DNA of 64,000 bases from Aggregatibacter sp. 2125159857 (lineage in GTDB: Bacteria; Pseudomonadota; Gammaproteobacteria; Enterobacterales; Pasteurellaceae), in assembly GCF_017798005.1 (NCBI RefSeq), contig NZ_CP072548.1, forward strand, positions 372,001-436,000. Reading direction: 5' to 3'. Position numbers and translations under genes: made by a program. Every line of letters begins with the position of its first letter. Positions within the stretch are counted from its first letter, which is position 1. The notes under the pieces were generated by a model. It saw only the letters and a program-made list of their open reading frames with translations. It did no database searches and had not been told where the DNA came from. Below are positions 1-64,000 of the stretch, one piece after another.

Positions 1-119
1 ATCGTGGCACATTCCCAGCATTAAACCTTTCTCCGGTGAACTTCGATGCATTATTTGTTGAGTATTTACAACGTCAACAACAAGAGCAAGAATCCGAAGA
101 GCAACCAAGCGTGAACTAA
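1..119 (+). CDS. secB: SecB, protein-export chaperone (3' end only)
   Basis: The window starts inside this gene. Only the last 38 codons and the stop remain, in the frame beginning at base 3. The visible end contains a proline-valine-asparagine-phenylalanine segment followed by a Gln/Glu-rich acidic tail, as in SecB, the cytosolic tetrameric chaperone that keeps preproteins unfolded and delivers them to SecA. The order secB-gpsA-cysE downstream is the one found in enteric bacteria and supports the call. The tail is known in the family to contact SecA. The N-terminal part cannot be judged here. Confidence 0.88.
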
Positions 120-125
120 TCTGCA

Positions 126-165
126 AAACCCGCTTCATTAAGTGATAAAGCGGGTTTATTTTTTT
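126..165 (+). terminator. Terminator after secB
   Basis: AAACCCGCTT (126-135) pairs with AAGCGGGTTT (148-157) across a 12-base loop, followed by a T-rich run. This is a typical intrinsic terminator between secB and gpsA. Confidence 0.85.
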
Positions 166-197
166 CGTTACCGTCTTTTTCGCCATTCAAGGAGTTA

Positions 198-1214
198 ATG
201 ATGAATACGACTTTGACCCATTCTTCAATTACTGTGTTAGGCGCCGGTTCTTTCGGTACGGCATTAGCCATTGCATTTTCACGTAATGGACATCCCACTT
301 ACCTTTGGGGGCACAATCCGCAAAAAATGCAGAAACTGAATGCTGAGCGACAAAATGCAGAATTTTTGCCGGATATTCTTTTCCCTGAGACGTTATCTCT
401 GGAAGCCGATTTAGCGAAAGCGATTCAAGCCTCACGGGATTTATTGTTGGCGGTTCCAAGTCATTGTTTTGGTGACATTCTCTCACAAATTCGACCGCAC
501 TTACGTCCTGACAGCCGTATCATTTGGGCAACGAAAGGCTTGGAGCGGGATACGGGTCGTTTGTTAGAAGAGGTGATTAAGGAAAAATTGGGCAACCACT
601 ATCCGTTAGCCGTGCTTTCCGGGCCAACCTTTGCTAAAGAGCTGGCATCAGGGCTTCCTACAGCAATTACTTTAGCGTCGAATAACGAAGAATTTGCGTT
701 GCAGTTTCAGGCGCGTATTCATTGCAGTAAACATTTTCGTGTGTATATTAACAACGATATGCTTGGTGTGCAGTTGGGTGGAGCGATTAAAAACGTGATT
801 GCTATCGGTGCAGGCATTTCCGATGGCATGGGATTTGGCGCAAACGCCAGAACAGCGCTGATTACGCGTGGCATTGCCGAAATATCCCGTTTAGGCACCG
901 CACTTGGGGCAAACCCGAATACATTTATGGGAATGTCGGGGTTAGGTGATCTTGTTTTAACCTGTACTGACAATCAATCCCGCAACCGTCGCTTTGGTAT
1001 TATGTTGGGGCAGGGCTTTTCTGCTCAAACGGCAATGGATAACATCGGTCAGGTCGTGGAGGGCTTTTATAATACAAAAGAAGCGCATTTGCTTGCGCAA
1101 CGGCACGGTATCGAAATGCCTATCACGGAGCAAATTTATCAAGTGCTATTTTGTGGTAAAAATGCAAAAGAAGCGGCAGTAAATTTATTAGGCAGAGAAC
1201 GTAAAGAGGAATAA
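198..1214 (+). CDS. gpsA: Glycerol-3-phosphate dehydrogenase [NAD(P)+]
   Basis: This 338-residue protein reduces dihydroxyacetone phosphate to sn-glycerol 3-phosphate, the backbone precursor of phospholipids, in the cytosol. The dinucleotide-binding GAGSFG motif lies at residues 15-20, and a GGAIKNV segment near residue 195 carries the conserved catalytic lysine of the family. An AAGGAG ribosome site at 189-194 precedes two adjacent ATG codons (198 and 201), so the protein may begin one residue later. The length is normal. cysE follows after three bases, so the two are almost certainly cotranscribed, as in enteric relatives. Confidence 0.95.
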
Positions 1215-1217
1215 TTC

Positions 1218-2015
1218 ATGTCATCAACGGTTTGGCAATCTATTCGTCAGGAAGCGAAAGAGTTGGTAGAGAATGAACCTATGCTTGCCAGTTTTTTCCA
1301 TTCCACCATTTTAAAACACCATAACTTAGGCAGCGCGTTAAGTTATATTTTAGCGAACAAATTAGCCAATACGATTATGCCGGCAATTGCCTTGCGTGAG
1401 ATTATTGAAGAAACCTATCAGGAAAAACCAAGCATCATTGAATGTGCTGCCTGTGACATTCAAGCGGTGCGTCAGCGCGATCCGGCAGTGGAGCTTTGGT
1501 CAACACCATTGCTTTATTTAAAAGGGTTTCATGCCATTCAAAGTTATCGTATTACACACTATTTATGGCAACAAAATCGCAAAGCACTTGCGATTTACCT
1601 GCAAAATCAGATTTCTGTGGCGTTTGATGTGGATATTCACCCGGCAGCAAAAATCGGTCATGGCATTATGTTTGACCATGCCACCGGTATTGTGGTAGGG
1701 GAAACGTCCGTGATTGAAAATAACGTGTCTATTTTGCAAGGCGTTACGCTTGGCGGAACCGGTAAAGAATGTGGCGATCGCCATCCGAAAATTCATGAAG
1801 GTGTGATGATCGGTGCCGGCGCGAAGATTTTAGGCAATATCGAAGTCGGCAAATACGCTAAAATCGGTGCTAATTCAGTGGTCCTACAACCGGTTCCGGA
1901 CTATGCCACCGCCGCCGGCGTACCGGCACGCATTATAGGCAAAGACAAAGATGCCAAACCGGCATTTGAGATGGACCAAAATTTTATTGATCTGGGCATG
2001 GAATTAAACATTTAG
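1218..2015 (+). CDS. cysE: Serine O-acetyltransferase
   Basis: CysE transfers acetyl from acetyl-CoA to serine, the first committed step of cysteine synthesis. The 265-residue protein has an N-terminal helical half and a C-terminal left-handed beta-helix built from hexapeptide repeats. The segment DIHPAAKIG and the later FDHATG carry the conserved catalytic Asp/His residues. The protein ends in ...LGMELNI; a terminal isoleucine is the part of CysE known to dock into the active site of O-acetylserine sulfhydrylase (CysK), so complex formation is expected. It follows gpsA directly. An uptake signal (2049-2057) lies just downstream. Confidence 0.95.
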   Translation: MSSTVWQSIRQEAKELVENEPMLASFFHSTILKHHNLGSALSYILANKLANTIMPAIALREIIEETYQEKPSIIECAACDIQAVRQRDPAVELWSTPLLYLKGFHAIQSYRITHYLWQQNRKALAIYLQNQISVAFDVDIHPAAKIGHGIMFDHATGIVVGETSVIENNVSILQGVTLGGTGKECGDRHPKIHEGVMIGAGAKILGNIEVGKYAKIGANSVVLQPVPDYATAAGVPARIIGKDKDAKPAFEMDQNFIDLGMELNI

Positions 2016-2131
2016 CACACACCATCAGTAAAAACATCATAAAAATTGACCGCACTTTTCTGATGATGGTTTCTGGTTTCTCTAGAAACTGTCGTGAGAA
2101 AAGTCGTAACCAGGAGAAAATGAGGTAAAAA

Positions 2132-2521
2132 ATGACAAACGTAATTCATACCGATAAAGCACCGGCAGCCATCGGCCCTTATGTTCAAGCCGTTGATTTG
2201 GGGAATTTGGTGTTCACCTCCGGACAAATTCCGGTGAACCCGCAAACTGGCGAGATTCCGACAGATATTGCTCAACAAGCGAGACAGTCTTTAGAAAATA
2301 TTAAAGCCATTTTAGAACAAGCCGGTTTAGGCGTGAAAGATATTGTGAAAACCACGGTATTTGTGAAAGATTTAAAAGATTTTGCAACAGTTAACGCAGA
2401 GTATGAAGCCTTTTTCAAGGCACATCATCATCCAAGTTTTCCGGCACGTTCTTGTGTCGAAGTCGCGCGTTTGCCGAAAGATGTTGGATTAGAAATCGAA
2501 GCGATTGCTGTTAGATCATAA
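2132..2521 (+). CDS. ridA: RidA family reactive intermediate (enamine/imine) deaminase
   Basis: This is a 129-residue protein of the YjgF/YER057c/UK114 (RidA) family, close to the usual 128 residues. RidA hydrolyses reactive 2-aminoacrylate and related enamines released by PLP enzymes such as threonine dehydratase, protecting other PLP enzymes from damage. The conserved start (KAPAAIGPY), the FTSGQIP segment and the C-terminal half with the catalytic arginine (SFPARSCVEVARLPKD) are all visible. It sits alone between cysE and a strong terminator, after a 116-bp gap containing one uptake signal. The start has a weakly placed GAGG ribosome site upstream. Confidence 0.93.
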   Translation: MTNVIHTDKAPAAIGPYVQAVDLGNLVFTSGQIPVNPQTGEIPTDIAQQARQSLENIKAILEQAGLGVKDIVKTTVFVKDLKDFATVNAEYEAFFKAHHHPSFPARSCVEVARLPKDVGLEIEAIAVRS

Positions 2522-2546
2522 TTCTTTAGTGAATATGACTTCTTAA

Positions 2547-2585
2547 GGTCAAACCTTTGTTACACAGAGGTTTGGCCTTTTTTCT
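2547..2585 (+). terminator. Terminator after ridA
   Basis: GGTCAAACCT (2547-2556) pairs with AGGTTTGGCC (2568-2577), with one G-T wobble, followed by a T run. Confidence 0.88.
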
Positions 2586-2654
2586 TGGTTTGTTACACCA
2601 TGGCGCATTTAGGTGACGCATTGATTCTATTGTTAGGCATTATTTTAATGTAAC

Positions 2655-2682
2655 AAAAAAGCGCTAAGTAAAAACTTAGCGC
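2655..2682 (-). terminator. Terminator of tRNA-Ser
   Basis: The arms GCGCTAAGT (2661-2669) and ACTTAGCGC (2674-2682) form a perfect 9-bp stem. Read on the minus strand it is followed by six T (2655-2660). It lies 12 bases past the tRNA-Ser 3' end. Confidence 0.85.
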
Positions 2683-2694
2683 CTCTTCTGAATA

Positions 2695-2784
2695 TGGCGG
2701 AGGAACTGGGATTCGAACCCAGGGAGGGCGTAAACCCTCGCCGGTTTTCAAGACCGGTGCCTTCAACCGCTCGACCATTCCTCC
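2695..2784 (-). tRNA. tRNA-Ser (anticodon TGA)
   Basis: Read on the minus strand, the 90-base sequence begins GGAGGAATGGTCGAG and ends with an encoded CCA. The anticodon stem CCGGT/ACCGG encloses the loop CTTGAAA, giving anticodon TGA. A long variable arm (GCGAGGG...CCCTC) and a GGTTCGAATCC T-arm identify a serine tRNA. It has its own promoter (2804-2832) and terminator (2655-2682). Confidence 0.96.
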
Positions 2785-2803
2785 GTGTGTTGAAGTGACG
2801 TGA

Positions 2804-2832
2804 ATAATACGGACTCTTGCTATTTAAGTCAA
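2804..2832 (-). promoter_or_regulatory. Promoter of tRNA-Ser
   Basis: On the minus strand TTGACT (2832-2827) and TATTAT (2809-2804) are separated by exactly 17 bp, placing the start about 12 bases before the mature tRNA. The -35 box overlaps the base of the hairpin that follows rne. Confidence 0.75.
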
Positions 2833-2864
2833 GCAGTTAAATAAAAGAAATCATTTAACTGCTT
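2831..2864 (-). terminator. Hairpin after rne, probable terminator
   Basis: A perfect 12-bp stem (2831-2842 with 2853-2864, loop 10) lies 19 bases past the rne stop. The following T run is poor on the minus strand, so termination may be partial or the hairpin may protect the mRNA 3' end. Confidence 0.55.
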
Positions 2865-2882
2865 TATTTTCAGTCGATAGTA

Positions 2883-5741
2883 TTATTTTACTTCCGCTTT
2901 CGTTGGCTCCGCATAAACATGGCTGATGGCCATGTGATGACCTGCCGCGCCTTTTCCGTAGAAATAATAACGCGATTTTGTCCATTCAGTGATTGGATAA
3001 GCAACGATTGGCGTATCCGAGGCTTTGGCTAATGTCGCCTCTGCTTTGGTATGCGCGACTGCAGAGAATGTTCCAATTCGTCCGTTGAACACATAAGTGC
3101 GGTCGGTTTCAGCCATGAATTTCACTTCATGTGCTGTTTTCGGCTCAACCTGTTCAGCTACTGCCGCAGTGGGTTCTGACGTCACGTTATGATTTAAACG
3201 TTCTAAAGATGCCTGAATTTTCTTCTCAACAGAATCATTTGCCGGCTGAGCAATAAATTCAGTTAATGGTTGAACGTCATTTTTAGCTTTCTCAACAATC
3301 ATATCCAAGGCTGGCACAGTAAGGCTCTTCTCGGTTTCTGCACTTGATTGATTTTGTTGTTCAAGTAGCTCATCAACAGATAAGAACGCATTTTCTTTTT
3401 CTTTCGGTTGATTGACTTGCGCCATATCGATCCAGACTTTACCGCTAGCAAGCTCCGGAGACGCCACTGCAGCAAATAACGGCATAGGTGATTTTTCTTG
3501 TGGACGACGACGGCGTTGATTATTTACACGTAAATGACGTGGTAAACGACGTTGACGAGCATTATCACGACTGCGTTCAGGTTCATTTGAGACATCAGCT
3601 GCATTTGTCGAAATCACAGGCGCTTCTACATGGCGAGGCTCATTGATGTTTTCAGCAAGTGCCATATTTTCTGCTTGCGGTATTGGATTGTCTGTGGCTT
3701 CGTCATAAACACGAACTTTTTTGTGTAAATCTCGACGTTGGCGACGTTGTGTTGGTTCAGCCTTTTCTTCGTTAACCGGCGCAGAAATGCTAGATTTAAC
3801 AATTTCTTCAGTGACCTCAGGTTTTCGGCTGCGCTTATTATTGCGTTCTTGATTACGGCTTCTAATCTCAGATTTATCCGCACTTTGTTCTTCAATCACG
3901 TTTTCCGTATTTTCGTTGCGAACACGACGGTTGTTACGACGATCTTGATTGCGACGATTACGGTTGTTCATGTTTCTGTTGTTTGGGCGAGCTTTTTTGT
4001 TTTTCTCTTCCGGTTTTGGCTCAGAAGCAAATAAACCTTTTAACGCAGCGAATAAACGGCTTAACAACGATGGCGCTTTGGGTTCTTTGCGCTCAATCGG
4101 TGCCGGCGCCGGCATGGTAATCGCCAATGAAACGGCCGCACTTTCCACCGCCGGGGTTTCTGCCGGTGTCGCTTCAATATTGCGGGAAACCAATGATTCC
4201 TCAGCAGCAAAGGTTTCATCTTGATCTTGATGTAATTTTGCCAAATTGTAGCTTAACTCATTCACTTCTTGGCCATCACGAACACGAAATACACTGAAGT
4301 TCGGTGTTTCCATCGCTTCGTTTGGCACCACGATGATATCGACATCATGGCGTTTTTCGATGCTATGAATGGCTTTACGTTTTTCGTTTAATAAGTAAGA
4401 AGCAATTTGTACCGGAACGATGGTGTGAACCTGTTTGGTATTTTCTTTTAATGCTTCTTCTTCCAATAAACGCAAGATAGAAAGTGAAAGTGATTCGTTA
4501 TCACGGATTTTACCGGTGCCTTGGCAACGCGGGCAGACGTGATGAGAGGATTCACCTAATGACGGACTCAAACGTTGGCGTGACATTTCCAACAAACCGA
4601 AGCGAGAAATACGACTAATTTGAATACGTGCACGATCTTGGCGTACGGCATCACGGATGCGGTTTTCCACTTCACGCTGATGGCGCACCGGCGTCATATC
4701 GATAAAGTCGATCACAATTAAACCGCCCAAGTCGCGTAAACGTAATTGACGCGCAATTTCATCTGCGGCTTCAAGGTTAGTGTTTAATGCGGTTTCTTCG
4801 ATATCACCGCCACGGGTAGAACGTGCGGAGTTAATATCAATGGCTGTTAAAGCTTCAGTGGCGTCAATGACAATAGAACCCCCGGAAGGTAAACGCACTT
4901 CACGTTGGAAAGCGGATTCAATTTGGGATTCGATTTGGTAATGACTGAATAGCGGTACTTCGCCTTGATATAATTTCACTCGATTAATGAAATCCGGACG
5001 CACTAATTTGATGTGTGCTTTCGCTTTTTCATAGACTTTCGGGCTATCAATCAGAATTTCGCCGATATCACGACGCAAATAGTCGCGAATCGCACGCACG
5101 ATAACATCACTTTCTTGGTGAATTAAGAACGGCGCAGGGCGGCTTTCTGAGGCTTGTTTGATCGCCTCCCAATGGTGCAATAGCACTTTCAAGTCCCATT
5201 GTAATTCTTCCGGCGATTTACCTACACCGGCGGTACGCACGATTAAACCTACACCTTCAGGCACATCTAAAGAACTCAAAGCATCTTTTAACTCCAAACG
5301 CTCATCGCCCTCAATGCGGCGAGAAATGCCACCCGCACGTGGGTTGTTTGGCATGATCACCAAATAACTTCCTGCCAAGGAAACAAAGGTTGTCAACGCA
5401 GCACCTTTATTGCCGCGCTCTTCTTTGTTCACTTGAACGATAACTTCTTGTCCTTCAGAAATAATATCGCGAATATTCGGGCGACCTTGATAGACATAAT
5501 CCGCCGGGAAATATTCACGTGCAATTTCTTTTAACGGTAAAAAACCGTGACGTTCTGCGCCATAATCCACAAAAGCGGCTTCTAAACTCGGTTCAACGCG
5601 AGTGATTTTCCCTTTGTAAATATTGGCTTTTTTCTGTTCGTGACCAGGACTTTCGATGTCCAAGTCAAATAAGCGTTGTCCATCGACTAACGCAACGCGC
5701 AACTCTTCTTTTTGAGTTGCGTTGATTAACATTCTTTTCAT
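2883..5741 (-). CDS. rne: Ribonuclease E
   Basis: RNase E is the essential endonuclease that starts mRNA decay and matures rRNA and tRNA; its C-terminal half scaffolds the degradosome at the inner membrane. This 952-residue protein shows the S1 RNA-binding region near residues 35-125, the DNase I-like catalytic segment with conserved aspartates in [10 protein letters not shown] and IVIDFIDM (near residues 300 and 345), and the zinc link CPRCQGTG near residue 405. From about residue 520 the sequence becomes low-complexity, with runs rich in Arg/Asn and Glu as expected for the scaffold, though the RhlB, enolase and PNPase sites cannot be placed by eye. It is shorter than the E. coli protein (1061 residues). 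It is divergent from rluC, as in enterics. Confidence 0.95.
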
Positions 5742-6013
5742 TCGTTTTCTCTTTTATCGAAAGGGTTTATGCCCTAAAAATACGTCATCAAAAATGACCG
5801 CACTTTGCTTAGTCGCCGACCTCGTGTCTGTCGCAGAATGTCCGTCTTCCCGACTGTCATCTGCTGGGTGCATTGGCAACCTTATTCACACTCATATCAT
5901 CTTGATATGTGAATAAAAACAAAACCGGTTAAAAAATGGTTTGCAAGCTGTCGCTCATATTGATGGTTAAAAATCATTGCAATAACAACGTCTTATGCCG
6001 AATGCTGCATTGT
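5742..6013 (-). promoter_or_regulatory. Long 5' leader of rne (candidate rne5-type autoregulatory element)
   Basis: About 270 bases of rne leader lie between a likely start near 6008 and the rne ATG at 5741. The clearest element is a long hairpin: TTATTCACA (5882-5890) pairs with TGTGAATAA (5908-5916), continued inside by TATCA/TGATA. In E. coli the rne leader (Rfam rne5) lets RNase E cleave its own mRNA. Position and size suggest the same role here, but I did not recognise the E. coli primary sequence. One uptake signal (5797-5805) lies in the leader. Confidence 0.5.
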
Positions 6014-6022
6014 ATTCTATCA
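6014..6022 (-). promoter_or_regulatory. Extended -10 of the rne promoter
   Basis: On the minus strand the sequence reads TGA-TAGAAT, an extended -10 element. No good -35 is seen 17 bp upstream. It would give an rne leader of about 265 nt. Confidence 0.45.
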
Positions 6023-6157
6023 ATGATAACCTGTTTATTTTAAAGCCTTTTTTATGACTCAAAAAGGCGCGTTATTATCGCTTGAATGGGGATTTTTAGC
6101 AAGGCGTTTCACCCTTTGTGGAAGATTCTTTGCGACATTCAAACTCGCCGTGCAATA

Positions 6158-6166
6158 TGCTATGAT
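6158..6166 (+). promoter_or_regulatory. Extended -10 of the rluC promoter
   Basis: TGC-TATGAT is an extended -10 about 40 bases upstream of the chosen rluC start. The -35 region is poor. It supports starting translation at 6207, since the longer in-frame ATG at 6054 would lie upstream of transcription. Confidence 0.4.
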
Positions 6167-6206
6167 GCGCGCCAATTTTTATGTAAAAGATCGTAATAAA
6201 CACAAA

Positions 6207-7166
6207 ATGAATGAAAAAATAGTTAACCCGAACGTGCAATTTCTCACGATAAGCGATGATGAAGCTGGTCAAAGATTAGATAATTTTCTCCTTGCGCGCT
6301 TAAAAGGGGTGCCTAAAAGCCTGATTTATCGCATTGTACGCAAAGGCGAAGTGCGGGTGAATAAAGGCAGAATTAAGCCGGAATATAAATTACAAGCCGA
6401 GGATGTGGTGCGAATTCCACCGGTACGTGTGGCAGAAAAAGCACAGGACACCGTTTCTCATAAACTCACCAAAGTCGCCCAATTAGAACAACACATTATT
6501 TTTGAAGACAATTATTTATTGGTGCTTAATAAGCCTTCCGGTATTGCCGTACATGGGGGCAGTGGGCTTGATTTTGGCGTGATTGAGGCATTACGTGCGC
6601 TTCGTCCGGAGGCGCGTTTCTTGGAATTGGTTCATCGTTTGGATCGCGATACTTCGGGGATTTTATTGGTAGCGAAAAAACGTTCTGCGTTGCGTCATTT
6701 ACATGAACAGTTGCGTGAAAAAACGATTCAAAAAGAGTATTTAGCCCTTGTGCGTGGGCAGTGGCAATCACACTGTAAAGTGGTGCAGGCACCGTTGTTA
6801 AAAAATGAGCTGTCGAGCGGCGAGCGCATTGTGAAAGTCAGTGAGCAAGGTAAACCGTCGGAAACCCGTTTTTCTGTGGAAGAGCGTTACGAGAATGCCA
6901 CGTTAGTGAAAGCTTCGCCGGTTACAGGCCGAACCCACCAAATCCGCGTGCATACGCAATATGCCGGACATCCTATTGCTTTAGATAGCAAATATGGCGA
7001 CAAGGTATTCGATCAACAAATGACAGAATTTGGTTTGAATCGTTTATTCTTGCATGCTTATTCTATTCGTTTTGAACATCCGCATAGTGGTGAAACGTTG
7101 CGTTTAACGGCTCAGTTGGATGAGAAAATGAAAGGGATTTTAAAACGCTTGCGAGAGATGAAGTAA
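6207..7166 (+). CDS. rluC: 23S rRNA pseudouridine(955/2504/2580) synthase
   Basis: RluC converts three uridines of 23S rRNA to pseudouridine. The 319-residue product has an N-terminal S4-like RNA-binding domain (AGQRLDNFLLARLKGVPKSLIYRIVRKGEVRVNK region, residues about 18-50) and the RluA-type catalytic domain with HRLDRDTSG carrying the catalytic aspartate near residue 145. The ORF stays open upstream to 6054, but the extension is unlike the family and lies over the promoter, so the ATG at 6207 was chosen. It is divergent from rne, as in E. coli. The stop codon is embedded in an uptake signal (7166-7174). Confidence 0.94.
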   Translation: MNEKIVNPNVQFLTISDDEAGQRLDNFLLARLKGVPKSLIYRIVRKGEVRVNKGRIKPEYKLQAEDVVRIPPVRVAEKAQDTVSHKLTKVAQLEQHIIFEDNYLLVLNKPSGIAVHGGSGLDFGVIEALRALRPEARFLELVHRLDRDTSGILLVAKKRSALRHLHEQLREKTIQKEYLALVRGQWQSHCKVVQAPLLKNELSSGERIVKVSEQGKPSETRFSVEERYENATLVKASPVTGRTHQIRVHTQYAGHPIALDSKYGDKVFDQQMTEFGLNRLFLHAYSIRFEHPHSGETLRLTAQLDEKMKGILKRLREMK

Positions 7167-7222
7167 AGTGCGGTGGATTTTCCGTGCATTTTGAAAATAC
7201 TGAAAAAAATGACCGCACTTTT
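7166..7222 (+). terminator. Uptake-signal inverted repeat serving as terminator
   Basis: AAGTGCGGT (7166-7174) and ACCGCACTT (7212-7220) form an inverted pair followed by T residues. A third uptake signal follows at 7267-7275. Confidence 0.6.
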
Positions 7223-7335
7223 GCCGTGTTGATCACATTTCTCAAATAAAAACAGCGAAAAAATTGACCGCACTTCCCCCTTTATCTTTAAGCGTTGTAG
7301 AATCAATCTTATCCCATCAACGTCTAGGATAGGTT

Positions 7336-8706
7336 ATGAAACGTGTGACGCTTCTTTTGAATAGAACCTTACTGGCAAGTAGCATGGTATTGCTGACGGC
7401 GTGCCATTCCATCCTTTACCAACCCGCGAAAACCCTCAGCCAAATTGATCCGGAAAAGGGGTACCGTTTAGAAAAGACCATGCAACAAGCGCTGGAAAAA
7501 GAAAATTTAGTGATTGTCACTTTTTCCGGTGGCGGTTCACGGGCAGCGTCTTTGGGATATGGTGTACTAGAACAGTTTCAGCAGACAGCGGTACGCCCAA
7601 CAGAAAAAGGCGATACGTTGTTACAAAATATTGATGTGGTGTATGGTGTTTCCGGCGGTTCGGTATTGGCGGCTTATTTTGCCTTGGAGGGGCAAAAGAC
7701 GATCCCTAAATTTAAGGCATTTTTTCTCAAGAAAAATTTCCAAAAAAAAGTCATTAACGAAGTGTTTTCTTTGAGCAATGTGCCTCGGCTGACGTCGCCG
7801 CAATTCGGGCGGAGCGATTTATTGCAAGAGCAACTGAATTTGGCGTTATATCATGGGAAGACGTTTGCCGATTTGGCGCAGCAGCGTAAAGGGCCGTTTG
7901 CGGTGATTAACGCCACTGATATGACAGCAGGACAGAAAGTGTCGTTTACGCAAGACTTCTTTGATTGGCTTTGCGTGGATTTGAATGATATTGAAATTGC
8001 GCGTGCGGTGGCGGCATCCAGTGCCGTGCCATTAATTTTTTCACCAATAACACTGAATAATCATGGCGGCTTTTGCCACGCTGAAAGTAAAAAAGCGTTT
8101 CTGATGCAAACACAGCCACACAATCATTTATCGTTAAGCTATTTTGATGCTATGCAAAAGCGGTTAGCGCGTTATCAAGATAGTATAGAACAACCTTATT
8201 TGCATTTAGTGGATGGCGGTTTAACGGATAATGTAGGGTTGGTGAGTTTGCTGGACGTGTCGAATTTGCTGAGTATGCGCAAACTCTATTCAGAACTCAA
8301 AAAATCGCATTTACGCCATATCATTGTGGTGAGTGTGAATGCGCAAAATGAACGAACCCCTCTTATTGATAAATCGGCAGAGGTGCCGAGTGCAAGAGAT
8401 GTGGTGAATGCCGTGATTAATGTGCCGATTGATAAGGCGACAGAATCGACCGTGCAATATTCACAAACATTTGTAAATCAATGGAATGCCTATGCTAAAC
8501 GCCAAAAGGGAGCAAAAATTCACATTTATTTTGTGAATTTAAGTTTAAAAGATTTGCCGGAGGGGCAACTAAAAAAAGACGTATTAAATATTGGAACGTC
8601 CTTTTATTTGCCGGAATCTGATGTGGATAAGTTACGTGAGGCTGCCAAGATTTTGTTAATGCAATCAAAGGCCTATCATGCTGCATTAAATGCATTACAA
8701 CAGTGA
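7336..8706 (+). CDS. Patatin-like phospholipase lipoprotein
   Basis: This 456-residue protein begins with a lipoprotein signal peptide whose lipobox is LTAC, with Cys23 as the likely lipidated residue. It then carries the patatin signature: the oxyanion loop SGGGSR near residue 65, the nucleophile elbow GVSGGS near residue 104, and the catalytic Asp in VDGGLTDN near residue 292. Patatin enzymes are Ser-Asp acyl hydrolases acting on lipids. Location is therefore the periplasmic face of the inner or outer membrane. The substrate is unknown. The gene stands alone with uptake signals on both sides. An unrelated cytosolic patatin lies at 19505. Confidence 0.85.
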   Translation: MKRVTLLLNRTLLASSMVLLTACHSILYQPAKTLSQIDPEKGYRLEKTMQQALEKENLVIVTFSGGGSRAASLGYGVLEQFQQTAVRPTEKGDTLLQNIDVVYGVSGGSVLAAYFALEGQKTIPKFKAFFLKKNFQKKVINEVFSLSNVPRLTSPQFGRSDLLQEQLNLALYHGKTFADLAQQRKGPFAVINATDMTAGQKVSFTQDFFDWLCVDLNDIEIARAVAASSAVPLIFSPITLNNHGGFCHAESKKAFLMQTQPHNHLSLSYFDAMQKRLARYQDSIEQPYLHLVDGGLTDNVGLVSLLDVSNLLSMRKLYSELKKSHLRHIIVVSVNAQNERTPLIDKSAEVPSARDVVNAVINVPIDKATESTVQYSQTFVNQWNAYAKRQKGAKIHIYFVNLSLKDLPEGQLKKDVLNIGTSFYLPESDVDKLREAAKILLMQSKAYHAALNALQQ

Positions 8707-8753
8707 GACGAATGAGATGAGATCAGCAAAGTGCGGTGGATGTTGAGGGTAAA

Positions 8754-8830
<77 letters not shown>

Positions 8831-8863
8831 ATTGTAAAAGGAACAGTAAAGAAGTAGAGAGAG

Positions 8864-8940
8864 TGGTCGGCGAGATAGGATTTGAACCTACGACCCACTG
8901 GTCCCAAACCAGTTGCGCTACCAAACTGCGCTACTCGCCG
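8864..8940 (-). tRNA. tRNA-Pro (anticodon TGG)
   Basis: The minus strand reads CGGCGAGTAGCGCAG... and ends with an encoded CCA. The anticodon stem-loop ACTGGTTTGGGACCAGT gives anticodon TGG. It is probably cotranscribed with tRNA-Arg. Confidence 0.96.
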
Positions 8941-8954
8941 AAAAGATGTGTAGC

Positions 8955-8982
8955 ATTATAGTTTTCTTTCTTATTCAGTCAA
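8955..8982 (-). promoter_or_regulatory. Promoter of the tRNA-Pro/tRNA-Arg unit
   Basis: On the minus strand TTGACT (8982-8977) and TATAAT (8960-8955) are separated by 16 bp, 14 bases before the tRNA-Pro 5' end. Confidence 0.75.
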
Positions 8983-9099
8983 TAAGTTTTTTTTATTTTG
9001 CCATTGAATGCCTAAATTTATTGCAATCCGGCTTACATAAAAGGAGCTTTTCTGACAAAATAGCAAACGTTTGTATTTTCTTTTTCATCGGAGACGCCA

Positions 9100-9960
9100 A
9101 TGACCGCTCAAATTATTTCCGGAACGCAATTAGCCAGTCAAATTAAATCGAATGTTGCTCAACAAATTTCACAGTATGTCGCTCAGGGAAAACGCGCGCC
9201 GGGCTTAGCGGTGATTTTGGTGGGGGCGGATCCTGCCTCGCAAGTGTATGTGGGCAGTAAACGGAAAAGCTGTACTGAAATCGGTATCGTATCAAAATCC
9301 TATGATTTACCGGAAACCACAACGGAACAGGCGTTATTGGAACTGATTGAAGAGTTGAATCAAGATGCCGAGATTAATGGCATTTTGGTGCAGTTGCCGT
9401 TGCCGAAACACATTGATAGCACCAAAGTGATTGAGCAAATTTCCCCGGAAAAAGATGTGGACGGTTTTCATCCCTACAATGTTGGGCGGTTGTGCCAACG
9501 TATTCCCACATTGCGTGCGTGTACTCCTTACGGCGTGATGAAATTATTAGAGACCACCGGCATTTCTTTCTATGGCAAACACGCAGTCATTGTGGGCGCC
9601 TCTAATATTGTCGGTCGTCCGATGGCACTTGAATTGCTGTTAGCCGGTTGCACCGTGACCGTAACACACCGTTTCACCGAAGATTTGGCGAGTCATATTC
9701 GTCAAGCGGATATTTTAGTGGTGGCGGTGGGCAAACCGAAATTTATTAAAGGCGAATGGATTAAAGAAGGCGCGGTAGTGGTGGATGTGGGCATTAACCG
9801 CCTTGAGGGTAAACTTGTGGGCGATGTGGAATTTGATGTGGCGGCACAGCGTGCGTCCTATATTACTCCAGTGCCGGGGGGCGTGGGCCCGATGACGGTG
9901 GCGATGTTGATGCAAAACACCCTTTCCGCTTATGAAAAACAACAGGGGGAAGCAGCGTAG
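9100..9960 (+). CDS. folD: Bifunctional methylenetetrahydrofolate dehydrogenase/cyclohydrolase
   Basis: FolD interconverts 5,10-methylene-, methenyl- and 10-formyl-tetrahydrofolate in one-carbon metabolism. The 286-residue protein is of normal length. It shows the YVGSKRKSC segment with the catalytic lysine near residue 54, the QLPLPKH motif near 98, and the signature [12 protein letters not shown] near 260. The ATG at 9100 follows GGAGACGCCA. The gene is convergent with asd and shares a bidirectional uptake-signal terminator with it. Confidence 0.95.
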
Positions 9961-9982
9961 CATCTTCCTTAAAAAAGATATA

Positions 9983-10036
9983 AAAAATCCACCGCACTTT
10001 AAATCGATTTTACATCGGAAGTGCGGTGGATTTTTT
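9983..10036. terminator. Bidirectional uptake-signal terminator between folD and asd
   Basis: AAAAAATCCACCGCACTT pairs with AAGTGCGGTGGATTTTTT, giving an 18-bp arm that contains one uptake signal per arm (9991-9999 and 10019-10027), with A and T runs on either side. It can serve both convergent genes. Confidence 0.88.
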
Positions 10037-10047
10037 CATTGTTTATT

Positions 10048-11160
10048 TTAGGCAGTCAACTGTACCAAAATACGACGAATCGGCTCTGCTGCACCCCATA
10101 ATAATTGGTCGCCCACGCTGAACGCTGCTAAGTATTCCGGCCCCATATTGAGTTTGCGTAAACGGCCGACCGGAACGCTTAATGTGCCGGTGACTTTGGT
10201 TGGCGTTAACTCACGCAATGTGGTTTCTTTGTCGTTCGGAATCACTTTCACCCATTCGTTGTGAGAGGCTAAAATTTGCTCGATTTCCGCTAACGGAATA
10301 TCGCGTTTCAATTTGATGGTGAAGGCTTGGCTGTGGCAACGTAAAGCCCCAATACGCACGCATAAACCATCAACCGGAATCGGGTTGTCGCTTAAGCCAA
10401 GAATTTTGTTGGTTTCTGCGTAGCCTTTCCATTCTTCTTTGGTTTGTCCGTTTTCCCAAAGTTTATCGATCCATGGAATCAAGCTGCCGGCCAATGGTGC
10501 GCCGAAGTTATCAATTGGGAAATCACTGTTGCGCATTTTTGCTGTTACGGCGCGTTCAATGTCTAAAATAGAAGAATGCGGTTGTGCCAATAACGCTTTG
10601 ACTTCGCCATTGAGTTCGCCCATTTGCACCAACAACTCACGCATATTTTTAGCGCCTGCACCACTGGCGGCTTGGTAAGTTGCCACGGAAATCCATTCCA
10701 CTAAATCCTGTTTAAATAGACCGCCTAACGCCATTAACATCAGACTCACCGTACAGTTACCGCCCACGTAGGTTTTTATGCCGTTTTTCAAGCCTTCGCT
10801 AATCACATGTTGGTTTACCGGATCTAAGACGATGATAGCGTCTTTTTCCATACGCAATGCAGAGGCGGCATCCACCCAATAGCCATCCCAGCCGGTGGCT
10901 TTTAATTTCGGATACACGTCGTTGGTGTAATCACCGCCTTGGCAAGTGACAATAATGTCTAATTTTTTCAATTCGTTAATATCAAACGCATCTTTCAACG
11001 TGCCTGCGTCTTTGCCGGCAAAAGTCGGTGCCGCTTGGCCGGCTTGAGAGGTGGTAAAGAAAACCGGATTGATGTTCGCAAAATCATTTTCTTGCTGCAT
11101 ACGTTCCATTAAAACGGAACCCACCATTCCGCGCCAACCGATAAAACCAACGTTTTTCAT
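10048..11160 (-). CDS. asd: Aspartate-semialdehyde dehydrogenase
   Basis: Asd reduces aspartyl phosphate to aspartate semialdehyde, the branch point to lysine/diaminopimelate, threonine and methionine. The 370-residue protein has the N-terminal NADP-binding start [12 protein letters not shown] and the catalytic cysteine in [10 protein letters not shown] near residue 135, typical of the Gram-negative Asd class. The C-terminal region has the conserved RCHSQA segment with the active-site histidine. Nearby dapF, on the other strand, belongs to the same lysine pathway. The gene is preceded by 219 bp of intergenic DNA with one uptake signal (11274). Confidence 0.95.
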
Positions 11161-11340
11161 AAGTGTATCCTTTATTAGAGAAAATTTGAGGGATTAATTA
11201 ATAGCAAGAGATCACGCTCAAAAGCAAGTATTTTTCCGATATTTTTTTGTTATTAAAAATAATTGAAAAATAGACCGCACTTTGTTTTTCATTTCTATCG
11301 ATAATGGAACGAATGGCTCGAGTGAAAGTGGTGCCTTGTG

Positions 11341-11349
11341 TGTTATAAT
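11341..11349 (+). promoter_or_regulatory. Extended -10 promoter of dapF-xerC
   Basis: TGT-TATAAT is a consensus extended -10 located 31 bases before the dapF ATG. The -35 position carries no good match, as is common with extended -10 promoters. Confidence 0.65.
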
Positions 11350-11379
11350 TCCGCAAAATTCATTTATTTAAGGATAACT

Positions 11380-12204
11380 ATGCAATTTTCTAAAATGCAC
11401 GGACTCGGCAATGATTTTATGGTGGTGGATGCGGTTACGCAGAACGTTTATTTTCCTGCCGACACCATTAAACGTTTAGCCGATCGTCATCGTGGCATTG
11501 GTTTTGATCAGTTGTTGGTGGTGGAGCCGCCTTATGATCCCGAATTGGATTTTCATTATCGTATTTTTAATGCGGACGGCAGTGAAGTGGCGCAATGTGG
11601 TAATGGTGCTCGTTGTTTTGCCCGTTTTGTGACGCTTAAAGGCTTAACCAACAAAAAAGATATCGCCGTCAGTACACAAAACGGCAAAATGGTGTTGACC
11701 GTTAAGGAAGACGACAACGTGCGTGTGAACATGGGCGAACCCATTTGGGAGCCGAATAAAATTCCATTTACCGCCAATAAATTCGAGAAAAATTATATTT
11801 TGCGCACGGAAATTCAAACGGTACTCTGTGGCGCGGTATCCATGGGGAATCCCCATTGTGTGGTGCAGGTGGATGATATTCACACGGCTAACGTAGCGCA
11901 GCTCGGGCCATTACTTGAAAACCATGAGCGTTTTCCTGAACGGGTGAATGCCGGTTTTATGCAGGTGGTGAACCGCAAACATATTAAATTACGCGTACAT
12001 GAGCGCGGCGCGGGCGAAACCCAAGCCTGTGGCAGCGGTGCTTGTGCAGCAGTCGCTGTGGGGATTATGCAAGGCGTATTGGACAATGAAGTGCAGGTAG
12101 ATTTGCCCGGAGGTAGTTTGCTGATTGAATGGCAAGGCGAAGGGCATCCGCTGTATATGACCGGTAGCGCCACCCACGTCTATGACGGTGTGATTTATCT
12201 CTAA
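11380..12204 (+). CDS. dapF: Diaminopimelate epimerase
   Basis: DapF interconverts LL- and meso-diaminopimelate for peptidoglycan and lysine synthesis. The 274-residue protein has both catalytic cysteines in their standard contexts: CGNGARC near residue 73 and GSGACA near residue 217. The ORF is open upstream to 11338, but the family starts with [13 protein letters not shown], and AAGGATAACT before the ATG at 11380 supports this start. xerC follows after 16 bases, as in related bacteria where dapF and xerC are linked. Confidence 0.95.
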
Positions 12205-12220
12205 TTTTCGATCATCTGCG

Positions 12221-13111
12221 ATGCAAAACGAACTGCAAAAATACCTGACTTACTTGCGCATTGAGCGTCAAGTGAGCCCTCATACGCTGACCAACTATCA
12301 ACATCAGTTGGTGCGTGTTATCGCCATTTTGCAGGACGCCGGAATTCAACAATGGCAACAAGTCACGCCAAGTATCGTGCGCTATGTGTTGGCGCAAAGC
12401 AGTAAACAGGATGGCCTAAAAGAAAAAAGCTTGGCGTTACGCCTTTCTGCGTTGCGCCGCTTTTTGAGTTATTTGGTGTATCAAGGGCAGCTCAAGGTGA
12501 ATCCGGCTGTCGGCGTTTCCGCGCCTAAGCAACCCAAACATTTACCCAAAAACATCGATACGGATCAAATTCAGCTATTACTTGCTAATGACAGTAAAGA
12601 GCCCATTGATATCCGCGATCGTGCCATGATTGAATTGTTTTACAGCTCCGGTTTGCGTTTGTCGGAATTGCAAGGATTGAACTTAAACAGCATTAATCTT
12701 CGCGTGCGTGAAGTGCGGGTGATTGGTAAAGGGAACAAAGAGCGCATTGTGCCACTGGGACGTTATGCTTCCCACGCCATTCAACAATGGCTCAAAGTGC
12801 GGTTGTTATTTAACCCCAAAGACGACGCGTTGTTTGTCAGTCAGTTGGGGAATCGCATGTCCACGCGCACGATTCAAATGCGCTTGGAACGCTGGGGCAT
12901 TCGACAAGGGTTGAATAGCCATTTGAATCCGCATAGACTTCGCCATTCTTTTGCCACCCATATGTTGGAAGCCAGTTCGGATTTACGCGCGGTGCAAGAA
13001 TTGCTCGGACACAGTCATTTATCGACAACGCAAATTTATACACATTTAAATTTTCAACATTTAGCAGACGTGTATGATGCGGCGCATCCGCGAGCCAAAC
13101 GGAAAAAATAA
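12221..13111 (+). CDS. xerC: Tyrosine recombinase XerC
   Basis: XerC with XerD resolves chromosome dimers at dif at the division septum. The 296-residue protein has the N-terminal SAM-like core-binding domain and the C-terminal catalytic domain with all six expected residues: Arg in SSGLRLSEL, Lys in [10 protein letters not shown], the [10 protein letters not shown] box, His in [11 protein letters not shown] and the Tyr nucleophile in IYTHLNF. It is the housekeeping enzyme by its position after dapF; there is no mobile element next to it. Confidence 0.94.
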
Positions 13112-13167
13112 GGAAAATACGATGATTTTCTACCGCACTTTCAGCCTAACTTAATGGATTTTCACCA

Positions 13168-14238
13168 ATGAAGACAACCCCAAAATCACTCCCTTTGTTA
13201 CAAATCCACTGCCTCAATAAACATTTCGGGCAGACGCATGTGCTACGTGATATATCCCTTGAATTGCACAGTGGCGAAATCTTGTTTTTACTCGGTGCTT
13301 CCGGTTGTGGAAAAACGACTTTGCTACGTGCTATTGCCGGTTTTGAACAACCTAATAACGGTGAAATTTACCTAAAAGAGCGGTTGATTTTTGGCGCAAA
13401 TTGCAATATTCCACCGCAACAGCGTCGGCTAGGTTATGTGGTGCAAGAAGGTGTGTTATTTCCACACTTGAATGTGTATCGCAATATTTCTTACGGGTTG
13501 GGCGATGGCAAAGGTCGCTCCCCGGAAGAACGACAACGCATTGACGAAGTGATGGCGCTCACCGGCATTTGTGCGCTCGCCGACCGTTTCCCACACCAAC
13601 TTTCCGGCGGGCAACAGCAGCGTGTCGCCTTGGCACGCGCCATTGCGCCAAATCCTGAACTAATTTTATTGGATGAGCCGTTCAGTGCCTTAGATGAACA
13701 TCTGCGCCAACAAATCCGTCATGATATGTTACAAGCACTTCGCCAAAGTGGTACTTCCGCCATTTTTGTCACCCATGATCGCGACGAGGCTTTGCGTTAT
13801 GCCGATAAAATCGCTGTGTTGCAAAATGGAGAAATCTTACAAATCGCGAATCCGCGTACGCTTTATTGGTCACCACAACACCTTTCCACTGCCACCTTTA
13901 TCGGCGAAAGCATTGTGTTGCCGGCAACCTTAAATTCACCTTCAACGGCGCATTGCCAATTAGGTGACATTGCCGTGATAGACAAAAGCCAAGGGCAACA
14001 ACGCGGCACGTTACTTCTCCGTCCGGAACAATTCAGCCTGTTAAAAACACCTCAGAATCCGACCGCACTTTTTAACGCAGTGGTAAAAAACGTGGAATTC
14101 AAAGGCAAAATTACGGCGATTCGGCTTGAAATAAACGGGTTCGACATTGAGTTAGAGGAACACCATGGCATTGAGTTGTATGTAGGAGATGAGGTTGACG
14201 TTTATTTATATGGCACGGGCTTGTTTTATGGGGAATAA
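13168..14238 (+). CDS. fbpC: Ferric-type ABC transporter ATPase (FbpC/HitC-like), orphan
   Basis: The 356-residue protein has an N-terminal ATPase with Walker A GASGCGKTT near residue 45, the signature LSGGQQQR near 144, Walker B LILLDEP near 165 and the switch histidine in FVTHDRDEA. It also has a C-terminal TOBE-like regulatory domain (from about 250). This is the architecture of ATPases serving Fe3+ importers (FbpC/HitC/AfuC). No binding protein or permease gene is adjacent, so the partner must be elsewhere or the gene is a relic. The uptake signal at 14062 lies within the reading frame and encodes Thr-Ala-Leu. Substrate assignment is by overall resemblance only. Confidence 0.72.
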   Translation: MKTTPKSLPLLQIHCLNKHFGQTHVLRDISLELHSGEILFLLGASGCGKTTLLRAIAGFEQPNNGEIYLKERLIFGANCNIPPQQRRLGYVVQEGVLFPHLNVYRNISYGLGDGKGRSPEERQRIDEVMALTGICALADRFPHQLSGGQQQRVALARAIAPNPELILLDEPFSALDEHLRQQIRHDMLQALRQSGTSAIFVTHDRDEALRYADKIAVLQNGEILQIANPRTLYWSPQHLSTATFIGESIVLPATLNSPSTAHCQLGDIAVIDKSQGQQRGTLLLRPEQFSLLKTPQNPTALFNAVVKNVEFKGKITAIRLEINGFDIELEEHHGIELYVGDEVDVYLYGTGLFYGE

Positions 14239-14349
14239 GTGTTGGCTTTACGGCGGTTGCAATTTACGTTATAGGTAAAAAAAGCGCTATTAATGAGTGC
14301 ATGAGTTAAAAAGTGCGGTGCATTTTTCAGTTATTTTTCAAACATCAAG

Positions 14350-15288
14350 CTATCCCAGGTACGTTTTCAACAACACCCTTAACTCATCCCCATCATGGCA
14401 CCGCTTCACCACCTCGAACAACGCGGTGGCTTCTTCATATTCACATTTTAAATACTGTAGCCATTGCTTAATGCGCGCCACGTGGTAAAAACCGCTGTCG
14501 TGGCAATTTTCTAATGTGGCGTATTTGCGCAAAATCGGTAGGATTTCAGTCCAGCTTAACGGCGCGTTATTATGTTTTAGCACACGGCTTAAATTAGGCA
14601 TATTAAGCGCCCCACGACCAACCATTAAATCTTCACAGCCGGTTATTTCTAAGCATCGTTGCCCATCTTCCCAACGCCAAATTTCGCCATTGGCGATCAC
14701 TGGAATATGGAGTTTTTGGCGGATTTCACCAATTTTTTGCCAATTGATACGATCAGCGCGATAACCATCCGCTTTGGTACGACCGTGAATCGTAATTTCG
14801 GTCGCGCCGCCTTGTTGCACCGCATCCGCAATGTCGAAAGCAAAGTTGGTGGAATCCCAGCCTAAGCGCACTTTGACACTCACTACCTGTTCTGGTGGGA
14901 CGGCTTGACGAATGGCTTTGGTGGCTTGGTAAATAAGTTCCGGTTGTTTTAACAAAGAAGCGCCACCGTTGCTGCCGTTGACGGTCTTGGACGGACAGCC
15001 ACAATTTAAATCAACGCCGTGGGAACCTAATTGAATGGCAAGTTTGGCATTTTCCGCCAGCCATTGAGGATGTTGTCCGAGCAGTTGCACACGTACCGGC
15101 GTACCGCTTGGCGTGCATCCCTGTTGAAGTAATTCAGGGCAAAGGCGATAAAACACTTTCGGCGGGAGGCGTTGATCCACCACACGGACAAATTCGGAAA
15201 TGCACAAATCGTAATCGTTCACTTCCGTTAATAATTGACGTACGAGAGGATCAAGCACGCCCTGCATCGGGGCTAAAATGACGCGCAA
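14350..15288 (-). CDS. dusC: tRNA-dihydrouridine(16) synthase
   Basis: DusC is an FMN enzyme reducing U16 of tRNA to dihydrouridine. The 312-residue protein starts with the family signature [13 protein letters not shown] and has the catalytic cysteine in [12 protein letters not shown] near residue 98, with the phosphate-binding VIANGEIW and LMVGRGAL segments of the TIM barrel. The QLLGQHP start of the second strand and the overall length fit DusC better than DusA or DusB. It lies three bases downstream of djlA on the minus strand, so the two are cotranscribed. Confidence 0.88.
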
Positions 15289-15291
15289 AGG

Positions 15292-16152
15292 TTATTTCCA
15301 ACCTTTGGCTTTGCAAATCAAATCGTATGCGGCTTGAATTTGCTGGGTTTTCTCTTTCGCCATTTCCATCATTTCCGGTGGCAACCCTTTTGCGACGAGT
15401 TTATCCGGGTGATTTTCATTCATCAAACGACGATAGGCACGTTTCACTGTGGGCTGATCGTCTGTCGCGCTAACACCAAGCACTTGATAAGCATCATTTA
15501 AGGTCGGGCCGGAAGAAGATTGAGATTGCTGTTGATAGCCGCCTTGGTAGCTGGAATGTTGTTCGTAATGACCGCCTTGTTGATAGAAACCGCCGCGCGC
15601 AAAATGACGAGCCGCCATTTCCATTGCCAACATTTGCTCAAATTGAACGCGGGATAACCCCAGTTCTTCGGCAACAATAAAGAGCACGTCTTTTTCATTG
15701 TCATGTAAATGATCGTCAGAAAATGCGGCTTGAATTTGTACGGATAAAAACGCCCGTAATAAATCCGCACGTTGTCCGCAACCAAGACGAAATTCACGAA
15801 TCACCTGACGAATCGGGAAATCTGTCTGTTTGCCGCGGTTAAATGCCTCTTGCGCTAAACGACGACCGGCATCGTCCAGCTGCATTTGATCCATTAAATG
15901 GGTCGCTAATAGAATGTCATTTTCCGTGACACGTCCTTTGGCTTTGCTTAAATGCCCCAACACCGCAAAGGTGGTTTGCATAAACAACAGTTGACGGGTG
16001 GTTTTCGTTTTGAAGAAAGAAGAATTGACTGTGCCCAGTTCATACAGTTTTTTATCCGCAAGATGCCCTAGAAACACTCCTGCCAACATGCCAAAAAAAC
16101 CGCCCAATCGAAAGCCGATTAAGGCGCCTAAAAATTTCCCAATAAAATTCAT
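15292..16152 (-). CDS. djlA: Co-chaperone DjlA (membrane-anchored J-domain protein)
   Basis: DjlA is an inner-membrane co-chaperone of DnaK. The 286-residue protein has one N-terminal glycine-rich membrane segment (residues about 5-28), a TerB-like helical domain (about 55-175), a Gln/Gly/Ser/His-rich linker and a C-terminal J domain whose HPD tripeptide lies in NENHPDKL near residue 250. This order is characteristic of DjlA. dusC follows at three bases. Between djlA and pyrE lies an uptake-signal terminator. Confidence 0.92.
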   Translation of the reverse strand: MNFIGKFLGALIGFRLGGFFGMLAGVFLGHLADKKLYELGTVNSSFFKTKTTRQLLFMQTTFAVLGHLSKAKGRVTENDILLATHLMDQMQLDDAGRRLAQEAFNRGKQTDFPIRQVIREFRLGCGQRADLLRAFLSVQIQAAFSDDHLHDNEKDVLFIVAEELGLSRVQFEQMLAMEMAARHFARGGFYQQGGHYEQHSSYQGGYQQQSQSSSGPTLNDAYQVLGVSATDDQPTVKRAYRRLMNENHPDKLVAKGLPPEMMEMAKEKTQQIQAAYDLICKAKGWK

Positions 16153-16169
16153 TGTCGCTCCGTTAGGGT

Positions 16170-16233
16170 CAAAAAAGTGCGGTGGCTTTTCTCAACCAAT
16201 TGAAAAATGCGTGGAAAAACAACCGCACTTTTG
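16170..16233 (-). terminator. Uptake-signal inverted repeat after pyrE
   Basis: AAGTGCGGT (16175-16183) and ACCGCACTT (16222-16230) form an inverted pair. On the minus strand it starts three bases past the pyrE stop and ends in a T run. Confidence 0.65.
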
Positions 16234-16235
16234 CT

Positions 16236-16880
16236 TTATTTAATGCCGTATTGCTCACGATAAGCGCGCATTGCCGGTAAATATTGTTGGTATTCCGGTT
16301 GAGTTTCAATGAACGCCATCAAATCGGCAAAATCAATGATAGATAACACGTCGCATTGGTAATCGCGCTCGACTTCTTGAATCGCAGACAGCTCGCCATT
16401 GCCACGTTCTTGACGATTCAAAGCAATTAACACGGCGCTTAATTGCGCTTCATTGGCTTGAATAATTTGCATGGATTCACGAATTGCCGTACCGGCAGTG
16501 ATCACATCATCCACCAACAACACCTTGCCGCGCAACGGACTACCGATTAAATTGCCGCCCTCGCCGTGATCTTTGGTTTCTTTGCGGTTAAAGCATACCG
16601 GTTTATTGATATCAAAGCGGTTGAATAACGCAATGGATACCGCGGTGGCAATAGGAATGCCTTTATACGCCGGGCCAAAAATCATGTCGTATTGCAAACC
16701 GGCATCTTGTAAGGCTGCCGCATAAAATTCCCCTAAACGGGCAAGATCGGCACCTTGGTTAAACAAACCGGCGTTAAAGAAATAAGGGCTCACACGGCCG
16801 GATTTCAAGGTGAACTCACCAAATTTTAAAACCTGACGGGCAAGGGCGAATTCAATAAACTGTTGTTTGTAGTTTTCCAT
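16236..16880 (-). CDS. pyrE: Orotate phosphoribosyltransferase
   Basis: PyrE joins orotate to PRPP to give OMP in pyrimidine synthesis. The 214-residue protein has the PRPP-binding signature [13 protein letters not shown] near residue 120 and the FGPAYKGIP loop near 68. The ORF is open upstream to 16934, but the family starts with a sequence like [13 protein letters not shown], and GGAAG before the ATG at 16880 supports that start. rph lies just upstream (10 bases), the same rph-pyrE order as in E. coli. Confidence 0.95.
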
Positions 16881-16890
16881 CTTCCTATCC

Positions 16891-17607
16891 TTATTCTGCC
16901 AATGCCGCACGTTGGGTTTGGAAAATGACCTCACAGCCTTGTTTGGCGAGATCTAATAAGGTTAATAATTCCTCATGGCTGAACGGTTCGCCTTCTGCGG
17001 TACCTTGCACTTCAATCATGCGGCCGTCTTCCATCATCACCACGTTCATGTCTGTTTCTGCGGCAGAATCTTCCACATATTCCAAATCGCATACTGCTTC
17101 GCCGTTTACGATGCCGACAGAAATCGCCGCTACCAAGCCTTTTAATGGATTTTTGCTTAATGTGCCGTTTGCCACCAAGCCGTTCAACGCATCGCATAAC
17201 GCCACGCAAGCGCCGGTAATGGAAGCGGTGCGTGTGCCGCCGTCCGCTTGGATCACATCACAATCTAAGGTTACACAACGTTCACCAAGCGCTTCTAAAT
17301 CCACCATAGCGCGTAAGGAACGGGCAATTAAACGCTGAATTTCTAAAGTACGTCCGCCTTGCTTGCCTTTTGCCGCTTCACGTTGCATACGGCTGTGGGT
17401 GGAACGTGGCAACATGCCGTATTCCGCGGTGACCCAACCTTGTCCCTGTCCTTTTAAAAAGCGCGGCACGCCATCTTCCACGGTGGCAGTACACAACACT
17501 TTGGTATCGCCAAACTCCACCAGCACGGAACCTTCCGCGTGTTTGGTGTAATGACGGGTGATTTTAATCGGGCGGGTTTGGTTGTTGGCACGTTGATTCG
17601 GACGCAT
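16891..17607 (-). CDS. rph: Ribonuclease PH
   Basis: RNase PH is a phosphorolytic 3'-5' exonuclease that trims tRNA precursors and structured RNA. The 238-residue protein is intact, with the N-terminal [13 protein letters not shown] start, the [12 protein letters not shown] segment near residue 65 and the [15 protein letters not shown] segment near 118 that are typical of the family. The ATG at 17607 is preceded by GAGGAA; the ORF continues upstream to 17685 but that part is unlike the family. It is upstream of pyrE and divergent from yicC. Confidence 0.94.
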
Positions 17608-17725
17608 GAAAAATTCCTCGTTAAGCAATAAAAAATCGCGCCATTTTAGCACGCAAACTGACAGAAACGAAATTTGGCAGTACAATAGAACGCAAATTTT
17701 AGCGCCTAAAAATGAAGGAATTATT

Positions 17726-18589
17726 ATGATTTATAGCATGACGGCATTCGCCAGTTTAGAAATCAAAAAAGACTGGGGAAACGCAGTTTGGGAAATCCGT
17801 TCGGTTAATCAACGTTATTTAGAAACCTTTTTCCGCCTGCCGGAACAATTCCGCAGTTTAGAAAACACCTTACGCGAAACCCTGCGTCAAAAACTCACTC
17901 GTGGCAAAATCGAATGTACCCTGCGTATTGATAATAAAAAGCAAGCCACAACAGAATTGCACATTAATCAAGAACTCGCCACGCAAGTATTGCAATCTTT
18001 GCAATGGCTGAAACAGCAAGCAGGCGAAGGTGAGCTCAATTTAACCGATGTATTACGCTACCCGGGTGTAGTGGAAGTGCCGGAACAGGATGTGGATTTA
18101 ATCAGCCAAGATTTATTGGCGGCGTTTGACCAAGTGGTCGACGAATTTATCGCTATGCGTCAACGCGAAGGGGAGAAAATCCATACGTTGCTGACACAAC
18201 GCCTTGAAGCCATCAATGAAGAACAGCAAAAAGTGCGGTCCAAAATGCCGGAGATTTTACAATGGCAACGCGAGCGCATGTTGCAACGCTTTGAAGAAGT
18301 CCAACTGCAACCGGATCCACAACGTTTAGAACAAGAGCTGATTATGTTGGCACAACGCATTGATGTGGCAGAAGAATTGGATCGTTTGCAATTACACGTC
18401 AAAGAAACGCAAAACATTCTGCGCAAAGGCGGTGCAGTAGGACGCAAGCTGGATTTCATGATGCAAGAACTCAATCGTGAATCCAACACCTTGGCGTCCA
18501 AATCCATCAATGTCGATGTAACCAATTCCGCCATTGAGCTGAAAGTGTTAATTGAGCAAATGCGCGAACAAATTCAAAATCTTGAGTAA
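17726..18589 (+). CDS. yicC: YicC family endoribonuclease
   Basis: The 287-residue protein begins [12 protein letters not shown] and ends with a helical domain ([16 protein letters not shown], then [14 protein letters not shown]), both signatures of YicC. Members are Mn-dependent endoribonucleases implicated in small-RNA and mRNA decay. The open frame extends to 17606, but the ATG at 17726 has AAGGAATT upstream and matches the family. It is divergent from rph, as in E. coli. An uptake signal (about 18230) is read through as part of the coding sequence. Confidence 0.9.
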
Positions 18590-18617
18590 TTGATTGATAT
18601 TTTTTAAGGAAAGTACG

Positions 18618-19505
18618 ATGGCCTATTCCCTTTTAACGGCACAACAAGATGACATTATTTGCCCGTTAACGCACTACTCGCTGATTCAAATTGAAGGCAC
18701 AGAGGCGGAAAAATATTTGCAGGGGCAACTCACTTGCGATGTGACCAAATTGGCAGCCGGTGAATCCACTCTTACCGCCCATTGCGATCCGAAAGGCAAA
18801 ATGAGCTCGCTGTTCCGTTTAATTCGTCAAGATGAACAGACCTTTTATATGCTGTTAAAAAGTGCGTTATTGCCATCGGCGCTAGATCAACTGAAAAAAT
18901 ATGCGGTGTTTTCCAAAGTCACTTTTACTTCGTTAGATTGGCAAATTCTCGGCGCAGCTGGCACAAAAGGCATCGAAAAGTGCGGTCAATTTTCTGCACA
19001 AATTCGCATTGATGTAAATGGGCAACAACCGCGCGTGATTTTACTCAACCCAACCTGCTTAGCCCTCGAACCTACTGTTGAAGCAGAGGCTTGGGATTTA
19101 TTGGATATTCAAGATGGCGTGCCTGGTTTAGCGGCAGCGACTCAACTAGAATTTATTCCGCAAGCGTTAAACCTACAAAGTGTCGAACAGGCGATTTCCT
19201 TCCACAAAGGTTGTTACATCGGGCAAGAAACCGTGGCGCGCGCCAAATATCGTGGTGCCAATAAACGCGCTTTATTTATTTTCGCAGCGCAAACGGAAAG
19301 TCTGCCGGACATCGGTTCGGCATTAGAAATGGCACTTGGCGACAATTGGCGAGCCACCGGCAGCATCACAAGTGCGGTCAATTTTCACGGCGTTTTGTGG
19401 TTGCAGGCCGTGTTAAATACGCCGTTGGAAGAAGGTCAGGCGTTCCGCTTGCCGAACTGCCAAACCTTGCTCGACATGCAACCCTTGTCTTATGAGTTAA
19501 GCTGA
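18618..19505 (+). CDS. ygfZ: tRNA-modifying/iron-sulfur repair protein YgfZ
   Basis: YgfZ is a folate-binding protein related to the glycine cleavage T protein that supports iron-sulfur enzymes such as MiaB. The 295-residue protein carries the diagnostic motif KGCYIGQETVAR near residue 200 with its conserved cysteine, and the N-terminal EKYLQGQLTCDV segment. The ATG at 18618 follows AAGGAAAGTACG; the upstream extension to 18594 was rejected. Two uptake signals (about 18979 and 19372) are embedded in frame. Its stop overlaps the start of the next gene (TGATG). Confidence 0.92.
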   Translation: MAYSLLTAQQDDIICPLTHYSLIQIEGTEAEKYLQGQLTCDVTKLAAGESTLTAHCDPKGKMSSLFRLIRQDEQTFYMLLKSALLPSALDQLKKYAVFSKVTFTSLDWQILGAAGTKGIEKCGQFSAQIRIDVNGQQPRVILLNPTCLALEPTVEAEAWDLLDIQDGVPGLAAATQLEFIPQALNLQSVEQAISFHKGCYIGQETVARAKYRGANKRALFIFAAQTESLPDIGSALEMALGDNWRATGSITSAVNFHGVLWLQAVLNTPLEEGQAFRLPNCQTLLDMQPLSYELS

Positions 19506-20353
19506 TGAAAGTCGGATTGGTATTGGAAGGCGGCGCCATGCGCGGGATGTTCACCGCCGGCGTGTTGGATGTCTTCTTGGATGAACAGATTCACATTGAC
19601 GGCATCGTTAGTGTGTCTGCCGGAGCCTTGTTCGGCGTGAATTTCCCTTCTAAACAAAAAGGGCGAGTCCTGCGCTACAACAAAAAATACCTCAACGATA
19701 AACGCTACATGGGCTGGCACAGCCTGTTCACCACGGGCAATATCGTCAACAAAGACTTCGCCTTCTATCAATTGCCTTTTGAATTGGACGTGTTCGATCA
19801 AGCAGCATTCGCCCGTTCCGGCATCGACTTCTACACGGTGTTAACCAATGTGGAAAGCGGCGAAGCAGAATATGTGAAAATCCACGATGCCTTTGAGCAA
19901 ATGGAAACCCTGCGTGCCACCTCCGCTATGCCTTTCGTGTCAAAAATGGTGGAAATCGATGGCAAAAAATATTTAGACGGCGGCATTGCAGACAGTATTC
20001 CGTTGCGTTTCTGTCAACAGTTGGGCTACGACAAAATCATCGTCGTGCTCACCCGCCCATTGGATTACCGCAAAACGCCGACCAATCCGCTGATTTTTAA
20101 GGCTTTTTATCGCCGTTACCCCAAACTGGTCGAACGCCTGAGCAACCGCTACGCGGACTATAACCGTGCGGTGGAAGACGTGATTCGTCTTAACGAACAA
20201 GGAGAAATCTTTGTCATTCGCCCTTCTGTTACGCTGCCTATTCGCCGTATTGAAAAAGACGTCGCCAAAGTGCAGGCTATGTATGACTTAGGGGTGGCGG
20301 ATGCAAAAATGGCGATGCCGATGCTAAAACAGTATTTATCAGAGGCGTTTTAG
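19505..20353 (+). CDS. Patatin family protein, YjjU-like
   Basis: The 282-residue protein lacks a signal peptide and shows the patatin core: glycine-rich oxyanion loop LEGGAMRGMFTAG near residue 8, the nucleophile elbow SVSAG near residue 38 (Ser in place of the first Gly of GxSxG) and the catalytic Asp in LDGGIADSIP near 158. It resembles the cytosolic YjjU/RssA group of putative acyl hydrolases. Its ATG overlaps the stop of ygfZ by one base, so translational coupling is likely. The S10 operon promoter starts 11 bases after its stop. Substrate unknown. Confidence 0.85.
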   Translation: MKVGLVLEGGAMRGMFTAGVLDVFLDEQIHIDGIVSVSAGALFGVNFPSKQKGRVLRYNKKYLNDKRYMGWHSLFTTGNIVNKDFAFYQLPFELDVFDQAAFARSGIDFYTVLTNVESGEAEYVKIHDAFEQMETLRATSAMPFVSKMVEIDGKKYLDGGIADSIPLRFCQQLGYDKIIVVLTRPLDYRKTPTNPLIFKAFYRRYPKLVERLSNRYADYNRAVEDVIRLNEQGEIFVIRPSVTLPIRRIEKDVAKVQAMYDLGVADAKMAMPMLKQYLSEAF

Positions 20354-20363
20354 AAGATAACAC

Positions 20364-20392
20364 TTGCGTAGAGCCTTATCTTTTAGTAGAAT
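20364..20392 (+). promoter_or_regulatory. S10 operon promoter
   Basis: TTGCGT (20364-20369) and TAGAAT (20387-20392) are separated by 17 bp. The predicted start near 20399 gives a leader of about 190 nt before rpsJ, similar to E. coli. Confidence 0.8.
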
Positions 20393-20398
20393 TCACGG

Positions 20399-20899
<501 letters not shown>

Positions 20900-20915
20900 T
20901 TAAGAGGTTATTACA

Positions 20916-21542
20916 ATGATTGGTTTAGTCGGTCGTAAAGTCGGTATGACCCGTATCTTCAATGAAGATGGCGTGTCTGTACCGGTTACCGTTATCGAAA
21001 TCGAAGCCAACCGCGTAACTCAAGTTAAAACTCTTGAAAACGATGGCTATACTGCAGTTCAAGTTACCACTGGCTCTAAAAAAGCAAGTCGTGTAACGAA
21101 GCCTGAAGCGGGTCATTTCGTGAAAGCTGGCGTTGAAGCTGGTCGCGGTTTATGGGAATTTCGTACTGAAGGTGAAGAATTCACTTTAGGTCAAGAAATT
21201 AACGTTGACATCTTTGCAGATGTTAAAAAAGTTGATGTTACCGGTACTTCTAAAGGTAAAGGTTTCCAAGGTGGTGTTAAACGTTGGAACTTCCGTACTC
21301 AAGATGCTACCCACGGTAACTCTTTATCACATCGTGTTCTCGGTTCTATTGGTCAAAACCAAACTCCGGGTCGTGTGTTTAAAGGTAAAAAAATGGCAGG
21401 ACACTTAGGTGCTGAGCGTGTAACCGTTCAATCCCTTGAAGTCGTTCGTGTAGATGCTGAGCGTAAATTGCTATTAGTAAAAGGTGCCGTTCCGGGTGCT
21501 ACTGGTAGTGATGTTATCGTTAAGCCGGCAGTTAAAGCATAG
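20916..21542 (+). CDS. rplC: 50S ribosomal protein L3
   Basis: The 208-residue protein has the L3 signature in [14 protein letters not shown] near residue 110 and the [16 protein letters not shown] loop that reaches the peptidyl transferase centre. It is an early-assembly 23S rRNA-binding protein. RBS GAGG precedes the ATG; it is 16 bases after rpsJ. Confidence 0.97.
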
Positions 21543-21557
21543 GTCTAGGAGATAGAG

Positions 21558-22160
21558 ATGGAATTACAAGTTGTTGGTGCGAACGCACTCACTGTTTCTG
21601 AAACTACCTTCGGCCGTGAGTTTAACGAAGCATTGATTCACCAAGTTGTTGTTGCTTACGCAGCAGGTGCTCGTCAAGGTTCTCGTGCACAAAAAACTCG
21701 TGCTGAAGTGTCCGGTTCAGGTAAAAAACCTTGGCGTCAAAAAGGTACAGGTCGCGCTCGTTCCGGTGATATTAAATCACCAATCTGGCGTTCAGGTGGT
21801 ATCACTTTTGCAGCGAAACCACAAGATCACAGCCAAAAAGTGAACAAGAAAATGTACCGTGGTGCAATCAAGAGCATTCTTTCCGAGCTTGTTCGTCAAG
21901 ATCGTTTAGTGGTTGTTGATAAATTTGAAATTGATGCGCCAAAAACTAAAGTATTAGTACAAAAATTAAAAGAATTAGCACTTGAAGATGTGTTAATCAT
22001 CACAGCAAGTTTAGATGAAAATCTGTTCTTGGCAGCACGTAACTTATACAAAGTAGATGTTCGTGATGCTCAAGGTATCGATCCGGTAAGTTTAATTGCT
22101 TTCGATAAAGTAGTTGTAACTGTGGATGCTGTGAAGCAAATTGAGGAGATGTTAGCATGA
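21558..22160 (+). CDS. rplD: 50S ribosomal protein L4
   Basis: The 200-residue protein has the conserved loop [20 protein letters not shown] near residues 55-75 that lines the exit tunnel. In gamma-proteobacteria L4 is also the autoregulator of this operon through the leader at 20399-20587. Its stop overlaps the rplW start (ATGA). Confidence 0.97.
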
Positions 22161-22459
22161 GTCAAGAACGTTTGCTAAAAGTGCTTAAAGCACCACATGT
22201 CTCTGAGAAAGCAACAAATAACGCTGAGAAGTCAAACACAATCGTTTTCAAAGTCGCTTTAGATGCGAATAAAGTAGAAATTGCTAATGCAGTAGAGCAA
22301 CTTTTTGAAGTGAAAGTGGATTCTGTTCGTACCGTTGTGGTGAAAGGTAAAACTAAACGCCGTGGTGCTAAGATGGGACGTCGCAGTGACTGGAAAAAAG
22401 CTTATGTTACACTTCAAGAAGGACAATCTTTGGACTTCGTTGAAGGCGCAGCAGAGTAA
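22157..22459 (+). CDS. rplW: 50S ribosomal protein L23
   Basis: The 100-residue protein shows the L23 pattern APHVSEKAT near the N-terminus and the [18 protein letters not shown] segment. L23 lies at the tunnel exit and is the docking site for trigger factor and SRP. It overlaps rplD by four bases. Confidence 0.97.
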
Positions 22460-22479
22460 TTACGGAGGAGTAGAAGATA

Positions 22480-23301
22480 ATGGCTATCGTTAAATGTAAG
22501 CCGACCTCCGCTGGTCGTCGTCATGTTGTTAAAGTTGTTAACCCTGAGTTGCATAAAGGTAAACCTTTTGCTGCGCTTTTAGATACTAAATCTAAAACCG
22601 GTGGTCGTAACAACTATGGTCGTATTACTACTCGTCACATCGGTGGCGGTCACAAACAACACTATCGTTTAATTGATTTTAAACGTAATAAATTAGACAT
22701 TCCTGGTGTTGTTGAACGTTTAGAATACGATCCGAATCGTTCTGCAAATATTGCTTTAGTGCTTTATAAAGACGGTGAACGTCGTTATATCTTAGCACCA
22801 AAAGGTTTGGCTGCAGGTGATCAAATCCAAGCGGGTGCACATGCGCCAATTAAAGTTGGTAACTCATTACCAATGCGTAATATCCCGGTTGGTTCTACCG
22901 TACATAATGTTGAATTAAAACCAGGTAAAGGCGGTCAAATTGCTCGTTCAGCTGGTGCTTATGTACAGATCATTGCCCGCGAAGGTAACTATGTGACTTT
23001 ACGTCTCCGTTCTGGCGAGATGCGTAAAGTGTTAGCTGAATGTTCTGCCACCATTGGTGAAGTAGGCAACTCAGAGCATATGCTTCGCGTATTGGGTAAA
23101 GCCGGTGCTAACCGCTGGAGAGGTGTACGCCCTACAGTTCGTGGTACTGCAATGAACCCAGTAGATCACCCACACGGTGGTGGTGAAGGTCGTAACTTTG
23201 GTAAACACCCAGTAACACCTTGGGGCGTTCAAACTAAAGGTAAGAAAACTCGCCATAACAAACGTACTGATAAATATATCGTACGTCGTCGTGGTAAATA
23301 A
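22480..23301 (+). CDS. rplB: 50S ribosomal protein L2
   Basis: The 273-residue protein carries the L2 signature [13 protein letters not shown] near residue 225, including the histidine long linked to peptidyl transferase function, and ends in a basic tail. L2 is required for subunit association. GGAGGAG precedes the ATG. Confidence 0.97.
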
Positions 23302-23323
23302 TTTTAATTAAATAAGAGGATAA

Positions 23324-23602
<279 letters not shown>

Positions 23603-23609
23603 GGGGTAA

Positions 23610-23945
<336 letters not shown>

Positions 23946-23961
23946 TCGTAGAGGAATAACA

Positions 23962-24669
23962 ATGGGTCAAAAAGTACATCCACATGGTATTCGCCTAGGT
24001 ATTGTAAAACCTTGGAGCTCTACTTGGTTTGCGAATACACAAGACTTCGCTGACAATCTTGAAGGCGATTTCAAAGTACGTCAATTCTTAAACAAAGAAT
24101 TAGCGAATGCTTCCGTTTCACGTATCACTATTGAACGTCCTGCGAAAAGTATTCGTGTTACTATTCACACAGCTCGCCCAGGTATCGTTATTGGTAAAAA
24201 AGGCGAAGATGTTGAAAAATTGCGTAATGCAGTGGCAAAAATTGCCGGCGTTCCTGCTCAAATCAACATTGCTGAAGTGAAAAAACCTGAATTAGATGCA
24301 AAATTAGTTGCAGACAGCATCGCTTCACAATTAGAACGTCGTGTTATGTTCCGTCGTGCTATGAAGAAAGCGGTACAAAATGCAATGCGTTTAGGCGCTA
24401 AAGGTATCAAAGTTGAAGTTAGCGGTCGTTTGGGCGGGGCTGAAATTGCTCGTTCTGAATGGTATCGTGAAGGTCGCGTGCCTCTACATACATTGCGTGC
24501 GGACATCGACTATAACACTGCAGAAGCTCATACTACATACGGCGTAATCGGCGTTAAAGTATGGATCTTCAAAGGTGAGATTCTTGGTGGAATGGCTGCG
24601 CTAGCGCAACCGGAACAACAACCTGCCGACAAGCCTAAAAAGGCTCCGCGCGGTAAAGGTCGTAAGTAA
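23962..24669 (+). CDS. rpsC: 30S ribosomal protein S3
   Basis: The 235-residue protein starts [13 protein letters not shown] and has a type-II KH domain with the [13 protein letters not shown] loop near residue 70. S3 forms part of the mRNA entry helicase. The frame is open upstream to 23929, overlapping rplV, but AGAGGAATAAC before the ATG at 23962 and the family start decide the shorter form. Confidence 0.97.
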
Positions 24670-24682
24670 GGAGAATCGCTAA

Positions 24683-25092
<410 letters not shown>

Positions 25093-25093
<1 letters not shown>

Positions 25094-25284
25094 TGAAAGC
25101 TCAAGAACTACGTACAAAAAGTGTTGAAGAGCTGAATGCTGAATTGGTTAACTTGTTAGGTGAGCAATTCAAGTTGCGTATGCAAGCAGCCACCGGTCAG
25201 CTTCAACAAACCCATCAGTTAAAACAAGTGCGTCGTAGTATTGCACAAATTAAAACTGTTCTAACCGAAAAGGCGGGTGAGTAA
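25093..25284 (+). CDS. rpmC: 50S ribosomal protein L29
   Basis: A 63-residue two-helix protein, [18 protein letters not shown] and ending in [12 protein letters not shown], typical of L29 at the tunnel exit. It overlaps rplP by one base and rpsQ by one base, consistent with tight translational coupling. Confidence 0.96.
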
Positions 25285-25541
25285 TGACTGATAAAATTCG
25301 TAGCGTGCAAGGTCGTGTAGTAAGTGACAAGATGGAGAAATCTTTCGTTGTTGCTATTGAACGCAAGGTTAAACACCCACTTTATGGTAAGTTTATCCGC
25401 CGCACAACTAAACTACATGTGCACGATGAAAATAACGAAGCTAAATTAGGTGATTTAGTAGAAGTTCGCGAATGTCGTCCGATTTCTAAAACTAAATCAT
25501 GGACTTTAGTTCGTGTAGTTGAGAAAGCAGTGATTGCTTAA
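25284..25541 (+). CDS. rpsQ: 30S ribosomal protein S17
   Basis: The 85-residue OB-fold protein contains the family block [27 protein letters not shown]. It binds 16S rRNA early in assembly. It is the last gene of the S10 operon; the spc operon does not follow directly because a two-gene AT-rich cassette and terminators intervene (25565-27540). Confidence 0.97.
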
Positions 25542-25564
25542 TTAACAACGAAAAGTAATAAAAT

Positions 25565-25597
25565 AAAAGCCAATAGTGTAAAGCTGTTGGCTTTTTA
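25565..25597 (+). terminator. S10 operon terminator
   Basis: AAAAGCCAA (25565-25573) pairs with TTGGCTTTT (25587-25595), followed by more T and A. A diverged second copy of this terminator lies at 27418-27446 on the far side of the cassette. Confidence 0.88.
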
Positions 25598-25603
25598 TTT
25601 TTA

Positions 25604-25643
25604 AAGTGCGGTTAAAATTTAATAAATTTTAACCGCACTTTTC
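25604..25643. repeat. Uptake-signal inverted pair, left flank of the cassette
   Basis: AAGTGCGGTTAAAATTT and AAATTTTAACCGCACTT are perfect inverted arms (signals at 25604-25612 and 25632-25640), followed by TTCTTTT. It can act as a second terminator and as an uptake signal. It is one of only two such pairs within the ribosomal protein region. Confidence 0.8.
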
Positions 25644-25663
25644 TTTTAGGAACTAGATTTCGC

Positions 25664-25742
25664 AAAGAAGTATACTTCTTTTAGGTGTTATTGACATAAC
25701 ACCTAAAACAATATTGATAAAAAATTTTAACATTACAATATT
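25664..25742. promoter_or_regulatory. Cluster of inverted repeats upstream of the cassette genes
   Basis: Three dyads are packed together. AAAGAAGTATACTTCTTT (25664-25681) is a perfect 18-bp palindrome. TTTTAGGTGTTAT (25679-25691) and ATAACACCTAAAA (25696-25708) form a perfect 13-bp stem with loop TGAC. AATATTG (25710-25716) and CAATATT (25736-25742) form a third. A possible -35 TTGACA lies at 25691-25696 inside the second dyad, with only a weak -10 near 25714. They may be operator sites, an mRNA leader structure or remnants of an insertion site. Nothing distinguishes these yet. Confidence 0.6.
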
Positions 25743-25755
25743 TAGAGGATTTTTT

Positions 25756-26688
25756 ATGGGACGTAAAAGTAAAGCTCGATATCAAGGGGAAGTGTTGGGC
25801 CTTCTAGTGAGTTTTGGAATTATTCTAGCTATCATTGCTTTTGTTATTTCACTTGTATTTTCTGCAGTCTTTTATGTAGGAGGTGCTATTGCTATAGCAA
25901 TTGCAATAGGTATTCCTTTGTTTTTATTGCTATCTATTCCTTACTATTTAGTTGGAATGAATAAGATTAAAGTAGAAGTTAAAAAATCAATTTCGGATTA
26001 TTGGTTATCTAGAGAGGAGAAAGAAGAATTAAAGTCTCTTTATCAAGCTTGGTTAAATGCAAAGGAAGAAGAAAATAGAATTGAGGATAAAATTAAAAAA
26101 CTCCATGATTATGCTGATGAGCAAGGTGTAAGCAAAAATATTGATGGTAGTTATTCTAGAAGAAGCGAGGTAGGTAAATCAATAATAAATTCTCTTACTA
26201 ATCTAGAGAATGAATTAGATCTTGCAAAGGATTACTCTCTTATGTGTTGGGAAGAATACAAGGATCTCGCCTCAACACCTTATTATAAGTGGAAAGCAGA
26301 TAGTAATAAATTAAGAGAAAAAGATAAATTTTATAGAAAGGTATGGGTATCACTTATATCTTTAATTTTTATAATTTGTATTGCTAGTACACTTTACATA
26401 ACTAGATATAATAAAATAATAGCAATTGACTATATAAATAATTTATTAAATCGCTTTGTTTCTCATGAATGGTTTTCGATTGGAAAAGAAACGGCTTTAG
26501 GATTACTTTCGCATCAATATTTTGAGTTTGTTGCTTTATTATTTATAAGTTCTCTAGTTTCTATTATTTTTTATGGAGTTGCTAATAAATATTCTATTTC
26601 AAAAAATAATAGATTTAAATATTCAGTGGAAAGACCTTCATCTTGTATAGATATGGATGAAATTGATGACTATGAGAGAACAGTATGA
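25756..26688 (+). CDS. Hypothetical membrane protein with central coiled coil (cassette gene 1)
   Basis: I do not recognise this 310-residue protein. It has two hydrophobic segments near the N-terminus (residues about 12-40 and 42-67), a charged Lys/Glu-rich region likely to be coiled coil (about 80-195), then two more membrane segments (about 195-216 and 257-277) and a short acidic tail. Both soluble parts may face the cytosol. The ATG at 25756 has AGAGGA 7 bases upstream; the frame is open to 25714 but without a ribosome site. The gene is strongly AT-rich and uses AGA for arginine, unlike the CGT-rich ribosomal genes on both sides, which points to horizontal acquisition. Gene 2 follows after 16 bases, so the pair is an operon. 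Confidence 0.8.
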   Translation: MGRKSKARYQGEVLGLLVSFGIILAIIAFVISLVFSAVFYVGGAIAIAIAIGIPLFLLLSIPYYLVGMNKIKVEVKKSISDYWLSREEKEELKSLYQAWLNAKEEENRIEDKIKKLHDYADEQGVSKNIDGSYSRRSEVGKSIINSLTNLENELDLAKDYSLMCWEEYKDLASTPYYKWKADSNKLREKDKFYRKVWVSLISLIFIICIASTLYITRYNKIIAIDYINNLLNRFVSHEWFSIGKETALGLLSHQYFEFVALLFISSLVSIIFYGVANKYSISKNNRFKYSVERPSSCIDMDEIDDYERTV

Positions 26689-26704
26689 ATACAGGGATAA
26701 ATTT

Positions 26705-27388
26705 ATGAAAAGAAATATTAATGAAGTAATTTCAAAATTTAAGAATGATCAACAAGATATTCAGCACCGCTATTATAGTTTTGATTTTTGTTATTTTCAT
26801 TTTCGTTCTTCGAAAGAAAGTGGAAAAATTGATATTGAAAAAAGTTGCCAAGTATTATGGAGTTATTTGGCAAGCTGGGGAATGCTGAGAGGATCTAGTT
26901 TTTTATTATGGAAAAATCCAGCCTATTTAAAAGATCTTGTTGAATGGATTTATGATCAATCTTTAAGTACATGGAATATTGATGTTGAGAACTATAAAGA
27001 AAATAGCCAAACTGTTCTAGATTTATATAAGGGAGCAGAAAAATATATTCTGAAAGGAAAAAATCATCAATCAGTTACTTTAGTGACAAAAGTTCTACTG
27101 GGTGTATTTGCTATTATTCCAGCATACGATCGTTTTTTTAGAGATTCATTTAGTGATATTGCAGGGAATGAATGTGGTTTTAGTACGCCGAATAAAAAAT
27201 CTTTGGAAATTATTTATCAATTTTATATAGAAAATAAAGAAGAAATTGAAAAATTAAGCAATGAAACTAAGGTGTTCGATTTTAATGGGCAACCGACAAA
27301 ATATCATTATTCAAAAGCAAAAATTATTGATATGTACGGCTTTCAGGTAGGATACCTAAAATCAGGAATAGATAACTCATTCCGATAA
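26705..27388 (+). CDS. Uncharacterised protein of a widespread family (cassette gene 2)
   Basis: This 227-residue soluble protein has no signal peptide or clear membrane segment. Its core LASWGMLRGSSFLL (near residue 57) and the later PAYDRFF block (near 140) match my memory of a widespread family of uncharacterised bacterial proteins found in accessory DNA; no function is known to me. The ATG at 26705 has AGGGA 7 bases upstream. The frame is open to 26657, overlapping gene 1, but those earlier starts lack a ribosome site. Codon use and AT-richness match gene 1. A terminator and an uptake-signal pair follow. Calling the pair a defence or toxin module would be speculation. Confidence 0.8.
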   Translation: MKRNINEVISKFKNDQQDIQHRYYSFDFCYFHFRSSKESGKIDIEKSCQVLWSYLASWGMLRGSSFLLWKNPAYLKDLVEWIYDQSLSTWNIDVENYKENSQTVLDLYKGAEKYILKGKNHQSVTLVTKVLLGVFAIIPAYDRFFRDSFSDIAGNECGFSTPNKKSLEIIYQFYIENKEEIEKLSNETKVFDFNGQPTKYHYSKAKIIDMYGFQVGYLKSGIDNSFR

Positions 27389-27417
27389 GTTTTTAGTTTC
27401 CATTAAGGAATAGAAAT

Positions 27418-27446
27418 AAAGCTAATAGGAAGTATCTTGGCTTTTT
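27418..27446 (+). terminator. Terminator after cassette gene 2 (diverged copy of the S10 terminator)
   Basis: AAAGCTAA (27418-27425) pairs with TTGGCTTT (27437-27444) with one wobble, followed by T and A. It resembles the terminator at 25565-25597 in stem, loop start (AATAG) and the following TTGGCTTTTTA. Confidence 0.75.
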
Positions 27447-27456
27447 AATCTCTTGA

Positions 27457-27485
27457 AAGTGCGGTAAATTTCAACCGCACTTTTA
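27457..27485. repeat. Uptake-signal inverted pair, right flank of the cassette
   Basis: AAGTGCGGT (27457-27465) and ACCGCACTT (27474-27482) form an inverted pair with a short spacer, followed by T residues. It mirrors the pair at 25604-25643. Confidence 0.78.
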
Positions 27486-27500
27486 GCAAACGGCTTAAGA

Positions 27501-27540
27501 AGAGGAAGGCAAATTATCGTTGCCTTTCTCTTTTTCTTTT
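27501..27540 (+). terminator. Strong hairpin overlapping the spc promoter
   Basis: AGAGGAAGGCAA (27501-27512) pairs with TTGCCTTTCTCT (27520-27531), 12 bp with one wobble, followed by TTTTCTTTT. It looks like an intrinsic terminator, and its right arm contains the -35 box of the spc promoter. Confidence 0.75.
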
Positions 27541-27548
27541 GATAGAAT
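27520..27548 (+). promoter_or_regulatory. spc operon promoter
   Basis: TTGCCT (27520-27525) and TAGAAT (27543-27548) are separated by 17 bp, the same -10 and a near-identical -35 to the S10 promoter. The predicted start near 27555 gives a leader of about 78 nt. Confidence 0.8.
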
Positions 27549-27553
27549 CCGCA

Positions 27554-27613
27554 ACCTGCCCGCCGTTCTCTTTTGACTGTGCGGACAGGTTCGTCCCGAA
27601 AGGGTGGTTTTTT
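27554..27613 (+). promoter_or_regulatory. Structured leader of the spc operon
   Basis: ACCTGCCCGC (27554-27563) pairs with GCGGACAGGT (27581-27590) with one internal mismatch. A CCC-GAAA-GGG tetraloop hairpin (27595-27604) follows and then six T (27608-27613). The second hairpin plus T run is a possible weak attenuator. I know of no described ligand. Confidence 0.5.
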
Positions 27614-27620
27614 AATTTAA

Positions 27621-28004
<384 letters not shown>

Positions 28005-28014
28005 GGAGAATGTA

Positions 28015-29204
<1,190 letters not shown>

Positions 29205-29240
29205 TTTACCACTTTAATTTGGAATCGGAGTAAAAGCACA

Positions 29241-29633
29241 ATGAGTATGCAAGATCCTATCGCAGATATGTTGACTCGTATTCGTAACGGTCAAGCTGCG
29301 AATAAAGTTGCGATCAGTATGCCTTCATCCAAGCTAAAAGTGGCAATTGCCAATGTATTAGCTGACGAAGGTTATATCGAGAGCGTTAAAGTAATTGAAG
29401 GTGTAAAACCTGAATTGGAAATTACGTTAAAATATTTCCAAGGAAAACCGGTTGTAGAGAGTATTCAGCGTATTAGTCGCCCTGGTCTTCGTATTTACAA
29501 ACGTAAAGACGAATTACCGAAAGTAATGGGTGGTTTAGGTATTGCTGTTGTATCTACATCTAAAGGTGTAATGACTGACCGTGCAGCTCGTCAAGCGGGT
29601 TTAGGCGGTGAGATCATTTGTTATGTAGCTTAA
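29241..29633 (+). CDS. rpsH: 30S ribosomal protein S8
   Basis: The 130-residue protein starts [16 protein letters not shown] and ends with the [14 protein letters not shown] block. S8 organises the central 16S domain and is the translational repressor of the spc operon in E. coli. GGAG precedes the ATG. Confidence 0.97.
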
Positions 29634-29648
29634 TGGAGAGGTAGGATA

Positions 29649-30182
29649 ATGTCTCGTGTTGCAAAAGCACCTGTTAGTATTCCTGCCGGCGTTGAGGTAA
29701 AACTTAACGGACAGTTGCTAACAATTAAAGGTAAAAATGGTGAGTTATCTCGCTCTATTCATCATTCAGTAGAAGTTAAACATGAAAATAACGAATTGAC
29801 ATTTTCACCACGTGAGGGTGTTGAGGGCGGTAATGCGCAGTCTGGTACTGCGAGAGCGCTAGTTAATTCTATGGTTATTGGCGTTACTGAAGGATTTACA
29901 AGAAAACTACAATTAGTTGGTGTAGGTTATAGAGCACAAATTAAAGGAAACGCTGTTGCTTTAAGTCTTGGATTTTCTCATCCTGTTGAGCATGTTTTAC
30001 CTGCAGGAATTACTGCTGAATGTCCTTCTCAAACTGAAATTGTTTTGAAAGGTTCAGATAAACAGTTAATTGGTCAAGTTGCTGCAGATATTCGTGCTTA
30101 TCGTCGCCCTGAGCCGTATAAAGGTAAAGGGGTACGCTACGCTGATGAAGTGGTGCGTATTAAAGAAGCTAAGAAGAAATAA
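29649..30182 (+). CDS. rplF: 50S ribosomal protein L6
   Basis: The 177-residue protein has the N-terminal [16 protein letters not shown] and the C-terminal [13 protein letters not shown] signature. L6 lies near the sarcin-ricin loop and is affected by aminoglycosides. Confidence 0.97.
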
Positions 30183-30195
30183 TTAAGGTAACACT

Positions 30196-30549
30196 ATGGA
30201 TAAGAAATCAGCTCGTATCCGTCGTGCGGCTCGTGCGCGTCATATGATGAGAGAGCAGGGTGTAACTCGTTTAGTTGTTCACCGTACTCCACGCCATATT
30301 TACGCCCAAGTCATCGCACCAAACGGTTCGGAAGTGCTTGCGGCTGCTTCTACTGTTGAGAAAGCAATTAAAGAGCAAGTGAAATATACCGGAAATAAAG
30401 ATGCTGCTGCAGTTGTAGGTAAGGCCGTTGCAGAAAGAGCATTAGCAAAAGGCATTAAAGGCGTAGCTTTTGATCGTTCTGGTTTTAAATATCATGGCCG
30501 TATCCAATCTTTAGCGGATGCAGCCCGTGAAGCTGGTCTACAGTTCTAA
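30196..30549 (+). CDS. rplR: 50S ribosomal protein L18
   Basis: The 117-residue protein has an Arg-rich N-terminus and the C-terminal [20 protein letters not shown]18 binds 5S rRNA with L5 and L25. Confidence 0.97.
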
Positions 30550-30558
30550 TTGAGGTAA

Positions 30559-31065
<507 letters not shown>

Positions 31066-31071
31066 TTGATA

Positions 31072-31251
31072 ATGGCTAAAACTATTAAAGTAACACAGGT
31101 TCGTAGTTCTATTGCTCGTTTGCCGAAGCATAAAGCTACACTACGTGGTCTTGGTCTTCGCCATATGCATCATACTGTTGAGTTAATTGATACTCCGGCA
31201 GTACGAGGAATGATTAACCAAATTTCATATATGGTTAAAGTGGAGGAGTAA
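31072..31251 (+). CDS. rpmD: 50S ribosomal protein L30
   Basis: The 59-residue protein starts [14 protein letters not shown] and ends [11 protein letters not shown]. The ATG at 31072 is chosen over 31066 because it fits the family, whose members are 59 residues. It begins six bases after the rpsE stop. Confidence 0.96.
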
Positions 31252-31254
31252 TAG

Positions 31255-31689
31255 ATGCGTTTAAATACTCTATCTCCGGCTGAAGGTGCTAAGCATAGTG
31301 CTAAACGTCTTGGTCGTGGTATCGGTTCTGGTTTAGGTAAAACTGGTGGACGTGGTCATAAAGGTCAAAAATCCCGTACTGGCGGTGGTGTTCGTCGCGG
31401 ATTTGAAGGTGGACAAATGCCTTTATACCGTCGTTTACCTAAGTTTGGTTTTACCTCAATGAAATCTGCAGTAACAGCAGAAGTTCGTTTAGATGACCTA
31501 AATAAAATTGAAGGTGGCATCGTAACTCTAGAAGCATTAAAAGTAGCTAATGTTTTAACTAAGGATATTCAATTTGCTAAAGTAATTTTGGCAGGTGAAG
31601 TTAAGTCTAAAGTAGTAGTTCGCGGATTAGGTGTTACTAAAGGTGCCAAGGCAGCAATTGAGGCTGCAGGCGGTTCAATCGAGGAATAA
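31255..31689 (+). CDS. rplO: 50S ribosomal protein L15
   Basis: The 144-residue protein starts [20 protein letters not shown] and has the glycine/arginine-rich [16 protein letters not shown] segment. L15 is a late-assembly protein of the 50S subunit. It is three bases after rpmD. Confidence 0.97.
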
Positions 31690-31692
31690 TTA

Positions 31693-33018
31693 ATGGCTAA
31701 GCAACCAGGCTATCAAGCAAGAAGTACGCAAGGCGGAAAAAGTGAGCTTAAGAATAGATTGTTATTTGTTTTAGGCGCACTGATAGTTTTCCGTATTGGT
31801 GCATTCATTCCGGTTCCTGGTATAGATGCTGCCGTATTGGCTCAGTTAATTGAACAACAAAAAGGCACCATCATTGATATGTTTAACATGTTCTCTGGTG
31901 GTGCGCTGAGTCGAGCTTCTATTTTTGCTTTGGGTATTATGCCTTATATTTCGGCATCAATTATTATCCAACTATTAGCCTCAGTTCATCCAGCACTGGC
32001 AGAACTAAGAAAAGAAGGTGAATCTGGTCGCCGTAAAATTAGTAAGTATACACGCTATTCAACAGTTGTTCTTGCTACTTTACAAGCGGTAGGTATCTCA
32101 ACAGGTTTACCTAATATGTTACCGGGGTTAGTTCCTAATTTAGGATTTAGCTTCTATTTTACTGCGGTAATTAGTTTGGTCACCGGGACTATGTTTTTAA
32201 TGTGGTTAGGTGAGCAAATTACAGAGCGTGGTATTGGTAATGGTATTTCTTTGATTATTTTTGCGGGTATTGTTGCTGGTTTACCTGCTGCTGTAGGTCA
32301 AACGATTGAGCAAGCTCGCCTTGGTCAAATGCATTTTCTTGTTCTTTTATTGATAGCTGTTATTGTTTTTGCAGTTACTTATTTTGTCGTTTTTGTCGAA
32401 AGAGGGCAGAGACGAATCAAAGTGGAATATGCTAAGCGTCAGCAAGGCAGACAAATTTTGGGTGGACACACTTCACATCTTCCGTTAAAAGTGAATATGG
32501 CAGGCGTGATTCCCGCAATTTTTGCATCAAGTATAATACTCTTTCCAGCAACATTAACTCAATGGGTTGGACAAGGCTCAAGTTTAGAATGGTTAACTGA
32601 TTTATCAATGTTATTACATCCTGGACAGCCGTTATACTTAGTTATATATGCCGTGGCAATTATTTTCTTTAGCTTTTTCTATACTGCAATGCAATATAAT
32701 CCTCGGGATACAGCAGATAACTTGAAAAAGTCAGGTGCATTTATACCTGGAATTAGACCAGGGGAACAAACATCTCGATATATTGATAAGATCATGACTA
32801 GATTGACCCTTATTGGGGGATTATATGTCACATTCGTTTGTTTGGTTCCTTATATCATGACATCTGCTTGGAATGTTCAATTCTATTTTGGTGGTACATC
32901 TTTGCTGATTGTTGTGGTGGTTATTATGGATTTCATCGTACAGATTCAAAGTCATTTAATGTCTACAAAATATGAGTCTGCGTTGAAAAAAGCAAACCTT
33001 AAAGGTTTTGGACAATAG
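31693..33018 (+). CDS. secY: Protein translocase subunit SecY
   Basis: The 441-residue inner-membrane channel protein has about ten hydrophobic segments. Conserved blocks include the plug region after TM1 (FIPVPGID), [15 protein letters not shown] and the cytoplasmic C5 loop with [15 protein letters not shown] at the C-terminus. With SecE and SecG it forms the Sec translocon. It is three bases after rplO, as in the standard spc order. Confidence 0.97.
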
Positions 33019-33041
33019 TCCAGTTATAAAAGGGATAAGCA

Positions 33042-33155
33042 ATGAAAGTTCGTGCTTCCGTTAAGAAATTATGTCGTAACTGTAAAATTGTTAAACGTGA
33101 GGGAGTTGTTCGTGTACTTTGTAACGATCCCAAACATAAACAACGCCAAGGTTAA
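33042..33155 (+). CDS. rpmJ: 50S ribosomal protein L36 (zinc-binding form)
   Basis: A 37-residue gene read directly from the sequence: it starts [17 protein letters not shown] and ends in [10 protein letters not shown]. Three cysteines (11, 14, 27) and a histidine near 32 form the zinc site of the C+ form. AGGGAT precedes the ATG. It lies between secY and the alpha leader as in E. coli. Confidence 0.95.
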
Positions 33156-33167
33156 TTGATATTTTTC

Positions 33168-33196
33168 TTGCAAAGAACCGGTTGAGTAATTATACT
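33168..33196 (+). promoter_or_regulatory. Alpha operon promoter
   Basis: TTGCAA (33168-33173) and TATACT (33191-33196) are separated by 17 bp. It starts 13 bases after the rpmJ stop and gives a leader of about 90 nt. Confidence 0.78.
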
Positions 33197-33211
33197 ACTC
33201 AGCTCATTTAT

Positions 33212-33300
33212 TTCCTTGACACTCTGTTTGAGTATCCTGAAAACGGGCTTTTCAAGATCAGGGTGTCAAATTAATTAATATAGGAGTGCATAGTGGCCCG
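33212..33300 (+). promoter_or_regulatory. Alpha operon leader, S4-binding pseudoknot (Alpha_RBS)
   Basis: The arms TTGACACTCTG (33216-33226) and CAGGGTGTCAA (33259-33269) form an 11-bp stem with one wobble. Inside it the block TTTGAGTATCCTGAAAACGG and the following GCTTTTCA are nearly identical, from memory, to the E. coli alpha leader that S4 binds. TAGGAGTGCATAGTG around the GTG start also matches. S4 autorepression of rpsM-rplQ is therefore expected. Confidence 0.88.
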
Positions 33301-33649
33301 TATTGCAGGCATTAACATTCCTGATCATAAACACACTGTAATCGCTTTAACTGCAATTTATGGTATCGGTAAGACTCGTTCAAAAAGCATTTGTGCTGCA
33401 GCGGGTATTGCTGAAGATGTTAAGATCAGCGAATTGTCTGAAGAGCAGATTGACAAACTGCGTGACGAAGTTGGTAAATTTACCGTTGAAGGTGATTTGC
33501 GCCGTGAAGTAACACTAAACATCAAGCGTCTTTTAGACTTGGGTTGTTATCGTGGTTTACGTCATCGTCGTAGTTTACCTGTACGTGGTCAACGTACTAA
33601 AACTAATGCGCGTACCCGTAAGGGTCCACGTAAGCCGATCAAAAAATAG
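33293..33649 (+). CDS. rpsM: 30S ribosomal protein S13
   Basis: The 118-residue protein starts at a GTG codon, as in the E. coli alpha operon, where the start lies within the S4-binding pseudoknot. It contains [16 protein letters not shown] and the basic C-terminal [19 protein letters not shown]13 bridges the 30S head to the 50S subunit. Confidence 0.97.
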
Positions 33650-33662
33650 TCGGGGTAAATAA

Positions 33663-34055
<393 letters not shown>

Positions 34056-34084
34056 TGACGTAATAGGATAGTTGGAGAAAGAAA

Positions 34085-34705
34085 ATGGCAAGATATTTGG
34101 GTCCTAAACTCAAGCTCAGCCGTCGTGAAGGTACTGATTTATTTCTTAAATCAGGCGTTCGTGCGATTGATTCGAAATGTAAAATTGATACAGCACCTGG
34201 TCAACATGGTGCTCGTAAACCGCGTTTGTCTGACTATGGTAGTCAGTTACGTGAGAAACAAAAAGTTCGCCGTATGTACGGTATCTTAGAACGTCAGTTC
34301 CGTAACTATTACAAAGAAGCGAATCGTCTAAAAGGTAATACTGGTGAAAACTTATTGGTATTGTTAGAAGGTCGCTTGGATAATGTTGTTTATCGTATGG
34401 GATTTGCCGCAACTCGTGCTGAAGCTCGTCAGTTAGTGAGTCATAAGGCAATTGTTGTGAATGGCCGTGTTGTGAACATTCCATCTTTCCAAGTTTCAGT
34501 TGATGATGTAATTGCTGTTCGTGAAAAATCTAAAAAACAAGCACGCATTAAAGCATCGTTAGAGTTAGCAGAACAAAAAGAAAAACCAACTTGGTTGGAT
34601 GTTGATGCTGCTAAAATGGAAGGTGTATTTAAACGTGTTCCTGAGCGTTCTGATTTATCAGCAGACATTAATGAACATCTGATCGTTGAGCTCTACTCCA
34701 AATAA
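34085..34705 (+). CDS. rpsD: 30S ribosomal protein S4
   Basis: The 206-residue protein has the S4 RNA-binding domain around [22 protein letters not shown] near residues 95-115. It starts 16S assembly and is the autorepressor of the alpha operon. GGAG precedes the ATG. Confidence 0.97.
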
Positions 34706-34739
34706 TTGTAGTAGTGCTTAGAAGCAAAGAGAGGATAAA

Positions 34740-35729
34740 ATGCAGGGTTCTGTTACAGAATTTTTAAAACCACGCCTAGTTGATATTGAACAAGTTAGTT
34801 CAACACAGGCGAAGATTATCTTAGAGCCATTAGAGCGTGGTTTCGGTCATACTCTAGGAAATGCATTACGCCGTATTCTTCTATCTTCAATGCCAGGTTG
34901 TGCTGTAACTGAGGTAGAAATTGATGGTGTTTTGCATGAATATAGTAGCAAAGAAGGCGTACAGGAAGATATTCTTGAAGTGCTTTTAAACTTAAAAGGT
35001 TTAGCTGTAAAAGTACAAAATAAAGATGATGTTCTTCTAACCCTTACTAAATCTGGAATTGGCCCTGTTGTTGCTGCAGATATTACCCATGATGGTGATG
35101 TTGAAATTGTAAATCCTGAGCATGTTATTTGCCACTTAACTGACGAGAATGCATCAATTAATATGCGTATTCGTGTGCAACGTGGTAGAGGATATGTGCC
35201 TGCATCAGCTCGTGTTCAAAATCAGGATGAAGATCGCCCAATTGGTCGTTTATTAGTAGATGCTTGTTATAGCCCGGTTGACCGTATTGCTTATAATGTT
35301 GAAGCTGCACGTGTTGAACAGCGTACCGATTTAGATAAATTGGTTATTGAGCTAGAAACAAACGGAACTATTGATCCTGAAGATGCGATTCGTCGTGCAG
35401 CAACAATTTTAGCAGAACAACTTGATGCATTCGTTGATTTGCGAGATGTTCGTCAACCTGAAATTAAGGAAGAAAAACCAGAATTCGATCCGATTCTGCT
35501 TCGTCCTGTTGATGATTTAGAGTTGACAGTTCGTTCTGCTAACTGTTTGAAAGCAGAAACAATTCACTATATCGGTGATTTAGTACAACGTACAGAAGTT
35601 GAGTTATTAAAAACACCTAATCTTGGTAAGAAATCACTTACTGAAATTAAGGATGTGCTCGCTTCAAGAGGCTTATCACTAGGTATGCGCCTTGAAAATT
35701 GGCCACCAGCAAGTATTGCTGAAGACTAG
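34740..35729 (+). CDS. rpoA: DNA-directed RNA polymerase subunit alpha
   Basis: The 329-residue protein has the N-terminal dimerisation/assembly domain (residues about 8-235, including [16 protein letters not shown]) and, after a linker, the C-terminal domain (about 250-329) with the helix-hairpin-helix segment [16 protein letters not shown] that contacts UP elements and activators. Length equals the E. coli protein. Confidence 0.97.
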
Positions 35730-35770
35730 TTTGGTCGTAGGTTTAAGATTTTTCTGAGAAGGATAAGGTT

Positions 35771-36160
35771 ATGCGCCATCGTAAGAGTGGTCGTCAACTC
35801 AACCGTAATAGCAGTCATCGCCAAGCGATGTTTCGTAATATGGCAAGTTCTTTGATTAGTCATGAGATTATCAAAACAACTTTGCCAAAAGCAAAAGAAT
35901 TACGTCGAGTAGTTGAACCGTTAATTACTTTAGCAAAAGTAGATAGTGTGGCAAATCGTCGCCTCGCTTTTGCTCGTACACGCAACACTGAAACTGTTGC
36001 TAAATTATTTAATGAATTAGGGCCACGTTTTGCACAACGTGCAGGTGGTTACACCCGCATTCTTAAATGTGGTTTCCGTGCAGGCGATAATGCACCAATG
36101 GCTTACATTGAGTTAGTTGATCGTCCTGAAGTTTCTTCTGAAGAAGTAGCGGCGGAATAA
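35771..36160 (+). CDS. rplQ: 50S ribosomal protein L17
   Basis: The 129-residue protein starts [17 protein letters not shown] and contains the [19 protein letters not shown] block. It is the last gene of the alpha operon and is followed by a strong terminator. It surrounds the tunnel exit with L22 and L32. Confidence 0.97.
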
Positions 36161-36182
36161 AAGTTCATTCTACTAAAACTAG

Positions 36183-36218
36183 AGACTGAAGGCTGTATAG
36201 TCTTCAGTCTTTTTTTTA
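36183..36218 (+). terminator. Terminator of the alpha operon
   Basis: AGACTGAAG (36183-36191) pairs with CTTCAGTCT (36202-36210), followed by eight T. Confidence 0.92.
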
Positions 36219-36241
36219 CTAATTAATTTGGATTTCAAAAA

Positions 36242-36730
36242 ATGACAAAGAAAAAAGTAAAACTTGGTAGTAATACAATTGCCTTAAATAAACGCGCTAG
36301 ACATGATTACTTTATTGAAGATGAAATCGAAGCAGGGCTTGAGCTACAAGGTTGGGAAGTAAAGTCTATACGAGCAGGTAAGGTAAATATTAGTGATAGC
36401 TATGTTATTTTCAAAAATGGTGAAGCCTTTTTGTTTGGCTCAATGATACAACCTCTCAGCGTAGCTTCTACACATATTGTTTGTGATCCTAGTCGTACAC
36501 GTAAGTTGCTCTTAAAACAACGTGAGTTAGATTCTTTATTTGGGAAAACAAACCGAGATGGATTTACGTTGATTGCGCTTTCTTTATATTGGAAAGGTGC
36601 CTGGGCTAAAATCAAAATTGGTTTAGCGAAAGGGAAGAAGCAACATGATAAGCGTGATGATATCAAAGAACGTGAGTGGCGCGTTGCGAAAGATCGTATT
36701 ATGAAGAATTCAAATAAAAATAAAGGTTAA
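36242..36730 (+). CDS. smpB: SsrA-binding protein SmpB
   Basis: SmpB binds tmRNA and stalled ribosomes in trans-translation. The 162-residue protein has the OB-fold blocks [35 protein letters not shown] and the basic C-terminal tail that enters the mRNA channel. No ssrA gene is seen in the window. It is just downstream of the alpha operon terminator and convergent with dsbB. Confidence 0.95.
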
Positions 36731-36740
36731 CCAATATAAA

Positions 36741-36770
36741 AATAACCCAAATCTTGAGATTTAGGTTATT
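36741..36770. terminator. Bidirectional terminator between smpB and dsbB
   Basis: AATAACC...AAATC (36741-36753) pairs with GATTT...GGTTATT (36758-36770) with one bulged position. A-rich and T-rich flanks allow use in both directions. Confidence 0.65.
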
Positions 36771-36779
36771 TATAACTGA

Positions 36780-37319
36780 TTATTTAAATAAGCGTCTGCT
36801 TTGATGGATTTCAACGCGTTTGAATTGACTGATTAAAACGAAGAGGAATATCAATAAATACACTGCAAATATCACCACAATCCATTGTGCCATAGAAAGC
36901 CCTAGCCAAGACCATACTTCGTCACTGCAAGAACCTGTAGGATGAAATAAGACCGGGAACCATTGATCCAATGGTAAGGTTTGTGGAAATTCAGGTAAGT
37001 AAGAACATTGATTCCAAGGTGCCGGGTGGAGTTGGTAGTCGACGTGTTTGATCGAAATAAATAATCCTTTGACCGCACTTAAAAAAGCAACGATTAACGC
37101 CAATACGCGCATGATTAAAAAACGTGGAGCAATTAGGCCGATTATGCCGGCAAAGGCGATACCAAATAATGCCACACGTTCATAAATACACATTACGCAG
37201 GGCTGTAAGCCCATGCCATACTGGAAATAAAGTGCGGTGCCTTCTAACGCTAATGCTGAAATCAATAACAATAACCAACCGGAACGTTGGACGGAAAGTG
37301 TTTTGAACAAATGTAGCAT
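36780..37319 (-). CDS. dsbB: Disulfide bond formation protein B
   Basis: DsbB reoxidises periplasmic DsbA and passes electrons to quinones. The 179-residue inner-membrane protein has four hydrophobic segments and two periplasmic cysteine pairs: the PCVMC motif near residue 41 and the pair in NQCSYL and TGSCSDE near residues 104 and 130. Two uptake signals (37070, 37229) lie within the coding sequence. It is followed on the same strand by the intergenic terminator shared with smpB. Confidence 0.94.
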   Translation of the reverse strand: MLHLFKTLSVQRSGWLLLLISALALEGTALYFQYGMGLQPCVMCIYERVALFGIAFAGIIGLIAPRFLIMRVLALIVAFLSAVKGLFISIKHVDYQLHPAPWNQCSYLPEFPQTLPLDQWFPVLFHPTGSCSDEVWSWLGLSMAQWIVVIFAVYLLIFLFVLISQFKRVEIHQSRRLFK

Positions 37320-37359
37320 TGCGTTTTTTCCTCTCTATTTTAATTAACCTTCAAATTTA

Positions 37360-38907
37360 TTAAATTGGCATAATTAAGCCTAAATTGGCTAGCCAAATAG
37401 TCATTGATGGCAAAATATATTCTACGGCAAATAAACCTACTAAAGACAGCACAATAGTATAAGGCAATGCCATATAAACCATTCTACCATAAGATAGGTT
37501 AATTAGGGGGGCGAGTGATGATGTCAACAGGAATAAGAACGCCGCTTGTCCGTTCGGTGTTGCAACGGAAGGCAAGTTAGTTCCGGTATTAATTGCAACA
37601 GCTAACAACTCAAATTGATGTGGCGGGATAATGTTCGCAGATAATGCGTTTTTCGCTTCGTTAATGTACACCGTTGCCACAAATACGTTATCGGAAATAG
37701 CAGAAAGTAAACCATTGAAAGCATAAAATAGGGTGAGTTGAGTACTTTCTTCTGCCGATAGAACATAATGAATAATTGGTGCGAAAAGTTTTTGGTCGAT
37801 AATAACAGCAACAATCGTGAAGAATACGACTAAAAGTGCGGTAAACGGTAAGGATTCTTGGAATGCTTTACCCAATGCGTGTTCGCTGGTAATGCCACAG
37901 AACGAGGTGCATAGAATGATAATACTTAATCCGATTAAACCCACTGAAGCCAAGTGGAAAGCCAATCCAATAATTAACCAAACTCCAATTATTGCTTGGA
38001 TAATGAGTTTCAAACGTTCTTGTTTGGTCAGTTTTTTCATATTGGCACGATCAAAATCAGCCAGAACTTCCCAGACTTTTTGTGGTAATTTTGCTCCGTA
38101 GCCAAACAAGTGAAATTTTTCTAACAAGACACAGGTTAAGATACCACAAATAAATACGGGCACAGTCACCGGAGCCATACGGAAGAAGAATTCAACAAAG
38201 TTCCAACCTGCTTGATCGGCAATAATTAAATTTTGAGGCTCACCCACCATGGTCATTACTCCGCCTAAAGCTGTACCAACGCCGGCATGCATCATTAAGC
38301 TGCGTAAAAAGGCGCGGAATTGTTCTAAGGTTTCATGATGATTACCGATTTTTTCGTCATTAGTGATATCTGTAGAATCGTAAAATGTCCCACCGGAAGC
38401 AACTTTGTGATATACACCGTAAAATCCCATGGCGACACTGATAATTACCGCAACGACGGTTAATGCATCTAAAAAGGCAGATAAAAACGCCGCACTAAAG
38501 CAAAATGCCAATGATAAGACCAGTTTTGAGCGAATATTGAGCAATAACTTGGTGAAGACAAAGAGCAATAATTGCTTCATGAAGTAAATGCCTGCTACCA
38601 TAAACATTAATAACAAAATTACTTCAAAATTAGCCAAGACTTCTGCTTTTATGTGCTCCGGTTTTGTCATCCCGATAATGATCGCTTCAATGGCAAGCAA
38701 ACCACCGGGTTGTAACGGGTAGCATTTTAATGCCATACCCAAGGTAAAAATAAATTCAACAACTAATAACCAACCGGCCCAAAAGGGAGTGATGAAAAAT
38801 AAAATTGGGTTGAGGATAAGAAAGGTAATGATGGTGATTTTGTACCAATCCGGACTGGTTCCCAAAAAGTTTTTAAGAAATGCTTGTGTATAACTACGAT
38901 CATCCAT
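37360..38907 (-). CDS. nhaB: Na+/H+ antiporter NhaB
   Basis: The 515-residue polytopic inner-membrane protein starts with [14 protein letters not shown] and contains the conserved [14 protein letters not shown] and the late [21 protein letters not shown] segments characteristic of NhaB. It exchanges Na+ for protons. It is divergent from fadR, the same nhaB-fadR arrangement as in E. coli. An uptake signal (37834) is read in frame. Confidence 0.94.
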
Positions 38908-39092
38908 AAATGATGTCCCCTACATCGAATGTTAAATAACGCTAAACTACGCTATTCTAGGTAAATTAAATTTCAACTGTGTCAAAAATCCTAAATGATG
39001 TCAATGAATTTACCAAATAATTATCTCATTGTAATGTCTAGCAGTTTCAACGATAATAAGGATGCTGTTATTACTTATTGAACAAGAATCTT

Positions 39093-39830
39093 ATGAATAA
39101 TACCCCTCCTCTCCTGAAGGCACAAAGTCCCGCGGCCTTAGCTGAAGAATATATTGTGAAGAGTATTTGGAGTCATCATTTTCCACCGGGATCAGATTTA
39201 CCGGCAGAGCGGGAGTTAGCAGATAAAATTGGTGTGACGCGCACCACATTACGTGAAGTGTTACAACGCTTAGCGCGAGATGGTTGGTTAAATATCCAAC
39301 ACGGTAAGCCGACAAAAGTCAATGATATTTGGGAAACCTCCGGTTTAAATATTCTAGAAACCATGATTCAATTGGATGGCACTCGTCAGCCTTCGCTTAT
39401 TGCAAATATGCGTTCGGCGCGTACCGATATTTCTATGATTTACATTCCCAAAGCCTTTAGACGCGCACCGGAACAATCTTTACGTATTTTACAACCGTTA
39501 GATACATTACAAGATACTGCGGAAGATTACACAAAATTTGACTATGACGTCTTCCGTAATCTTGCGTTTGCTTCTGATAATCCAGTGTATGGTTTAATTT
39601 TAAATAGTTTCAAGAATTTGTATTCCCATATTGGCATGTTTTACTTCCAAAATGCAGAAGCACGCCTTTTGGCAAAACGTTTTTATGCAAATTTGATGGA
39701 CATTTGCCAACGTCAAGCCATCGATGAGGTGGCACCTTGCGTATTGCAGTATGGCAAGGACAGCGGAGCGATTTGGGCAAGTATGCAGACGCAATTACCA
39801 GAGAATTTTGCAGCAGAGTCGCTTAAGTGA
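39093..39830 (+). CDS. fadR: Fatty acid metabolism regulator FadR
   Basis: FadR is a GntR-family factor that represses fatty acid degradation and activates unsaturated fatty acid genes, released by long-chain acyl-CoA. The 245-residue protein has the winged helix (LPAERELADKIGVTRTTLREVLQRLARDGWL, about residues 35-65) and the C-terminal FadC acyl-CoA domain. The ATG at 39093 is preferred; an in-frame TTG at 39078 would add five residues and cannot be excluded. fabR, the other unsaturated fatty acid regulator, is only 0.5 kb away. Confidence 0.93.
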   Translation: MNNTPPLLKAQSPAALAEEYIVKSIWSHHFPPGSDLPAERELADKIGVTRTTLREVLQRLARDGWLNIQHGKPTKVNDIWETSGLNILETMIQLDGTRQPSLIANMRSARTDISMIYIPKAFRRAPEQSLRILQPLDTLQDTAEDYTKFDYDVFRNLAFASDNPVYGLILNSFKNLYSHIGMFYFQNAEARLLAKRFYANLMDICQRQAIDEVAPCVLQYGKDSGAIWASMQTQLPENFAAESLK

Positions 39831-39859
39831 AATGACACCGTGAGTCGGCTAAGCCTATC

Positions 39860-40369
39860 CTATAAAAACGTGGTTAAAAATAACCGCACTTTTAATCCCC
39901 AGTAGCTTGTCCAGCCTGTTGTGGTTAAGTCCATTTTACCTTGATGCAAAAGAATAATCGTCGGTGTCACATTCACACCCCATTGATTTGCTAGTGCACC
40001 ATGGGGATCATTGACAGTCGTAAATTCGTATTGATGTTCTTTAAGATAATCATTGACATCCTGCGTAGAACCAGAGCGTAAGGCAATGGAAACGACAGGA
40101 TAGCCTTCTTTTGCCAGCGCGTTAATTGTCGGCGAGGTGTAACGGCAATAACCACACCAGGTTCCCCAAAAATAGACAATAGTGGGTTTGTCCTGCGCCA
40201 GTTGTGGTAGAAAAAACGGATTCCCTTGCAAATCGTATAATGCCGTTGCGTTAATATCTTCCGGCACAGTCGGTTTACGAATAAAATCCATGAGGTTACT
40301 CATCACCAGCAAGGTGAGGAATAGAGAAAGGGTGTTTTTGAGAAATTTTTTGTAGTTAATGGCTTTCAC
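39860..40369 (-). CDS. Membrane-anchored thioredoxin-like protein (ScsD/DsbE type)
   Basis: The 169-residue protein has a short basic N-terminus, one hydrophobic segment (residues about 12-30) acting as anchor and a periplasmic thioredoxin fold with active site WCGYC near residue 72 and a cis-proline loop in VNVTPTIIL. It resembles ScsD and the DsbE/TlpA group of disulfide reductants. The start is a GTG that overlaps the end of fabR by 14 bases, suggesting translational coupling. An uptake signal (39883) forms part of the C-terminal coding sequence. Its partner is unknown; dsbB is 2.5 kb away. Confidence 0.82.
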
Positions 40370-40976
40370 GGCGATCTCTTGCTTCGTGCTTTGTTCCTTT
40401 GGCTAACATTCTAAGCTGTAAAATCAACCGCTCTTTTAGCTGTTCCCGTTCCGCTTTGCTCATATCTAACGCGTTAGCACCAGCGGTGAATACGATGGTC
40501 ACCATGCCTTCTGCCTGTACATAAGCGATATATTGCGAATAATTATTTTTGCGTGCGATGTATTCCGAGAGTTCATCAATGAAATGCTTAATCTCTCGAG
40601 CCGCCGCCGTACGAAAAGCTTGTGAGGTGCCGGAACTTTCTCGTAACAATAAGCGGAAGACGTTTGGGCTGTTATGGATAAATTCAAAGAACGTTTCCAC
40701 TGAAATGACAATCACACTCCCGCCGCTGGCAATGCGTTTACGGGCTTGACGCATGAGTTGGCGAAGGGTTAAACCTGCTTCATCTACCATCGTTAAGCCT
40801 AATTCATCCATATCACGGAAGTGGCGATAAAACGAGGTCGGCGCGATGCCGGCTTCACGGGAAACTTCCCTTAAACTCAGGTTGGAAAAGCTTTTTTCTG
40901 CCGTCAGTTGGTTAAATGCCGCATCAATGAGTGCGCGACGGGTTTTTTCTTTTTGCTGCGCGCGAATACCGACCAT
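40356..40976 (-). CDS. fabR: HTH-type transcriptional repressor FabR
   Basis: FabR is a TetR-family repressor of fabA/fabB that adjusts the unsaturated to saturated fatty acid ratio. The 206-residue protein has the N-terminal helix-turn-helix with [25 protein letters not shown] (about residues 36-62), almost the same as the E. coli protein, and the SGTSQAFR effector-domain block. It lies 11 bases downstream of oxyR on the same strand, as fabR is near oxyR in E. coli. Confidence 0.93.
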
Positions 40977-40987
40977 GAAATGCTCCG

Positions 40988-41881
40988 TTAAGATAAAATC
41001 GATTTAACCGAATTCGCAATGGCCTCGGCAATGCGTTCATAACGAGCGCGGAGCGGTGAGCCGGGGCGATAAACCAAAATAACATCTCTAGAAGGTTCAG
41101 GTTGGCATGGCAAATATTTCACGCCGCCACGTTCCCCTTCGCTTAGCACGGCTAACTCCGGCATTAAGGTCATACCGGCATTGGCGGCGACCATATTACG
41201 CAAGGTTTCCAAACTGGTCGCTTGGAAATGAGAATTTTCTTTTGCACCGGCAGTAAAACAATAGCCAAGGGCTTGGTTGCGCAGACAGTGTCCATCATCG
41301 AGCATTAACATTTCATGATCTTTTAACATGGACATTGGAATGGTTTGTTCTTTTGCCCACGGATGGTTTTCAGCAACGGCCAATAACATTCTTTCTTTAA
41401 ATAATGGTACTTCAATAAACGGTTCGGTTTCACGTACGGATGCCACAATGGCGCAATCTAAGCGGCCGGTTTCAAGCTGCTCCAATAATTGATGGGTCTG
41501 CGCTTCGTAGAGAAAGAGTTCCAAATCCGGGAACGCATTTTGTAATGCCGGGACAATGTGAGGCATTAAATAAGGACCTATTGTCGGGATCACGCCAACG
41601 TGTAACGGACCGGTCATTTCTTTGCCTTGGTTACTTGCCATTTCTTTCAAGAGTTTCACTTCACGCAACACGGTTTTAGCCTGATCTACCAACAATAAAC
41701 CTGATTGTGTAAAGAGCACTTTACGACTGGTACGTTCCAATAAAATGATGCCAAGTTCGTCTTCTAATTTGCGAATTTGACCGCTTAGCGTTGGTTGGCT
41801 CACATGACAGGCGTCTGCTGCACGACGAAAATGCTTGTGTTCTGCAAGGGCAACAAGGTATTCTAAATCACGGATATTCAT
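40988..41881 (-). CDS. oxyR: Hydrogen peroxide-inducible activator OxyR
   Basis: OxyR is a LysR-family regulator activated by a disulfide formed on peroxide exposure. The 297-residue protein has the N-terminal helix-turn-helix ([23 protein letters not shown], residues about 18-40) and both redox cysteines in [14 protein letters not shown], nine residues apart like Cys199/Cys208 of E. coli. It is divergent from the peroxiredoxin-glutaredoxin gene, with a likely OxyR site between them. Confidence 0.95.
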
Positions 41882-41892
41882 ATGTCCTCATT

Positions 41893-41929
41893 ATAGAAAG
41901 TAGCAATTAAAAGAATAGAATTAATTGAT
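41893..41929. promoter_or_regulatory. Probable OxyR binding site
   Basis: The known OxyR motif is four half-sites ATAG-N7-CTAT-N7-ATAG-N7-CTAT. Here the register reads ATAG (41893), CAAT (41904), ATAG (41915) and TGAT (41926), that is 4, 3, 4 and 2 matches out of 4 at the exact 11-bp step. It lies between oxyR and the pgdX start; a TATAAT for pgdX is at 41953-41958. Confidence 0.62.
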
Positions 41930-42039
41930 TGTGACTATATCACAATTTTATCTATAATTCACACCATCTTTAGAAACTGCCTGTAATTTAGGCTGGCTTT
42001 CTAATTCATAGCAACACTTATAGAATAGGAGAAAAACTT

Positions 42040-42768
42040 ATGTCTACTATGGAAGGAAAAAAAGTTCCTCAGGTTACATTCCGTACTCGTCAAGGTGACA
42101 AATGGGTTGATGTAACTTCATCTGAATTATTTGATAACAAAACCGTTATCGTTTTCTCTTTACCGGGCGCATTTACCCCAACTTGCTCTTCTTCTCACTT
42201 ACCACGCTACAATGAATTAGCACCAGTATTCAAAAAATACGGCGTTGACGACATTCTTGTGGTTTCCGTGAACGATACTTTCGTTATGAATGCATGGAAA
42301 GAGGATGAAAAAGCAGAAAACATTACTTTTGTTCCGGATGGTAACGGTGAATTTACCGAAGGCATGGGTATGTTGGTAGGTAAAGAAGATTTAGGTTTCG
42401 GTAAACGTTCATGGCGTTATTCTATGCTCGTGAAAAACGGCGTAGTAGAAAAAATGTTTGTTGAGCCAAACGAGCCGGGCGATCCGTTCAAAGTATCTGA
42501 TGCAGATACTATGTTGAAATACATCGCACCACAACACCAAATTCAAGAATCTGTTGCGATCTTCACTAAACCGGGCTGCCCGTTCTGTGCGAAAGCAAAA
42601 CAAATGTTGCATGAAAAAGGCTTGAACTTCGAAGAAATCGTGTTAGGTCATGATGCTACTATCGTAAGTGTACGTGCAGTTTCCGGCCGTGCAACTGTGC
42701 CGCAAGTATTTATCGGTGGTAAACACATTGGCGGTAGCGATGATTTAGAAGCGTACTTCGCAAAATAA
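42040..42768 (+). CDS. pgdX: Hybrid peroxiredoxin-glutaredoxin
   Basis: The 242-residue fusion has an N-terminal Prx5-type peroxiredoxin (residues about 5-165) with the peroxidatic cysteine in [12 protein letters not shown] near residue 49, and a C-terminal glutaredoxin (about 170-242) with CPFC near 180 and the TVPQVFIGG loop. Such fusions are typical of Haemophilus and relatives and reduce peroxides with glutathione. It is divergent from oxyR and preceded by a likely OxyR site, so peroxide induction is expected. A strong terminator follows. Confidence 0.95.
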
Positions 42769-42798
42769 TTCCAACAACAATAAGAAAACCCTTCTTTT

Positions 42799-42824
42799 GG
42801 GCGCTAAATATAGCGCCCTTTTTT
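42799..42824 (+). terminator. Terminator after pgdX
   Basis: GGGCGCTA (42799-42806) and TAGCGCCC (42811-42818) form a perfect 8-bp stem with loop AATA, followed by six T. Confidence 0.95.
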
Positions 42825-42827
42825 ACA

Positions 42828-43049
42828 TTAATAATGCGGCGGTGGGGTTTCTTCTGCCTGAGTGGCAATGTTGGAGGGTTGTACATCTTTCAGTTTATTC
42901 ACTAAATAACGAAGTTGTACCTGCATTTTATCAATTAGAAATTGTTGTTCGATAAGCGCCTGATTCAATTCTTCAATGATAGTTTCTTGGAAAGTCAATT
43001 TCATTTCTAATTCGGCAATTCGTGGTTCTAAATTTTTCGATATCGACAT
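42828..43049 (-). CDS. slyX: SlyX family protein
   Basis: The 73-residue acidic protein is almost wholly coiled coil ([22 protein letters not shown]) and ends in the SlyX-typical PPPHY tail. Its function is unknown. It is divergent from fkpA, the same slyX-fkpA arrangement as in E. coli, which supports the call. Confidence 0.9.
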
Positions 43050-43136
43050 AATAATTCCTAAATAAATGTTGTGAATTTATTGAATCCGTTTTACTCTATG
43101 ACTTCGTGTTTCATGTATTATAAAGGATCTAACATC

Positions 43137-43928
43137 ATGTTAAAATTTCAAAAATTATCAACTGTTGCACTTATGCTCGCAAGCGTTCTTTCTGCCAATG
43201 CATTTGCGGATGCGCAAACTGAGGTAAAACCGGAAGCCGCAAAAGCAGAAGCGACTGAAATGAAAGCGGCAGAGGTCAAAAAAGCCGGTTCATTTAATGA
43301 CGAAGCTTCTTACGCGGTTGGTGTTTTGTTTGGTTCAGATTTACAAGGTTTAATTGATGCACAAAAAGGCGTGATCGATTACAACAGTGATAAAGTCGTT
43401 GCCGGTATTGCAGACGTGCTAGGTGGCAAAGTTAAGTTAGAAAACAATAAAGAAATTACCTCTGTCTTACAAGAAATTGATGGCAAATTAAAAGCCGCAA
43501 GCGAAGAAAGATTTGCAGCAGCAGCGAAGAAAGCGGAAGAAGAAGGTAAAAAATTCGCAGAAGAATTTGCGAAAAAAGATGGCGTGAAGAAAACGCCATC
43601 CGGCTTGTTATACCGCGTTGTTGATGCAGGTAAAGGCAATCCGATCAAAGAAACAGATGTCGTTAAAGTACATTACACCGGTAAATTAGCGGACGGCACC
43701 GTATTTGACAGTTCACGTGAACGTAACGTACCGGCAGAATTCCCGTTAAATCAAGTGATTAAAGGTTGGACTGAAGGTCTGCAATTAGTGAAAAAAGGCG
43801 GTAAGATTGAATTAGTATTACCGGCTGATTTAGCGTATGGCAAAGAAGGTGCGGGTGCGAGCATCCCACCGAATGCGACACTCTATTTTGATGTCGAAGT
43901 CTTAGATGTGATTCCAGAGAAAAAATAA
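43137..43928 (+). CDS. fkpA: FKBP-type peptidyl-prolyl isomerase FkpA
   Basis: The 263-residue protein has a cleavable signal peptide (cut after NAFA), an Ala/Lys/Glu-rich helical dimerisation domain (about residues 25-150) and a C-terminal FKBP domain with VKVHYTGKLADGTVFDSS and the GAGASIPPNATL block. FkpA folds periplasmic proteins. The frame is open to 43071, but the ATG at 43137 begins the signal peptide and follows AAAGGATCT. An uptake-signal terminator follows. Confidence 0.92.
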   Translation: MLKFQKLSTVALMLASVLSANAFADAQTEVKPEAAKAEATEMKAAEVKKAGSFNDEASYAVGVLFGSDLQGLIDAQKGVIDYNSDKVVAGIADVLGGKVKLENNKEITSVLQEIDGKLKAASEERFAAAAKKAEEEGKKFAEEFAKKDGVKKTPSGLLYRVVDAGKGNPIKETDVVKVHYTGKLADGTVFDSSRERNVPAEFPLNQVIKGWTEGLQLVKKGGKIELVLPADLAYGKEGAGASIPPNATLYFDVEVLDVIPEKK

Positions 43929-43948
43929 TTCAAACCTTTGAAAAAATG

Positions 43949-43990
43949 ACCGCACTTTTAGAGCCTTACATTTAAAAGTGCGGTTTCTTA
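43949..43990 (+). terminator. Uptake-signal terminator after fkpA
   Basis: ACCGCACTTTT (43949-43959) pairs with AAAAGTGCGGT (43974-43984), followed by TTCTTATTT. Confidence 0.8.
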
Positions 43991-44016
43991 TTTGAATAAA
44001 ATGCATATGCACATTC

Positions 44017-44685
44017 ATGTTAACGGATAAACGCCCTTTTACCGACGAAGATCGCACGATTTTAAATTCCTATATTGCCGTGGTTGACGGTGTCAGTGCG
44101 CTCATCGGGCAACATTGTGAAATCGTTCTCCATTCTTTTGAGGATTTAGAACACTCCGCCATTTACATCGCTAACGGACATAACACCAACCGCCAAGTGG
44201 GCTCGCCCATGACGGATTTTGCGTTGCGTTCGTTGCACAATATGAAATCGGAAAGCGTCAGCAAACCGTATTTTACCCGCGCTAAGAAAAGCAGTGGCTT
44301 GATGAAGTCAGTGACTATCGCGATTCGTAACAGCACAAAACGCATCATTGGCCTGCTTTGCATCAATATTAATTTAGATGTGCCTATGTCGCAATTCCTA
44401 CAAAACTTTATTCCGGCATCGGATCATGGTGAAACCTCTGCGGTGAACTTTGCCAGTTCGGTGGAGGAATTGGTAGTTCAAACCGTGGAAAAAACCATTG
44501 AGGAAGTCACTTCCGACCGTATGGTGGCAAATAATAATAAAAACCGCCAAATCGTCGTTTCGTTGTATGAGAAAGGGATTTTCGACATTAAAGATGCGAT
44601 CAATTTGGTGGCGGAACGCCTCAATATTTCCCGGCATACCGTGTATTTATACATCCGCCAAATCAAACAGGATCAGGACGAGTAA
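44017..44685 (+). CDS. YheO-like PAS/helix-turn-helix transcriptional regulator
   Basis: The 222-residue protein has an N-terminal PAS-like (YheO) domain, GQHCEIVLHSFEDLEHSAI, and a C-terminal DNA-binding segment, NLVAERLNISRHTVYLYIR. It matches YheO, which sits directly before tusDCB in enterics, as it does here with two bases between. Its regulatory targets are unknown; autoregulation of the tus genes is a reasonable guess. Confidence 0.9.
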   Translation: MLTDKRPFTDEDRTILNSYIAVVDGVSALIGQHCEIVLHSFEDLEHSAIYIANGHNTNRQVGSPMTDFALRSLHNMKSESVSKPYFTRAKKSSGLMKSVTIAIRNSTKRIIGLLCININLDVPMSQFLQNFIPASDHGETSAVNFASSVEELVVQTVEKTIEEVTSDRMVANNNKNRQIVVSLYEKGIFDIKDAINLVAERLNISRHTVYLYIRQIKQDQDE

Positions 44686-44687
44686 TC

Positions 44688-45065
44688 ATGGATTATGTAT
44701 TGGTGGTTAAACAGCCGGTTTATGGGAGCCAAGGCGCTTTTCTCGCGTATCAGTTAGCGCAAGAACTGGTTCACAAACATCACATCCGCCAAATCTTTTT
44801 CTATCAAGACGGTGTCAGCAATGGCAACGCCTTGGTGTATCCCGCCAATGATGAATTCAATTTAGTCAAGGCGTGGCAAGCGTTTTCTCGCCAATTTAAT
44901 GTGCCATTACATTTATGTGTCGCTGCGGCGCAACGCCGAGGTGTGGTGGACAGCGAGTCGGCAGCGGATAAAAGTGCGGTCAGTTTGGCAGACGTTTTTC
45001 AACTTGCCGGTTTAGGTGAATTTAGCCAAGCGTTGCTACAAGCAGATCGAGTGATTACCCTATGA
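44688..45065 (+). CDS. tusD: Sulfurtransferase complex subunit TusD
   Basis: The 125-residue DsrE-family protein accepts persulfide sulfur from TusA on the conserved cysteine in PLHLCVAAAQRRGV near residue 78. TusBCD passes sulfur to TusE and MnmA for 2-thiouridine in tRNA. It overlaps tusC by four bases (ATGA). An uptake signal (44972) encodes Lys-Ser-Ala-Val in frame. Confidence 0.94.
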   Translation: MDYVLVVKQPVYGSQGAFLAYQLAQELVHKHHIRQIFFYQDGVSNGNALVYPANDEFNLVKAWQAFSRQFNVPLHLCVAAAQRRGVVDSESAADKSAVSLADVFQLAGLGEFSQALLQADRVITL

Positions 45066-45424
45066 CTAAACTTGCCTTTATTTTTCGTCATGCCCCTTAC
45101 GGTACGGCTAATACACGGGAAGGATTAGATGCGCTGCTTGCCGCGACGGCATTTTGTGCGGAAGAAGACATTGCGGTGTTTTTCCTAGATGACGGCGTGT
45201 TGAACTTGCAAAAACAGCAACAAGCGGACGTCGTGTTGCAAAAAGACACGGCAAGTGCGTTGAAATTATTGGATTTATACGACATTGAACAGCGCTATGT
45301 GTGCGCCGATTCACTGCAGCAATTTCAGCTCAAACCCGCGGATTTCGTCTTGGATTGTGACGTGTTATCGCGTCAAGCGTTGTTACAACGCCTACAACAA
45401 TGTGAAAAAATTTTGACTTTCTGA
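45062..45424 (+). CDS. tusC: Sulfurtransferase complex subunit TusC
   Basis: The 120-residue DsrF-like protein starts MTKLAFIFRHAPYGTANTREG, typical of TusC, and forms the heterohexamer with TusB and TusD. It has no catalytic role of its own in the E. coli complex. Confidence 0.93.
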   Translation: MTKLAFIFRHAPYGTANTREGLDALLAATAFCAEEDIAVFFLDDGVLNLQKQQQADVVLQKDTASALKLLDLYDIEQRYVCADSLQQFQLKPADFVLDCDVLSRQALLQRLQQCEKILTF

Positions 45425-45426
45425 TT

Positions 45427-45714
45427 ATGCTTTATACTTTTTCTCAAGCGCATTATTCACAAACGGAACTGGAACAGTATTTGCTAAATGCCACGGCGCA
45501 GGATGCGGTGGTGTTATGGCAAGATGGCGTGTTATTGGCGTTAAAACAGGCAGACGTGTTGGCGCGTTGTCATGCTCCCTGTTTTGTCTTAGAGAATGAT
45601 ATTTTGGCGAGAAATTTAACCGCACTTCTGCCAAATGATGCAAAAGTGCGGTCCATTTCGTTAGCGGATTTTGTTGCGCTTAGCGAACAATATTTTCCGC
45701 AAATTGCGTTATAA
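45427..45714 (+). CDS. tusB: Sulfurtransferase complex subunit TusB
   Basis: The 95-residue DsrH-like protein starts MLYTFSQAHYSQTEL and shows VLWQDGVLLAL and DFVALSEQY as in TusB. It is two bases after tusC. Two uptake signals in opposite orientation (45620 and 45644) lie in its coding sequence. It converges on the ABC transporter genes with only eight bases between stops. Confidence 0.92.
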   Translation: MLYTFSQAHYSQTELEQYLLNATAQDAVVLWQDGVLLALKQADVLARCHAPCFVLENDILARNLTALLPNDAKVRSISLADFVALSEQYFPQIAL

Positions 45715-45722
45715 AGAACGCG

Positions 45723-46490
45723 TTAAATTTCATATTCCACGCAAACGGGAATTTTTGCCTGCAACAAGAATTGCTTAGTACGTTCATGTTGTGGATTTTC
45801 AAAAAATTCGCGCGCGCTGTTTTGTTCCACCACATTCCCGTCAGCCATTAAAATGACGCGATCGGCCACATCGCGGGCAAATTGCATTTCATGGGTGACA
45901 ATAATCATCGTCCAACCTTCCTGTGCCAGCAGTTTTAAGGTTTGTAGCACCTCGCCCACCAATTCCGGATCTAACGCCGAGGTGGGTTCATCTAGCAAAA
46001 TAATATCCGGCTGAACCGCTAACGCACGGGCAATGCCCACCCGTTGTTGCTGACCGCCGGAGAGTTGCGAGGGATATAAGTGCATTTTGTCTTTTAAACC
46101 CACTTTGGTGAGTAATTCCACCGCACGCTGTTCTGCTTCCGCTTTACTTTTCTTTTGCACCACAACCATGCCTTCCATCACATTTTCAAGTGCGGTGCGA
46201 TGGGGGAACAAATTGTATTGCTGAAACACCATGGATGAGCGACGACGTAATTTCAATTCATCGGCTTTGCTGATTTTGTGAGAAAAATCCAATGTTAAGG
46301 TTCCATCACAAAAACGCAGTGTACCAAGTTCAGGTCGTTCTAATAAGTTTAGGCAGCGCAAGAAGGTGGTTTTGCCTGAGCCGGAAGGGCCGAGAATCGC
46401 CACGACTTCGCCTTTTTCAATGTGAAAATCGATCCCTTTTAGCACCGGATTGCCATTAAATGTTTTATGAATGTTGTTCACTTCTAACAT
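45723..46490 (-). CDS. Amino-acid ABC importer, ATPase subunit
   Basis: The 255-residue polar amino-acid type ATPase has Walker A GPSGSGKTT near residue 35, signature LSGGQQQR near 143, Walker B IILLDEPTSALDP and the switch His in VTHEMQFA. It is the last gene of a three-gene operon (binding protein, permease, ATPase), 9 bases after the permease. Similar operons in Haemophilus are assigned to cystine-type transport. An uptake signal (46190) lies in frame. Confidence 0.88.
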   Translation of the reverse strand: MLEVNNIHKTFNGNPVLKGIDFHIEKGEVVAILGPSGSGKTTFLRCLNLLERPELGTLRFCDGTLTLDFSHKISKADELKLRRRSSMVFQQYNLFPHRTALENVMEGMVVVQKKSKAEAEQRAVELLTKVGLKDKMHLYPSQLSGGQQQRVGIARALAVQPDIILLDEPTSALDPELVGEVLQTLKLLAQEGWTMIIVTHEMQFARDVADRVILMADGNVVEQNSAREFFENPQHERTKQFLLQAKIPVCVEYEI

Positions 46491-46499
46491 GCGATTTCC

Positions 46500-47222
46500 T
46501 TAGGCCTTGAGATGGCGGGATAGGCGTTGTTCTAAACGGTCTTGTGCAAAGGATAAAATCAAACAAATGCACCAGTAAATCAGCGCGGCTTCGCTATAAA
46601 TCATAATAAATTCATAGTTTTCTGCGGTGATGTTTTGTGCCACGCGAAACATTTCTGTCACTAATACTAACGATGCCAAAGACGTATCTTTTACATTGCT
46701 GATAAAGGTGTTTGCCAATGGTGGCACCGATACGCGCAAGGCTTGCGGCATGATGGTGCGAGTGAAAGTTTGATAATAATTCATACCAATGGAATAGGAG
46801 GCTTCCCATTGTCCTTTGGGAATGGATAAAATCGCTGCGCGAATGGTTTCTGAAGCGTAAGCACCGATATTAATGGAAAAGGCGATAATCGCTGTTGGAA
46901 ACGGATCGAGCTTAATCCCTACTTCCGGCAAGCCATAGAAAATAATGAAAATCTGCACCAACATCGGTGTGCCGCGAATGGTGGAAACATAAATACGGCA
47001 AAGGATTTGCAATAAACGCATGCCGAGATTTGGTTTTTCCACAATGCGAATCAGCGCCACCAGTAACGCAATGGCTACGCCGGCAAAAAAGGAAATCACG
47101 GCTAGCGGAATGGTTTTATCAATAGCCGCTTCCAACATAGGCCAAAAAGAGCTGATGACTTCATCAGCTCTTTCTGCATTCATAAAGGGAAGTGAGGCGA
47201 GAAAATTATTGAGTAATGTCAT
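46500..47222 (-). CDS. Amino-acid ABC importer, permease subunit
   Basis: The 240-residue HisM/TcyL-type permease has about five membrane segments and the EAA-like loop ([24 protein letters not shown]) that docks the ATPase. [19 protein letters not shown] is typical of polar amino-acid permeases. Its start overlaps the end of the binding-protein gene by 17 bases. Confidence 0.9.
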
Positions 47223-47985
47223 CGCCGAACCATTTGATTGAAATTTGTTTCAAGGTGCCGTCTTTTCTTAGCTCTTCCAATGCTTGGTTAATTTTTTCGA
47301 CCAGCGGTTCTTCACCTTTTAGTACCGCGAAGCCGGAAGGCACTTTGTCATCCCGTTTTACTGCAATTTTTAAACCGGAATTCGGTTGTTTCTTGAAGTA
47401 ATCCAAGACTGCCAAGTGATCGTTCACTGTAGTTTCGGCGCGATCTTGGGTAATCAATTTTAAGGCTTGTGCCAAACCTTCGACGACGATGAGTTCTGCA
47501 CCATTCGCTTTGGCGATTTTGCCGTAGTTGCTGGTTAAGGATTGTGCTGCTTTTTTACCCTTTAAATCTTCAAAGGTTTTGATGCTATTGTCGCCTTCTT
47601 TGGTCACGATAACCGCAGTGGAATAGTTATAGGGTGCGGTGTAAAGGTATTTTTTCAAACGTTCCGGGCTTGGATTGGTTTGGTTGGCAATTAAGTCGAA
47701 ACGTTTGGCATTCAAACCGGCGTACATAGAATCCCACTGGGTTTCGTTAAATTGAATTTTTAAGCCTAAACGTTGTGCCACCGCTTCAATCACTTCCACG
47801 TCAAAGCCGGTTAATTTACCGCTGTCATCATGGAAGGTGAATGGCGCATAAGTGCCTTCGGTGCCTACTAATAAGGTTTTGGTTTTTTCTACGCGATCGG
47901 AAATTTCTCCAGCGAGGGCTTGGGTCGCCATACCGAAAACTAAACCGGATAATAAGAATGTTTTTGCAATAAATGATTTTTTCAT
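47206..47985 (-). CDS. Amino-acid ABC importer, periplasmic binding protein (cystine-type)
   Basis: The 259-residue protein has a signal peptide cut after QALA and a family 3 solute-binding fold: [26 protein letters not shown] and [21 protein letters not shown]. The Asn-Gln-Thr pattern and the spacing recall the FliY/TcyJ cystine-binding group, but substrate cannot be proven by eye. It is the first gene of the operon and is preceded by an uptake signal (48010). cysE near the window start is in the same nutritional pathway. Confidence 0.85.
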
Positions 47986-48105
47986 AAAGTGTTCCTTTTT
48001 TGATAAGGTGAAGTGCGGTGGATTATTACAGTAAGTTTTTAGAAAGCAAAATAATTGTTTTCTCTAGGTTATAACTGAAAGCAATAAAATCCGCCGATTT
48101 ATTCA

Positions 48106-49401
48106 TCAGCGGTATTTATCTAAGAAACGGTAATAGTGCACGCCAATTTTTAATGCGAGGTTTTTAACAAATTTGCCGCCGAATACCGAAGGCACTTTTA
48201 ATTTACTGAAGATAGCCAAGCGTTCATCGTTGCCTAAAATGGCTTCTGCGACAACGCGTCCCGCCAAACCAGTGAGCGCCACGCCGTGGCCGGAATAGCC
48301 GTGGGCGAAATAAATATGTGGCGAAATGCGTCCGAAATGTGGATTGGAATTGATGGTCATGTCGATAGGGCCGCCCCAACCGTAATCAATTTTAACGTTT
48401 TCCAACTGCGGAAAAACGCGCAACATATTGTGTCGCATGACCTCAATCATGTTTTTCTCAGAACTGGAATCGCTACCGAACAATAAACGGTTATCGGCAC
48501 TTAAACGGTAATAATCCAGCAAATAATTGCTGTCGCACACGGACATGCCGTTATTGATCACGGAATCAGCGGTGGCTTGATCGAGAGGCTCGGTGGCGAT
48601 GATGAAACTTTCTACCGGTAGAATTTTGCGGGCAATGCCACGGTGAATACTTTTTGGTAGCACATTAATGTAGGCGTTAGTCGCCAACACCACATCTTTG
48701 GCGACAACGAGGCTTTTATCTGTTATGACTTCAATGTCTGTTGCTTTTTCACGTAAATCCACCACAGGCGATTGTTCATAAATACGCACGCCTAAATTCA
48801 AGCACGCTTTTGCCAAACCTAAGCAATAATTAAGCGGATGCAAATGGCCGGAATTGCTGTCATACAACGCACCGCAATAAATTTTGCTGCCGAGATGTTG
48901 TTCCAGTTTGGCTTTGTCCCAAAGCTGCATATTTTGATAGCCAAAAATCTCGTGGCTGACTTTTTCAACCGCGATTAAATCTTCCATGCGACGCTCGTTG
49001 AGCGCCAACGTGGCATAGCCTTTCTTCCAATCGCACTGAATATCGTATTTCGCAATGCGTTCATCAATAATATCAATGGCTTCTAAGGACATTTGCCATA
49101 ACTTACGGGCAGTTTCCAAGCCTACTTGTTCGATATATTCATCGATGCCGTCTTCAAAACCGTTAATGGCCTGACCGCCACTACGCCCTGATGCGCCAAA
49201 GCCTACCCGTGCGCCTTCCAGTACGATCACGCTTTTGCCCTGTTCGGCAAGTTCTAATGCCGTGGATAAACCGAAAAAGCCTGCACCGACAACGCACACG
49301 TCAGCAGATTCTTTTTGATTTAACGGCGGTAACTCAAAATGTTGGTTACGGGTGACGGAATAATAGGATTCAATATGTTCTTGATGTGAAAACGCTAGCA
49401 T
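48106..49401 (-). CDS. FAD-dependent oxidoreductase, PuuB/OrdL-like
   Basis: The 431-residue protein belongs to the DAO family, with the FAD-binding VVGAGFFGLSTALELAEQG near residue 36 and the GYSGHGVALTGLAGRVVAEA block near 375. The RVGFGASGRSGGQ segment after the first strand is typical of gamma-glutamylputrescine oxidases (PuuB/OrdL). No other puu gene is nearby, so the substrate, a secondary amine of some kind, is uncertain. It is probably transcribed alone; the following transporter operon is separated by 120 bp on the same strand. Confidence 0.8.
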   Translation of the reverse strand: MLAFSHQEHIESYYSVTRNQHFELPPLNQKESADVCVVGAGFFGLSTALELAEQGKSVIVLEGARVGFGASGRSGGQAINGFEDGIDEYIEQVGLETARKLWQMSLEAIDIIDERIAKYDIQCDWKKGYATLALNERRMEDLIAVEKVSHEIFGYQNMQLWDKAKLEQHLGSKIYCGALYDSNSGHLHPLNYCLGLAKACLNLGVRIYEQSPVVDLREKATDIEVITDKSLVVAKDVVLATNAYINVLPKSIHRGIARKILPVESFIIATEPLDQATADSVINNGMSVCDSNYLLDYYRLSADNRLLFGSDSSSEKNMIEVMRHNMLRVFPQLENVKIDYGWGGPIDMTINSNPHFGRISPHIYFAHGYSGHGVALTGLAGRVVAEAILGNDERLAIFSKLKVPSVFGGKFVKNLALKIGVHYYRFLDKYR

Positions 49402-49612
49402 AAATAAACGCCTGTAATGAAAAGTGGGTGCATATTACTACGCAAGGGGGAGAAGTCAATATTTGAACAAACACACGAAAAAGTGCGGTCAATTATACGC
49501 CTGTTTTAAGCTATCTTTGATAAAAATAAACGCTCTTCCATTTCATTACAAAAATAAAAATAATTCTCATACACGTCTATATTCCTTTTATTTTATTTTT
49601 TATAATAAACCC

Positions 49613-49732
49613 CGGCTTATCGTCACCAGGTGTCACTTGCGAAAAGTAATTTTTTGCAAGGAAATGGGCCTGTTGTCGAGAGGAAGACAGAATTCGTTAA
49701 ACAAAAGTACGCTACCGGCGTACTTCTTTTTT
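49613..49732 (+). ncRNA. Candidate small RNA or attenuator leader
   Basis: A TATAAT at 49601-49606 would start an RNA near 49613 that ends at the terminator at 49725-49732, about 120 nt. Visible folding includes CTTGC/GCAAG (about 49636-49660) and a GTC...GAC stem near 49675-49689. The RNA ends 20 bases before the exporter start codon, so it may be an independent sRNA or a leader that attenuates the operon. It does not resemble any riboswitch, 4.5S, 6S or tmRNA sequence I know. The -35 box is poor. Confidence 0.5.
49705..49732 (+). terminator. Terminator just before the exporter operon
   Basis: AAGTACGC (49705-49712) and GCGTACTT (49718-49725) form a perfect 8-bp stem with a 5-base loop, followed by CTTTTTTATTTTT. 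It ends 19 bases before the ATG at 49752. Confidence 0.85.
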
Positions 49733-49751
49733 ATTTTTAGGAGTTTCTATC

Positions 49752-51500
49752 ATGATGATAGATAAACGGCTGATAAACACAGTCGCAGATAGCAAAAAAT
49801 GGATTGCTATTAATGTCTTATGGAACTGGGTCGCCTTAATCGGCGGGATTATAAGTGCGGTGGTATTTGCCATTTGTTTGCAATGGGCGTTTGAGCGCAC
49901 ACTTACACTACAAAGTGCGGTCATTTTTACCGTCATTTTGGTTGCTTGTCTGGCGTTGCGTGCTTGGGCGGGGAAAATGGCGGTGAAGGCCTCCTATAAA
50001 GCGAGTACGCAAGTGAAACATAAATTGCGCACGCTGATTTATCAAAAATTGTCTTCTATGCCGCTGAATCAGGTTAACCAACAATCTACCTCTTCGGTGA
50101 TCCAAGTGGCATCTGAAGGCGTGGAGCAACTGGAAATTTATTTCGGCCGTTATCTTCCACAGTTGTTTTATAGTTTGCTTGCACCGCTCACATTGTTTGT
50201 TTTCTTGGTCTTTTTTAACGCGCCAACCTCATTAATTCTTTTGGTTTGTGTGCCGTTAATTCCAATGTCCATCATTGCGGTAAATAAAATCGCGAAACGT
50301 TTGTTGGCGAAATATTGGTCTATTTATGTGGGTTTAGGTAGTAGCTTTTTGGATAACCTACAAGGCTTGATTACCTTAAAAATCTACCAAGATGATGATT
50401 ACAAAGCCAAACAAATGGATATCGAAGCGGAGAATTTCCGTACCATCACCATGAAAGTGCTGACCATGCAGCTGAACTCTGTTTCTTTAATGGATTTATT
50501 GGCTTACGGCGGTGCGGCATTAGGGATTTTGACGGCGCTTTTACAATACCAAGACGGTAGCTTAAGCATTTTCGGTGTCATTTTATTCATTTTACTTTCT
50601 TCCGAATTTTTCATTCCGTTACGCTTACTCGGTTCTTTCTTCCACGTGGCGATGAACGGCAAGGCGGCTTCAGAAAAAATCTTTACGCTGTTGGATACCC
50701 CGGTAGAAGAAAACAAAAGTGCGGTGGATTTTCCGGCTAAAAATGAAGTTACCGTGCAAATTAAGGATTTGCATTTTGCCTATTCTGCGGAAAAACCGGC
50801 GATTAACGGCTTAAACCTTAATATTCAACCGAAGCAATTAACAGTTTTTGTGGGTAAAAGCGGTTGCGGTAAATCCACGCTGGTTTCCTTGCTTATGGGT
50901 TTTTATCAAGCACAGCAAGGGGAAATTTTATTTAATGGCGTCGATATTAAACAAATTAACCGTCATTCCTTATATCGTCATGTTTCGCTGGTGAGCCACA
51001 GCAGTTACATTTTCAAAGGTAGCCTCAGAGAAAATATGTTGATGGCATTGTCCGATGCTTCTGATGACGCTATTTATCAATGCTTGGAACAAGTGAATTT
51101 GGCGAATTTCGTCCGTGAAAACGGCGGGTTGGACATGATGTTATTAAGTCGCGGAACCAACTTGTCCGGCGGTCAAATTCAACGTTTAGCGTTGGCGCGA
51201 GCGTTGTTGCACAATGCCGACTTATACGTTTTCGATGAAGCCACCAGTAACATCGACGTAGAAAGTGAAGAAATCATTCTGCAATTTATTCAACAGCTTA
51301 AACACGAAAAAACTATCGTCATGATTTCTCACCGTCTGGCGAATGCGGTGAATGCCGATCAAATTTATGTGTTACAAAGCGGTCACTTGGCAGAATCGGG
51401 CGATCATGCTTCTTTAATGGCTGAAAACGGAATTTATGCAGAAATGTTTAATCAACAAAAGAATTTAGAAAATATCAGAACGGGGGCAAATCATGCGTAA
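49752..51500 (+). CDS. CydD-like ABC exporter half-transporter
   Basis: The 582-residue protein has an N-terminal six-segment membrane domain (to about residue 330) and a C-terminal ATPase with Walker A GKSGCGKST near 375, signature LSGGQIQR near 475 and Walker B LYVFDEATS. The block EIYFGRYLPQLFYSLLAPL matches CydD-type subunits, which with CydC export glutathione and cysteine to the periplasm for cytochrome assembly. Whether this pair is the true CydDC or a related exporter is undecided, as cytochrome genes are absent. It overlaps the next gene by eight bases. AGGAG precedes the start. Three uptake signals (49854, 49912, 50717) lie in frame. Confidence 0.8.
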   Translation: MMIDKRLINTVADSKKWIAINVLWNWVALIGGIISAVVFAICLQWAFERTLTLQSAVIFTVILVACLALRAWAGKMAVKASYKASTQVKHKLRTLIYQKLSSMPLNQVNQQSTSSVIQVASEGVEQLEIYFGRYLPQLFYSLLAPLTLFVFLVFFNAPTSLILLVCVPLIPMSIIAVNKIAKRLLAKYWSIYVGLGSSFLDNLQGLITLKIYQDDDYKAKQMDIEAENFRTITMKVLTMQLNSVSLMDLLAYGGAALGILTALLQYQDGSLSIFGVILFILLSSEFFIPLRLLGSFFHVAMNGKAASEKIFTLLDTPVEENKSAVDFPAKNEVTVQIKDLHFAYSAEKPAINGLNLNIQPKQLTVFVGKSGCGKSTLVSLLMGFYQAQQGEILFNGVDIKQINRHSLYRHVSLVSHSSYIFKGSLRENMLMALSDASDDAIYQCLEQVNLANFVRENGGLDMMLLSRGTNLSGGQIQRLALARALLHNADLYVFDEATSNIDVESEEIILQFIQQLKHEKTIVMISHRLANAVNADQIYVLQSGHLAESGDHASLMAENGIYAEMFNQQKNLENIRTGANHA

Positions 51501-53151
51501 GAATGGATTTGTCGTCATGTGGCAGCTCATGAAATTGGTGACGCCATTGGCGCATATCATGAGTTTCACCATTATTATGGGTACCCTCGGTTTCCTCAGT
51601 GCTATTTTCATTATGGTGCTGGGTGCGATGGGTTTGTCAGAATTGCTTAATTTCCACTCCCATTTAAATTTATCGCAAATATTGACCGCACTTATTGTGC
51701 TTGCGGTAGCGCGTGGTATTTTGCGTTATTTGGAACAAATGTCCGGCCATTACATCGCCTTCAAATTATTGGCGTTGTTGCGCGACAAAGTGTTCAGTGC
51801 ATTACGTCGTTTGGCGTTTGTGAAATTGCAGGACAAACAATCCGGTCAATTGCTTTCGTTGGTCACCAATGACATTGAATTGTTGGAAGTGTTTTATGCG
51901 CACACCATCGCGCCGATCGCTATTGCTTTTTTAACCTCGGGTATCTTGTTGGCGGTGTTCGCGCATATTTCTTGGTGGTTCGTGTTGGTGGCATTTTTAG
52001 CTTATGTGACCGTCGGCATTATTTTGCCTATCGTCACCACCCAAATGGCACGTGAAGATGGCCGCAAATACCGTGACTTAGTCGGCGAAATGAACGATTT
52101 CTTCCTCGACAGTATTCGCGGCATGAAAGAAATTCAACTTTTCGGCAACGAGGAAAAACGCTTACAGGAAATCCATCAGCGCAGTGAAAAAATCGACCAA
52201 GCCTTTTTAAAAATCAAACAACAAGAAGGCAACGTGCGTTCGTTCACCGAAATCGCGGTGTCTTTCTTCAATATCGTGATTTTATTGGTGGGCTTAACGC
52301 TCTTTGCTTACGATTACATTGATTTTGCCGGCTTGCTCATTGGTGTGATTTTATTGATGTCCAGTTATGGACCGGTGATTGCCTTAAGTAACCTGTCCAA
52401 CAACTTATTGCAAACCCTCGCCAGTGGCGAACGTGTCTTGGCATTATTGGCAGAACAACCGGAATTAAAAGACGTAGAAAACGGCGTGAATATGACTGAC
52501 GTGCAGCAAATTAAGGTAGAAAATGTCAGTTTTGCTTATGCGGACGAACAAATTTTGTCTGATGTGAATTTGCAGATCAAAAAAGGCGAAATTCTCGGTA
52601 TTCACGGCCGCAGCGGTAGCGGGAAAAGTACCCTTTTGAAATTAATGATGCGTTTTTATGATCCGCAACAAGGTCGTATTTGCATTAACGATACTGACTT
52701 AAAAAACATTAATACGGTGAATTTGCGCGACAATATCGCTTACATCACCCAACAAACCTATATTTTCAATGAAACGGTGTATGAAAATATTGTATTGGCA
52801 AACCGTAAGGCAACAAAAGAGCAAGTGATTGAAGCGGCAAAAAAAGCCTCCATTCATGAATTTATCATGAGCTTGCCGGAAGGTTACGAAACCAAAATCA
52901 CTGAAATGGGGAACAACCTTTCCGACGGTGAAAAACAACGTATCGGCATTGCTCGCGCCTTCTTGCATAATGCGCCGATTATTTTGTTGGACGAACCGAC
53001 CAGTAATCTGGATAGCTTAAACGAAGCCATGATTTTGCAATCCTTGCTAAACGTGAAAGCGGAAAAATTGATTATCTTGGTAAGCCATCGTGCCTCTACT
53101 ATGGCGATTTGTGATCAGGTTATTCCTATCGCCAACGGGCGAATGTCATAG
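51493..53151 (+). CDS. CydC-like ABC exporter half-transporter
   Basis: The 552-residue partner has six membrane segments (to about residue 310) and an ATPase with Walker A GRSGSGKST near 375, a variant signature LSDGEKQR near 478 and Walker B IILLDEPTSNLD. The changed signature and the overlapping start point to an obligate asymmetric heterodimer with the preceding gene. An uptake signal (51685) is in frame. An inverted uptake-signal terminator follows. Confidence 0.8.
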   Translation: MRKNGFVVMWQLMKLVTPLAHIMSFTIIMGTLGFLSAIFIMVLGAMGLSELLNFHSHLNLSQILTALIVLAVARGILRYLEQMSGHYIAFKLLALLRDKVFSALRRLAFVKLQDKQSGQLLSLVTNDIELLEVFYAHTIAPIAIAFLTSGILLAVFAHISWWFVLVAFLAYVTVGIILPIVTTQMAREDGRKYRDLVGEMNDFFLDSIRGMKEIQLFGNEEKRLQEIHQRSEKIDQAFLKIKQQEGNVRSFTEIAVSFFNIVILLVGLTLFAYDYIDFAGLLIGVILLMSSYGPVIALSNLSNNLLQTLASGERVLALLAEQPELKDVENGVNMTDVQQIKVENVSFAYADEQILSDVNLQIKKGEILGIHGRSGSGKSTLLKLMMRFYDPQQGRICINDTDLKNINTVNLRDNIAYITQQTYIFNETVYENIVLANRKATKEQVIEAAKKASIHEFIMSLPEGYETKITEMGNNLSDGEKQRIGIARAFLHNAPIILLDEPTSNLDSLNEAMILQSLLNVKAEKLIILVSHRASTMAICDQVIPIANGRMS

Positions 53152-53171
53152 TTAAGTCCCGTTGAGTATGA

Positions 53172-53230
53172 AAGTGCGGTGAGTTTTTATGGTGTTTTAA
53201 AACGCTGAGAAAATCCACCGCACTTTTTTT
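53172..53230 (+). terminator. Uptake-signal terminator after the exporter operon
   Basis: AAGTGCGGT (53172-53180) and ACCGCACTT (53217-53225) form an inverted pair followed by seven T. Confidence 0.75.
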
Positions 53231-53292
53231 ATGCGTATTTTTCCGTTTGCTATCAGTAAATCGGTTAGGCGGTAAAATTTTTAAATAAACAG

Positions 53293-53339
53293 TTGTTTTT
53301 TGAAAACGATCTCTATATATTGTATTCAGATGAATACAA
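53293..53339 (+). promoter_or_regulatory. Promoter and palindromic operator of the RHH-pspA-yqiJK operon
   Basis: TTGTTT (53293-53298) and TATATT (53316-53321) are 17 bp apart. TTGTATTCA (53320-53328) and TGAATACAA (53331-53339) form a perfect 9-bp palindrome with a two-base centre that overlaps the end of the -10 and the expected start. This is where a repressor would act, and the first gene of the operon resembles a ribbon-helix-helix DNA-binding protein. Confidence 0.65.
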
Positions 53340-53355
53340 ATGATGAGGTTTGAAT

Positions 53356-53856
53356 ATGAGTGTAGCAAATCGAATTCCGATAAGCGTGAGAATTTCTCAG
53401 GAAGATGCGGATTTTATTGCAAATTTACAGGTTGAAGGGGCAAATACGCCTTCGGAAAAAATTCGTGAATTATTAAAACAAGCCCGGCAAAGTTATACAC
53501 AGCCGCAGGATTACGGCACCGCTTTAGCGCAAGCGGAACAGTTTTTACAAAATGCCAAGCGCGATGTGTTACATGCGGAAAAAGAGCTGGGGGTTCATTC
53601 GCACATTCTGGCGCGCTTATTTGAATTGTTACCGGATTTAACCGCAACATTAGTCGCAGATGTGCCGACAGAAAGCGAGTTAGAGGCGTTAAAAAAATAT
53701 GAGCGCGAAGTCATGTGGCGTATTGTGCGTTTAACTGACAGCATTTTGCAACTGGCGGTGACGGCGAAAGGGGCCGCATTCGATGACAGTGTGTTAGCCC
53801 AACTGGAAAACACATTGAATTTGGCTCACATTATTCGTCAACGTGATGAAAAATAA
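53356..53856 (+). CDS. Ribbon-helix-helix-like protein with coiled C-terminal part
   Basis: I do not know this 166-residue protein by name. Residues 5-40 (RIPISVRIS, then EDADFIANLQVEG and TPSEKIRELLKQAR) have the strand-helix-helix pattern of ribbon-helix-helix DNA-binding domains such as Arc and CopG. The rest is helical, with a likely coiled coil. The ATG at 53356 has GAGG 7 bases upstream; an in-frame TTG at 53350 was rejected. It leads an operon with a PspA-like gene 19 bases downstream. Autorepression through the palindrome at 53320-53339 is an inference. Confidence 0.75.
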   Translation: MSVANRIPISVRISQEDADFIANLQVEGANTPSEKIRELLKQARQSYTQPQDYGTALAQAEQFLQNAKRDVLHAEKELGVHSHILARLFELLPDLTATLVADVPTESELEALKKYEREVMWRIVRLTDSILQLAVTAKGAAFDDSVLAQLENTLNLAHIIRQRDEK

Positions 53857-53875
53857 AAAAAGAAGGAGGTAGAAT

Positions 53876-54544
53876 ATGAGCGAAACATTAGCTCGTCGTG
53901 TCGGACGTTTGGTCAGTGGCGGATTTCATGCCATTTTAGATGCCGCAGAAAATTTAGCACCGGAAGCGGTGATGAATGAAAATATTCGCGAGATTGAGCG
54001 CGCAATAGATGAAGTGCGGTCAGAATTAGGCAAGGTTTTAGTGCAGAAGCATTTAGCCACGAAAAAAATGGCGGATGAAAGCAATCGCCATGAAACGTTG
54101 CAGGCAGATATTCAAGAAGCACTGAAAGCCAATCGTGATGACTTGGCGGAAATCGGGATTGCCGAACAAATGGATATTGAGGCGCGCTTGCCGGTGTTGG
54201 AAAATACGGTAGCGGACTGTGTGGCGCAGGAAAAAGAGCTTGAAGGGTTTATTGTGGCATTGCAAGCGAAACGACGTGAAATGCAACAGGCCGTTCAAGA
54301 TTGGAAGCAAAGCCAAACGCAAGCGGCAACGCATGACAAGGGGCGCGACGGTTCCACATTAAATCAAATTTTGCGTAATACCGAAAAGACCGCCAATGCG
54401 TTTGATCGGTTGATGGGGCGACAAACCGGCTTGCATATGGCAGGACGTGATCCGTCACAGTTAGCTAAATTAAAGGATTTGGAAGAGGTGAGCAGAACGA
54501 ATCGGATTAAAGAACGTTTAGCACAACTGAAAACCGCCAAATAG
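53876..54544 (+). CDS. PspA/IM30 family protein
   Basis: The 222-residue protein is a nearly continuous coiled coil of the PspA/IM30 (ESCRT-III-like) superfamily. It begins with an amphipathic stretch (residues about 5-30) and continues through MNENIREIERAIDEVRSELG, like the YjfJ branch rather than the sigma-54-linked PspA. Such proteins coat stressed inner membrane. A perfect AAGGAGGT ribosome site precedes the ATG, suggesting high expression. No pspF, pspB or pspC is present. An uptake signal (54012) lies in frame. Confidence 0.85.
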   Translation: MSETLARRVGRLVSGGFHAILDAAENLAPEAVMNENIREIERAIDEVRSELGKVLVQKHLATKKMADESNRHETLQADIQEALKANRDDLAEIGIAEQMDIEARLPVLENTVADCVAQEKELEGFIVALQAKRREMQQAVQDWKQSQTQAATHDKGRDGSTLNQILRNTEKTANAFDRLMGRQTGLHMAGRDPSQLAKLKDLEEVSRTNRIKERLAQLKTAK

Positions 54545-54566
54545 CATCTTGAAATAAGGATATATT

Positions 54567-55229
54567 ATGTGGGAACTGATTACTGCACCGCAAAATAGCA
54601 TTTTCGGCATTGCCATTATGCTGATGTTATTGCTTGGCATTCTTGAACTGGCATCATTTATGCTGGGTGGCATTAATGAGTGGGTCGATGGTTTTTTACC
54701 GGATAGCTTAACGGACACACAGGCAGAAATTGGGCTGAATTACGCCGACAGTGGCGTGGTGATCCGATTTTTAAGTTGGTTATATGTCGGCAAGTTGCCT
54801 CTATTAATGTTAGTGGTGATTTTTCTCGCCACGTTTGGCTTGCTAGGTTATAGCTTGCAATATGCATTACATCAGTTCTCCGGTTTTTATTTGCAGGGGG
54901 GGGGTGCTGCCGTGATCGTCTGGTTTGCCAGCCTACCGTTGGTGCGCATGGCGGCTGCCGGGGTTTATCACATCTTTCCTAAAGATGAAACGACCGCCGT
55001 TACCCAAGAAAGTTTGGTCGGTTGTGTCGGGGTGGTGATACTTGGCACAGCAAAGCGAGGCAGTCCCGCCCAAGCGCGCGTAAAGGATGGTTACGGTCAG
55101 CAACATTATGTCATGGTCGAACCTGACGATGATAACGCACTCATGCAAGGCGAAACGGTATTACTGATTTCTTTACAAGATAATCTTTTTAAAGCAATCA
55201 AAAATCCGAATGGAAATTTGGTTGATTAA
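54567..55229 (+). CDS. yqiJ: YqiJ family inner-membrane protein
   Basis: The 220-residue protein has three to four membrane segments (residues about 10-35, 70-100, 108-135) and a C-terminal OB-like domain (from about 150: TQESLVGCVGVVILGTAKRGSPAQARV), matching YqiJ, a relative of NfeD proteins that partner flotillins. It is directly upstream of yqiK as in E. coli. A run of nine G (54896-54904) encodes Gln-Gly-Gly-Gly and makes the gene prone to slippage; it is in frame here. See the repeat entry. Confidence 0.87.
   Translation: MWELITAPQNSIFGIAIMLMLLLGILELASFMLGGINEWVDGFLPDSLTDTQAEIGLNYADSGVVIRFLSWLYVGKLPLLMLVVIFLATFGLLGYSLQYALHQFSGFYLQGGGAAVIVWFASLPLVRMAAAGVYHIFPKDETTAVTQESLVGCVGVVILGTAKRGSPAQARVKDGYGQQHYVMVEPDDDNALMQGETVLLISLQDNLFKAIKNPNGNLVD
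54896..54904 (+). repeat. Run of nine G inside yqiJ
   Basis: An uninterrupted G9 tract at about codon 110 of yqiJ. Gain or loss of one G would shift the frame and truncate the protein before its C-terminal domain. Such tracts mediate phase variation in Pasteurellaceae. Other strains would show whether it varies. Confidence 0.85.
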
Positions 55230-55264
55230 CGACGACGTATTTTTCTCAAACACAAGGACAAATT

Positions 55265-56974
55265 ATGGAACTGATAAGCGTTATTGCCGGCATTGTACTC
55301 ATTGCATTATTAATTCTCGGCCTCATTCTTACCCGATTATATCGTCGCGCCAGCAAAGAGGTCTCGTTTGTACGCACCGGTTTTGGCGGTGAAAAAGTGA
55401 TCATGAATGGCGGTGCGATTGTCTTGCCCGTGTTACATGAAGTGATTCCCGTGAATATGAATACCTTGCGTTTGGAAGTGCGTCGCGCAGCAGATCAGGC
55501 GTTGATTACCCGAGATCGTATGCGGGTGGATGTGACGGCAGAGTTTTATGTGCGAGTGAAACCGACCGCCGAAAGCATTGCCACGGCGGCGCAAACCTTG
55601 GGGATGAAAACCATGTCACCGGAACAATTAAAAGAATTGGTGGAAGGGAAGTTTGTTGACAGTTTGCGGGCGGTTGCAGCGGAAATGGCCATGGAAGAAT
55701 TGCATGAAAAACGGGTGGATTTTGTGCAAAAAGTGCAACAAGTGGTCTCGGAAGATTTGTTTAAAAACGGCTTGGAATTGGAAACCGTATCGCTGACCGG
55801 CTTGGATCAAACCAGTTTTGAATACTTCAATCCGCAAAATGCCTTTGACGCGGAAGGTTTAACCCGCTTAACGGAAACCATCGAGGTGCGCCGTAAAAAA
55901 CGTAACGATATTGAACAGGATACGGATTTGGCGATAAAAACCAAAAATTTGGAAGCCGAACGTACTCGTTTACAAATTTTGCGTGAAGAAGAATATGCCA
56001 AATTAGAACAAGAGCGTGAGATTGCGATACGTCGGGCGGAACAAAATGCCGAAATTGCCGGACAGGAAGCGCAGAAAAAACGCGAAGCGGAAGAAGTCAA
56101 AATCGCAGCGTCTCGAGAAGTGGACTTAAAACGCATTCTTGCGGAACGTGATATTGAAAATGAAAAAATTCAAAAAGATCAACAAATTGAACGCGCAGAA
56201 GTAGAGCGTAAAAAAGCGATTGAATTAGCCGAGCAAGATCGCGCTATTGCCGTTGCAGAAAAATCACGCGCCGAATCGGAAGCCAAAGCGCTGGCAGATA
56301 AAGCGCGTGCATCGGCTGTGCGAGAAGAGGAAAGTGTTATCACAGTGCGTGAAACAGAAAAAGCGGAACGTGCCAAAGCCGTTGAATTGATTGCGGCTCA
56401 AGAAATCGCGCAAAAAGATGCCATTGCGATCACGGTTGCGGCGGAGGCGGAAAAACAAGCCGCATTTGACCGTGCAGAAGCGTTACGCATTGTGGCGGAA
56501 GCCGAGGCGGAGAAACAACGCTTACAAGCCAAAGGGGAAGCAGATGCAAAAATCTTGTTAGCCAAAGCCTTGGAGCAACAATATAAAGTGGATGCCGAAG
56601 GGACTCGCGCCGTTAATGAAGCGGCGAATGTCTTGTCCGTTGAGCAAGTGGAAATGCAAGTTCGCCTTGCGCTATTGAAACATTTACCGGACATTATTCG
56701 TGAAAGCGTACGTCCAATGGAAAATATTGACGATATTAAAATTTTGCAAGTCAACGGCCTTGGAGGGTTTGGTGCCGCGACATCTGCTGAGCAGGGTGAA
56801 GTCGCTTCACAGGCCAGTTTATCCGATCAGCTTGTGAACAGCGCATTACGCTATCGCGGACAAGCACCGCTGGTGGATAATCTGCTAAAAGAGCTAGGCT
56901 TAAACGGTGCCGACATCAATGGTTTGACCCAAAATCTTAACCAACAAGTGACAAAATCAAACCACGAATCATAA
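55265..56974 (+). CDS. yqiK: Flotillin family inner-membrane protein YqiK
   Basis: The 569-residue protein has one N-terminal membrane segment (residues about 4-26), an SPFH/band-7 domain (about 30-200, including RMRVDVTAEFYVRVKP) and a very long Glu/Ala/Lys/Arg-rich coiled coil (about 210-470). It ends with the flotillin-type C-terminal domain (VEQVEMQVRLALLKHLPDIIRESVRPMENIDDIKI). It is the flotillin of membrane microdomains. The order PspA-YqiJ-YqiK points to an envelope-stress unit. Start ATG follows AAGGACAAATT. Confidence 0.9.
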   Translation: MELISVIAGIVLIALLILGLILTRLYRRASKEVSFVRTGFGGEKVIMNGGAIVLPVLHEVIPVNMNTLRLEVRRAADQALITRDRMRVDVTAEFYVRVKPTAESIATAAQTLGMKTMSPEQLKELVEGKFVDSLRAVAAEMAMEELHEKRVDFVQKVQQVVSEDLFKNGLELETVSLTGLDQTSFEYFNPQNAFDAEGLTRLTETIEVRRKKRNDIEQDTDLAIKTKNLEAERTRLQILREEEYAKLEQEREIAIRRAEQNAEIAGQEAQKKREAEEVKIAASREVDLKRILAERDIENEKIQKDQQIERAEVERKKAIELAEQDRAIAVAEKSRAESEAKALADKARASAVREEESVITVRETEKAERAKAVELIAAQEIAQKDAIAITVAAEAEKQAAFDRAEALRIVAEAEAEKQRLQAKGEADAKILLAKALEQQYKVDAEGTRAVNEAANVLSVEQVEMQVRLALLKHLPDIIRESVRPMENIDDIKILQVNGLGGFGAATSAEQGEVASQASLSDQLVNSALRYRGQAPLVDNLLKELGLNGADINGLTQNLNQQVTKSNHES

Positions 56975-57041
56975 GGATGAAAAGTGCGGTGGATTTCGAT
57001 ATTCCATCCTACTTACCCGAAGAGCAAGCCGCTTTCTTCGC

Positions 57042-57104
57042 ATATGTTTAAAAATGGAGAAATTTTAAACCTATTTTGTTGATATGTTGATTTGATAAAC
57101 ATAT
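57042..57104. promoter_or_regulatory. Repeated ATATGTT half-sites before the Fic gene
   Basis: ATATGTTTA (57042-57050) and TAAACATAT (57096-57104) are a perfect inverted repeat. A further ATATGTT (57082-57088) forms a closer inverted repeat with AACATAT (57098-57104). Three half-sites within 63 bp upstream of a Fic gene with a winged-helix domain suggest an operator. Confidence 0.5.
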
Positions 57105-57140
57105 ACTTCGAATTTGTTTAAAAAAATGAGATTTTTAAAG

Positions 57141-58256
57141 ATGAGACAATGGAACCCAACGTTTGCGTTTAATCAGCTTCCTGATCTTCCACCAACGGAA
57201 GAATTGGAAACGAAAGACATTTTAAAGCAAACGATCAAAGCGAGAGCAGCATTAGCGGAGTTAAAACAAGCGGCTGAGCTTATCCCTAATCAGTCGATGT
57301 TAATCAATACGTTGCCGATTATGGAAGCGCGTGCAAGTAGTGAAATTGAGAATATCGTTACCACAACAGATAAACTTTTCCGGTCATTACAGCTTGATAG
57401 TGAAGAAGATGATGCGGCGACCAAAGAAGCATTGCAATATCGAACAGCCTTATTTTCCGGATTTGAGAGTTTAAAGGAGCGTCCACTTTGTACACAAACA
57501 GCCGTATTGGTATGTAGTGAGATAAAAGGACGCGCAATGGATATTCGGAAGGTAACCGGAACGGCATTACGCAATGGGATGAATGGTGAGGTCATTTACA
57601 CGCCACCGGAAGGAGAGAGGTTGATTCGGGATAAACTAGCAAATTGGGAAACGTTTATTCATAACAATGAGGCGTTGGATCCGTTGATTATTTTGGCGGT
57701 TGCACATTATCAGTTTGAGGCTATTCATCCTTTTTTAGATGGTAATGGGCGAACAGGGCGAGTGTTAAATAGTTTATTGCTGATTGAAAAAGGACTTCTT
57801 CATTTGCCGATTTTATATTTAAGTCGTTATATTATTGAGCATAAAGCAGATTATTATCGCTTGTTGTTGGATGTCACTGCTAATCAAAATTGGCAAGATT
57901 GGTTGTTGTATTTCTTAAAAGGGATTGAAGAGACGGCAATTTGGACGTTGAGTAAAATTGAGGCAATCAAAGCCTTGTCTATTGAAACAAAACGTTACAT
58001 TCAACAATCTTTGCCTCATCTTTACAGTTTAGAATTAGTCGAATTGCTGTTTGAACAACCTTATACTCGCATCGCAAATTTAGAACGAGCAGGCATTGCT
58101 AAAAGACAAACCGCGTCTAAATATTTAAAAGATTTGTGTGATGCAGGGGTTTTAAGTGAACAATCTGTAGGGAGGGATAAATTATTTATTCATCCGAAAC
58201 TAATGGAGTTGCTGAGAGGTGAAAATAATGTATTTACACCTTATGCAACCAATTAA
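57141..58256 (+). CDS. Fic family protein (AMPylase-type) with C-terminal winged helix
   Basis: Fic proteins transfer AMP or other nucleotides to target hydroxyls. The 371-residue protein has an N-terminal Fic_N-type domain ([14 protein letters not shown] type) with the inhibitory motif SSEIEN at residues 66-71, making it a class II, self-inhibited Fic. It has the catalytic loop [12 protein letters not shown] with the catalytic His near residue 196. Residues about 300-371 form a winged-helix domain ([23 protein letters not shown]), as in Fic proteins that regulate their own operon. Possible starts are ATG 57141, ATG 57126 and TTG 57114; 57141 fits the family best. No adjacent antitoxin gene is seen. 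Confidence 0.85.
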
Positions 58257-58397
58257 ATAAAAAAATCACCGCACTTTTTCTGTTCAGCGAAATCATGTGA
58301 TTCGACTTTGTTGTCATATTTTGAGCGTTATATTGTGATTCCCTCTAAACAAACGTAAACTACCGCCATCATATTTATGATGATAAAGGAGAATTCA

Positions 58398-59057
58398 ATG
58401 TTTGCTACCAAACAACAAGTATTAGATGCCTTCCATTTCCGTTGCGCAACACGTTATTACGATCCCGAGCGCAAAATCAGCAAAGAAGATTTTGACTATA
58501 TTTTAGAACTTGGTCGCTTATCGCCAAGTTCCGTAGGATCCGAACCATGGCAATTTTTAGTGGTGCAAAATCCCGAATTACGCCAAGCCTTAAAACCGGT
58601 GAGTTGGGGCATGGCAACGCAGTTAGATGATGCTAGCCATGTGGTGGTGATTTTGGCGAATAAAAATATGCGTTACGATTCTGAGGATTTTCGCGCAAAC
58701 CTTGCACGTCGTGGCTTGACGGAAGAGCAAATGCAAGCCAATATGGCGACCTATCAACGCTTTCAAACAGAACACATAAACGTGTTGGAAAACGACCGCA
58801 CTTTATTTGACTGGGCGAGCAAACAAACCTATATCGCCCTTGCCAATATGATGACGGGTGCGGCCTTAATCGGTATCGACAGTTGCCCGGTTGAAGGGTT
58901 TAACTATGCGGAAGTCAACCGTATTTTGGCGCAAACCGGTGCGTATGACGCAGAAAAATATGCGGTGTCCGTTGCGGTGACGTTCGGTTATCGCGCCAAA
59001 GAGATTCGTCCAAAATCCCGCAAAACACTCAATGAGATTGTACATTGGATCGAATAA
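58398..59057 (+). CDS. NAD(P)H nitroreductase family protein (NfsB-like)
   Basis: The 219-residue FMN protein of the nitroreductase family has the FRCATRYYDPERKIS start and RLSPSSVGSEPWQFLVV near residue 45, which are FMN-binding signatures of NfsB-type enzymes, and a GAALIGIDSCPVEGF block near 160. It reduces nitro compounds or quinones with NAD(P)H. The ATG at 58398 has AAGGAG upstream; the longer form from 58377 was rejected. An uptake signal (58796) is in frame. Confidence 0.87.
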   Translation: MFATKQQVLDAFHFRCATRYYDPERKISKEDFDYILELGRLSPSSVGSEPWQFLVVQNPELRQALKPVSWGMATQLDDASHVVVILANKNMRYDSEDFRANLARRGLTEEQMQANMATYQRFQTEHINVLENDRTLFDWASKQTYIALANMMTGAALIGIDSCPVEGFNYAEVNRILAQTGAYDAEKYAVSVAVTFGYRAKEIRPKSRKTLNEIVHWIE

Positions 59058-59126
59058 TTTTTTCTCAAATTCGCGCTTTGTTGTCATAGCTTAAAAGAGC
59101 GGATTTTTTACGTTTTGGAGACTGAA

Positions 59127-61100
59127 ATGTCACGACATTTATTTACGGCAGGCAAACCGCGTTCTCTGCTGTTCCCGATTTTTTTCTTTTCTTTGGTGAA
59201 TCTCATTGTCTTCACCCTGTCCCGTCTCGGTTTGTCTTTATGGCAACTAGATCGGGTCAATGCGGTGGATGGCTGGGGGCAGTTATTCTTGCAAGGCTTA
59301 CGCATGGACGTGGTGTCTTTGTGTTATTTATTCGGCGTGCCGGCATTATTGACCGTGTTGCTATATCATCAAAACGCGTTAGGGCGCATTTGGCAGCATA
59401 TTTTGCGTTTTTGGTTGACGGCCGGCAGTGTGTTTATCGTGTTTATGGAACTGGCGACACCGGCGTTTATTGAGACCTATGATTACCGCCCGAATCGTCT
59501 GTTCATCGAATATTTGATTTACCCGAAAGAAGTGTTTTCCATGCTGATGGAAGGGCATTTAAGTGCGGTCATTTTTAGCCTCGTTTTTACGCTGATTGCT
59601 GCGGTGGTGTATTGGAAACTGGCCGGTTGGGCGGTGCGGAATATCACGCCCATGCGTTGGACATGGCGCCCAGTGGTCGCGTTGCTGGTGATTGCCTTGA
59701 GTTTTCTCGGTGCGCGTTCTAGCTTTCAACACCGCGGGATTAACCCTGCCATGGTGGCGTTTTCTTCTGATGCCATGGTGAACTCTTTGGTGCTGAATTC
59801 AGGTTATTCCGTAATTTATGCGGCACAGCAATTTAAAGATGAAGGCACCTCTTCCGAAGCCTATGGCAAAATGGAGGTGGAAGAAATGCTTTCTATTGTG
59901 AAAAATAGCGGAAGCCGTCCGGCAGAGGCTTATATTTCCAAGGAAATTCCAACCTTGACCCATAACCAAGCCACTTACCAAGGCAAGCCGAAAAATATCG
60001 TGATTATTTTGGAAGAAAGCTTCGGCGCGCAATTTGTTGGCACGCTAGGCGGTTTGCCGTTGTCGCCCGAATTTGACAAGTTGGCACAGCAAGGCTGGTT
60101 GTTTGATAATTTATACGCCACCGGCACCCGTTCCGTACGCGGTATTGAAGCGGTTACCGCCGGTTTCACTCCAACACCGGCACGTGCGGTGGTTAAACTT
60201 AATAACAGCCAACGTGGATTCTTTACCTTGGCACAACTATTAAGCCAACGGGGTTACGACACGTCCTTTATTTACGGCGGGGAAAAGCACTTTGATAACA
60301 TGGCGGGCTTTTTCTACGGCAATGGCTTTAAACGTATTATCGACCAAATGGATTATCAAAATCCAAGCTTCACCGGCACGTGGGGCGTGAGCGATGAAGA
60401 CTTGTTCACTAAAGCCAATGAGACGTTTACCCAATTACACAACGAAGGCAAACCGTTCTTTAGCCTTGTGTTCAGCTCCAGCAACCACGATCCATTTGAA
60501 TTTCCGGATGGCAAAATCGAGCTGTATGAACAACCGAAAGCCACGCGCAACAACGCGGCGAAATATGCAGACTATGCGATTGGGCATTTCTTCAAACTCG
60601 CAAAAGCCTCCAATTATTGGCAAGACACGATTTTCTTAGTGATTGCTGACCACGACTCTCGTGTGGCTGGCGCCAGCTTGATGCCAATTAAGCATTTCCA
60701 TATTCCGGCATTGATTTTGGGCGAAGGCATCGAACCGCGCCGTGATAACCGTTTGGTTAGCCAATTCGATATGCCGACCACCTTGCTTTCTTTGGCTGGC
60801 ATTAGTGGCGACTACCCGATGATCGGTTATGATCTCACTAAACCGAACGATCCAAACCGCGCCATTATGCAATACGACCAAGTGCAGGCGCTTATGCGGG
60901 GCAATGATGTGGTGATTCAATTCCCGAAAGTGGGCGCCAAAACCTACCGTTACGACAAAGCCACCGAAACCCTGACGGAAGTAGAGGTGCCACAAAGTAT
61001 GGTCAAAGAAGCCTTGGCGCACGCGCTGTTGGGCAGTTATTTGTATAAACATCGTTTATACACCACACCGGAAATTAAACAGGCAGAAAGTAAGCACTGA
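59127..61100 (+). CDS. LtaS-type membrane sulfatase/phosphoglycerol transferase
   Basis: The 657-residue protein has five N-terminal membrane segments (to about residue 200) and a large periplasmic sulfatase-superfamily domain, as in LtaS and OpgB/EptA relatives. Metal-site features include the ILEESFG segment near 295, the nucleophile in YATGTRS near 335 and the IADHDSR segment near 510. Members modify cell-surface glycans or lipids; the substrate here is unknown. GGAG lies 7 bases before the ATG; an in-frame TTG at 59115 was not chosen. An uptake signal (59562) is in frame. Confidence 0.82.
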   Translation: MSRHLFTAGKPRSLLFPIFFFSLVNLIVFTLSRLGLSLWQLDRVNAVDGWGQLFLQGLRMDVVSLCYLFGVPALLTVLLYHQNALGRIWQHILRFWLTAGSVFIVFMELATPAFIETYDYRPNRLFIEYLIYPKEVFSMLMEGHLSAVIFSLVFTLIAAVVYWKLAGWAVRNITPMRWTWRPVVALLVIALSFLGARSSFQHRGINPAMVAFSSDAMVNSLVLNSGYSVIYAAQQFKDEGTSSEAYGKMEVEEMLSIVKNSGSRPAEAYISKEIPTLTHNQATYQGKPKNIVIILEESFGAQFVGTLGGLPLSPEFDKLAQQGWLFDNLYATGTRSVRGIEAVTAGFTPTPARAVVKLNNSQRGFFTLAQLLSQRGYDTSFIYGGEKHFDNMAGFFYGNGFKRIIDQMDYQNPSFTGTWGVSDEDLFTKANETFTQLHNEGKPFFSLVFSSSNHDPFEFPDGKIELYEQPKATRNNAAKYADYAIGHFFKLAKASNYWQDTIFLVIADHDSRVAGASLMPIKHFHIPALILGEGIEPRRDNRLVSQFDMPTTLLSLAGISGDYPMIGYDLTKPNDPNRAIMQYDQVQALMRGNDVVIQFPKVGAKTYRYDKATETLTEVEVPQSMVKEALAHALLGSYLYKHRLYTTPEIKQAESKH

Positions 61101-61113
61101 TATTAAGAAGAAA

Positions 61114-61171
61114 AGTGCGGTAAAAATTCACGATAGAAATTCACGGTGGATTTTGACCGCACTTTTTTTGT
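61114..61171 (+). terminator. Uptake-signal terminator after the sulfatase gene
   Basis: AAGTGCGGT (61114-61122) and ACCGCACTT (61157-61165) form an inverted pair followed by a T run. Confidence 0.75.
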
Positions 61172-61228
61172 TTTCTGTCATCGCAGCTCATCTCGTCTTC
61201 CCATCCCCTCTTTTTTCATAAAAATTTT

Positions 61229-61258
61229 TGTAAGAAATTGTCGACGAATTCCGTCTAA
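61229..61258 (+). promoter_or_regulatory. ECF-type promoter of the methionine-rich peptide gene
   Basis: TGTAAGA (61229-61235) and CGTCTAA (61252-61258) are separated by exactly 16 bp. This is the layout of ECF sigma promoters (TGTAAC-type -35, CGTC-type -10). The ECF sigma gene lies 0.5 kb downstream, so direct control is likely. Confidence 0.62.
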
Positions 61259-61345
61259 TCGGATGTAGGAAAGCGTTCGTTTTCTTACAGTTTTTCTTAA
61301 TCAAAAAAATTCAACATATCTCAATAGGATTAAAAGGAGTTTCTT

Positions 61346-61636
61346 ATGAAAAAAATGACATCATTCGTCACATTAGCTGGTGTGCTTGGCATGGCAATGG
61401 CTTTTCAAGTTTCTGCGGAAATGAAAAACATGCAACCAATGGAACAGAAAATGGAACATAAAATGGAGAGCATGAAAGATGCCAAGCCGATGATGGATAA
61501 TAAAATGGATAAGATGAAAGAGGGAAAAGCGATGAAGCATGACATGAAGAAAAAGATGAAATCAGATAAAAAAATGATGGAAAATAACATGGAAAAGGGC
61601 ATGAAAGAGAATGAACCTATGAAACCGAAAATGTAA
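61346..61636 (+). CDS. Secreted methionine- and lysine-rich small protein
   Basis: The 96-residue protein has a signal peptide cut after VSA (residue 24). The mature 72 residues contain 19 Met and 20 Lys, no cysteine and almost no aromatic residue, in a loose Met-x2-3-Met pattern. This resembles, in composition only, secreted methionine-rich peptides that scavenge hypochlorite or bind copper. It stands between an ECF-type promoter and an ECF sigma gene. AAGGAG precedes the ATG. A weak terminator hairpin follows, so sigma gene expression may depend on read-through. Confidence 0.85.
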   Translation: MKKMTSFVTLAGVLGMAMAFQVSAEMKNMQPMEQKMEHKMESMKDAKPMMDNKMDKMKEGKAMKHDMKKKMKSDKKMMENNMEKGMKENEPMKPKM

Positions 61637-61673
61637 TTTGTTTTAAATAAGGTTCATCTTCTTTTTTAATGAT

Positions 61674-61698
61674 AAGGCTTGTGATAAACAAGCCTTTT
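61674..61698 (+). terminator. Weak terminator hairpin between peptide and sigma genes
   Basis: AAGGCTTG (61674-61681) pairs with CAAGCCTT (61689-61696), followed by only a few T, so partial read-through into the sigma gene is likely. Confidence 0.6.
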
Positions 61699-61804
61699 CA
61701 CAAAGTACATCATTCATATCCATGAATTCTTTGGTATGACTTTCTTTGTGAAAGAGATGGGATTATGATGAATACTTGTGAGTACAGATAAAACGGATTT
61801 TCTT

Positions 61805-62410
61805 ATGTCTTCAACGATGCCGTTGGCGTTTCAATCGATTTCATCTCAGCAAATACAAGCGATTCGGGAACAAATGTTAAAATTTGCACTGCTGCAGTTG
61901 CGCGATAAGGATTTGGCGGAAGATGTGGTGCAGGAAGCTCTGGCAAAGGCGTATCAGCATGCGGCGTCATTTAAAGGTGCAGCTGCATTAAAAACGTGGT
62001 TTTTTGCCATTTTGAAAAATCAGATTATTGATTTATTGAAGTATCGGCAGCGTGTGGTAACGGTTTCAGAGGTGAGTGATGACGATGATCCCAATGTGTT
62101 TTTTGATCAAGAAGGGCATTGGGATCGTAGTCGATTTTTACCTTCTACGTGGGAAGAACCTCAAGAACAGGTATATAAAAAAGAGTTTTGGATTATTTTT
62201 GAAGCCTGCTTGGATCATCTGCCGGCACAGCAAGCGCGTGTTTTTATGATGCGAGAATATTTTGATATGCAAAGTGAACAAATTTGCCAAGAATGTGATT
62301 TATCCACCTCTAATTTGCACGTGTTGCTATACCGCGCCCGCTTACAATTACAAGCGTGTTTGTCCCACCATTGGTTTGATCAAACGGATAATGCCGGAGA
62401 AAAACGATGA
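61805..62410 (+). CDS. ECF-type RNA polymerase sigma factor
   Basis: The 201-residue sigma-70 family protein has region 2 (DLAEDVVQEALAKAYQ, then LKTWFFAILKNQIIDLLK) and region 4 (LPAQQARVFMMREYFDMQSEQIC and LHVLLYRARLQLQACL). The ATG at 61805 is favoured by GGA 8 bases upstream; a GTG at 61778 would add nine residues. Its stop overlaps the start of the zinc-finger gene (ATGA). It probably drives the promoter at 61229-61258. H. influenzae and Neisseria have ECF factors linked to methionine sulfoxide stress, which fits the adjacent Met-rich peptide. Confidence 0.88.
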   Translation: MSSTMPLAFQSISSQQIQAIREQMLKFALLQLRDKDLAEDVVQEALAKAYQHAASFKGAAALKTWFFAILKNQIIDLLKYRQRVVTVSEVSDDDDPNVFFDQEGHWDRSRFLPSTWEEPQEQVYKKEFWIIFEACLDHLPAQQARVFMMREYFDMQSEQICQECDLSTSNLHVLLYRARLQLQACLSHHWFDQTDNAGEKR

Positions 62411-62592
62411 AATGTCGTCAAGTGACTCAATTAATTTCTAAGCATCAAGAAAACCCCTTGACCCTATTAGAACAAGGACAAGTTTATCTGCATTTGGCGA
62501 TTTGTCCTTATTGCCGAGCGTTTCATAAAAATTGTCAGAAAATGCATCAGTTAATGCGAACGTTTTCTGTGCAAGGAGAACGCCGAGATTAA
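62407..62592 (+). CDS. Small zinc-finger anti-sigma factor
   Basis: The 61-residue protein has the zinc-binding anti-sigma motif His29-x3-Cys33-x2-Cys36 (HLAICPYC). It has no membrane segment, so it acts in the cytosol, probably sensing thiol oxidants as related ZAS proteins do. It overlaps the sigma gene by four bases, as is usual for cognate pairs. Confidence 0.85.
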   Translation: MKCRQVTQLISKHQENPLTLLEQGQVYLHLAICPYCRAFHKNCQKMHQLMRTFSVQGERRD

Positions 62593-62622
62593 ATTTACCT
62601 CACGAGGTGGTGACCATGTTTT

Positions 62623-63255
62623 CTATGCTGACTTGCGATGACAGGCTTCATACAGCGGTAAGAGCTCACGAATGCTATTAACGATAAATTGGGTCGCATC
62701 CAGTGAATCCAGTTCGGCTTTTTCTGCGTTTCGCCCGATGCACCAAAAATCATCGTCAGAACGTAGCGTTAAATCAGCCGGCGAAAGCGTCTTGACTTTA
62801 CGAAAATCATCGTATTCACTTTCATCACCGCGCCAAATATCAAATTCCGCAAAGGTAGTAAAGTCGATATTTTCAAGCCATTGGTTATATTGTTGTACAT
62901 TAATTTGCGAACGATCGGCGCGATAGCAATGCCAATCTAAACTGACGGACAAACGACGAGAGTTTAATAATACCGATAAAATCGCCGCGGAATTAAGATG
63001 ATCTTCATACTTAAAATAAGCAAAAAAATGTCCGCGTACCTGCCACCCATTCGTCCAACTTTCAATATGCGGTTTAGCAAAAGGCGCACCGAGTTCTGTG
63101 GACACTTGCAAAATGGTCGCTTTCCAGTTTTCCCAATGAGCTTTATAGTCAGCTTTAATGCGCGGAATCTCTTCCGGGCAAAATTTTTTCATTTGAGCAA
63201 ATTGGAAAAAAGGAAGATTAAACAGCTCACAAGCACTGGCATTAATTAAGTTCAT
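62623..63255 (-). CDS. Conserved hypothetical protein, 210 residues
   Basis: I do not recognise this soluble, Trp/Phe-rich acidic protein. It has no signal peptide or membrane segment. The middle (RRLSVSLDWHCYRADRSQ) and the acidic end suggest a folded enzyme-like domain but no known motif. It starts two bases after the MarC-family gene on the same strand, so the two form an operon. It converges on the anti-sigma gene. Confidence 0.75.
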   Translation of the reverse strand: MNLINASACELFNLPFFQFAQMKKFCPEEIPRIKADYKAHWENWKATILQVSTELGAPFAKPHIESWTNGWQVRGHFFAYFKYEDHLNSAAILSVLLNSRRLSVSLDWHCYRADRSQINVQQYNQWLENIDFTTFAEFDIWRGDESEYDDFRKVKTLSPADLTLRSDDDFWCIGRNAEKAELDSLDATQFIVNSIRELLPLYEACHRKSA

Positions 63256-63257
63256 GT

Positions 63258-63875
63258 TTAACTCATTTGTGTAAAGAAATCACGAATGCCCACCAACATA
63301 TTATTAATGGCAACGGCGGCTAAAATTAACCCCATCACGCGACTAATTACCGCAGCGCCGGTGTTACCAATCCAGCGTTGAATGCGATTGGCGGCGAGGA
63401 ATAAAAGATAGGTAATCAACAACACAGAAAGCATGATTAAGGTTGTCATGGTTTGATCGAACAGGCTGAAACGATGGTTGTCGGTGAGTAACACAATCGC
63501 CATCATCGCGCCGGGCGAGGCAATAGACGGCACAGCTAACGGATACACGGCCAGTTCGTTGAGATTGGATGAGAGTTTAATTTCTTGTTCCGGTTTGCCT
63601 TCACCGAAAATCATGGTCAAAGCGAACAACAATAACACCAAACCACCGGCAATTTGGAAGGCGGTGAGGGGAATTTGCATGGCTTCTAACAAGGCTTGTC
63701 CCGCGATGAGGAAGAAAATCAAAATACCGGCGGAAATCATCACAGCTTTGCGTGCGATTTTTCGGCGATCTTCCACGGATAAGCCAACGGTTTTGGTTAA
63801 ATAGACGGGAATGGAGCCAATCGGGTCAACAACCGCCCATAGCACGACAAATTGAACGACGAGAGAATCAAACAT
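63258..63875 (-). CDS. MarC family integral membrane protein (YhgN-like)
   Basis: The 205-residue protein has six hydrophobic segments and the MarC-family blocks VVDPIGSIPVYL near residue 16 and AVPSIASPGAMMAIVLL near 115. MarC proteins were once thought to export antibiotics; some relatives (SnatA) carry neutral amino acids, but function here is open. The ATG at 63875 has GGAG upstream; an in-frame TTG at 63887 is less likely. The remaining 125 bases to the window end are AT-rich without a gene. Confidence 0.83.
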   Translation of the reverse strand: MFDSLVVQFVVLWAVVDPIGSIPVYLTKTVGLSVEDRRKIARKAVMISAGILIFFLIAGQALLEAMQIPLTAFQIAGGLVLLLFALTMIFGEGKPEQEIKLSSNLNELAVYPLAVPSIASPGAMMAIVLLTDNHRFSLFDQTMTTLIMLSVLLITYLLFLAANRIQRWIGNTGAAVISRVMGLILAAVAINNMLVGIRDFFTQMS

Positions 63876-64000
63876 TGGCAACTCCAATAAAAAAGTGGAA
63901 AATAACCTACGTATTTTATGAACTGATATCTTATATTAAATTCGTTATAAACCAATGCTTTTTTTCACAAATTTAACCTTAAAACGGGGCTTGACTACGC

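Follow-up and report, generated by a model that had tools for sequence, protein, structure and literature searches.

Small Pasteurellaceae gene cassettes share a two-palindrome leader in front of different genes, and one of them lies between the S10 and spc ribosomal operons

The locus raises the question of how two AT-rich genes came to lie between the S10 and the spc ribosomal operons, and whether they work as a pair. In the window (the whole stretch of 64,000 nucleotides that was analysed) both genes occupy, on the plus strand, the gap between rpsQ, the last gene of the S10 operon and of own-genus type (25284..25541, ORF list), and rplN, the first gene of the spc operon (27633..28004, plus strand, ORF list). 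The original prediction of an AT-rich pair at this place was confirmed. GC is 0.288 in gene A and 0.287 in gene B, and the minimum among the 52 other selected window ORFs of at least 150 aa is 0.36. The predicted bias towards AGA arginine codons was borne out as well, with AGA and AGG making up 10 of 13 arginine codons in gene A and 3 of 7 in gene B, compared with 18 of 205 in the ORFs of the ribosomal cluster. Within an unusual set of cassettes, this one is an ordinary member.

Behind rpsQ follow, all on the plus strand, the intrinsic terminator of the S10 operon (25565..25595, terminator scan), which is similar in the empty sites of the genus, and a terminator-like inverted pair of uptake signal sequences (AAGTGCGGT; 25603..25641, terminator scan and sequence). 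The leader element (25657..25731, plus strand like the parts named after it) was matched by model R1 with an E-value of 2.0e-15, the window copy being among those used to build this model. It contains palindrome 1 (25665..25680, core AGTATACT) and palindrome 2 (25681..25706, core TTATTGACATAA, with the asymmetric centre TGAC), both placed by core search and alignment and spaced 21 bp centre to centre, about two helical turns. An extended -10-like TGnTAAA box (25715..25721, from the sequence and box statistics) comes next, and the separation from TTGACA to TAAA is 21 nt. Gene A (25756..26688, ORF list, model and hydrophobicity) starts at ATG 25756 and encodes a 310-aa membrane protein; 16 bp further on the same strand lies gene B (26705..27388, alignment and model). 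The latter most likely starts at ATG 26705, which is preceded by a purine-rich site and yields 227 aa, a length shared by six of the eight best-ranking clusters in the list; with this start gene B does not overlap gene A. At the end of the cassette, at approximately 27456..27484, a second inverted AAGTGCGGT pair able to form a hairpin was seen in the sequence, followed by the spc leader before rplN (27498..27632, flank comparison), which is nearest to genus g7. As to the claim that the pair has its own leader and terminator, the leader stood, as the two-palindrome element, and the 3' hairpin turned out to be the inverted uptake-signal pair, which is absent from the terminator-scan list.

The premise that ribosomal DNA is seldom interrupted failed at this junction in Pasteurellaceae. 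rpsQ and rplN were located in 140 Pasteurellaceae genomes and were linked and colinear within 20 kb in 87 of them; gap lengths refer to these 87, leaving out 32 genomes with the genes on separate contigs and 21 in which they were unlinked (one contig, inverted or distant). The gap measured 150-611 bp in 59 linked genomes and at least 810 bp (810-9295 bp) in the other 28, while the control junction secY/rpsM measured 273-308 bp in 140 of 140 genomes. The rpsQ/rplN junction is an insertion hot spot. According to Pfam, its inserts encode LRR proteins, an ion channel, radical SAM and Sel1 repeat proteins and OGFr-type proteins, and another encodes a membrane protein bearing paired CxxC motifs. One 9.3 kb insert (L086) holds nine genes that by eye resemble an operon for sugar-acid catabolism and include a TRAP-type transporter. 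A second cargo family, of about 197 aa and marked by the motif YSFATKYCSHHNP..FPIYD, turns up repeatedly in leader or junction cassettes (L117:672-1265, L118:670-1263, L115:3353-3952, L153:619-1305, L246:3086-3679, L245:1410-1997), where it adjoins LRR proteins, the CxxC-motif membrane protein or an ion channel; a PDB sequence search with this family gave no match. Instability of the ribosomal cluster is known in outline, since Brandis 2021 reported that Pasteurellales account for 17 of 51 gammaproteobacterial ribosomal operon cluster events, 14 times the average rate of the remaining orders, and proposed natural competence as a possible cause (PMC8046335). No title describing rpsQ/rplN insertion or palindromic cassettes of Pasteurellaceae was among the literature matches listed, which leaves absence from print unproven.

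The leader was found to be common to cassettes with different genes, and this sharing by unrelated cassettes had escaped the original prediction. A search for the two cores with the outer arms left free gave 21 matches in 20 of the 140 genomes and none for the reversed pattern, and a covariance model gave 88 matches in 60 of the 140. Both lists are incomplete, because G119 was found by the pattern and missed by the model, the filters of which lose some weak matches. Of the 295 genomes searched across the order, the model matched 14, all of them Pasteurellaceae and none from other families. Exact leader cores had no match in viral contigs, and Rfam 15 over 25500-27700 gave 27 matches, all below gathering scores and none spanning the palindromes; three sub-threshold matches touch the first 1-8 bases of the leader. 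Taken alone, the 12-base core TTATTGACATAA is not significant in the window (1 match against 0.65 expected with one mismatch allowed). A literature search on the leader letters returned no title on the subject among its matches.

Pairing within the palindromes is conserved. In an alignment of 19 of the 21 exact-core copies 99.4% of the cells pair, and none of 500 shuffles reached this value; L198 (near-identical to L197) and L201 (the divergent, less well paired copy of G119) were excluded, which favours pairing, and 6 of the 17 leader pairs are fixed by the search pattern. Ten of the 11 pattern-free pairs change on both sides, in 31 cells, and there is one G-U cell overall. When 45 non-redundant copies were counted, palindrome 2 had 478 of 495 Watson-Crick cells with 92 double changes, 2 G-T and 4 A-C cells, and palindrome 1 had 251 of 270 with 53 double changes, 9 G-T and 3 A-C cells; since these copies were found via a model built on the structure, the counts lean towards that model. 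Differing palindrome 2 arms were found in 10 of the 11 genomes with more than one readable copy, most of them fully paired, and G028 has three arm sets that are each paired at 8 of 8 positions. Imperfect copies occur in G104 and G122 (one each, at 5 or 6 of 8) and in G064 (variants with 7 and 6). Symmetry is probably maintained at the DNA level, either for its own sake or through template-switch repair of palindromes; quasi-palindrome correction by template switching could hold the arms symmetric without selection.

The context was taken for 84 of the 88 model matches. A first gene was called in 77 of these, with a forward ORF whose start lies 46-231 nt from that of the leader (at 76-92 nt in 48 cases), compared with 37 of 84 under the same ORF rule on the opposite strand. 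These 77 first genes form 42 clusters, the largest with 5 members. The nearest upstream ORFs of 78 copies likewise form 42 clusters, the largest of which is that of rpsQ (20 copies, 13 genera). No more than 5 kb behind rpsQ, and on its strand, stand 24 of the 88 matches, 22 of them within 600 bp. Other sites, named by eye, are the 3' side of atpC, selA/selB and the region upstream of rpoB. The TGnTAAA box is present at +50 to +72 in 24 of 68 leader copies (shuffles: mean 0.9, largest 5), and with one mismatch allowed TAAA starts 20-22 nt after TTGACA in 33 of 40 copies. In the selA/selB region of L156 two near-identical leaders stand about 3.8 kb apart, with gene B and, by eye, a Fic-like gene between them. 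In L244, L247 and L250, from two genera, leader cassettes lie shortly upstream of what appears by eye to be rpoB, and their cargo looks small and secreted or lipoprotein-like.

Judged from sequence, the leader is best read as a promoter or operator that acts at the DNA level. TTGACA within palindrome 2 and the TGnTAAA box 20-22 nt on would be its boxes, and the element would give the cassette its own expression behind a terminator. The 20-22 nt that separate TTGACA from TAAA exceed the spacing of an ordinary sigma-70 promoter and count against the promoter part of this reading. The DNA reading is favoured because the boxes would put the transcription start behind the palindromes. An RNA hairpin was disfavoured, as palindrome 2 of the 45 copies shows no excess of G-T over A-C cells (2 against 4); palindrome 1 leans the opposite way (9 G-T, 3 A-C). 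A bolder proposal, possible but doubtful, is that the leader is read by shape, as two extruded or folded DNA hairpins with an invariant TTGACA loop. A gene placed behind such a leader might then be a plug-in module that spreads by transformation and is parked behind strong operons, above all at S10/spc, with gene B as one defence module beside dozens of other kinds of cargo.

We consider it unlikely that the leader is a recombination site and not mainly a promoter, at which a recombinase or HUH-type enzyme would act on the folded single strand to move cassettes, as is the case for attC sites in integrons. Such a site would suit the persistence of pairing while the arm sequence drifts, also among copies within one genome, the tandem leaders with different cargo at selA/selB in G090, and the many insertion sites implied by the 42 clusters of upstream ORFs among 78 copies. 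However, a pure recombination site would need neither the narrow distance from leader to start codon nor the TGnTAAA box, and the flanks at rpsQ/rplN in the window show ordinary homologous exchange. The integron integrase profile TIGR02249 matched 0 of 140 genomes, a count of little weight given that the 14 control genomes gave no match either. Just as unlikely is a conventional operator of one conserved, family-wide dimeric regulator with the cassettes as members of its regulon. A dimer that reads sequence does not need arms that vary within a genome and yet remain mostly symmetric (10 of 11 genomes), and the invariant centre TGAC is asymmetric, even though palindromes centred 21 bp apart, close to two helical turns, and a forward orientation near genes would be expected of such an operator.

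Gene B points to a family of considerable size, with 1932 of 2175 candidate proteins at E≤0.001, in which K129 and D142 are invariant across 95 aligned sequences. The window member matched nothing in Pfam, NCBIfam or PADLOC at E≤1 (0 families in PADLOC 2.0.0), nor an HhH-GPD profile; across Pfam, PADLOC, NCBIfam and PHROGs, genes A and B gave nothing above cut-off or only weak matches that lack an assigned function. The predicted model of gene B (pLDDT 93.9) is almost all helix with two short strands and weakly resembles HhH-GPD DNA glycosylases: in the second-look fold comparison 13 of 16 rows were titled glycosylase or glycosylase homolog, with a best Z of 6.3, which is under the tool's caution level of 8. 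Foldseek gave no match at E≤0.001 to PDB structures or to viral models, and a PDB sequence search gave one chance match only (E 0.31). Kinship of gene B with the 197-aa cargo family, suspected because both have a Lys and, at similar spacing, an Asp after it, found no support in a profile comparison. Two junction cargo genes (L151:1951-2652 and L093:1271-2023) have a CGIEWGGG motif, which we take to resemble uracil-DNA glycosylases; the cargo L151:1951-2652 had no Pfam match.

Among the 140 genomes gene B is present in 12. It follows rpsQ in four genera, with a remnant in a fifth (G000, G119, G097, G084, G101). All 9 main-subfamily copies in Pasteurellaceae, one of them decayed, stand behind the leader, which is missing before the divergent gene B of G112, G113 and G021 and before the remnant in G101. 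This remnant (L119), still at the junction with 44 gene B residues, points to decay of a cassette in place. Gene B had no match in plasmids, and in phages one distant match was found (PV036438.1:1398-2039, 31.9% identity, an Oscillospiraceae phage record).

Defence had been offered as a guess, and for gene B it received some support from the neighbours. The survey covered 23 loci, 19 of them outside Pasteurellaceae, and the latter gave 34 nearest neighbouring ORFs no shorter than 100 aa, all scanned with PADLOC; 9 of the 34, at 8 of the 19 non-Pasteurellaceae loci, matched at E≤1e-30, a raw count without a random baseline. The matched neighbours are HamB, a type IIG enzyme, two type I restriction-modification genes, a type III restriction gene, PDC-S01, two PDC-S02 and an SNF2 helicase (a generic match). 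On the other side, genes 7-9 kb from gene B matched as often as the nearest ones (3 of 10: HamA, SoFic and TmtA; threshold 1e-20, all three below 1e-100). The gene B family thus often stands in defence-rich stretches, and the count carries no weight for adjacency itself. The most likely role of gene B would be that of a phage-defence factor with foreign or modified DNA as its target, possibly by glycosylase-like chemistry.

For gene A, a four-helix membrane protein with a coiled coil, as originally predicted, is plausible from the hydrophobic windows and the helical middle. Five hydrophobic 19-residue windows were found, the first three contiguous, with segments near both ends, and the predicted model (pLDDT 74.6) has a long helical middle. 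The 17 relatives comprise 14 proteins at 95-100% identity and three divergent ones at 38-67%. No PADLOC family matched at E≤1 and no PDB structure at E≤0.001 (Foldseek), and the matches of a PDB sequence search were mainly of the coiled-coil type.

The proposal that the two genes act together gained no support as far as a fixed pair is concerned. In 11 of the 12 genomes with gene B no convincing gene A was found, and the companions of gene B elsewhere are other membrane or secreted proteins. We regard a dedicated two-part effector system as quite improbable. Adjacency on one strand with 16 bp spacing, a common leader and a common terminator-like hairpin would fit it, as would the membrane proteins that stand before gene B in several relatives, but gene A is convincing in 1 of 140 genomes (two further weak matches concern the coiled-coil part) compared with 12 of 140 for gene B, the companions are unrelated, and in G122 gene B comes first after the leader. 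The best explanation is that gene A is an exchangeable membrane companion and not an obligatory half.

Horizontal insertion, as proposed originally, was upheld: both genes are missing in eight other genomes of the window's genus, the composition of the cassette differs and its right flank is foreign. The flanks were compared with those of 48 other genomes from nine genera with linked junctions. Within the window's own genus, identity is 0.94-1.00 for rpsQ, and the 62 nt behind rpsQ agree at 0.94 with two empty-site relatives from that genus. For the 135 bp before rplN, in contrast, the six best matches all belong to genus g7, at an identity of 0.85-0.88, and identity to the own genus is 0.67-0.75; rplN itself is non-discriminating. 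The g59 genome G119, with a gene B 89% identical to that of the window, has a g7-like right flank (0.90-0.93 vs 0.80-0.85), and in the g7 genomes G100 and G102-G104 the situation is reversed on the left, with 0.89 to the window and values down to 0.59 within their genus. Both g7 and g59 are presumably Haemophilus. Such a mosaic is what uptake followed by recombination in the flanks should produce. The cassette would thus have entered the chromosome by homologous recombination of taken-up DNA, for which the ribosomal flanks may have supplied the homology and the uptake signals may have aided entry; a donor of another genus (g7, presumably Haemophilus) probably gave at least the right flank. That the pair is ancestral in Pasteurellaceae and was lost from most lineages is very improbable, since its distribution is patchy (12 of 140) and its composition and right flank are foreign, despite gene B lying behind rpsQ in four genera with a remnant in a fifth.

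Taken together, these results show a population of small Pasteurellaceae cassettes that have a structured leader in common and not their genes; this one would have arrived by homologous recombination, with the leader as a putative promoter or operator, gene B as a putative defence factor and gene A as an exchangeable companion. To this reading as a whole we assign a probability of roughly 0.5. Its strongest new result is the shared leader, whose symmetry is kept while the arms vary and which stands before unrelated genes; its weakest link is the role of the leader. With the leader detected by the model in 60 of 140 Pasteurellaceae species genomes, reading the cargo behind it would help to find accessory genes. 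It also opens to test the way in which naturally competent bacteria trade accessory genes and express them when no dedicated mobile element is involved, and could contribute a mechanism behind the frequent rearrangement already known for the ribosomal cluster in Pasteurellales.

Several known systems invite comparison. In the available part of Brandis 2021 (PMC8046335) a shared leader or cassette population is absent, and the present work adds a census of one junction with a control junction. From HhH-GPD DNA glycosylases gene B differs by the lack of a sequence-family match, a weak Z and no HhH-GPD profile match. Brig1 and Brig3 are glycosylase genes that defend against phage, and many Brig1 homologues are located in defence islands, according to the available parts of the two reports (PMC11078745, PMC13160076); these defence glycosylases have the alpha/beta fold of the UDG superfamily, whereas the gene B model is almost all-helical. 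The uptake-signal terminators of Pasteurellaceae, as far as the available part of their description goes (PMC1852404), resemble the inverted AAGTGCGGT pairs with terminator-like hairpins at both cassette ends. They are general features of these genomes and distinct from the two-palindrome leader. Integron cassettes with attC are alike in combining unrelated genes with a short site in which pairing is kept and sequence is variable, and in occurring as tandem copies. By inspection, the attC core boxes are not the conserved positions of the leader (AGTATACT, TTGACA, TGnTAAA), and the leader differs in that it sits 5' of the genes, with promoter-like boxes.
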